A DNA stretch of 33,680 nt from Sulfurimonas sp. (GTDB lineage: Bacteria > Campylobacterota > Campylobacteria > Campylobacterales > Sulfurimonadaceae). Below are positions 1 to 33,680 of this stretch, piece after piece. Position numbers and translations under genes: made by a program. Below the pieces are notes generated by a model, which saw only the letters and a list, made by a program, of their open reading frames with translations, was not told where the DNA came from and did no database searches. The stretch is from assembly GCA_027063645.1 (NCBI GenBank), contig JAMORK010000002.1, positions 1 to 33,680 of the forward strand. Reading direction: 5' to 3'. Within the stretch, counting starts at the first letter, position 1, and each line of letters starts with the position of its first letter.

Positions 1-1048
1 TCATCCTTGTAGATTGAAAAAACTCTCCATAGGTGAAAAATCCAGCAGATGGAGCGAGTGATTCTAAGAGATTGAGTTCATCTTGAAGCTTTTCTTTTAG
101 GAGAGCTTTTCTTGCAGTACAAGAGTAAATATAGACAGCTTCAGCTGGGTATTGACTCAATTTTGTAAAATACTCTTCAATATTATCTGTAAGGTCTGAG
201 ATGTTGGCAAAACTAAAGCGAACACTATCGCCATGTGTAAACTCTCCTGCATACATCAGAGCATTATTTTCAACTACAGCGACAGGATCCCTTGCAATGT
301 CAATACCTCCCCTTTTAATGATAAGAGGAAAAGACATACAAGAGGAGGGGAGATTTTTGAGTACATCATCTCCAAGGTATTTTTTGTAAACCTCTAAGAT
401 TGGTATCCCATCGAGTTCGTATAAGATGTCATTCTTACACTTTGTAACAAGCATCTCTTTGCCTATAGTTGTCCAGTTAAGCATATAGTCATTATTTACT
501 ATAAGTTCTTCACTGTTAAGTGTTGCAAGGACACAACCATTGTTTGTAAACCCTTTGTCATTAAAAACATAGGTGTCTTTAAATTTTGCATTATCTCCTG
601 CACGACCCCCTGCTATGGCAACACTAGGATCAATACTGCTAATCATCCTTAAAAAAGGTTCTGTATCGCTTTGTATCCCATCACTAAAAAGTATAAGTGC
701 TTTTGTTGTATCTGTAAAGAGATCCTTTTTAATCTTAGAAAAATCAAAATTTTTATCAAATTTGTAGAGATTGCTTTTTATGGAGGTGTGTTGAAAAAGG
801 GAAAAAGAGATTACAAGTGAGTTTTCAAGCATCTTACCATTACTGATCTCTCCACTTGTAGTTGTTCCGATTATGTGTGCATTGGGGAGAAAATCTTTAA
901 GAGTACTTGAGATCTCTTGCATTTTTTTAGGTTGTAAAATTCCGCTAAAAATTTGGATGAGTAGATCATTACATTTATCTATTTTATTTGTAGATATATA
1001 TGTTTGCAAGTCCTCTTTATCTGTATATGAAAAATTATAAAGTTGCAT
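1..1048 (-). CDS. FIST-domain sensory protein, cut by the window edge
   Basis: Reading the minus strand from an ATG at 1048 gives 349 residues that stay open to the window edge, so the C-terminus is missing. The start has a strong ribosome site (AAGGGGGC, 1052-1060). The sequence resembles FIST_N followed by the start of FIST_C: early residues read QIFSGILQPKKM, then IIGTTTSGEIS, ALILFSDGIQ and IAGGRAGD, all typical of this fold, and later AVYIYSCTARKALL of FIST_C. FIST domains are proposed ligand-binding sensory domains, often placed upstream of a kinase, GGDEF or chemoreceptor module, so an output domain may lie outside the window. No signal peptide or membrane segment is visible, which suggests cytoplasmic sensing. 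The gene is divergent from a two-component pair, but a functional link is only a guess. Confidence 0.8.
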   Translation of the reverse strand, partial: MQLYNFSYTDKEDLQTYISTNKIDKCNDLLIQIFSGILQPKKMQEISSTLKDFLPNAHIIGTTTSGEISNGKMLENSLVISFSLFQHTSIKSNLYKFDKNFDFSKIKKDLFTDTTKALILFSDGIQSDTEPFLRMISSIDPSVAIAGGRAGDNAKFKDTYVFNDKGFTNNGCVLATLNSEELIVNNDYMLNWTTIGKEMLVTKCKNDILYELDGIPILEVYKKYLGDDVLKNLPSSCMSFPLIIKRGGIDIARDPVAVVENNALMYAGEFTHGDSVRFSFANISDLTDNIEEYFTKLSQYPAEAVYIYSCTARKALLKEKLQDELNLLESLAPSAGFFTYGEFFQSTRM

Positions 1049-1069
1049 ACTTGCCCCCTTCTTAAGATA

Positions 1070-1078
1070 ATTATAACA
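1070..1078 (-). promoter_or_regulatory. Extended -10 promoter of the FIST gene
   Basis: On the minus strand the motif is TGT-TATAAT, about 21 bases before the FIST start codon, leaving room for a short leader with the AAGGGGGC ribosome site. No convincing -35 box is seen. Confidence 0.6.
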
Positions 1079-1105
1079 CCCTAAGAAAAGATAAAACTTA
1101 AATGC

Positions 1106-1114
1106 TGATATAAT
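1106..1114 (+). promoter_or_regulatory. Extended -10 promoter of the response regulator gene, possibly leaderless
   Basis: TGA-TATAAT is followed after only five bases by the ATG at 1120. Transcription normally starts 6-8 bases after the -10 box, so the transcript would begin at or next to the start codon. No Shine-Dalgarno sequence is present, which fits a leaderless mRNA. Confidence 0.55.
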
Positions 1115-1119
1115 ACTGT

Positions 1120-1767
1120 ATGAAAATATTACTCCTTGAAGATGATACAGCCTTAGCCAACATATTAGTCGACTTTTTAGAAGATGATTATGAGGTTGTA
1201 CAAACCTATAGTATGAAGCAAGCTGAGAGTCTGAGTGAAGAGAAGAAGTTTGATCTTTATATATTTGATATTAATGTTCCTGATGGGGATGGGATAAGTT
1301 TACTTAAAAGTTTACGAGCTTTTCACGATGAAACTCCTACTATTTTTATCACGGCGTTTCACGATACAAAGTACCTCAAATCTGCCTTTGAATCTGGGGC
1401 AAATGACTTTATAAAAAAACCTTTTGATTTAGAAGAACTAGCCCAGCGTATAGAGAATATAAAACGCCACTTTGGACTTGATACACTCATATTTTTGGGG
1501 AAAGAGATACTCTTTAATACAAAAACATATACATTGAAGATAGAAGAAAAAAACCTAAAGATGACCCATAAAGAGAGTGAGTTTTTACACTATCTTTATA
1601 AAAACCGTGCTCGAGTTGTGAGTAGCGATGAGTTGTTGCAAAATATATGGGAGTTTGATGAGATGCCAGGGGATGATGCGGTGAGAACTGTAGTAAAAAA
1701 CCTACGTAAGTACCTTGGAAAAGAGCATATTATTAATATTCGTGGAGAGGGGTATAAATTTGAATGA
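1120..1767 (+). CDS. OmpR-family two-component response regulator
   Basis: This is a 215-residue DNA-binding response regulator. An N-terminal receiver domain (about 1-115) carries the acidic pair EDD near residue 7, the phospho-acceptor Asp50 in YIFDINVPDGDG, and the conserved Lys in FIKKPF near 100. A winged-helix output domain (about 125-215) ends with the typical RTVVKNLRKYLG...GEGYKFE pattern. Its stop overlaps the start region of a histidine kinase, so the two are co-transcribed and very likely partners. The start is the ATG five bases after a TATAAT box, with no ribosome site, suggesting a leaderless message. The signal and target genes cannot be told from the sequence. Confidence 0.92.
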   Translation: MKILLLEDDTALANILVDFLEDDYEVVQTYSMKQAESLSEEKKFDLYIFDINVPDGDGISLLKSLRAFHDETPTIFITAFHDTKYLKSAFESGANDFIKKPFDLEELAQRIENIKRHFGLDTLIFLGKEILFNTKTYTLKIEEKNLKMTHKESEFLHYLYKNRARVVSSDELLQNIWEFDEMPGDDAVRTVVKNLRKYLGKEHIINIRGEGYKFE

Positions 1768-2872
1768 TTTAGAGAAACGCTCCTTTTACTCTTTTTTAGT
1801 CCTTTATCTTGGTTCCTCTCTACTCTTTGTTTTTTTCTCAGGCTACCTTTACTACTCCTCTCAAAAGAATTCCCTTGAGAGTGAGACCTACTATAAGCTA
1901 GAATATCTCGCAGATCATCTCTCAGGGCTTATCATCAAAGCTCATATGATGGGAACTACACTTCAGCTTCCAAAGGAGAAAGGGTTTGAGTATAAGCTCA
2001 TCCCTGTAGGGGATAAGAAAGATTACACAGAGGGGTATTTTGAAAAAGATGGCTATAAGATGGTTATATCATCAGGACCTCGCGAACATCTCAATGTGAA
2101 GTATGTCATTGTAAAAACAAACACATACTACACAGAGCTTCAAGAACTCCAAAAATTTGTAATGCTCTTACTTTTTCTAAGTGTTGTTTTTGTCATCATC
2201 ATCTCAGTCTTGTTAGCAAAACTTTTTATGAGACCGCTACATCAACGTATAGGGCAGATTGAAGAGTTTATACAAGATGTTTCTCATGAACTCAATACTC
2301 CTATAACAGCCTTAAAAATGAGTGCAAGCAGAGGGCTGAAAAAAGGGGTGTATGATAAGAAAATTTTGAGTAATATCTCCATTAGTACCAAACAGCTTGA
2401 GACTATATACCAATCGCTTACTTATTTAAATTTTAGTGATAAAAAAGAGCCTAGTGAGCTTGTAGATATGGAGATAGTTGTGCAAAGAGTTGTCGCATAC
2501 TATAAAGAACTTAGCAGTGCAAAAAAGATAGAGATAGTGTGTCAAACACAGAGTAAAACTATGGAGATTATCCCCTCAAGAGCCGAGCTTCTGCTCTCAA
2601 ATCTTCTCTCAAACGCCATCAAATACTCTATGCCAGAGACAAAAATTAAGATTGTACTCACACCAGAATATTTGAGTATAGAGGATCAGGGTGTTGGAAT
2701 TGCAAAAGAGAAACTAGATGAGATTTTTAAGCTTTATAGTCGAGAATCAAATATAGCAGGTGGTTTTGGAGTAGGTTTAAGTATAGTGAAGCAGATATGT
2801 GATGAGTTTGAGATACAAGTGGAAGTTAACTCTAAACTTGGAGTGGGGAGTGAGTTCCGACTTTTGTTTTAA
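1760..2872 (+). CDS. Membrane-bound sensor histidine kinase
   Basis: I place the start at the TTG at 1760, not at the more upstream in-frame ATG at 1715 inside the regulator gene. The TTG has a good ribosome site (GGAGAGGGG, about 1744-1752) and gives a 370-residue protein overlapping the regulator stop by eight bases. It has two membrane segments (about 10-30 and 132-158) enclosing a roughly 100-residue periplasmic sensor region. A HisKA segment follows with phospho-accepting His176 in VSHELNTPITALK. The ATPase domain shows an N box (LLSNLLSNAIKYS), a G1 box (EDQGVGI) and a G2 box (GGFGVGLSIV). I see no clear HAMP domain. It probably phosphorylates the upstream OmpR-type regulator. The ligand is unknown. 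Confidence 0.9.
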   Translation: MNDLEKRSFYSFLVLYLGSSLLFVFFSGYLYYSSQKNSLESETYYKLEYLADHLSGLIIKAHMMGTTLQLPKEKGFEYKLIPVGDKKDYTEGYFEKDGYKMVISSGPREHLNVKYVIVKTNTYYTELQELQKFVMLLLFLSVVFVIIISVLLAKLFMRPLHQRIGQIEEFIQDVSHELNTPITALKMSASRGLKKGVYDKKILSNISISTKQLETIYQSLTYLNFSDKKEPSELVDMEIVVQRVVAYYKELSSAKKIEIVCQTQSKTMEIIPSRAELLLSNLLSNAIKYSMPETKIKIVLTPEYLSIEDQGVGIAKEKLDEIFKLYSRESNIAGGFGVGLSIVKQICDEFEIQVEVNSKLGVGSEFRLLF

Positions 2873-3795
2873 AAAAACTTTTGTGCTTTTTTTGTCAGTG
2901 AAGAGATGGGAGCACTACTAAACTCATCAGGGCTTAAAAAGGTAAAATCTCCCTCTAACTCTTCAACTTTGTAGAGTTTTACATCGAGTTTATACTTGGT
3001 GTAGGAGTGTTTAAAACTTCCTAAAAAATTCTCTTCAAGAGGCTCAACCTTAGGGAGTACAAGCATCTCTTTGTACATATTGTCACTAGAGAGTTCCAGG
3101 GCAACCTTGCCATCTTTGATATACACTCCAAAAAACAGCTCCATCGCTATGTACTCTTTTTTCTTTGTTTGTGTGTAGAGTTCCGCCTCCTCTTTACCTT
3201 GACAACCTTTTTGAAGTGGGCACTCTTGGCAGTTTGGGTTTTTAGGGGTACACACCATAGAGCCTAAGTCCATAAGGGCTAGGTTATGGGCTCGTGGTGC
3301 TTTTGTATTGACAAAGTTCTCCGCTTTTTCCCATACGATTTTATCAGGAGTATTAAGGAGTGCATAGTAGCGTTTAAGCACTCTGGCTATGTTTGTATCG
3401 ACTACAGGTACATCTTGCTCTAGTCCAAAACAGCAGATGGCACTCGCAGTATAATCCCCAATTCCTGGGAGTTTTTTAAGCTCTTTGAGACTTTGTGGTA
3501 AACCATTTTTTGTGAGTTGTGCTGTGGCATGGAGGTTTTTTGCTCGTCTATAGTACCCAAGCCCACTCCAAGCTGCTAAAACATCATCTAAAGGTGCATC
3601 TCCAAGAGCCTCTAATGAGGGAAACTTTGCTAAAAATTGAGGGTAGTACTCATCTCGTACTCTGTTTACCTGTGTTTGTTGGAGCATAATTTCACTTAGG
3701 TAAACATGGTAAATCTCCTCGGTATTGCGCCAAGGGAGTTGGTGGCGTCCATGCTCTTTGTACCAAGAGAGAAGTTGTTTGTGTATTTGTTTCAT
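2869..3795 (-). CDS. mutY: A/G-specific adenine DNA glycosylase MutY
   Basis: MutY removes adenine mispaired with 8-oxoguanine or guanine in base-excision repair. The 308 residues begin with QLPWRNTEEIYHVYLSEIMLQQTQV, which holds the catalytic Glu (SEIMLQQTQ). The helix-hairpin-helix region reads LPGIGDYTASAICCF, followed by VVDTNIARVLKRYY with the conserved Asp. An iron-sulfur cluster loop is present as C-x6-C-x2-C-x5-C near residues 188-205. The C-terminal part resembles the NUDIX-like domain that recognises 8-oxoG. The ATG overlaps the stop of the upstream ABC transporter gene by four bases (ATGA), implying coupled translation. The stop overlaps that of the convergent kinase gene by four bases. 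Confidence 0.95.
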   Translation of the reverse strand: MKQIHKQLLSWYKEHGRHQLPWRNTEEIYHVYLSEIMLQQTQVNRVRDEYYPQFLAKFPSLEALGDAPLDDVLAAWSGLGYYRRAKNLHATAQLTKNGLPQSLKELKKLPGIGDYTASAICCFGLEQDVPVVDTNIARVLKRYYALLNTPDKIVWEKAENFVNTKAPRAHNLALMDLGSMVCTPKNPNCQECPLQKGCQGKEEAELYTQTKKKEYIAMELFFGVYIKDGKVALELSSDNMYKEMLVLPKVEPLEENFLGSFKHSYTKYKLDVKLYKVEELEGDFTFLSPDEFSSAPISSLTKKAQKFF

Positions 3796-5555
3796 ATAAG
3801 TTGCCCTTGGACAAACTCTCTATAGTGTCCCTCTTCCTCTTCAAGCTCTTTGTGTGTTCCACTTTGGATGATTTTTCCATCTTCTAAAACATGGATGGTA
3901 TCGGCATTTTTTACCGTACTAAGGCGATGTGCAATGGTGATGACTGTTTTTTCTTTGAGTATCTCCTCAAGAGCAATCTGTAGTTTTGCTTCGGTGTGTA
4001 CATCAAGTGCTGAAGTGGACTCATCAAAGATCACAACACTTGGCTTAGCAATTATCATCCTAGCGATACTCAAGCGCTGTCTTTGCCCACCTGAGAGTCT
4101 TATGCCGTGATGACCCACAAGAGTGTCAAGCCCCTCTGGCATCTTTTGGAGCATATCTTCAAGCTGGGCAATCTGGAGGGCTTTATGTATCTCTGCATCA
4201 CTTGCATCTCTTCCCATTGTGATATTAAATCGTAAGGATGAGTTAAAAAGTATGGGCATTTGAAGTACTAAGAACACTTTTTCTCTTAGAGAGCTTTTTT
4301 TGAGCTCATCACTTGGGATGGAGTTATAAAAAATTGTCCCAGAGCTTGTCTCATAAAAGCCAGAGATCACTTGAGCAAGGGTGGTTTTTCCACTTCCACT
4401 CGCACCAATAAGGGCTATCTTATCTCCTGCATCTATATGAAGAGATATACCTTCTAAGATATTTTTCACCCCATCGTAAGAGAAAGAGACATTTTGAAGC
4501 TCTATATTTACTCTCTTGTCTTGGAGTGTTTTTGTCCCACTCGATTCTCTTTGAAGTGCTAAAATAAGGTTGATTCTCTCTATGGCTGCTATCGCTGAGG
4601 AGTAGGAGTACTGAAATGAGAGTAGATCTTGCACCGGTGTCATAATAAACCAGATGTAGCCAAACATCGCAAACATCATCCCAATGCTCAAGTCACTGTA
4701 GGCAACAAGCAGTAGTCCACTGGCACGAAGTACCTCAAACATCACTAAAAAGATGGTGTAGGAGAGTCGCTCATAGGCGACATTTTTATAACTGTACTCA
4801 TTAGAGGTTTTTTGTATCTTGTTAGCAAGCTCTTTGGCATGGCTAAAAAAGTGTTGCTCTTGGTTACTTGCTTTTATCTGTCCAAAGAGTTCAAGTGTCT
4901 CCCCCACATCTTCTTGAAACTCTGCAATGCTTGTGTTTTCCTCTTTTTTGAGTTTGCCCACAACCTGAGTCATCTTTTTACTTAAAAGCATAATGACAGG
5001 CTGAATCACCAAGATAAGTAAGCCTAAGATAGGATCAATCGCTAACATAACAAACGCGATAGCGATGAGTGTGAGTACTGATGAGACCAGCTTACTAACT
5101 CCAGTAATGATAAAAGCATCAAGAGTATTGACATCGTTTGTGAGTGTGGCTGTAATGGCACCACTCCCTAATGTTTCATACTCATTCATAGAGGTGTGCT
5201 CTAGATGTTCAAGTAGTTTTTTTCTTATCTCATAGGTAACATACTTGCTTATTTTGGTGAAAGTCTTTGTAAGTATAACTGTGAAAAAATAGTAGATGAA
5301 GCGTAGTAGCACAACAACAAGTGTGACAATGGCGATGTAGTAAAAAGGTGTAAGTGGACCAAATATAGAGTCGATAGTGTGAACAAAAAGGGCAGGTTTG
5401 TTTAAAAGCACTTCATCTACCATAACAGGGAGCATAAGAGGGATGGGAACACTAACCAAGATAGCTAAAAGAGTGATAATCTGCCCATAAATGAGTGCAG
5501 GTTTTTTCTTGAGTATAAGTTTATAAATAGATTGTATAGAGAGTTTGTTTTTCAT
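3792..5555 (-). CDS. ABC transporter, fused membrane and ATPase domains (exporter type)
   Basis: This 587-residue half-transporter should work as a homodimer or heterodimer in the inner membrane. The first roughly 310 residues form a six-helix exporter membrane domain. The ATPase domain follows (about 345-580) with Walker A GASGSGKTT, the signature LSGGQRQRLS, Walker B VVIFDEST and the switch His in TIAHRLS. Architecture is that of MsbA/multidrug or peptide exporters; the substrate cannot be inferred. It is translationally coupled to mutY by an ATGA overlap. The start codon lies directly behind a perfect inverted repeat that encloses a TATAAT box, so the message may be leaderless or controlled by that element. 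Confidence 0.93.
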   Translation of the reverse strand: MKNKLSIQSIYKLILKKKPALIYGQIITLLAILVSVPIPLMLPVMVDEVLLNKPALFVHTIDSIFGPLTPFYYIAIVTLVVVLLRFIYYFFTVILTKTFTKISKYVTYEIRKKLLEHLEHTSMNEYETLGSGAITATLTNDVNTLDAFIITGVSKLVSSVLTLIAIAFVMLAIDPILGLLILVIQPVIMLLSKKMTQVVGKLKKEENTSIAEFQEDVGETLELFGQIKASNQEQHFFSHAKELANKIQKTSNEYSYKNVAYERLSYTIFLVMFEVLRASGLLLVAYSDLSIGMMFAMFGYIWFIMTPVQDLLSFQYSYSSAIAAIERINLILALQRESSGTKTLQDKRVNIELQNVSFSYDGVKNILEGISLHIDAGDKIALIGASGSGKTTLAQVISGFYETSSGTIFYNSIPSDELKKSSLREKVFLVLQMPILFNSSLRFNITMGRDASDAEIHKALQIAQLEDMLQKMPEGLDTLVGHHGIRLSGGQRQRLSIARMIIAKPSVVIFDESTSALDVHTEAKLQIALEEILKEKTVITIAHRLSTVKNADTIHVLEDGKIIQSGTHKELEEEEGHYREFVQGQLI

Positions 5556-5575
5556 AAAGGGGATTATACCCCTTT
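5556..5575 (-). promoter_or_regulatory. Perfect 7-bp inverted repeat enclosing a -10 box before the ABC transporter
   Basis: The minus strand reads AAAGGGG-TATAAT-CCCCTTT and then directly the ATG. The six-base loop is a consensus -10 box, 19 bases after the gltX stop. It could be a promoter covered by an operator, or an RNA hairpin if transcription continues from gltX. It lacks the long T-run of a standard terminator. Confidence 0.5.
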
Positions 5576-5594
5576 GTGATAAATGTTTTGTATT

Positions 5595-6983
5595 TTAAGA
5601 GTTTGCAGTGATAGCATTTGCGATGCGAAGGAGAGTCTCTTCTTTACCGATAACTGCCATAATAACATCGATGTTTGGTCCACCCATCTTCCCAAGAAGT
5701 GCTACACGAAGAGGCATACCAATTTTTCCAAAACCGATCTCCATCTCATTGACCACCTCTTCCATAAGTGCATGGTAGTCACTTGGAAGATGCAACTCTG
5801 TAGCATTTGTAAGTTTCGCTCCAAAAGCATTAAGGATCGGGATAGGATCCCCTTTAAATGCTTTTTTAACAGCTTTTTCATCATAAGACTCAGGAGCGAT
5901 AACGATCTCGTTTACCATCTCTGCAAGCTCTTTGAGCGTTTTAGCACGCTCTTTGAGTGCATCGAGAAGTATCTCTTTTTTGTCGTGAGAAGTAAGTACT
6001 ACACCATAGTCACTAAGCAACTCTACAAGCTCATTGTTTGGAGTGTTTTTGATGTAGTGAGCATTGAGCCAGTCAAGTTTGTCAGTGCTGTAGATAGATG
6101 CTGATTTGTTGATATCTTTAGGGTTGAAAAGCTCAATCATCTCTTCCATGCTAAATATCTCTTGATCTCCGTGACTCCATCCTAAACGTACAAGAAAGTT
6201 TAAGAGTGCCTCAGGTTTGTAACCCATCTCTTTATAAGCCATGACATCTGTAGCCCCATCGCGTTTAGAGAGTTTTTTACCCTTAGAGTTGTGAATCATC
6301 GGTACATGATAAAATGCAGGGATATCAAAGCCAAGTGCTTCATAAACCACTATTTGTTTTGGAGTGTTACTTAGGTGATCATCCCCACGGATCACTTCGT
6401 TGATGCCCATTAAAGCATCATCAATAGCGACAACAAAGTTGTATGTTGGGCTACCATCAGCACGAGCAATAACAAAATCATCTAAAATATCTTCTGCTTG
6501 AAAAGAGATGTCACCTTTGACACCATCTTTTACAATAATCTCACCACTTAAAGGTGCTTTTATGCGGATAACCGGCTCAACTCCCTCTGGAGGTGTACCA
6601 TCAAAGTCACGGTAGCGGCCATCGTATTTTGTACGTTCTTTGTTTGCCATCTGTGTTTCACGTAGCTCTGTAAGCTCCTCTTTTGACATGTAGCACTTGT
6701 AGGCTTTGCCCTCATCTAAGAGTTGCTTGATATATTTTGCATAGATATCGTCGCGTTTACTTTGGTAAGTGATCTCACCATCGGCTTCAAGACCTAACCA
6801 CTCAAAAGCTTTTAAAATCGCTTGGGTTGCTTCTTCGGAATTACGAGCTTTATCTGTATCTTCGATACGAAGAACAAACTTTCCACCATTTTTTCGAGCC
6901 CAAAGATAAGAAAAAAGTGCAGTTCGTAAACCACCGATATGTAAGTAGCCAGTAGGGCTTGGAGCAAAACGTGTAACAACCAT
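5595..6983 (-). CDS. gltX: Glutamate--tRNA ligase
   Basis: Class I aminoacyl-tRNA synthetase that charges tRNA-Glu; in Campylobacterota, which often carry two gltX copies, one copy may act on tRNA-Gln. I start at the ATG at 6983, where MVVTRFAPSPTGYLHIGGLRT gives the canonical N-terminus and HIGH-type motif (HIGG, residues 15-18). A longer reading from 7022 adds 13 unconserved residues and lacks a better ribosome site. The KMSKS-type motif is KLSKR at 237-241. The length is 462 residues, normal for the family. It is divergent from a SurA-like chaperone gene, an arrangement I recall from Campylobacter jejuni (Cj1288c/Cj1289). Which paralogue this is cannot be settled here. Confidence 0.95.
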   Translation of the reverse strand: MVVTRFAPSPTGYLHIGGLRTALFSYLWARKNGGKFVLRIEDTDKARNSEEATQAILKAFEWLGLEADGEITYQSKRDDIYAKYIKQLLDEGKAYKCYMSKEELTELRETQMANKERTKYDGRYRDFDGTPPEGVEPVIRIKAPLSGEIIVKDGVKGDISFQAEDILDDFVIARADGSPTYNFVVAIDDALMGINEVIRGDDHLSNTPKQIVVYEALGFDIPAFYHVPMIHNSKGKKLSKRDGATDVMAYKEMGYKPEALLNFLVRLGWSHGDQEIFSMEEMIELFNPKDINKSASIYSTDKLDWLNAHYIKNTPNNELVELLSDYGVVLTSHDKKEILLDALKERAKTLKELAEMVNEIVIAPESYDEKAVKKAFKGDPIPILNAFGAKLTNATELHLPSDYHALMEEVVNEMEIGFGKIGMPLRVALLGKMGGPNIDVIMAVIGKEETLLRIANAITANS

Positions 6984-7037
6984 AAGAGAACCTTTAAAAT
7001 TATGTTGGGGAATTTTAGGCAATTGTTGGTTAAAGGC

Positions 7038-7046
7038 TGGTAAAAT
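7038..7046 (+). promoter_or_regulatory. Extended -10 promoter of the SurA-like gene
   Basis: TGG-TAAAAT lies 28 bases before the ATG at 7075, between the divergent gltX and chaperone genes. No -35 box is recognisable. Confidence 0.5.
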
Positions 7047-7074
7047 ACATTAAGAATTTACTAAATGGATAATT

Positions 7075-7908
7075 ATGTTAAAAATATTGTTACTATCACT
7101 TATGGCTATGACTTTAAGTGCAGAGATTTATGATGGGGTGGCTATTGTTGTTAAAAATAAGGCTATTACACTCTTAGATATCACAAAAGAGATGGAAGCA
7201 TCGAAGATAGATGTTAAAAAAGCGGCAGATATACTCATCCGTCAAAAACTTGAAGAGTTAGAAACAAAAGAGAGAAAGATTACTGTTTCTAACTCTGAAG
7301 TATATGACGATATCAAAAAAACAGCTGAGAGAAATAAAATGAACATTAGTGAGTTTTATGAGGCTGTTCGTGAATCAAGTGGTTTAAGCTCTCAAGAGTT
7401 TAAAAAGAAAATCAAACAAAAGCTTTTAAGTCAAAAACTTTATGCTGCAATCGCTTATAGCTCGATGAAAGAGCCAAGTGAAGATGAGATTAAAGAGTAC
7501 TATGAACTTCACAAAAATAACTATGAGCATCCAGCAGCATTTACGGTAATCATCTACCAAGCTAAAGATAAGGCAAAAATTCAAGAGAAGATAGATAACC
7601 CTATGTTTTACTCTCCAGAGATCGCTACAAATGAGCAGGTACTTCCATACAACCGTATCTCTCCAGAACTTGCTGGTTTACTTGAGAAAACACCTCTTAA
7701 CCATTTTACAGCAGTTGTTCCAGATGGTAAAGGTGCTTATATGAGTTTCTATATTAAAGAGATTGAATCTGCTAAAGAGAGTGGACTTGATGGTGTAAGA
7801 GAACAAATTATAAACTCAATAATGGAAGACCAAAGAGAGCAAGTGCTTGGTGATTATTTTGCACGTCTTCGTCACAATGCAGATATTAACATCATAAGAA
7901 TGCCATAG
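7075..7908 (+). CDS. SurA-like periplasmic chaperone / peptidyl-prolyl isomerase
   Basis: This 277-residue protein begins with a signal peptide (MLKILLLSLMAMTLSA) and so is exported to the periplasm. The mature part opens with the SurA-N type sequence IYDGVAIVVKNKAITLLDI, followed by a long helical region to about residue 145. A short C-terminal parvulin-like section follows (about 150-250), which looks degenerate, so chaperone activity may dominate over isomerase activity. By analogy with SurA, PEB4 and Cj1289 it should escort outer-membrane proteins. The downstream dCMP deaminase ATG follows the stop with no gap, so the two genes form an operon, though their functions appear unrelated. Confidence 0.85.
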   Translation: MLKILLLSLMAMTLSAEIYDGVAIVVKNKAITLLDITKEMEASKIDVKKAADILIRQKLEELETKERKITVSNSEVYDDIKKTAERNKMNISEFYEAVRESSGLSSQEFKKKIKQKLLSQKLYAAIAYSSMKEPSEDEIKEYYELHKNNYEHPAAFTVIIYQAKDKAKIQEKIDNPMFYSPEIATNEQVLPYNRISPELAGLLEKTPLNHFTAVVPDGKGAYMSFYIKEIESAKESGLDGVREQIINSIMEDQREQVLGDYFARLRHNADINIIRMP

Positions 7909-8346
7909 ATGTTAAGTGACACTAACTTTCTTAACATTGCAGCAGAGATAGCCTCTGCTTCAAAATGTGTTTCTAAACAAGTGGGTGCTGTGATCGTAAA
8001 AGATGGCCGTATCCTTAGTACAGGTTATAATGGTACACCAGCTGGTTTTATGAACTGTTGTGATTATTGGGATAATGAGTATACACCAGAGCATCATGAG
8101 TGGAGTAAGACTTATGAGATCCATGCAGAGATGAATGCTATCATCTGGGCTGCTCGTGAGGGAATAAGTATAGATGGTGCGAGTATCTATGTAACATTAG
8201 AGCCTTGTAGTGAGTGTAGTAAGAACCTTATCGCAAGTGGTATAAAACGCATAGTGTATGCTAAAGAGTATGAGCATACCCACTCAAAAGTTATCTCCAA
8301 GTTTCTTCAAGATAACGGAGTAAGTATAGAACATCTTCCTCTTTAG
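7909..8346 (+). CDS. dCMP deaminase (cytidine/deoxycytidylate deaminase family)
   Basis: The 145-residue protein matches the zinc-dependent dCMP deaminase family (ComEB and phage T4 Cd type), which makes dUMP for thymidylate synthesis. The zinc and catalytic motifs are complete: HAEMNAI near 72 with the catalytic Glu, and PCSEC near 102 supplying two Cys ligands. The substrate-site segment GYNGTPAGFMNCCD is typical of dCMP rather than cytidine deaminases. Its ATG abuts the stop of the SurA-like gene, implying coupled translation. Its stop overlaps the convergent arsC-like stop by four bases. Confidence 0.9.
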   Translation: MLSDTNFLNIAAEIASASKCVSKQVGAVIVKDGRILSTGYNGTPAGFMNCCDYWDNEYTPEHHEWSKTYEIHAEMNAIIWAAREGISIDGASIYVTLEPCSECSKNLIASGIKRIVYAKEYEHTHSKVISKFLQDNGVSIEHLPL

Positions 8347-8699
8347 TTTTTTATAAAATCTTTTATAATTGAAGTGGGACGACCGATGATCGCTTTGTTT
8401 CCTTTGATAATAACAGGACGTTCAATAAGCTTAGGGTTTGCCACCATCGCTTCTATAAGTTTCTCTTCATCTGTTTCATCTTTGAGGTTTAACTCTTTAT
8501 AAATAGCCTCTTTTGTTCTCATCCACTCTCTTGCACTACTAAAGCCAAGAAGTTTGAGTGTTGCCTTTATAGTCTCTTTATCAAGTTGCTCTTCAAGATA
8601 TTTTACCACTTCACTTTCACAGTTGTTTTCTTCTAAAATATTGATTGCTTCACGAGATTTTGAACATCTTGGGTTATGCCAAATTTTTATATCGTCCAT
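8343..8699 (-). CDS. ArsC/Spx-family thioredoxin-fold reductase (arsenate reductase-like)
   Basis: I start at the ATG at 8699, because an AGGAAAG ribosome site lies just upstream; the in-frame ATG at 8723 adds eight lysine-rich residues and has no such site. The 118-residue product begins MDDIKIWHNPRCSKSREA, with the active-site Cys12 in the HNPRCSKSR motif of glutaredoxin-dependent arsenate reductases. The C-terminal ERPVIIKGNKAIIGRP carries two of the arginines conserved in ArsC. No arsenic-resistance genes (arsR, arsB, acr3) are adjacent, so the physiological substrate is uncertain and a YffB-like role is possible. Confidence 0.85.
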   Translation of the reverse strand: MDDIKIWHNPRCSKSREAINILEENNCESEVVKYLEEQLDKETIKATLKLLGFSSAREWMRTKEAIYKELNLKDETDEEKLIEAMVANPKLIERPVIIKGNKAIIGRPTSIIKDFIKN

Positions 8700-8730
8700 T
8701 GCTTTCCTTTTTTTTCTTGACATTTTACAC

Positions 8731-8736
8731 TATAAT
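8731..8736 (+). promoter_or_regulatory. Probable -10 box of the GAF gene pair
   Basis: TATAAT lies 32 bases before the ATG at 8769, which has a good GGAAAGG ribosome site. A TTGACA at 8717-8722 is too close to act as its -35 box. Confidence 0.4.
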
Positions 8737-8768
8737 AATCGCAAATAAGATAGGAAAGGTTCTTTTTT

Positions 8769-9266
8769 ATGAAATATACAGACACCTATTTAAAATTAGC
8801 CGACTTTGGACGTGAACTTCTCAATAAAAAATCTCTAGAAGATGGAATGCCTCTTATCGCTCAGTATGCAAAAGATGTGATTGTTGCTGCAAGATGCTCC
8901 ATTTTTATCTATGATCACAAAACTCAAAAACTTTGGACAACACTCTCTGATGGTGTAGAAAAGATAGAGGTCGATGCAGATAAAGGTATAGTTGGTAAAA
9001 CAATTAAAGAGAAAAAACCAATAGTTGTTAATGAAGCATATAAAGACCCAGATTTCTTAGATGAGATCGATAAGCAAACAGGGTATAAAACAAATAATAT
9101 TATAACAGCACCTATCTTTGATTCTAACAGAAAGATTATAGGTGTATTAGAACTACTAAACAAAGAAAATGGATTTGATAATGATGACAGAAGATTTATG
9201 ATCTTTTTTGCACATTATATTAGTGGATTTTTAGAATTAGTAAACCATTTAAAAGAGAGTAAATAA
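8769..9266 (+). CDS. Stand-alone GAF-domain protein 1
   Basis: The 165-residue protein is almost entirely one GAF domain, a small-ligand or redox sensor fold, with no attached output domain. Recognisable features are AARCSIFIYDHKTQKLWT near residue 42, the central GIVGKTIKEKKPIVVNEAY, and TNNIITAPIFD...IIGVLELLNK near the end. There is no signal peptide, so it should be cytosolic. It starts at an ATG behind GGAAAGG. One base separates it from a second GAF gene of similar sequence, so the two probably arose by tandem duplication. The ligand and partner are unknown. Confidence 0.85.
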   Translation: MKYTDTYLKLADFGRELLNKKSLEDGMPLIAQYAKDVIVAARCSIFIYDHKTQKLWTTLSDGVEKIEVDADKGIVGKTIKEKKPIVVNEAYKDPDFLDEIDKQTGYKTNNIITAPIFDSNRKIIGVLELLNKENGFDNDDRRFMIFFAHYISGFLELVNHLKESK

Positions 9267-9267
9267 G

Positions 9268-9753
9268 ATGAGAAAAATTGACCAAATAGCAGCATTTGGA
9301 CAAAAGTTGATGAGTGTGAAAGATATGGAACAGGCCTTGGAGCTTATATCGGACGAGGCAAAAAACTTAGTGCATGCTGAGCGTTGCTCTATATTTATAG
9401 TAGATAAAGAGGATAAAATGCTCTGGACTAAAATTAGTGATGGGATAGGACGTATTGTGATCTCTCTCACTTCAGGTGTAGTTGGCGATACCTATACAAA
9501 GGCAAAGCCACAAATTGTAAATGACCCATATAGTGATTCAAGGTTTTTACCTAGCATAGATAAAAAAAGTGGTTATATCACTAAAAATATTATTACCGTG
9601 CCCATTTTTAATTCTAAACGTGAAGTGATGGGGATTATTCAGCTTTTAAATAAGCAGATAAGCGATTTTAATGAAAAAGATTTAGAGATGCTTACTTTCT
9701 TTGCAAACTATGTGAGTGGCAGTTTAGAACTTGCTCTTTTAAAAGCCTCTTAA
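9268..9753 (+). CDS. Stand-alone GAF-domain protein 2 (paralogue of its neighbour)
   Basis: This 161-residue single GAF domain aligns along its whole length with the preceding gene: AERCSIFIVDKEDKMLWTKISDG, GVVGDTYTKAKPQIVNDPYSD, TKNIITVPIFNSKREVMGIIQLLNK and a C-terminal FFANYVSGSLELA. Both share the RCSIFI cysteine, which could bind a ligand or cofactor or respond to redox state, although that is conjecture. The ATG lies one base after the upstream stop. The stop shares TTAA with the stop of the convergent lytic transglycosylase gene. Confidence 0.85.
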   Translation: MRKIDQIAAFGQKLMSVKDMEQALELISDEAKNLVHAERCSIFIVDKEDKMLWTKISDGIGRIVISLTSGVVGDTYTKAKPQIVNDPYSDSRFLPSIDKKSGYITKNIITVPIFNSKREVMGIIQLLNKQISDFNEKDLEMLTFFANYVSGSLELALLKAS

Positions 9754-10715
9754 AGGGCTTTATGTGCATCGTAAGCTAAACGCATAACACCCACAGCATA
9801 GTTCGATGAGTTGTTGTATCGCATAATCTTTTTAGTGTATTCTTTCATATAGGCAAGCTCTGGTTTTCCCTTTGTAAAACAATTATAAACTTTTCCATTT
9901 CTACTTTTTTCATACACAAAAGAGGCATCTTCGTGAGTAAATTCGTAGTCATACCAAGCCTGCTCAATCTTAGCAACATCTGGCATCTTCGACCAGTCTA
10001 TAAGGGTATCCCAAGAGGCTTTTTTATGTAAAAACTTTGCAGCAGACATAATGGCATCTTCCATTTTTGTAAGGTCTGCTACCTCTGTTTTATACCCCTC
10101 TGTGTAGATAAAAGAGTTTGGCATAAACTGTGGTATCCCTACTGCTCCGGCATAAGAGCTAGGGAGGTTACACTGCTCAGGTCTTACCCCTTTTTTGTAG
10201 CAGTGCTCTATAATGGCTGCCATATTGGTTTTACCCATTTTTAAGAGCCATTTTTCCCGTGGCGTTTCTGCCTTTGTTCGAACCACCATAGTGTTAAAAA
10301 CTATGAAGGCATCGTGTGTTGGTTTTATCTTATCGAGTTTTGTCTCTTTAAGGAGAATGGCAGCGATAATCTCACGATTAACTCCGTATTTTTTTTCAGC
10401 TTTATCGTAAACCTCTTTGTAGCGATGAAGATTTTCTACCATTTTAGGTACATACTTCACTAAGACATTATTTGCTTTTCTCTCATTCTCTTTATGGTAC
10501 TTTATTTTTGAGGGTTGCAGATACTTCCAACTAATCTCATCAAACTTTTTCGTCTTAAAATAGGAGAGTAAAAATTGGTTGGCATACTTATAAGAAACGC
10601 CATGCTTCACAACTTTTTCACATATATCGGTGTAGTCTTTGTTTTTAAAGTCGCAGTTATCATACTTGGCAAACGCGAGGGTAGTAAGGCTAAGGAGTAA
10701 AAGTAGTTTAGTCAT
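9750..10715 (-). CDS. MltB-like (SLT_2 family) lytic murein transglycosylase
   Basis: This enzyme cleaves peptidoglycan glycan strands to give 1,6-anhydroMurNAc ends. The 321-residue protein starts with a cleavable-looking signal peptide (MTKLLLLLSLTTLAFA) without a lipobox Cys, so it should be soluble in the periplasm. The catalytic Glu is in IAAILLKETKLD near residue 120, and SSYAGAVGIPQFMPNSF is the family's substrate-binding motif. It is the last gene of the seven-gene recycling operon. Its ATG overlaps the murU-like stop by eight bases and has a GGAAG ribosome site. It would generate the anhydro-muropeptides that the other operon products process. Confidence 0.9.
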   Translation of the reverse strand: MTKLLLLLSLTTLAFAKYDNCDFKNKDYTDICEKVVKHGVSYKYANQFLLSYFKTKKFDEISWKYLQPSKIKYHKENERKANNVLVKYVPKMVENLHRYKEVYDKAEKKYGVNREIIAAILLKETKLDKIKPTHDAFIVFNTMVVRTKAETPREKWLLKMGKTNMAAIIEHCYKKGVRPEQCNLPSSYAGAVGIPQFMPNSFIYTEGYKTEVADLTKMEDAIMSAAKFLHKKASWDTLIDWSKMPDVAKIEQAWYDYEFTHEDASFVYEKSRNGKVYNCFTKGKPELAYMKEYTKKIMRYNNSSNYAVGVMRLAYDAHKAL

Positions 10716-11364
10716 TGTTTATAGCTTCCAATCTTTGTGGTGTACCTATATCGTGCCACATCTTCTTAAACACTTCTCCACTTACGAGATTTTTTTCACA
10801 AAGTTCTCGTAAGATTGGAGCAAGTGGAGCTTTTTGTAACTCTATGGTTTGAAATATTTTAGGATTGTAGTAGCCTATGCCTGAAAAAGTGTACATCTTT
10901 TCACCCTTATTTAAAACATCAGTTCCCTTTAAAGCAAAATCACCTTTTTCATTATGGCTTGGGTTGGGGACTAAGATGAGGTGGGCGAGTTTCTCTTGTA
11001 AGTCAAAATCAGGCTCAAATTCATACTCACAAAAAACATCTCCATTGACAACTAAAAAGGGCTCATCTCCTAAAAATGCCAAGGCCTTTTTTATCCCTCC
11101 TGCACTCTCTAAAGGTCCTAATTCTCTCTCATCAGAGTAGTGAATTTTAAGATTCCACTTACTTCCATCCCCAAGGGTTTCAATAATTTTGCCACCAAGA
11201 TGGGCGATATTTATCACCACCTCTTTAAAGCCATTTCGAGAGAGTTTTTCTAAATGCCACACTATAAGGGGTTTTTCATGTACCTTCAAAAGAGGTTTTG
11301 GCAGGGTATCTGTAAGGGGTCTCATTCGCTCACCTCGACCCGCTGCGAGTATCATCGCTTTCAT
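10708..11364 (-). CDS. murU: N-acetylmuramate-1-phosphate uridylyltransferase MurU
   Basis: This 218-residue nucleotidyltransferase matches MurU of Pseudomonas putida from memory. It opens with MKAMILAAGRGERMRPLTD followed by LPKPLL, then ESAGGIKKAL, FLVVNGDVFCEYEF and HLILVPNPSHNEKGDF, and ends with MWHDIGTPQRLEAI. The reaction is MurNAc-1-P plus UTP to UDP-MurNAc, which bypasses de novo MurA/MurB synthesis. On sequence alone a sugar-1-phosphate guanylyltransferase would also fit, but the adjacent amgK-like and anmK genes favour MurU. Overlaps of four bases upstream and eight bases downstream imply coupled translation. Confidence 0.87.
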   Translation of the reverse strand: MKAMILAAGRGERMRPLTDTLPKPLLKVHEKPLIVWHLEKLSRNGFKEVVINIAHLGGKIIETLGDGSKWNLKIHYSDERELGPLESAGGIKKALAFLGDEPFLVVNGDVFCEYEFEPDFDLQEKLAHLILVPNPSHNEKGDFALKGTDVLNKGEKMYTFSGIGYYNPKIFQTIELQKAPLAPILRELCEKNLVSGEVFKKMWHDIGTPQRLEAINND

Positions 11365-12302
11365 TGGCTTACTCTTTGTAAAAACTCTCCAAGAGCTTGT
11401 GTTTCTTCATAGCGAAGCGCAGTCTCTATGGTGTAAGAAAGGGTGAGGGGGATGTCATCCAAGTAGCCATCTTTGCCATCACGAATACTTAAACGCGAGA
11501 AGACTCCAAGCACTTTAATGTGGCGTTGCAGACCCATAAAATCAAACCATTTTAAAAACTCTGTATCATCTGTTTGTGGGCTCACTTTATCACGAAAAGA
11601 GAGAGCAAGTTTTTCTATATTTTTTCGCTTAAAAGAGATATAACAATCTTTTAAGAGTGAGACTAAATCATAAGTAATAGCCCCACACATCGCATCTTGG
11701 TAGTCTATAACACCAAGTGTTTGTTTGTTAGTGAGCATGATGTTCCTTGAGTGAAAGTCTCTGTGAACAAAAATATTTTTGGGTTGAGAGAGTACCACTT
11801 CGCTAATTTTCTCAAGAGTATTTTGTACTAGGTTTTGCTCCTCATCTTTTAGAGAGTAAGCGAGCTTTTTCTCTAAGTACCACTCCCGCATTAGATCCAT
11901 CTCAAAGTGTAAAAATTTCTTGTCATAAAGTGGTAGTTTTGTTACATCTGCTTTTTGCATCTTTACAATCTCATCGATGGCGTTTAGATAGTGTATTTCA
12001 AAGTTACTTTCGTCTAAAACATCAAGAAGATTAGTGTTACCAAAATCTTCAAGTATTAAAAAACCCTCTTCTAAGTTTTGTGCATAAATCTTTGGTACAT
12101 TCACATCTACACTACTTAAACGCGAGCTAATTCCTACAAAAGGTTTGAGGGAGTCAAGCTCTAAGGAGCTGTCCATAATGATGTAAGTTTTCTCATTCTT
12201 TATAGCTCTGTAGTATTTTCTAAAACTTGCATCGGCACTAGCAACTGTGATGGCATACTCTTTTAAAAAAGTTGTTTCTAGCCATGCTTTGAGTTTACTC
12301 AT
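11361..12302 (-). CDS. amgK: N-acetylmuramate/N-acetylglucosamine anomeric kinase AmgK
   Basis: The 313-residue protein has the aminoglycoside phosphotransferase-type kinase fold. It resembles AmgK: an N-terminal ASADASFRKYYRA glycine-poor loop, DVNVPKIYAQNLEEGFLILEDFGN, the catalytic loop FVHRDFHSRNIM, the metal-binding VIDYQDAMCGAITYDLVSLLKD, and MGLQRHIKVLGVFSRL near the C-terminus. AmgK phosphorylates C1 of MurNAc (and GlcNAc), giving the substrate for MurU. It sits directly between anmK and murU, overlapping them by eight and four bases. In Pseudomonas the MupP phosphatase provides free MurNAc from MurNAc-6-P; no such gene is in this cluster. Confidence 0.88.
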   Translation of the reverse strand: MSKLKAWLETTFLKEYAITVASADASFRKYYRAIKNEKTYIIMDSSLELDSLKPFVGISSRLSSVDVNVPKIYAQNLEEGFLILEDFGNTNLLDVLDESNFEIHYLNAIDEIVKMQKADVTKLPLYDKKFLHFEMDLMREWYLEKKLAYSLKDEEQNLVQNTLEKISEVVLSQPKNIFVHRDFHSRNIMLTNKQTLGVIDYQDAMCGAITYDLVSLLKDCYISFKRKNIEKLALSFRDKVSPQTDDTEFLKWFDFMGLQRHIKVLGVFSRLSIRDGKDGYLDDIPLTLSYTIETALRYEETQALGEFLQRVSQ

Positions 12303-13365
12303 AAAGGGCTCCTAATATTGAATTTTTTGATGCTCCGGTGACTGAGCTAAGTGCTACTTTCTTTTTGTGAACTCGTTTGTAAGCAAGCCAAGCAAATGCC
12401 ATCGCCTCAAGTGCATCGCTGTTTGGCTCTTGTGTTATTTTTGCCTTAGTAAGTTTGTGGAGTCTTTGGAGTAAAAAGCCATTTTTAGCTCCCCCTCCAC
12501 ACACTATAATCTCTTCAATCTCAAAGCCTTTAAGGGAATCTGCAATGCTTTGGGCAGTAAGCTCTGTAAGTGTTCTTTGTCTGTCTGCACTACTAAGCTC
12601 AGGGAATTTGGAGAGATGTTTTGAGAGCCACGAGGCATTGAAATGCTCTCTTCCTGTACTCTTTGGTGGCGTTTTATGAAAGTACTCATCGCTAAGCATA
12701 TCGTTTAAAAGCTCTTGAGAGAGTTTACCACTTTTAGCAAACTCCCCAGCTTTGTCGTAAGCTTTGTTTTGTGTTTGTTGCATATGGATGTCAAGCAGGA
12801 CATTGCCACAGCCACTATCCCAACCAAGTAGAGGCTCTTTAAGGAGGGTGATGTTTGCCATCCCTCCAATGTTAAGAACCGCTCTTTGTGCTTGAGTGTT
12901 TTGGTAGTAAAACTGATGAAATGCAGGGGCAAAGGGTGCACCTTGTCCCTCATTTGCCACATCCATAGAGCGAAAGTCACTTATTGTTGGTATGCCTGTT
13001 TGTGCCACAACAATGTTGGCATTTCCTAGCTGAAGAGAGAAGGGGTGGAGTGTATCTGGGGAGTGCCAGAGGGTTTGGCCATGGAGTCCAATGGCGTTTA
13101 CCTGCTTCTTTTCTAAGGAAAAATATTCTAAAAACTGCTGAATCTTTTGTGCAAAAAATGCCCCAAGTTTTGCATCAAGCTCTCCAAAATCTTGGAGAGT
13201 GAGAGGGGAGTCAATGGCGTTTAAGACCTCTTTTTTAAGTGCTGTATCATAATTAAATTCTTTGTAATGAAGAAGTTTACACTTTGAGGCATCAATCTCA
13301 CACAAAGCGATATCGACACCATCAAGACTTGTTCCACTCATTACCCCAATGTAGTACTCACTCAT
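12295..13365 (-). CDS. anmK: Anhydro-N-acetylmuramic acid kinase AnmK
   Basis: AnmK opens the 1,6-anhydro ring and phosphorylates it to MurNAc-6-phosphate in the cytoplasm. The 356 residues begin MSEYYIGVMSGTSLDGVDIAL, the family signature. Further motifs include IGLHGQTLWHSP, PTISDFRSMDVANEGQGAP with the catalytic-site Asp, RAVLNIGGMANIT, GWDSGCGNVLLD and VCGGGAKNGFL. Its length is normal. The ATG overlaps the symporter stop (ATGA) with a GGGAG ribosome site, and its stop overlaps amgK by eight bases. Its presence shows that anhydroMurNAc itself reaches the cytoplasm, presumably through the adjacent symporter. Confidence 0.95.
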   Translation of the reverse strand: MSEYYIGVMSGTSLDGVDIALCEIDASKCKLLHYKEFNYDTALKKEVLNAIDSPLTLQDFGELDAKLGAFFAQKIQQFLEYFSLEKKQVNAIGLHGQTLWHSPDTLHPFSLQLGNANIVVAQTGIPTISDFRSMDVANEGQGAPFAPAFHQFYYQNTQAQRAVLNIGGMANITLLKEPLLGWDSGCGNVLLDIHMQQTQNKAYDKAGEFAKSGKLSQELLNDMLSDEYFHKTPPKSTGREHFNASWLSKHLSKFPELSSADRQRTLTELTAQSIADSLKGFEIEEIIVCGGGAKNGFLLQRLHKLTKAKITQEPNSDALEAMAFAWLAYKRVHKKKVALSSVTGASKNSILGALYE

Positions 13366-14840
13366 GCTTTACTCCCTTTTTGTGTCTGCATCACTCCAAA
13401 AGCGACAACTGTTCCAAAAACAATCTGCCATGAAAAGCCAAGATGGATACCAAAGGTGTAGGGTTGCAAAGCAAGGACTGTAAGAAAACCCCCTGCAAGA
13501 GCAAAAGGGACTGTTTGAGCACTTCCGCGTTTGGTAAAGATGGCAGAGAAAAATACTCCCAAAAGACCTGTGTAGGCAAACGCCATTACCCCAAGAGCAA
13601 AACCGATGAGGGAGAGTTCGGAGTAGCGTTGCCAAAAGTAACTGAGCATCGCCATTGCTAAAAGTAAAAGAGCAAAAAGAAGAACTGCTTTTTTTGAAGC
13701 TGCTAAAAAATGACTCTCTGGTGTTAGAGGGTGGCGTTTAAGGTGGTGGGGTCGGTAGATGTCCTCAATGGCAACACTCGCCATTGCCCCTAAAACAGAG
13801 TTTGTGCTAGAGAGGGCTGCTGCTATGGCTCCAACTGTGACAAAGCCTCGTAGCCCCTCTGGCATCTCATGGAGGATGTAGTACATAAAAATGGTAATCT
13901 TCTCCCCCTCAAAGTTTTGTACCACCGTATTGTTTTGGTAGTAGACAAATAGAAGTGCCCCAATACTTAAAAAAAGAAGAACAACAGGGATGGTTAGGAT
14001 GATAGAGAGGATAAGTGAGCGGCTCGCCTCCTCTTTGTTTTTACATGAAAGAGTACGTTGGGTCATATCTTGGTCAAGTCCAAAGGCGGCAATGTTGAGT
14101 AAAAGCCAACCACTAAGAAGCCCAATGATACTAAATTTTCCATCTAAAGAGCTATCTATAAAAGTGAGCTTTTCATGCTCTGAAAGTATTGCCATAATAT
14201 CTACACCCTCAAGGGAATGGTATAAAAAAAGAACTACAATAACTCCAGCACTCACATAGGTAAAGGCTTGAATTACATCACTTAAAATGACAGAACGCAC
14301 CCCTCCAAAATAGGTGTAAAGAAGTGCACCAAAGAGTAAAAGTGTGGCAGAGAGTAGCATATGAAAAGAGCTAATATCTAAGAAAAGTATCATACTAATC
14401 GCTAAGGCTGCAATGTAAAGACGTGCTCCACTTGCCATAATTCGCCCCACTAAAAACATCACTCCCGCTTGCTCTTTTGCTCTGCCACCGTAGCATTTTT
14501 CTAAAAGCTCATAAACTGTCATGGCGTTTATGGCATAAAATTTAGGGACAAGAAACTTCACAACAAAAAGAACACCGAGCAAAGAGGAGAAATAAAAACC
14601 TATAAGGGTGAAGTTGTTAGAGTAGGAGAACTCTGGAACTCCTAAAAAGGTAGCTGCTGATTGGGTGGTTGCTAGTATGCTGATGGCTACAGCAAAAAGG
14701 GGCATAGAGTTCGAAGCGGTAAAATACTCTTTAGTGGAGTTTATGGTTTTTTTAGAGAAATACCAAGAGCTAAGACCGAGCACTCCAAAGTAGGCAAAAA
14801 AAACGAGCCAGTCTAGGGGTGCAAAACTACTACTTCCCAA
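13362..14840 (-). CDS. Sodium/solute symporter (SSS family), candidate cell-wall sugar importer
   Basis: A 492-residue, very hydrophobic inner-membrane protein with about 13 membrane segments. It has the SSS-family opening (DWLVFFAYFGVLGLSSWYFSKK, then EYFTASNSMPLFAVAISILATTQSAATFLGVP), where the helix break and Ser/Thr residues of the sodium and substrate sites are expected. The start appears to be a TTG at 14840, overlapping the NagZ-amidase stop by eleven bases; no ATG lies nearby in frame. Family members import sugars, amino acids or sialic acid with Na+. Its position between a secreted hexosaminidase-amidase and anmK suggests import of anhydroMurNAc or a related sugar, replacing AmpG. 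The family call is firm; the substrate is inference. Confidence 0.9.
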   Translation of the reverse strand: MGSSSFAPLDWLVFFAYFGVLGLSSWYFSKKTINSTKEYFTASNSMPLFAVAISILATTQSAATFLGVPEFSYSNNFTLIGFYFSSLLGVLFVVKFLVPKFYAINAMTVYELLEKCYGGRAKEQAGVMFLVGRIMASGARLYIAALAISMILFLDISSFHMLLSATLLLFGALLYTYFGGVRSVILSDVIQAFTYVSAGVIVVLFLYHSLEGVDIMAILSEHEKLTFIDSSLDGKFSIIGLLSGWLLLNIAAFGLDQDMTQRTLSCKNKEEASRSLILSIILTIPVVLLFLSIGALLFVYYQNNTVVQNFEGEKITIFMYYILHEMPEGLRGFVTVGAIAAALSSTNSVLGAMASVAIEDIYRPHHLKRHPLTPESHFLAASKKAVLLFALLLLAMAMLSYFWQRYSELSLIGFALGVMAFAYTGLLGVFFSAIFTKRGSAQTVPFALAGGFLTVLALQPYTFGIHLGFSWQIVFGTVVAFGVMQTQKGSKA

Positions 14841-16485
14841 GAGCTTCTCGAATGTTTTTCATAAACACTTTACCTGGGTCTGCTTTTTTTGTACGGTAAG
14901 AGCTGTCTTTTTCTAGCCAGAGGGGAGTATTTTCAAACTCTCTGTACTCATAATGCCCAATGATGTTTTTAATGCTTGGGTATTTAGCTTGAAGGTAGTG
15001 GATGAGGTGGATGTTGGCCTGAAGTTGTGCAGGTGTTAAGTCCTCTTTTTTATTTGCTTCACCTCCAACATTTTCCACCCCTATACTTGTGTAGTTAAGT
15101 CCTATAACATGGCGAGCCATCCAGTTGTCTGGCATTAGTTGGTAGATGGTGCCGTCTCTATCTACCAAAAAGTGTGCTGAGACATTAAGTGCAGAGGCTG
15201 AGGCTATATCTTTACGGTCGCTGTAGAGAAGTTCTGCTTTAAGTCTTTTAAATGAATCTTCAAAACCCATAACAGCTGTCCAATGCAGCACTATGGTTTG
15301 TGGCACGATGGTAATATCTTTTACATCAAGTCCATAGTGTTGTTTGATGTACTCTTTTGTAAGGGCTTTGCGTTTGTCTGTAAAATCTATGGGTTTTTGA
15401 ACGATGGAGTATTTTGTATGAAGATTCTCAATGCGAAGATTTGCCTCTTGTATCTTCTTAAACGCGATGGCTCCACTTTTTACCTGCACTGTGATGGTAT
15501 CTACAATCTCTTTTGCACTATTATGCTCTAGTTGGTTTCCAAAAAGGAGCATATCTACCCCTGCATTGATGGCGAGAGTAACTCTCTCTTTGAGTGAATA
15601 GTGTTGTGTTATGGCTCCCATTTGCATATCATCACTTATTATTACCCCTTGAAATTTCATGGTATTGCGAAGAAGCTCATTGTTAAATTTTTTAGAGAGG
15701 GTGGCTGGGTATTTGTTGTCAATGTGGGAGTTATACACATGAGCACTCATAATTACATCTGCATATTTTTCTTTTATAAGGGCATAGTAGGGCTCAAGTT
15801 CCTTAGGTGACCATGTCTCACTTACATCTACAAAACCTTTGTGAGAATCCCCAAGTGATGAGCCATGACCTGGAAAATGTTTGAGTACAGAGATGATATG
15901 GTGGCGTTTTTGTAGTTCAATGAGTACCTTGGAATAAGCAACAACCTGTCTGGGGTCTGCTCCAAAAGAACGCTCAAGCCCTACAATTACCCTGTTTTTT
16001 GGATTAATCGCCAAATCAACCACAGGTGCAAAGTTCATGTTAATGCCAGCATCTTGAAGCATTTGAGACTGTTTTTCATATACTTTTAAAGTTTCTTCAT
16101 AACTCATTTTCCCAACTTTAGCAGCAGAGGGGATACTCTCAAAACCATACTGAGGTTTTAGGCGTGCCACCTTGCCACCCTCTTGGTCAACACTTATAAA
16201 AAGAGGGGCCTTTGCATAGCTTTTAAGCTCTTTTGTGAGTTTTGCAAGCTGTTGGGGAGAGCTGATGTTTTTTGTTTTACTTCTCTCTTTGTAGTTCCTG
16301 TCAAAAAGAATCACTCCACCGAGCTGATACCTCTGTATATCTTTGACAATGGGGGAGTTTTTATTCACACTTGTGCCATCAAAACCCATAATGAGCATTT
16401 GCCCTATCATTTTGTGAAGCTCTTTGTCACTTGGAAGGGCTTGCAGTAGGGTAAAACTCAGTAAAAATGTTAATAAATATCTCAA
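14830..16485 (-). CDS. Secreted NagZ beta-N-acetylhexosaminidase fused to an AmpD-type amidase
   Basis: I start at the TTG at 16485, which has an AAGGAG ribosome site seven bases upstream and overlaps the upstream stop (TTGA). A longer reading from 16545 would bury the signal peptide. The 551 residues begin with a signal peptide (MRYLLTFLLSFTLLQA). A GH3/NagZ domain follows (about 22-350) with SVDQEGGKVARL, KHFPGHGSSLGDSHKG including His215, and the likely nucleophile Asp285 in ISDDMQMG. An Amidase_2 domain (about 385-545) carries probable zinc ligands His401, His511 and Asp536. Together it should cut GlcNAc-anhydroMurNAc and strip the stem peptide in the periplasm. NagZ and AmpD are separate cytoplasmic enzymes in E. 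coli, so both fusion and export are notable. Confidence 0.9.
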   Translation of the reverse strand: MRYLLTFLLSFTLLQALPSDKELHKMIGQMLIMGFDGTSVNKNSPIVKDIQRYQLGGVILFDRNYKERSKTKNISSPQQLAKLTKELKSYAKAPLFISVDQEGGKVARLKPQYGFESIPSAAKVGKMSYEETLKVYEKQSQMLQDAGINMNFAPVVDLAINPKNRVIVGLERSFGADPRQVVAYSKVLIELQKRHHIISVLKHFPGHGSSLGDSHKGFVDVSETWSPKELEPYYALIKEKYADVIMSAHVYNSHIDNKYPATLSKKFNNELLRNTMKFQGVIISDDMQMGAITQHYSLKERVTLAINAGVDMLLFGNQLEHNSAKEIVDTITVQVKSGAIAFKKIQEANLRIENLHTKYSIVQKPIDFTDKRKALTKEYIKQHYGLDVKDITIVPQTIVLHWTAVMGFEDSFKRLKAELLYSDRKDIASASALNVSAHFLVDRDGTIYQLMPDNWMARHVIGLNYTSIGVENVGGEANKKEDLTPAQLQANIHLIHYLQAKYPSIKNIIGHYEYREFENTPLWLEKDSSYRTKKADPGKVFMKNIREALGK

Positions 16486-17006
16486 AAAATCTCCTTGAGT
16501 GATTGAAAAATAAGTGTTTTTGTCTTCTCTTTTGTTACGGTGCAAGGCTCAAAATGGTCACTTACAATTTTGTAGATGTAAAAGTTTTGTATCGCTGGGT
16601 TATGCACTACAGCATCATAAAAACCGTAGCTCTCCATATCGACAATATCAAAGGAGTTTTCGCTTACCTCTTTATCGACACACACAATTTTTTTATGTTT
16701 TGTATTAAAATTGTAAGTTATCTCTTGGTGCTCAATCGCACCTATTTGGAGGAGACTGCCAAGTGCATAGCACTTTGATGCCCCACAAATACCGATGTTG
16801 TAGTAGGTATCTTCGTCAGTTATATCAAAATGGTTTATGAGTGTTTGTGTAGCAACTCTCGCGTTTTGAACCCCTATGCCACTCACAATAAGCTTGAAGC
16901 TTTTATGTGAAAAGAGAGTGTACCCACTCAGCTTACTTTTTTGGAGTTTATAATAATCAACAAAGGCTTGCGCTTCACTTTTAAGAGCTACTACTATATA
17001 AATCAT
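16482..17006 (-). CDS. Nucleoside phosphorylase-superfamily protein (MTA/SAH nucleosidase-like)
   Basis: The 174-residue protein is short for the PNP/UDP phosphorylase superfamily but keeps key features: an N-terminal IYIVVALKSEAQAFVDYY, SGIGVQNARVAT with a glycine loop, NIGICGASKCYALGSLLQIG, the DMESYGFYDA motif with the nucleoside-binding Met-Glu, and VSDHFEP with the catalytic-site Asp. It is probably a hydrolase or phosphorylase acting on a nucleoside-like ligand in the cytoplasm. It is the first gene of the recycling operon, with the only visible promoter. Its role there is unknown; it might be a passenger, or act on a product of wall turnover. The ATG at 17006 lies six bases after a TATAAT box, so the mRNA may be leaderless. 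Confidence 0.75.
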   Translation of the reverse strand: MIYIVVALKSEAQAFVDYYKLQKSKLSGYTLFSHKSFKLIVSGIGVQNARVATQTLINHFDITDEDTYYNIGICGASKCYALGSLLQIGAIEHQEITYNFNTKHKKIVCVDKEVSENSFDIVDMESYGFYDAVVHNPAIQNFYIYKIVSDHFEPCTVTKEKTKTLIFQSLKEIF

Positions 17007-17012
17007 CTAAAG

Positions 17013-17021
17013 ATTATACCA
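17013..17021 (-). promoter_or_regulatory. Extended -10 promoter of the seven-gene recycling operon, possibly leaderless
   Basis: The minus strand reads TGG-TATAAT, then six bases, then the ATG at 17006. No other promoter is evident in the following 7 kb, where the genes all overlap. The expected transcription start falls at the start codon. Confidence 0.6.
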
Positions 17022-17036
17022 TTTTTAAGAAAAAGC

Positions 17037-17045
17037 TGTTATAAT
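17037..17045 (+). promoter_or_regulatory. Extended -10 promoter of the SRP RNA gene
   Basis: TGT-TATAAT ends eight bases before the predicted 5' end of the SRP RNA at about 17053. It is back-to-back with the recycling-operon promoter, with about 15 bases between the two. Confidence 0.65.
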
Positions 17046-17052
17046 TTCGTCG

Positions 17053-17155
17053 CTTCTCTTTAGACCTGTGCAATGACAGTTCTGAGTAATGTGTCAGGGT
17101 AGGAATACAGCAGCACTCTTAGTTCTGTTATGTGCCGCAGCCATCTGGAGGGGAG
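17053..17155 (+). ncRNA. ffs: Signal recognition particle RNA (small bacterial 4.5S type)
   Basis: The conserved apical hairpin GTCAGGGTAGGAATACAGCA (starting near 17092), with its GGAA tetraloop closed by GTA/TAC and followed by GCAC, is the Ffh-binding core of SRP RNA. Arms on both sides pair imperfectly (ACAGTTCTGAG against CTTAGTTCTGT). A terminal helix of about 12 pairs, rich in G-U, forms between 17053-17064 and 17144-17155. This defines an RNA of about 103 bases. It has its own TGTTATAAT promoter. The 3' end lies only three bases before the stop codon of the convergent hybrid kinase, and no U-run terminator is visible, so end processing is likely. Boundaries are approximate. Confidence 0.9.
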
Positions 17156-17157
17156 TC

Positions 17158-20100
17158 TTACTTCACTAATTTTCTTAGTATATTTTCAAAATCTTTTAAC
17201 ATTGTTTGTATTGTTGCTATATCAAAAACATCTATGGCTTGATTTAATTTTTCTGCATAGTTCATAAGTGGCTCTATCTCGTACTCAACGGCAATTTTTT
17301 GAAGCTCTTGATTCATCGATTTAACATCAGATATATTATTGCTAAGCATCGCTTTTTTATGAAGAGGGGAAACTTTAGTTTCTAAATCATTTATAATCAC
17401 ACCAATATTTAATTTTACTTTTTCATTTAAAATAAACTCCTCTTGAGATTCCTCATCTTCTTCTATCTTGACTTTTTCAAATGCTAAAAAATGACTGAGT
17501 TCATGAAAAAGTTCCTCTTTAAGCACAGGTTTTCGTAAATAAGCATCAAAGTTTTCTTTTTTTATTTGTTCATTTTCATTTTGCATCACAGAGGCAGTAA
17601 GTGCTACAATAGGTACTTTCGATATTTTTTTAATCTCTTTAGCTGCTTCATAACCATCCATAATTGGCATACGAATATCCATCAAGATAAGTTGAGGTTT
17701 TTCCTCTTTAAAGAGTTTAATCGCTTCAAGTCCATTATTTGCCGTAAGTACTTTTACCTTTGTTCCCTCAAAGTTTTTTACAATGAGTTCTCTATTGTCT
17801 TCTATGTCATCTACAACAAGAATAGTACTCTCTTTAAAAATAATTTTTTGCTCTTTATCTATGAGCTGGCGGTTTGTTTCATCTTGTACGGTAGCAATAT
17901 CTACATTGTAAAGATGTAGCATAAAAGTAGTACCTTTCCCTTTTACACTGCTAACTTCTATATTGCCACCCATCATCTCCGATAATCGCTTAGAGATAGA
18001 AAGCCCAAGTCCTGTTCCACCAAATTTACGATTGTCTTGACCCTCTCTTTGCTCAAAGGCTTGAAAGATTCTTTCTAATTGGTCTTGTGGAATCCCTATA
18101 CCTGTATCTTCTACCGAGATTTTAAGATCGAGTTTTGAGAGATGCTCTTTTACATTATAGACCTCAATTGAGAGTTTAATGTAGCCATCTTCTGTAAATT
18201 TGACAGCATTTCCTATAAGATTAAAAAGAATTTGGCGAACTCTTACTTCATCAATAAGTAAACTTTTTGGAGTTGATTCCCCTACATCTACAATAAAGTC
18301 AAGACCTTTTTTCTTCATCTCCATCATAAATATGGAACTTATCTCATTGGTAAGGTTAAAAAAGTTTGTTGGTGTTTTATTTATTTGAAGTTTGCCCGCT
18401 TCTATTTTTGAGAGATCTAAAATATCGTTAATTAGGGTTAAAAGAGTATTGCTCGCGTTTTGGATGGTTTTAACATAAGATTTGAGTCTTGGTTCTGAGA
18501 GTTGTTCATTAAGAAGTTCTGTAAAACCAATGATGGCGTTCATTGGTGTTCTAATCTCATGGGACATATTGGCTAAAAATTCAGACTTTGAACGGTTTGC
18601 CGAATCTGCTTCCTCTTTAGCTTTTTGTAGTTTTTTTGAAAGAATTTCAAGATTTTCTTTCTCTTTTTGCAATGCTTTTTCTGCAAGTTTTCTCTCTGTA
18701 ATTTCATGAGCCATCTTTCGATTCCAATAGATAAAAAGAAAAAGAACGAAAAGAAAAAGAAACAGATATTTCCAAAGGAAAGTGAGATCCATTGTTTGGG
18801 TGACTTTTACAGGCATCCAACGGTTCTTTATTTCCATCTCTTCATTGGATGTTATGGTTGCTATGGCTTTGTTAAGAATTTGAAGTAGAATTTTGTCATC
18901 ATCATGCAAAAGAATTCTATGATTAAAATTAAAGTTTGTTTTTCCAGATATATGCAGAGTGTGAGGGTAGTATCTACCAACATAATGCATAGCAACTGCC
19001 ATATGCCCTAAAAAAGCATAAGCTTTACCACTTTTAACTAACTCTAATGCTTCTAAAACATTTTTTGTCGCTTTGATTTTAATATTTGGTTTTTGAGATT
19101 TAAGATAATTATAGCTTGTCCAATATTTTGGTACAGCTATAACTCTCTCATCATTTTCAAACTCATCCAGACTATTTATAAAAGAGGTATCGTTACGAGT
19201 GACTAGAACAAAAGGAAAACTTGCGAAGCTATTAGTGAGAAGTCCAAGTTGATTTTGGTAAGGGTCATCTCCTGTAGCTGGTGTAATGTCAATTTTATTA
19301 TTTTTAAATTTTTCTAAAACATCTGGCCAGTTTTTAGAGGGAATATATTCAAATTTGACACCAACTCTTTTTTCTAAAAGGTCTAAGTAATCTCTTAGTA
19401 AACCATGCATAGTGCCATTTTCAATAATAGAAAGAGGTTTCCAATTTACTTCGCTATATGTGATTTTTTTATGTTCTTGAATCCATTTATACTCTTGAGG
19501 GCTAAAGCTTATAAGTTGTGTCTTATTTGTTGTGTCTATCCCTAACCATCTGTTATGTATTGTCTCTTTCTCTTTAGGTGTTATAGCTAAAAGTGCCTTG
19601 TTAATGATGGAGAGAAGGATGGGTTGATTTTTTGCTGTTGCCATATGGAGACGAATCGTATGTTTACCATGGTAAGATTTAAAAGGGATGATGCTGGTTA
19701 TAGCTTGTTTTTTAAGTACATAGCTAAGTGAAGCATAGGTGTCAAATAAAATATCTGCTTTTTTTTCTAAAACAGCATCAATAGCATCAGAAAAAGTATT
19801 GACCTCTAAAATTTTTAGTTTTGGGAACTCTTTGTGTAAAAGCTGTATATGTGCATACCCTTTTGGGATAGCAACCACTTTCCCATTGAGATCTTTCATT
19901 GTTTTTGCATCTACATCATCACGAATGAAAAAATAATCGAGCATATCAAGATAGGGAGTTGTAAAGTCCATATACTCTGCTCTTTCTTTTGTATAGTACA
20001 CAGCATGAAGCAGATCAATTTGAGAGTTTTTTATTTTTTGAAGGTTTTTACTCCATTGGTCCACAATAACATGAAATTTAAGACCTGTTTTTTTAGAAAT

Positions 20101-21045
20101 AAGTTTGAGGTAATCATTTGAGATACCAGAGTAAACACCATCTTTATTTACAAAATCAAAAGGAGCCCAGTCAGGTCCCCCACCCACTTTTACAGTATGC
20201 TCTTTGACCCATTTTTGTTCTTGAGATGTTAGTAAGTTGTGTTCAAGTTTAGATTTTTGGTACCATTTTTGAGCAATTACCCTTTTTTCCTCTTCCGATA
20301 TACAACTGAGTGTTTTGTTTATAATGGAGAGCAGAATAGGCTTGTTTTTATCGATGGCTATAGAAACTTTAGTGTCTAATCCCTCAAGTTTATTAACAAT
20401 TTTGAGATTAGATAAAAAGTTATTTTTTATAATATAAGTAGCAACGGCAATATTGCCTATATAAGCATCTACCTTATTAAAAGAGAGAGCTTCAAGTGAT
20501 TCTTTATTTGAGTGTGTGAGGTAAAGTTTTATCTCTGGATGCTTCTTTTGTATCCATTCATGTAGATAGGAACCTTTATTTATAGAGACTAGTTTGCCTC
20601 GTAAATCCTTTAATGATTGTATATTGTCATTAGAGTTTTTTACTACTATGGCTAGAGGCATTGAGAGGTAAGGAGTTGAAAAATTAAGATATTTTTCTCT
20701 CTCTTGTGTTTTGACAGCACAGCTTAAACCATCAAATTTATGCTCTTTCATATCTTCGATGACATTAGACCAAACATCAGAGATGATTTTAAATTGCAAA
20801 CCACTTTTTTTAGAGATAAGTTCTAAGTAATCACTCGCTATCCCACTATGTTCCCCTTGAGTGTTTTGGTACTCATAAGGGGGCCAGTTTTTATCGGCAC
20901 CTAGTGTAACTAGTGGGTGGGTTTGTATCCAGTGAATCTCTTGGGGAGTAAAATTTGGTATTTCTTGAGCATAAAGATGTAAAGGGAGGTAAAGACTAAA
21001 AAGAAGAAAAAAAACTCTATATTTTAGAGATAGAAATAAATTCAT
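17158..21045 (-). CDS. Hybrid sensor histidine kinase with three periplasmic SBP_bac_3 domains
   Basis: A 1295-residue BvgS-like sensor. After a signal peptide ([20 protein letters not shown] onward) come three tandem type-3 solute-binding domains (about 33-268, 270-510 and 515-755), each beginning with a tryptophan-rich strand and ending in an EKxxIxxRW-like helix. A membrane helix (about 757-778) and a short coiled coil lead to HisKA with His829 in [14 protein letters not shown]. The ATPase domain shows DTGIGIP and [10 protein letters not shown], and a receiver domain carries Asp1123 in LILMDIRMP. The last 100 residues look like an HPt domain, but the phosphorylatable His seems replaced by Gln1246. 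Its start overlaps the REC/HD-GYP gene by 29 bases, so that protein is the likely partner. Ligands are probably amino acids or similar small solutes. Confidence 0.92.
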
Positions 21046-22060
21046 CTATATTCGCCTCAAATATTTCAACAAGATAAGGGTCGAATTGAGTGCCTTTGTG
21101 AGAAATTATATATTGAGATGCATCTTCAACACTCCAAGCCTCTTTATATATTCTTTTATGTGTGAGGGCATCAAAGACATCAGCGAGAGCAACTATGCGA
21201 CCAAATATATGAATATCTTCCCCTTTGAGACCTTGTGGGTAACCTGTGCCATTCCACTTTTCATGGTGTTGATAAGCGATGATATCGGCAGCTTTCATAA
21301 TTTTTCTTTTTGCAAAACCAAGGTACTCATGAGCTTTTGTGGTGTGTGTTTTCATAATAACAAACTCCTCTTCACTTAAAGCACCCTTTTTATGGAGGAT
21401 GTAATCAGGAATTGCCATTTTTCCGATGTCGTGCATAGGGCTTGCATGGTAGATAACATTTGCATCTTCCTCTGTGATAGCTCTATGATAATGTGCCAGC
21501 AAACGGGAGTACTCCGCAACACGCTTAATATGTTTACCTGTTTCATCAGAGATAGATTCAACAAGCTCTGTAAGCACAAAGATCATCTCTTTTTGATTCT
21601 CTTCTAGTTCACTTAAAAGTCTTTCATGAACACTAGTAACTTTAGTTTGAAGGCTGAGATTGTTCTCTTTTAAAAGCTTTTGAGCCCTATAAAAGTTGAT
21701 GTGGGTCTTAACACGTGCAAGAAGTTCATCTGCTTGAAAAGGTTTTGTTATGTAATCTACCCCGCCAGCTTCAAATGCTGTAGATAGTGAGTCAATATCT
21801 ACCTTTGCTGTTAAAAATACAACGGGAATATCTAAAAGTAAAGGGTCTGCCTTAATACGACGACAAACTTCATAACCATCAATACCTGGCATCATGATGT
21901 CAAGAAGAACAAGGTCAAAAGTGGCACCTTTTAAAAGTTTTAATGCATCTTCACCATTAAGAGCATAAGAAAATTCATAATTATCCTCTTTAAGGATGTT
22001 CATAGCAACTTGAATGTTATCAACTACATCATCTACAATTAAAATGGCACTTTTTTGCAT
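21017..22060 (-). CDS. Response regulator with HD-GYP cyclic-di-GMP phosphodiesterase domain
   Basis: I start at the ATG at 22060, behind AAGGGTG; a GTG three codons earlier is less likely. The 347-residue RpfG-type protein has a receiver domain with Asp10-Asp11 and phospho-acceptor Asp54 in LVLLDIMMP, a short coiled linker (about 125-160), and an HD-GYP domain. That domain has the HD pair in [13 protein letters not shown] and the GYP motif in [14 protein letters not shown], so hydrolysis of cyclic-di-GMP is expected. It is the first gene before the triple-SBP hybrid kinase, with a 29-base overlap. A pathway in which periplasmic solutes adjust cyclic-di-GMP, and thus motility or attachment, is a reasonable inference. 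Confidence 0.93.
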
Positions 22061-22165
22061 TACGAACACCCTTGAACTTATTATTTAACTATAATAACAT
22101 AAATAATATTATATTTTATTTTATTTTTATTAATATGAAATCCAAACAGAGATTTAAGTAAAAAT

Positions 22166-22210
22166 ATGACAAAATGACATACTTTTTTAAACTAGACAAA
22201 AATTAGTCTA
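22166..22210 (+). repeat. Short direct and inverted repeats upstream of recA
   Basis: ATGACA occurs twice eight bases apart (22166-22171 and 22174-22179). TAGAC and GTCTA form a 5-bp inverted repeat with an eight-base spacer (22193-22197 and 22206-22210). The inverted repeat lies against the probable recA -10 box, so it could be an operator, but repeats this short can arise by chance in AT-rich DNA. Confidence 0.3.
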
Positions 22211-22214
22211 AAAT
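22209..22214 (+). promoter_or_regulatory. Possible -10 box of recA
   Basis: TAAAAT lies 31 bases before the recA ATG, overlapping a small inverted repeat. There is no TG extension and no clear -35 box, so this is weak. Confidence 0.35.
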
Positions 22215-22245
22215 TCTTCAAAATTAAATACAAGCGAGCCAAAGT

Positions 22246-23283
22246 ATGGATGCAAATAAACAAAAATCATTAGATCTAGCGATGAAACAGATAGATAAGG
22301 CATTTGGAAAAGGTGCTTTAATGAGACTAGGTGATAAGAATATAGAACCGATCCAGTCAATCAGTACAGGATCTCTTGGACTAGATTTAGCACTTGGGAT
22401 TGGTGGCGTTCCACAAGGGCGTGTTGTAGAGATATATGGGCCAGAATCTTCAGGGAAAACTACACTTGCTTTACAGATTACTGCAGAGTGCCAAAAAGAG
22501 GGTGGAGTGTGTGCATTTATAGATGCAGAACATGCTTTAGATGTTATCTATGCAAGAAATCTTGGTGTAGATGTAGATAATCTTTTAGTCTCCCAACCTG
22601 ACTATGGTGAACAAGCTCTTGATATAGTTGAAACTATAGCAAGAAGTGGAGCGATTGATTTAATCGTAATCGATTCTGTTGCAGCATTAACACCTAAGGT
22701 AGAACTTGAGGGTGAGATGAATGACCAACAAGTGGGTGTGCAAGCTCGTCTTATGTCAAAAGCACTTCGTAAACTCACTGGTGTTTTAAGTAAAATGAAC
22801 TGTACTGTAATCTTTATCAACCAGATTCGTATGAAAATTGGGATGATGGGGTATGGCTCACCAGAAACAACAACGGGTGGTAATGCACTGAAATTTTATG
22901 CTTCTGTTCGTATTGATGTTCGTCGTATCGCTTCACTCAAACAAGGTGAGAGTCAAATTGGTAACCGTGTAAAAGCAAAAGTGATTAAAAACAAAGTAGC
23001 TCCTCCATTTCGTCAAGCAGAGTTTGATATTATGTTTGGTGAGGGGATCTCTAAAGAGGGTGAATTGGTTGATTACGGTGTGAAACTCGATATCGTAGAT
23101 AAGGCAGGGGCTTGGTTTTCTTATGAAGATAAAAAACTTGGACAAGGGCGTGAGAATGTGAAACAGAAGTTCAAAGATGAACCAGAATTAGCAGCTGAGA
23201 TAGAAGAAAAAATCAAAGTTGCTATGGGGATTAGTGATGTGATGGTGATGGAAACAACTGATATTGAAGAGAGTGATGCTTAG
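22246..23283 (+). CDS. recA: Recombinase RecA
   Basis: RecA forms filaments on single-stranded DNA and drives homologous recombination and repair. The 345-residue sequence is typical: [20 protein letters not shown], Walker [10 protein letters not shown] near 66-74, FIDAEHALD, Walker B-type [10 protein letters not shown], the L1/L2 loop region with [14 protein letters not shown], and [20 protein letters not shown] with a following [12 protein letters not shown]. The C-terminus is acidic as usual. It starts at the ATG at 22246, with only a weak ribosome site. It is followed by eno, the order I recall for Helicobacter and Campylobacter. Campylobacterota generally lack LexA, so its control need not be SOS-type. 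Confidence 0.98.
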
Positions 23284-23301
23284 GTTATATTAGCATTTTT
23301 A
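23276..23301 (+). terminator. Weak possible terminator after recA
   Basis: ATGCT (23276-23280) and AGCAT (23292-23296) can pair across the recA stop codon, followed by TTTTA. The stem is only 5 bp with an 11-base loop, so it may not be functional. Confidence 0.25.
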
Positions 23302-23374
23302 TCCCTGTAAAATGAACAATAATATAAAACATATATAAATTTTTTGCACAAATAACAAAGTTTAAATGAAATTT

Positions 23375-23383
23375 TGATAAAAT
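23375..23383 (+). promoter_or_regulatory. Extended -10 promoter of eno
   Basis: TGA-TAAAAT lies 35 bases before the eno ATG, which has an AAAGG ribosome site. This would allow eno to be expressed independently of recA. Confidence 0.5.
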
Positions 23384-23415
23384 TGCACTAATTAATAATA
23401 GAACTCTAAAGGTAA

Positions 23416-24684
<1,269 letters not shown>

Positions 24685-24693
24685 GTTGTCCTT

Positions 24694-24972
24694 ATGAAGC
24701 AAGAGGAACTTTACGAAGAGATCGATACTAGCCAAAGTATAACTGAACGCTATCTAGGTCTCTCTTTAAGTAAGTTTTTTATGCTTTTTTCCCTAGTTAT
24801 AGGTCTTGGGATCTATCTAGGGGTTCTTCTTTATGGAAACTCCTCACTAGAAGTCCTTTTTGGACTTGAAGACTACGAAAACTACCTCCAAGATGAAGTT
24901 GTACGACTAAAAAATGAAAATGCAGAACTGCAACGTGAATATTTTGAACTCAAAGAGATTAGTGCAGAATAA
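24694..24972 (+). CDS. Small membrane protein with coiled coil (DivIC/FtsB-like)
   Basis: The 92-residue protein has a short cytoplasmic N-terminus, one membrane helix (about 28-48, FFMLFSLVIGLGIYLGVLLYG) and a C-terminal coiled coil (about 60-90, DEVVRLKNENAELQREYFEL). This is the layout of septum-formation initiators such as FtsB and DivIC, which act in the divisome with FtsL and FtsQ. Sequence similarity is too low to be certain from reading alone. It lies nine bases after eno and just before an AMIN-domain gene, an order I recall as conserved in Helicobacter and Campylobacter, supporting a role in division or envelope assembly. Confidence 0.8.
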   Translation: MKQEELYEEIDTSQSITERYLGLSLSKFFMLFSLVIGLGIYLGVLLYGNSSLEVLFGLEDYENYLQDEVVRLKNENAELQREYFELKEISAE

Positions 24973-24977
24973 AATTT

Positions 24978-24986
24978 TGCTATAAT
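24978..24986 (+). promoter_or_regulatory. Extended -10 promoter of the AMIN gene
   Basis: TGC-TATAAT lies 29 bases before the ATG at 25016, in the gap after the coiled-coil gene. The start has an AAGGGGA ribosome site. Confidence 0.6.
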
Positions 24987-25015
24987 ACTCCTACTAGGAC
25001 TAAGGGGATATTTTA

Positions 25016-25666
25016 ATGAGGCACATATTTTTTATATTTTTACTTGTAATGACACTTCAAGCGAGAGAAAATCCTTTTTTTCCAGCGAAGGGTGAACAAG
25101 ATATCCCTATAACATCTAATGAAGAGGTAAAGATAGAACCACTACAACGTGCAACCATAACACTCCCTTCTACTGCTAGGGTTATTGAGGGTGTAACGAT
25201 TAAGTATAAGACACTTGATGGTGCACAGCATACAAAGAGTATTGTCCTCGATAATGCTGTAGATTGGCATCTTCCTATTTTTATCTCTCAAAATTATGGA
25301 CAGATGGAAGAAAAACCATTAAAAACCATTAAAAAAGCAAAACGAGCGAAAAAAATATCTCATTTTAAAGAGATAGCTTCTTTAAAGTTTATCAAGTTTT
25401 TAGAGAGTGATAGAGAGCTCAAGATTGTAACAAAAGATACAATGTTGAGAGATTTTATTTTAGTTAAACCACATAGAATTGTTTGTGATTTTAAAAGAGA
25501 TACTGAGTTTGGTTCTTACTTTAAAAAAGCACCTAAGAGTTCTAAGTTTACAAAGGTAAGAATTGGAACACATAAGGGTTACTATAGAGTTGTAATCGAA
25601 TTAGATGGTTATTATAGCTACACTATTAAAAAGTTAGATGGCTCTTATCTTATCACTTTAAAATAG
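25016..25666 (+). CDS. AMIN-domain periplasmic protein
   Basis: The 216-residue protein has a signal peptide (MRHIFFIFLLVMTLQA) and a proline-rich, beta-like middle region. A lysine-rich linker is followed by a C-terminal AMIN domain (about 125-215: LKFIKFLESDRELKIVTKD, RIVCDFKRDTEFGSYF, FTKVRIGTHKGYYRVVIELDG). AMIN domains bind peptidoglycan or position periplasmic envelope proteins, usually amidases, but no catalytic domain is present here. It matches the position of Cj1670c (CgpA) after recA-eno in Campylobacter. Codons near 99-106 contain a 10-bp tandem repeat. Its stop abuts the stop of the convergent 51-residue gene with no gap. Confidence 0.85.
   Translation: MRHIFFIFLLVMTLQARENPFFPAKGEQDIPITSNEEVKIEPLQRATITLPSTARVIEGVTIKYKTLDGAQHTKSIVLDNAVDWHLPIFISQNYGQMEEKPLKTIKKAKRAKKISHFKEIASLKFIKFLESDRELKIVTKDTMLRDFILVKPHRIVCDFKRDTEFGSYFKKAPKSSKFTKVRIGTHKGYYRVVIELDGYYSYTIKKLDGSYLITLK
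25311..25330 (+). repeat. 10-bp tandem repeat inside the AMIN gene
   Basis: AAAAACCATT occurs twice in direct tandem, followed by a further A-run. Because the unit is not a multiple of three, loss or gain of a copy by slippage would shift the reading frame. Confidence 0.7.
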
Positions 25667-25822
25667 TTAAGATTTAAAAAGAGAAGAGAGAATATGTGTT
25701 AGTTTAGACTCTTTTTTTTCCTGAAGTTTATAAGCAGCTTTTGTAGTTGTCTCAAGTTTATTGAGTTTTTCTTGAAGATACTCTGCTGAGAGCTTTATGT
25801 ACTTGGCTTCAAAATTATTCAT
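25667..25822 (-). CDS. Small 51-residue helical protein, unknown
   Basis: An ATG at 25822 opens 51 codons, ending KKESKLTHILSSLFKS before a TAA. The start overlaps the stop of the upstream MotB/OmpA-like gene by eight bases and has a GAGAGG ribosome site, so it is very likely translated with that operon. The sequence (MNNFEAKYIKLSAEYLQEKL and following) is highly charged and predicted helical, with heptad-like leucines, and has no signal peptide or membrane segment. I do not recognise a family. It might be a cytoplasmic partner of the channel complex, but nothing in the sequence proves that. The stop directly abuts that of the AMIN gene. Confidence 0.65.
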   Translation of the reverse strand: MNNFEAKYIKLSAEYLQEKLNKLETTTKAAYKLQEKKESKLTHILSSLFKS

Positions 25823-26930
25823 ACTCTAGTATCCTCTCAATCTCATTCATTGCATCATCATTTTTAAGTCTAAATTTTATCTCAATACGTCGTGAAGCAA
25901 ACTTATTTTCTTTTCCATTCTCATCATATATAGCATCAAGATAAGAGCGTCCACTTGCAACAAGAAGAGGCTTTATGTTGTTCTTTTTTGTAAAATCAAG
26001 AGTTAAGAGGTAGTTCATAACAGCATAGGCTCTTTTTTGAGAAAGATTCAAGTTAAAAAGGTAATCTCCATCACTATCAGTATGTCCCTCTATCACTATA
26101 CGATCAAGCTGTTCTTTGATATTTTTGTTTGAAGTGAGTGCCCCAATATAGTTGATAAATACTTTCTTTAACTCTTTTTTTGAGCTCTCTTTGAGTGTAG
26201 CACTCCCTTTGTCAAATAAAATGTTGGAGCTTAGACGTAAACTTCCACTTTGTGCATCAATCTGTACATTTTTACCAAGACTTTGTTTGAGCTCAGCAAT
26301 CACTTTGATCTTTATCCCCGTAAGAGACTTGATTTTTGCTTTTTGAGCTTGTATCTTTGCAATAAGTGCATCATACTTTGTCTCTTTCTCCTCTATGGCA
26401 CGAAGGAGGGTTAGAAGCTCTTTATCTTTAAGCTTTAAGGTGTCCTCTTTGGCAGTAAGTGTGTTCGAGAGGATGAGGACTTTGTTTTCATAATCTTGGA
26501 TCTTTTTATTTTGTGTTTGAAGTGTTGCATTAGATTCATCAAGAAGATTTTGCATAATGATAACTTTGTCGTTAAAGTCATCTATCTTCATATTTTGAGA
26601 GAGAAGAATGTTGTTAAGATTGACTATCTCTTGTGTTTTTAATTCGAGTGCATCTTTAGAGATAAGTAGTGCATCTTTTGTAGAGTTGAGTTCTTGATTG
26701 CGCAATGCTAAAAGCATTTTGAGTTTTTGTACCTCTTTATCACGTAAGAGGAGCATCTCTAAGGAGCTCTCAAGAGAGTTCTCTTTGGATGCAAGGTTGT
26801 TTTTCAAAACAGTTGATTTAACTACAATAGCACCAATAAGTAAGATAAAGACAAAGAGTAAACCAGCCATCAGGTCTGCATAGGAGAGCCAAAAGTTACT
26901 CTCTTCGTTTTTTTTATCTTTAAAAAACAT
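25815..26930 (-). CDS. MotB/ZorB-like OmpA-family stator subunit
   Basis: The 371-residue protein begins with a short cytoplasmic tail and one membrane helix (about 16-40) in the MotB-type motif NFWLSYADLMAGLLF; Asp19 matches the ion-carrying aspartate of MotB. A long coiled coil follows (about 45-215, many heptad leucines and isoleucines), then an OmpA-C peptidoglycan-binding domain (about 220-355) with LFDKGSATLKESSKK, IVIEGHTDSDGDYLFNLNLSQKRA and FASRRIEIKF. MotB has only a short plug segment there, so the coiled-coil stalk is unusual. The ATG directly follows the stop of the MotA-like gene. It should be the peptidoglycan-anchored half of a proton- or sodium-driven channel. Confidence 0.88.
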   Translation of the reverse strand: MFFKDKKNEESNFWLSYADLMAGLLFVFILLIGAIVVKSTVLKNNLASKENSLESSLEMLLLRDKEVQKLKMLLALRNQELNSTKDALLISKDALELKTQEIVNLNNILLSQNMKIDDFNDKVIIMQNLLDESNATLQTQNKKIQDYENKVLILSNTLTAKEDTLKLKDKELLTLLRAIEEKETKYDALIAKIQAQKAKIKSLTGIKIKVIAELKQSLGKNVQIDAQSGSLRLSSNILFDKGSATLKESSKKELKKVFINYIGALTSNKNIKEQLDRIVIEGHTDSDGDYLFNLNLSQKRAYAVMNYLLTLDFTKKNNIKPLLVASGRSYLDAIYDENGKENKFASRRIEIKFRLKNDDAMNEIERILEYE

Positions 26931-28061
26931 CTATTTGTCTTTTATTTGGTTTGCAACCATCTGATGGTATTTTTTGATAGAATCTTGCACTTCACGACTC
27001 TCTAAACTGACATGAGAGGCAAAGTCTGCCAATTTGATCACAATTTGCCCTATCTCAGAATCGATTTTTTCAAAAGTTCGGTTGAGTGAGTTATTGAGCT
27101 GTGCACTATGGAGTTTTGTGGTTTTTTCAAAACTTTTTGTAGCAACTGTAAAATCTACAAGTGCTTTATCTATATGGTTTTGTGCACTTAGAGCATTATG
27201 GCTTATATCCATCTGTGAAAGGGTATGTTTGAGTTCACTAGAGACAGATTGTAGGTTATTTGCTAGCTGTGTAAAGTTTGTGTTTGTCTCATGCATAATA
27301 GTTTCAAAACTATTAAGGTGTTGTGCATTGAGTTGAGAGATAAACTCAAGATTAAAAGTCTCTTTGAGTGCTCCGAGGAATTTATTTTCTTTAAGATCGT
27401 ATTGAGTATATTTGTAGATGAGAAGCTCTTCTTCGCTCCAAATATATTCTGAGAAGTTATTTTTGATGCTCTTAAAGTAATGATCCACCTTACTAAGGCC
27501 ACGCTTTTCAAAATAGGTCCAGATAAGTGAGAGTAAGATACCATAGATAGAAGCAAAAAAAGCAGAGCCTACACCGCTTAAGAGAAGTGAGATTTCATGA
27601 TCAAGTGCTGCTGTATCTGTTACACTAAAGTTTGGCATTGAAAGCGCTATGGCAACAAAGGTTCCCAAAATACCAAGCATAGGAAATATAGATGAAGCTA
27701 CAGAAACAAAGTTGTCATTACGTATATCTCCATAGTACTCATTAAGATATTTTTCTATATCTAAAATCGATTTTGTTGTTTCATTGATGGTTAAAGAGTT
27801 TTGAATCAGTTTATTGTCTAGTTGTGTTTTAAGGTCTGTATATCCTGAACGGATTTTACAGATAGAGTAGTTCGCATTATGTTGAATAAAAAGTAAAAAT
27901 ATAAAAAGTATAAAACCTATCACCCCAAGTGCATGAACAGGTACATTAATATTGATTATATGAAGATAGCCAAGAATCATTGCTACAAAAAAAAGTACAG
28001 GGATGGTGGATATAACGATAAAGTTTGCTAAGCACCGAGTGGTGCTATGTGATGTTTGCAT
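26931..28061 (-). CDS. MotA/TolQ/ExbB-family (ZorA-like) proton channel subunit with long cytoplasmic tail
   Basis: The 376-residue protein has membrane helices near 13-30 and 42-60, a cytoplasmic segment, and two further helices near 125-145 and 160-185. The last two include the ExbB/MotA signature SIFPMLGILGTFVAIALS and SGVGSAFFASIYGILLSLIW. About 190 residues of helical, heptad-rich tail follow (for example SSELKHTLSQMDISHNAL), extending into the cytoplasm. This tail is long for ExbB or TolQ and recalls ZorA of Zorya defence systems and other non-flagellar 5:2 motors. It is adjacent to its MotB-like partner. No ZorC, ZorD or ZorE gene is next to it, so a defence role is not supported. Confidence 0.85.
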   Translation of the reverse strand: MQTSHSTTRCLANFIVISTIPVLFFVAMILGYLHIININVPVHALGVIGFILFIFLLFIQHNANYSICKIRSGYTDLKTQLDNKLIQNSLTINETTKSILDIEKYLNEYYGDIRNDNFVSVASSIFPMLGILGTFVAIALSMPNFSVTDTAALDHEISLLLSGVGSAFFASIYGILLSLIWTYFEKRGLSKVDHYFKSIKNNFSEYIWSEEELLIYKYTQYDLKENKFLGALKETFNLEFISQLNAQHLNSFETIMHETNTNFTQLANNLQSVSSELKHTLSQMDISHNALSAQNHIDKALVDFTVATKSFEKTTKLHSAQLNNSLNRTFEKIDSEIGQIVIKLADFASHVSLESREVQDSIKKYHQMVANQIKDK

Positions 28062-28091
28062 TAAAATTCCTAAGTCTTATATGTATTGATA

Positions 28092-28709
28092 TTACTTAGA
28101 AGCAATTTCAGTACCATCCTCATGCCATTTTTGAGGTGTAGATACAAGTTGTCCTTTGTTGTAAAAAGCTTTAAATCCAAGCTTGCCATTTCTGTACCAT
28201 TTTTTATGCACATCAACTTTTAAGCCATTTTTATACATCCCTTGACTTGCTTTTTTACCATTGTCGTACCATGTAGTTGATTCCCCGTTTTGAATGTCAT
28301 TTTTAAAATAAGCTCTACTTTTTTTACGACCATTACTATACCAAGTCATCACTTCACCATCTTGTTTTCCCGCTCTGTAGTAAGCAACTACAGCTTTCTT
28401 CCCATTTGAGTAGTTGGAAATGTATTCCCCATCTTGCTTCCCTTTTCTAAAGTAAGCAATCGTTTTAACCGTTCCATTTTCACGCCACTCCGTAAGTCTG
28501 CCATCTATCTCCCCAAGATAATAGGGCACAACTTTCTTTGTTTTTCCATTTTTAAAAAAAGTATAAGCATTTCCTGTAAAAGGAACATTTGAGGATTTCT
28601 CATAAGCTAAACCATCTTTTTTAACAATAGATGCAGCATCTATATTTTGGGCATTTAGCATTAAACTAAAGCAAGCAATTAAAACAGAAATGAACATAAT
28701 TTTTTTCAT
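28092..28709 (-). CDS. YwqK/MORN-type repeat protein with signal peptide
   Basis: The 205-residue protein has an N-terminal signal peptide (MKKIMFISVLIACFSLMLNA) and about seven imperfect repeats of some 22 residues with the core WYxNGKKxxxxYYKNGKxDG (for example TWYSNGRKKSRAYFKNDIQN and TWYDNGKKASQGMYKNGL). These match the MORN_2/YwqK repeat family, often mislabelled as toxin-antitoxin antitoxins; such beta-strand repeats are probably binding surfaces. It should be periplasmic or surface-exposed. It lies 30 bases upstream of the MotA-like gene on the same strand, so the two may be co-transcribed. Its function is unknown. Confidence 0.85.
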   Translation of the reverse strand: MKKIMFISVLIACFSLMLNAQNIDAASIVKKDGLAYEKSSNVPFTGNAYTFFKNGKTKKVVPYYLGEIDGRLTEWRENGTVKTIAYFRKGKQDGEYISNYSNGKKAVVAYYRAGKQDGEVMTWYSNGRKKSRAYFKNDIQNGESTTWYDNGKKASQGMYKNGLKVDVHKKWYRNGKLGFKAFYNKGQLVSTPQKWHEDGTEIASK

Positions 28710-28728
28710 GAAATACCTTTATATCTTT

Positions 28729-28737
28729 CTTATACCA
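28729..28737 (-). promoter_or_regulatory. Extended -10 promoter of the YwqK-type gene and perhaps the channel operon
   Basis: The minus strand reads TGG-TATAAG, 19 bases before the ATG at 28709, which has an AAAGG ribosome site. Confidence 0.5.
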
Positions 28738-28799
28738 TAAGCATATCAATTTATTTTATATTTAATACTGTAAGTGATATTATTTTTTATTATTTTTGT

Positions 28800-28809
28800 C
28801 ACAATTGTG
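28800..28809. repeat. 10-bp palindrome in the divergent intergenic region
   Basis: CACAATTGTG is a perfect palindrome in the AT-rich 208-base region between the divergent YwqK-type and RND operons. It could be a regulator site, but I cannot assign one. The rest of this gap shows only A/T runs and the two promoters. Confidence 0.35.
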
Positions 28810-28878
28810 TAGTATCGTAAAGATAATCGTTAATATTGAAATTATAAATCTATTGTGTTGTCTTTTTAGAGTTTATCA

Positions 28879-28886
28879 TATAAAAT
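28879..28886 (+). promoter_or_regulatory. Probable -10 box of the split-RND operon
   Basis: TATAAAAT lies 31 bases before the ATG at 28918, which has an AAAGG ribosome site. There is no TG extension. Confidence 0.4.
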
Positions 28887-28917
28887 GAAGTTATATAAAT
28901 AAAGTAAAGGTGATGGG

Positions 28918-29619
28918 ATGCAAAGAGAAGATAAATTTTTTAAAGTATTAGTTTTAGTAATTTTAATTATCTTACTTTTTATCTCTTACAAGGTATTTGG
29001 GGCAGTTGATTCTAAGAGTAGCTTTTATGAGTATAGGGGAGTAAAGGTGAACTTAGCACAGGTGCATAAGATTGAGCCAAGAGTTTCTTACTATGCCACA
29101 CTTTCAAGTGACTCATATGAACAAATCAACAAACAATATAGTACAAAATTAGATATGAATGAGATTCAAAATATAAAAAATTTTTTAACAATGGCTCCAC
29201 AAAGTGATTTTTACAATATAGAGATTAGTGCCTATATGATGTTTGATGATGAGAAGATAGAACTCTATCATTCTCAACAATATATCAAGCTATCTAAAGA
29301 ATATAGTGTCAATGAGTATCTTTTAGAGACATTACAAGCTTACGGTATTGACGATTTTCAATATAAGAACCTCTTAAAGATAAAAGACAAAAAATATAAA
29401 TCACGTGATAAGTTTATAGATGATGTCATCCTTTATGCAAAACTTAGAAGAGGTGCATGGAGTGAAAAAGAGATCCCCCGACTTGGTCTGAGTAAAAAAG
29501 GTGATAAGTTTATGCAGGCATTGCCTGAAGACTTAGAAGAGAAGCTACTTCAAGAAAAAGATATAAAAGCTATAGTAGTGGGTTTAACTCGTGCATATAG
29601 TGAATATTTAGGAATATAA
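28918..29619 (+). CDS. Membrane-anchored protein of unknown function, first gene of the split-RND operon
   Basis: The 233-residue protein has a short positively charged N-terminus, one membrane helix (about 9-30, VLVLVILIILLFISYKVFGA) and a roughly 200-residue region that is probably periplasmic, without cysteines or recognisable motifs. I do not recognise a family, and it lacks the lipoyl-type hairpin of RND adaptor proteins, so it is not an obvious membrane-fusion protein. Its stop shares one base with the ATG of the first RND gene (TAATG). This coupling suggests an accessory subunit of the transporter, but that rests on context alone. Confidence 0.75.
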   Translation: MQREDKFFKVLVLVILIILLFISYKVFGAVDSKSSFYEYRGVKVNLAQVHKIEPRVSYYATLSSDSYEQINKQYSTKLDMNEIQNIKNFLTMAPQSDFYNIEISAYMMFDDEKIELYHSQQYIKLSKEYSVNEYLLETLQAYGIDDFQYKNLLKIKDKKYKSRDKFIDDVILYAKLRRGAWSEKEIPRLGLSKKGDKFMQALPEDLEEKLLQEKDIKAIVVGLTRAYSEYLGI

Positions 29620-31202
29620 TGAATCAAAAAAAATATAAAATTAAAAATATAGCCGGCCATCTCTCTAAGGGATTTTTAAACAATCCACTTACTGCCATTT
29701 TAGCTTTTGCTATTCTCTCTTTGGGATATATCTCTTTAGAAGTAATGCCACGTGAGGAAGACCCTCAGATTGCAGTGAGTGGTGGTTCTATCATCGTTCC
29801 AATGCCAGGGGCATCACCTGATGAGATAGATAATGCAGTGCTCAAACCTCTTGAACGGCGTTTAAGTGAGATCAAGGGTATTAAAGATATCTACTCTACA
29901 GCGATGCATAATGTGGGGATGCTCAATGTTCAGTACAAGATAGGGGAAGATAGAGAAAGTTCAAATCTAAAACTATATGATAAGGTGATGCAAAATATGG
30001 ACTCACTTCCGGGTGGAACGATGATGCCAATTGTGAAACCTTTTGATATAGATATAGATGTGCCTATTGTAACTGTGGCATTTTATAAAAAAGAGGAGAA
30101 GGGGATAGACCATATCTACCTCTATAAGCAGATAAAAGATATACAACAAGAGATCAATGCGATTCAAGATATATCCAAGACAAACCTTAAAGGTGCTAAA
30201 AAACCACAGTTTAATGTTTTACTTGACTTAGATAAACTCTCTGCTTATCATATAAGTATAGGACAGGTGGTTCAGTCGATTCAAGCAATTGCAAAAAATG
30301 CCCCAGAGATAGATCTACCTACCAAGGACAATAGACTTATAGTATTTGGAGTGAAAAACGCGATTAACTCTGTTGATGACTTGAAGAATTTGATTATTGC
30401 TAAGTATATGGGTTCACTTATCTACTTAAAAGATATTGCAAATGTAGAATATTATTATGATATCCAAAACTACAAAGAGGCACTTATATCATATAAGGCA
30501 GATGGGGAACCAGAGCTTTCACAGACGAAAGATCAGGTAACTTTAGAGATCTCAAAGCTTAAAGGAACAAATGCTGTTGAGCTTGCCCAAAAGGTGATGG
30601 AGAACTTAGAAGAGAATGCCGAAGCCTTAGAAAAAAATGGACTTGGTTATATTGTAACTCGTAACTATGGAGAGAGAGCAAATGAGGCAGTAAATGAACT
30701 TGTCCATCATCTTGTATTAACTATTGGTATTATCGCTTTAATTTTGATTCCATTTTTAGGTTGGCGTGAGTCATTGGTTGTAACTATTGCTGTACCAATG
30801 ATCTTGGCTGCAACACTTTTTATCGCGTTTATGACTGATCAGACGATTAATCGTATCACTCTCTTTGCCTTTTTACTCTCCCTGGGTCTGATTGTTGATG
30901 ATGCTATTATTGTTATTGAAAATATCCATAGAAGGATGCATCTCAAAGAAACGCAAAATCAAACTTTTGATGAGATCATTATAGAAGCAACAGATGAGAT
31001 TGGGCCATCAACAAATATCGCAACAATAGCAATTATGCTTACAATGATACCTATGGCATTTGTTGGTGGGATGATGGGGCAATTTATGTTACCTATCCCT
31101 CTTAATGTTCCTGTTGCACTAGGGGTATCCCTCTTTGTAGCCTATGTTTTTGCCCCATATTTAGCAAAAAAACTGATTAAACGCACTAAAGGAACCCATT
31201 AA
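29619..31202 (+). CDS. RND transporter, N-terminal half (first of two split genes)
   Basis: The 527 residues match the first half of an AcrB-type permease, which is normally about 1040 residues in one chain. TM1 lies near 25-45, followed by the usual EVMPREEDPQ and VPMPGASPDEIDNAVLKPLE, a large periplasmic porter region (about 50-350), then TM2-TM6 (about 360-515). TM4 carries Asp427-Asp428 in LGLIVDDAIIVIENIHR, matching the proton-relay pair of AcrB. It ends after TM6 with a basic tail. The stop shares one base with the next start, which has its own AAAGGA ribosome site. No adaptor or outer-membrane channel gene is adjacent, so the substrate is unknown. Confidence 0.9.
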   Translation: MNQKKYKIKNIAGHLSKGFLNNPLTAILAFAILSLGYISLEVMPREEDPQIAVSGGSIIVPMPGASPDEIDNAVLKPLERRLSEIKGIKDIYSTAMHNVGMLNVQYKIGEDRESSNLKLYDKVMQNMDSLPGGTMMPIVKPFDIDIDVPIVTVAFYKKEEKGIDHIYLYKQIKDIQQEINAIQDISKTNLKGAKKPQFNVLLDLDKLSAYHISIGQVVQSIQAIAKNAPEIDLPTKDNRLIVFGVKNAINSVDDLKNLIIAKYMGSLIYLKDIANVEYYYDIQNYKEALISYKADGEPELSQTKDQVTLEISKLKGTNAVELAQKVMENLEENAEALEKNGLGYIVTRNYGERANEAVNELVHHLVLTIGIIALILIPFLGWRESLVVTIAVPMILAATLFIAFMTDQTINRITLFAFLLSLGLIVDDAIIVIENIHRRMHLKETQNQTFDEIIIEATDEIGPSTNIATIAIMLTMIPMAFVGGMMGQFMLPIPLNVPVALGVSLFVAYVFAPYLAKKLIKRTKGTH

Positions 31203-32995
31203 TGGATTTTGAAGATAGAATATATAATATAGTTAGCTCTAAAAAGAAGCAAAGAAAAGTTGGCTTTATCGTTTTAGGTTTTTTAATATTTGCAGTAGCA
31301 ATGATTCCAACGAAGATAGTTTTAGCCAAGATGCTTCCGGGAAAAAGTGCAAACACCTTTAGTATCTATGTAGATACTGCAACAAACTCAACTATGAATC
31401 AAACCAAAGAGGTGGTAGAGTGTGTTGCCAATATAATGAGGGGAGAAAAAGAGATTAAAAATATGGAGATGTTTTTAGGTCAAGGTGCTCCACTCGATTA
31501 TGCAGGTCTAGTAAAAGGGAGTGCATTTAAAGCACTCAAAAATCAGGCGGAGATAGTTATTAACCTAACGGATAAGCATCATCGTGAGGAACCCTCTTTT
31601 ATGATGGTGCATCGTCTTCGACCTATTGTTCAAAAGAGTTGTGAAAATCTTTACAAGGGAACAACGGTACGTTTTGTTGAGATGCCATCTGGTCCACCAA
31701 CATTTGCAACTATTGTTGTAAACCTTTATGGAAAAAACTCTCTTCTTTTACGCCAAACATCTAAGATAGTTAAAGAATCTCTCGCAGAGACAGAGGGCTT
31801 GGTAGATATAGATGTGATGCAAGATGATGTGTATGAGAAGTATGAGATTATCCCTAATGTTGAAAAGATTATAAGTTCAAGTCTTTCAGTAGAACAGGTG
31901 AGTAATATCTTATACCTTGCATTTAAAGGGAATGTAGTTGCGACAAAAAACTCAGTATTACAACAAGATCAGATCCCTATTTATGTATCTTTGGATAAAG
32001 AAACAAGAACACTTGAACATGGAAATAAAGAGGACTTAGAGTTAAAACTCTCACGTTTAAAACTTTTAAATAAACAGGGGATAATGGTGCCTGTAAAAGA
32101 GGTGATAGATATTCACCCCATCGTAGCAAATCCAACAATTTTTAAGAAAAATATGCGTAATATGGTTTCGGTAACAGCAGAGTGTGATTTAGTCTCTCAA
32201 GTGTATCCTTTAATGGATGCAAGAGAGTTGATGATAACAAAGCTAGAGAAAGATTTTGATGTAGAGAGATTAACTGGAGCAAGTACTTATATGTTTGACC
32301 TTGCACTTGTGCATAAAGTAACAGGGGAAAAAGTACTTGTTCGATGGGATGGGGAGATGAAAGTTTCTCTTGACACCTTCAGAGATCTTGGTGGGGCATT
32401 TATTGCAGCATTAGTATTGATGTTTCTACTTATGGTTGTATACTATAAATCTTTTGCTTTAAGTGGCATTGTTCTTGTTGGAAGTTTTTTATCTATCATT
32501 GGTGTTATTATAGGCCACTACATCACTGACCTTATTGCTTTATGGCTTACTGGAGTACATTTTTATCTTACGGCAACCTCTCTTATTGGATTTATCTCTT
32601 TAATGGGGATTAGTGCAAGAAGTTCTTTACTTCTTATAGATTTTACAAAATCTCTTATAGAGAGTGGTATAGAAAAAAATCGTGCTATTGCAATATCAAC
32701 AGCAACCCGTGCTAAACCTATCCTTTTAACAGCAGTAGCCATTATATTGGGTTCACTATTACTTGCAACTGACCCTATCTTTGGTGGTTTAGGTATTGCA
32801 CTTATCTTTGGTAGTATAGCTTCTACTTTAGTATCACTCTTTTATATACCAGTACTGATGGCAAAAACAGAGGCTATATGCCCTGCAAATGGTGCTGTAA
32901 AGTGTGAAGAGGGTGAAGGTATCAACGAAGCACATATGGATGTAGATGCTATAGCACCTGAGGTACACCATGGCAATCCAATCCCTGTAGATTAA
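31202..32995 (+). CDS. RND transporter, C-terminal half (second of two split genes)
   Basis: The 597 residues match the second half of an AcrB-type permease. TM7 is near 20-42, a second porter region follows (about 45-390, including FVEMPSGPPTFATIVVNLYG), then TM8-TM12 (about 395-560). TM10 contains SLMGISARSSLLLIDF, where Arg473 stands at the place of the relay Lys940 of AcrB. A short acidic, histidine-containing tail follows. It should assemble with the upstream half to form one 12-helix protomer. The ATG has an AAAGGA site eight bases upstream inside the first gene, indicating a real start and not a frameshift remnant. Confidence 0.9.
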   Translation: MDFEDRIYNIVSSKKKQRKVGFIVLGFLIFAVAMIPTKIVLAKMLPGKSANTFSIYVDTATNSTMNQTKEVVECVANIMRGEKEIKNMEMFLGQGAPLDYAGLVKGSAFKALKNQAEIVINLTDKHHREEPSFMMVHRLRPIVQKSCENLYKGTTVRFVEMPSGPPTFATIVVNLYGKNSLLLRQTSKIVKESLAETEGLVDIDVMQDDVYEKYEIIPNVEKIISSSLSVEQVSNILYLAFKGNVVATKNSVLQQDQIPIYVSLDKETRTLEHGNKEDLELKLSRLKLLNKQGIMVPVKEVIDIHPIVANPTIFKKNMRNMVSVTAECDLVSQVYPLMDARELMITKLEKDFDVERLTGASTYMFDLALVHKVTGEKVLVRWDGEMKVSLDTFRDLGGAFIAALVLMFLLMVVYYKSFALSGIVLVGSFLSIIGVIIGHYITDLIALWLTGVHFYLTATSLIGFISLMGISARSSLLLIDFTKSLIESGIEKNRAIAISTATRAKPILLTAVAIILGSLLLATDPIFGGLGIALIFGSIASTLVSLFYIPVLMAKTEAICPANGAVKCEEGEGINEAHMDVDAIAPEVHHGNPIPVD

Positions 32996-33005
32996 AGTTT
33001 TTTAT

Positions 33006-33014
33006 TGCTATAAT
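33006..33014 (+). promoter_or_regulatory. Extended -10 promoter of the P-loop kinase gene
   Basis: TGC-TATAAT lies 40 bases before the ATG at 33055, directly after the RND operon, so the kinase gene probably has its own transcript. Confidence 0.55.
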
Positions 33015-33054
33015 TAAGCATTAAAATTAAATATTATGTAGCACAAGGGATTTG

Positions 33055-33594
33055 ATGTCAAGTTTATTATTACTTCGAGGGGCAATGGGTGCTGGAAAAA
33101 GTTCAGTTGCACTAACTTTACAAACCTATGTAGATAAACTTATAGTTATAGAAATTGATGATATAAAAAAAGAAAAATATGGAACAACAGAAATATGTAA
33201 TCCTAAAATTGATTTTGCAGAAGCTGGTATACAAGCGAAAAAGGCTTTGAGAGATGGATATCATGTTATTGTTGCAGAAGTATTATGTGAAAAACAGCAT
33301 GTTGAGTATCTTTTGAATGGTGCAGAGATTTTGGATGGTATTTATGACACATCTTTATCTTTTATCTGGTTGGATTGTTCTGTTAAAACAGCATTACGAA
33401 GAAATAAAACAAGATTTTATCCTCAAATAGTAAAACATCAACATCGTAGATATACTACTTGCATTAAATATGAAAATGAACTTGTAATTCAAACAGATAA
33501 GCTTTCGATTACAGATGTATCACATTTAGTATTAAAACATTTTTTTAAAGAAAACGATATGCAAGAGTGCATATCGTTTAGGAAAAAGAGCTAA
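33055..33594 (+). CDS. P-loop ATP-binding protein, small-molecule kinase-like
   Basis: I start at the ATG at 33055 with AAGGGA upstream; a TTG one codon earlier is too close to that site. The 179 residues open with SSLLLLRGAMGAGKSSVALT, a Walker A motif (GAMGAGKSS), then a substrate-site-like IEIDDIKKEKYG. HVIVAEVLCEK and SFIWLDCSVKTALRRNKTR resemble the strand and LID-arginine parts of the AAA_33/chloramphenicol phosphotransferase-like kinases. It should be cytosolic. The substrate is unknown, and a tRNA or nucleotide kinase cannot be excluded. The last codons encode a perfect 12-bp hairpin that probably terminates the convergent gene. Confidence 0.75.
   Translation: MSSLLLLRGAMGAGKSSVALTLQTYVDKLIVIEIDDIKKEKYGTTEICNPKIDFAEAGIQAKKALRDGYHVIVAEVLCEKQHVEYLLNGAEILDGIYDTSLSFIWLDCSVKTALRRNKTRFYPQIVKHQHRRYTTCIKYENELVIQTDKLSITDVSHLVLKHFFKENDMQECISFRKKS
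33552..33579. terminator. Perfect 12-bp hairpin, probable terminator for the convergent genes
   Basis: AAACGATATGCA, loop AGAG, and TGCATATCGTTT pair perfectly. On the minus strand the stem is followed by TCTTT after its terminal T-run and lies 19 bases after the minus-strand stop, a good intrinsic terminator. On the plus strand it lies inside the final codons of the kinase gene. Confidence 0.7.
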
Positions 33595-33597
33595 AGA

Positions 33598-33680
33598 TTA
33601 AAGTTTTTTACTTTCGTATTTTGCTTTAAGTTTTAAGTACTCTTTATAATCATCAGAATTGATGTTATTTGAAACTGACT
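33598..33680 (-). CDS. C-terminal end of an unidentified protein, cut by the window edge
   Basis: The minus strand is open from the window edge to a TAA at 33598, encoding 26 residues ending YKEYLKLKAKYESKKL. The lysine-rich helical tail is not diagnostic. The open frame, the placement of the hairpin just beyond the stop, and the convergent arrangement support a real gene end. Nothing can be said about its function. Confidence 0.5.
   Translation of the reverse strand, partial: SVSNNINSDDYKEYLKLKAKYESKKL

What the first reader, a model, noticed from the sequence alone, without database searches (positions are those of the whole stretch)
9750..17006. Seven overlapping genes form a self-contained peptidoglycan-recycling operon
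Every adjacent pair overlaps by 4-11 bases, behind a single visible promoter at 17013-17021. The order is nucleosidase-like, NagZ-amidase, symporter, AnmK, AmgK, MurU, MltB-like. Read as a pathway: MltB-like makes anhydro-muropeptides, the fusion frees the sugar, the symporter imports it, and AnmK, AmgK and MurU lead towards UDP-MurNAc. The AmgK/MurU bypass is known from Pseudomonas, where the genes are scattered and import uses AmpG. One compact operon with periplasmic dismantling in a Campylobacterota-type genome is, as far as I know, undescribed.
Basis: partly seen in the sequence, partly recalled or inferred. Interest (0 to 1): 0.85.

Follow-up and report, generated by a model that had tools for sequence, protein, structure and literature searches.

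The report
Sulfurimonas cell-wall sugar recycling operon
A run of overlapping genes in a sulfur-oxidising Sulfurimonas bacterium most likely lets the cell strip its own shed wall fragments outside the inner membrane, import the wall sugar with a sodium-driven pump and rebuild a wall precursor; the parts are known, the combination is a new variant, and one step (the phosphatase) is not accounted for.

Summary
The seven overlapping genes are real: overlaps of 4, 11, 4, 8, 4 and 8 bases. The window is from a Sulfurimonas MAG. The core order nagZ(-amidase)-symporter-anmK-amgK-murU recurs in 22 other genomes of the genus. In a 160-genome sample of Campylobacterota, AnmK and AmgK occur in the same seven genomes (2 of 41 genera). 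AmpG was found in 0 of 60 relatives, MurQ above cut-off in 0 of 60. NagZ-amidase carries a signal peptide, so muropeptides are probably dismantled in the periplasm. The symporter is the informative piece: its nearest solved relative is the sialic-acid symporter SiaT, and in 12 of 14 Pseudomonadota its 44-51% identical orthologues sit beside muramic-acid genes (MurQ, MurK, NamZ, AnmK). It is therefore probably a Na+-coupled MurNAc/anhydroMurNAc importer, here wired to the MurU shunt instead of MurQ. Analogues exist (B. subtilis murQRP-amiE-nagZ, T. forsythia murTKQ, the Pseudomonas/Caulobacter MurU shunt). Verdict: new variant of a known kind.

The parts
17013..17021 (-). extended -10 promoter element TGG-TATAAT just before the first start codon
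   Evidence: best minus-strand promoter-like site; TATAAT 11-16 bases upstream of the start in about 8 relatives
16482..17006 (-). small nucleoside-phosphorylase/MTAN-fold protein (174 aa); probable passenger at the 5' end, not a core member
   Evidence: weak sequence match; AF2 pLDDT 89.9 with MTAN hits E 2e-10; separate locus in many relatives
14830..16485 (-). NagZ (GH3) - Amidase_2 fusion with N-terminal signal peptide; start TTG at 16485
   Evidence: fusion clustered on the NagZ tree; separate nagZ and ami genes in other Sulfurimonas
13362..14840 (-). SSS-family Na+/solute symporter, proposed anhydroMurNAc/MurNAc importer
   Evidence: nearest solved relative SiaT 5nv9; conserved residues; orthologues beside murQ/murK/namZ/anmK
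12295..13365 (-). anmK, 1,6-anhydroMurNAc kinase
   Evidence: NF007139 428 bits, cut-off 367; AnmK structures, 1e-77
11361..12302 (-). amgK, MurNAc/GlcNAc anomeric kinase
   Evidence: NF045759 253 bits, E 3e-75, below curated cut-off 550; co-occurs with anmK in the same 7 of 160 genomes
10708..11364 (-). murU, MurNAc-1-P uridylyltransferase
   Evidence: NF045761 292 bits, cut-off 250; 4y7t, 5e-56
9750..10715 (-). MltB-like lytic transglycosylase (SLT_2) with signal peptide; usual but not constant last gene
   Evidence: conserved KET motif aligned with the catalytic-Glu region of MltB

Best explanation
A Sulfurimonas operon for salvage of the muramic acid part of peptidoglycan without AmpG. Proposed order: the MltB-like transglycosylase (and others in the cell) releases GlcNAc-anhydroMurNAc-peptides; the secreted NagZ-amidase removes GlcNAc and the peptide in the periplasm; the SSS symporter imports free anhydroMurNAc with sodium; AnmK opens and phosphorylates it to MurNAc-6-P; an unlinked HAD phosphatase in the MupP role yields MurNAc; AmgK makes MurNAc-1-P and MurU makes UDP-MurNAc, which re-enters wall synthesis downstream of MurA/MurB. 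Shown here: family identities, gene order and its conservation, signal peptides by inspection, absence of AmpG and MurQ in relatives, linkage of the symporter to muramic-acid genes in another phylum. Inferred: transport substrate, periplasmic site of action, order of flux, phosphatase, co-transcription.
For: Family assignments. Catalytic motifs aligned with solved relatives: NagZ KHFPGHG...DSH and the DD nucleophile motif, AnmK (43), MurU (42), AmgK HRDFHxRN (41). Core order in 22 other genomes of the genus. AnmK and AmgK in exactly the same 7 of 160 Campylobacterota. AmpG 0/60 and MurQ above cut-off 0/60. In G185, another family, a stand-alone secreted amidase overlaps the symporter gene, with anmK-amgK-murU downstream (L155), so the amidase-symporter link does not depend on the fusion. 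Symporter: nearest solved relative SiaT; Pseudomonadota orthologues (44-51% identity) lie beside murQ, murK, namZ, anmK or nagZ in 12 of 14 loci. T. forsythia MurT, a demonstrated MurNAc transporter, is assigned to the sodium symporter superfamily (PMC5790795).
Against: No dedicated MupP found; only general HAD phosphatases, so the AnmK-to-AmgK link is unproven. That test is weak: the model also finds nothing above cut-off in Caulobacter, where a 32.6%-identical HAD is the predicted MupP (PMC13046382). SiaT Arg135, the carboxylate salt bridge, is an alanine here; the conserved Ser60/Thr63 equivalents and nearby arginines are also invariant in 30%-identical Bacteroidota paralogues, so they do not discriminate an acidic sugar. 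AmgK scores below its NCBIfam cut-off. No expression, transport or enzyme data.
Confidence: 0.8

Rival explanations
1. The operon mainly scavenges peptidoglycan fragments from other cells (detritus, neighbours) rather than recycling the cell's own wall.
For: Signal peptides on NagZ-amidase and MltB-like; Pseudomonadota orthologues of the symporter sit in catabolic MurQ/NamZ clusters.
Against: No MurQ above cut-off in relatives, so muramic acid cannot be burned by the known route; the only outlet encoded is UDP-MurNAc. No outer-membrane importer in the operon.
Confidence: 0.15
2. The symporter carries mostly free MurNAc straight to AmgK, and AnmK serves a separate minor stream; then no MupP is needed for the main flux.
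For: No MupP above cut-off; MurT of T. forsythia carries MurNAc (PMC7670621); several Pseudomonadota loci have the symporter with MurK and MurQ but no anmK.
Against: anmK is always in the core cluster and co-occurs perfectly with amgK; lytic transglycosylases yield anhydro ends; MurNAc-6-P from AnmK needs an outlet and MurQ is missing.
Confidence: 0.2
3. Chance juxtaposition of unrelated genes, or an assembly artefact of the MAG.
For: Window is from a 54% complete MAG; nucleosidase and mltB are found elsewhere in relatives.
Against: Same core order in 22 other genomes, several of them single-contig assemblies.
Confidence: 0.01

Closest known systems
Pseudomonas / Caulobacter MurU shunt, AnmK-MupP-AmgK-MurU (PMC5371407, PMC5371409, PMC13046382)
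   Same: AnmK, AmgK and MurU families; end product UDP-MurNAc; no MurQ, as in Pseudomonas
   Different: Here no AmpG; NagZ and amidase carry a signal peptide; a symporter gene lies between them and the kinases; genes clustered; MupP not identified
Bacillus subtilis murQ-murR-murP-amiE-nagZ-ybbC cluster (PMC5061867)
   Same: Exported NagZ and amidase dismantle muropeptides outside the membrane and are encoded with the sugar importer
   Different: PTS importer and MurQ (catabolic) there; Na+ symporter, AnmK and the anabolic MurU route here; NagZ and amidase fused here
Tannerella forsythia murTKQ (PMC5790795, PMC7670621)
   Same: MurNAc importer of the sodium symporter superfamily in a wall-sugar cluster
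   Different: MurK/MurQ route and AmpG there; no AnmK predicted there; direct homology of MurT to this symporter was not tested
Pseudomonadota sss-murK-anmK-murQ clusters with divergent MurR/RpiR and NagZ (L179-L181, found here)
   Same: About 51% identical symporter, anmK close by
   Different: MurK/MurQ catabolic outlet instead of AmgK/MurU; NagZ without the amidase fusion

Membership tests
MurU shunt (AnmK-MupP-AmgK-MurU) | AnmK, AmgK and MurU present | tested here: met
   (AmgK below the curated cut-off but best family hit; Caulobacter's also below)
MurU shunt (AnmK-MupP-AmgK-MurU) | MurNAc-6-P phosphatase MupP present | tested here: inconclusive
   0/60 above cut-off; HAD candidates L001, L002; own genome only 54% complete; the cut-off also misses Caulobacter
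MurU shunt (AnmK-MupP-AmgK-MurU) | MurQ etherase absent | tested here: met
   0/60 above cut-off; the weak partial hits are by length and region probably other SIS-domain proteins
AmpG-dependent Gram-negative recycling | AmpG permease present | tested here: not met
   0/60 while control genomes ring; the own genome is incomplete, so this rests on relatives
AmpG-dependent Gram-negative recycling | NagZ cytoplasmic (no signal peptide) | tested here: not met
   signal-peptide-like N-terminus in the window and relatives (heuristic, no dedicated predictor)
SSS (Na+/solute symporter) family | SSF domain and Na2-site residues | tested here: met
   Ser342/Ser343 equivalents present
SiaT-type sialic acid symporter | Arg135 salt bridge and Gln82 | tested here: not met
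   Ala136 and an aromatic residue at these positions; Ser60 and Thr63 equivalents are met
MurNAc/anhydroMurNAc transporter | demonstrated uptake of the sugar | not testable with these tools
   only genomic linkage, 12 of 14 loci
MTA/SAH nucleosidase | fold and full-length domain | tested here: inconclusive
   MTAN fold, TM about 0.7-0.8 by query length, but 174 aa against about 230; no Pfam hit above cut-off

The most novel reading that the evidence does not exclude
Sulfurimonas recycles its wall without AmpG by complete periplasmic dismantling plus a Na+-coupled anhydroMurNAc symporter feeding the MurU shunt, and the symporter represents a cross-phylum family of anhydroMurNAc/MurNAc Na+ symporters that is wired either to MurQ (catabolic, Pseudomonadota) or to AmgK-MurU (anabolic, Sulfurimonas).
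Probability: 0.6. Interest if true: 0.55.

Novelty: new variant of a known kind. Interest (0 to 1): 0.45.

Why it matters
I know of no dedicated transporter shown to carry free anhydroMurNAc; T. forsythia MurT was named as a possibility only (PMC7670621). The operon offers a testable candidate, shows recycling without AmpG by import of free sugar rather than muropeptide, and predicts fosfomycin tolerance in an environmental genus. Only 2 of 41 sampled Campylobacterota genera have AnmK or AmgK, so it also marks a lineage-specific gain (or retention) of wall-sugar salvage.

Tried and rejected
Nucleosidase as pathway member: rejected, it occurs without the operon and at other sites. MupP hidden among genes inserted between sss and anmK in relatives: none of those inspected looks like a HAD phosphatase. 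Symporter orthologues in 14 non-Campylobacterota genomes reached through NagZ hits: none at E 1e-30. Bacteroidota symporter hits (about 30% identity) are mostly without muramic genes nearby; 2 of 14 have NamZ. SiaT-like Arg135: not conserved.

Full report
What is there. Seven minus-strand ORFs run from 17006 down to 9750. The mechanical start of the second gene is too long; TTG at 16485 gives a 4-base overlap and a signal peptide. The window lies in a Sulfurimonas genome: the closest named relatives are Sulfurimonas MAGs, and G000 is a 1.14 Mb, 54% complete assembly.

Families. Pfam and NCBIfam give MltB-like SLT_2, MurU (above cut-off), AmgK (best hit, below its cut-off), AnmK (above cut-off), an SSF symporter, and GH3 NagZ plus Amidase_2. 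PDB sequence searches give MurU 4y7t, AnmK 3cqy, the 3csv phosphotransferase for AmgK, GH3 NagZ/YbbD entries, and SiaT 5nv9 for the symporter. NagZ's His/Asp loop and nucleophile motif align with the solved enzymes.

The first gene. Sequence matches are weak. An AlphaFold model (pLDDT 89.9) matches MTA/SAH nucleosidases (E 2e-10), so it is a shortened member of that fold. It occurs in Sulfurimonas genomes without the operon and, in genomes with an unfused nagZ, at another place, often overlapping an SDR gene. I treat it as a passenger whose promoter may drive the operon: a TATAAT close to its start recurs in about 8 relatives.

Conservation. The core order nagZ(-ami)-sss-anmK-amgK-murU on one strand is found in 22 other genomes of the genus, 17 and 5. 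Some have unrelated genes inserted between sss and anmK. The fusion is clustered on the NagZ tree (3 changes against 18 in shuffles; a single origin is not excluded). Elsewhere in the genus nagZ follows what read by eye as secG-frr-pyrE and a secreted amidase lies apart. In G185, a different family of the order, a stand-alone secreted amidase overlaps the symporter gene, with anmK-amgK-murU downstream.

Distribution. In a spread of 160 Campylobacterota genomes AnmK and AmgK occur in the same seven, two of 41 genera. In 60 relatives AmpG is absent, MurQ is absent above cut-off and no HAD protein passes the MupP cut-off. The MupP test is weak because the same cut-off finds nothing in Caulobacter, which is credited with a MupP homologue of 32.6% identity (PMC13046382).

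The symporter. Orthologues at 44-51% identity were found in 14 of 349 Pseudomonadota genomes. In 12 of the 14 loci, genes for MurQ, a MurK-type kinase, NamZ exo-muramidase, AnmK, MurR/RpiR or GH3 lie within a few kilobases; three loci read sss-murK-anmK-murQ with divergent murR-nagZ. MurQ is about one gene per genome, so chance proximity is negligible. This linkage in an unrelated lineage is the strongest evidence for the substrate. SiaT's Ser60 and Thr63, which hold the sialic acid carboxylate (PMC5931594), are conserved in every sampled orthologue but also in distant paralogues; Arg135 is not conserved. T. forsythia MurT is a demonstrated MurNAc importer of the sodium symporter superfamily (PMC5790795), so sodium-linked MurNAc uptake has precedent.

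Mechanism and limits. Best reading: periplasmic dismantling of anhydro-muropeptides, sodium-driven import of anhydroMurNAc, AnmK, an unlinked phosphatase, AmgK, MurU, UDP-MurNAc. The transport substrate, phosphatase, cell location and co-transcription are inferred. Signal peptides were judged by eye and a hydrophobicity window, not by a dedicated predictor.

Known or new. The enzymes and the shunt are known; extracellular NagZ plus amidase beside a MurNAc importer is known in B. subtilis (PMC5061867); amgK and murU are adjacent in P. putida (PMC5371407). I found no paper in the open-access library on peptidoglycan recycling in Sulfurimonas; subscription literature was not searchable. The combination is a new variant of a known kind.

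Noticed in passing
L179-L186, L188, L190-L192 (Pseudomonadota): Clusters of the SSS symporter with MurQ, MurK (sometimes a MurK-MurQ fusion, e.g. L182 3641-5494), NamZ, RpiR and GH3 suggest a PTS-free MurNAc catabolic route.
   Followed up: partly
L163-L167: The small nucleosidase-fold gene overlaps or abuts an SDR-like gene in other Campylobacterota (SDR judged by eye); this pairing may be older than its place in the operon.
   Followed up: partly
L155 2969-5178: In G185 a stand-alone secreted amidase overlaps the symporter gene by 4 bases, so the amidase-symporter link exists without NagZ.
   Followed up: yes
window 8769-9753: Two tandem similar genes (165 and 161 aa, GAF-like by eye, not tested) converge on mltB and overlap it by 4 bases; the pair and the ArsC-like gene are kept beside the operon in L156, L157, L159 and L160.
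   Followed up: no
window 17158-21045: Large hybrid sensor kinase with repeated periplasmic-binding-like segments (by eye, not tested), next to an HD-domain response regulator (21017-22069), directly upstream of the operon on the same strand.
   Followed up: no
L035 9429-12100, L038 7947-12811, L080 11173-13224: Different unrelated genes (two-component system and cytochrome-like genes, glycosyltransferase-like genes, chemoreceptor-like gene) are inserted between sss and anmK in some species.
   Followed up: partly
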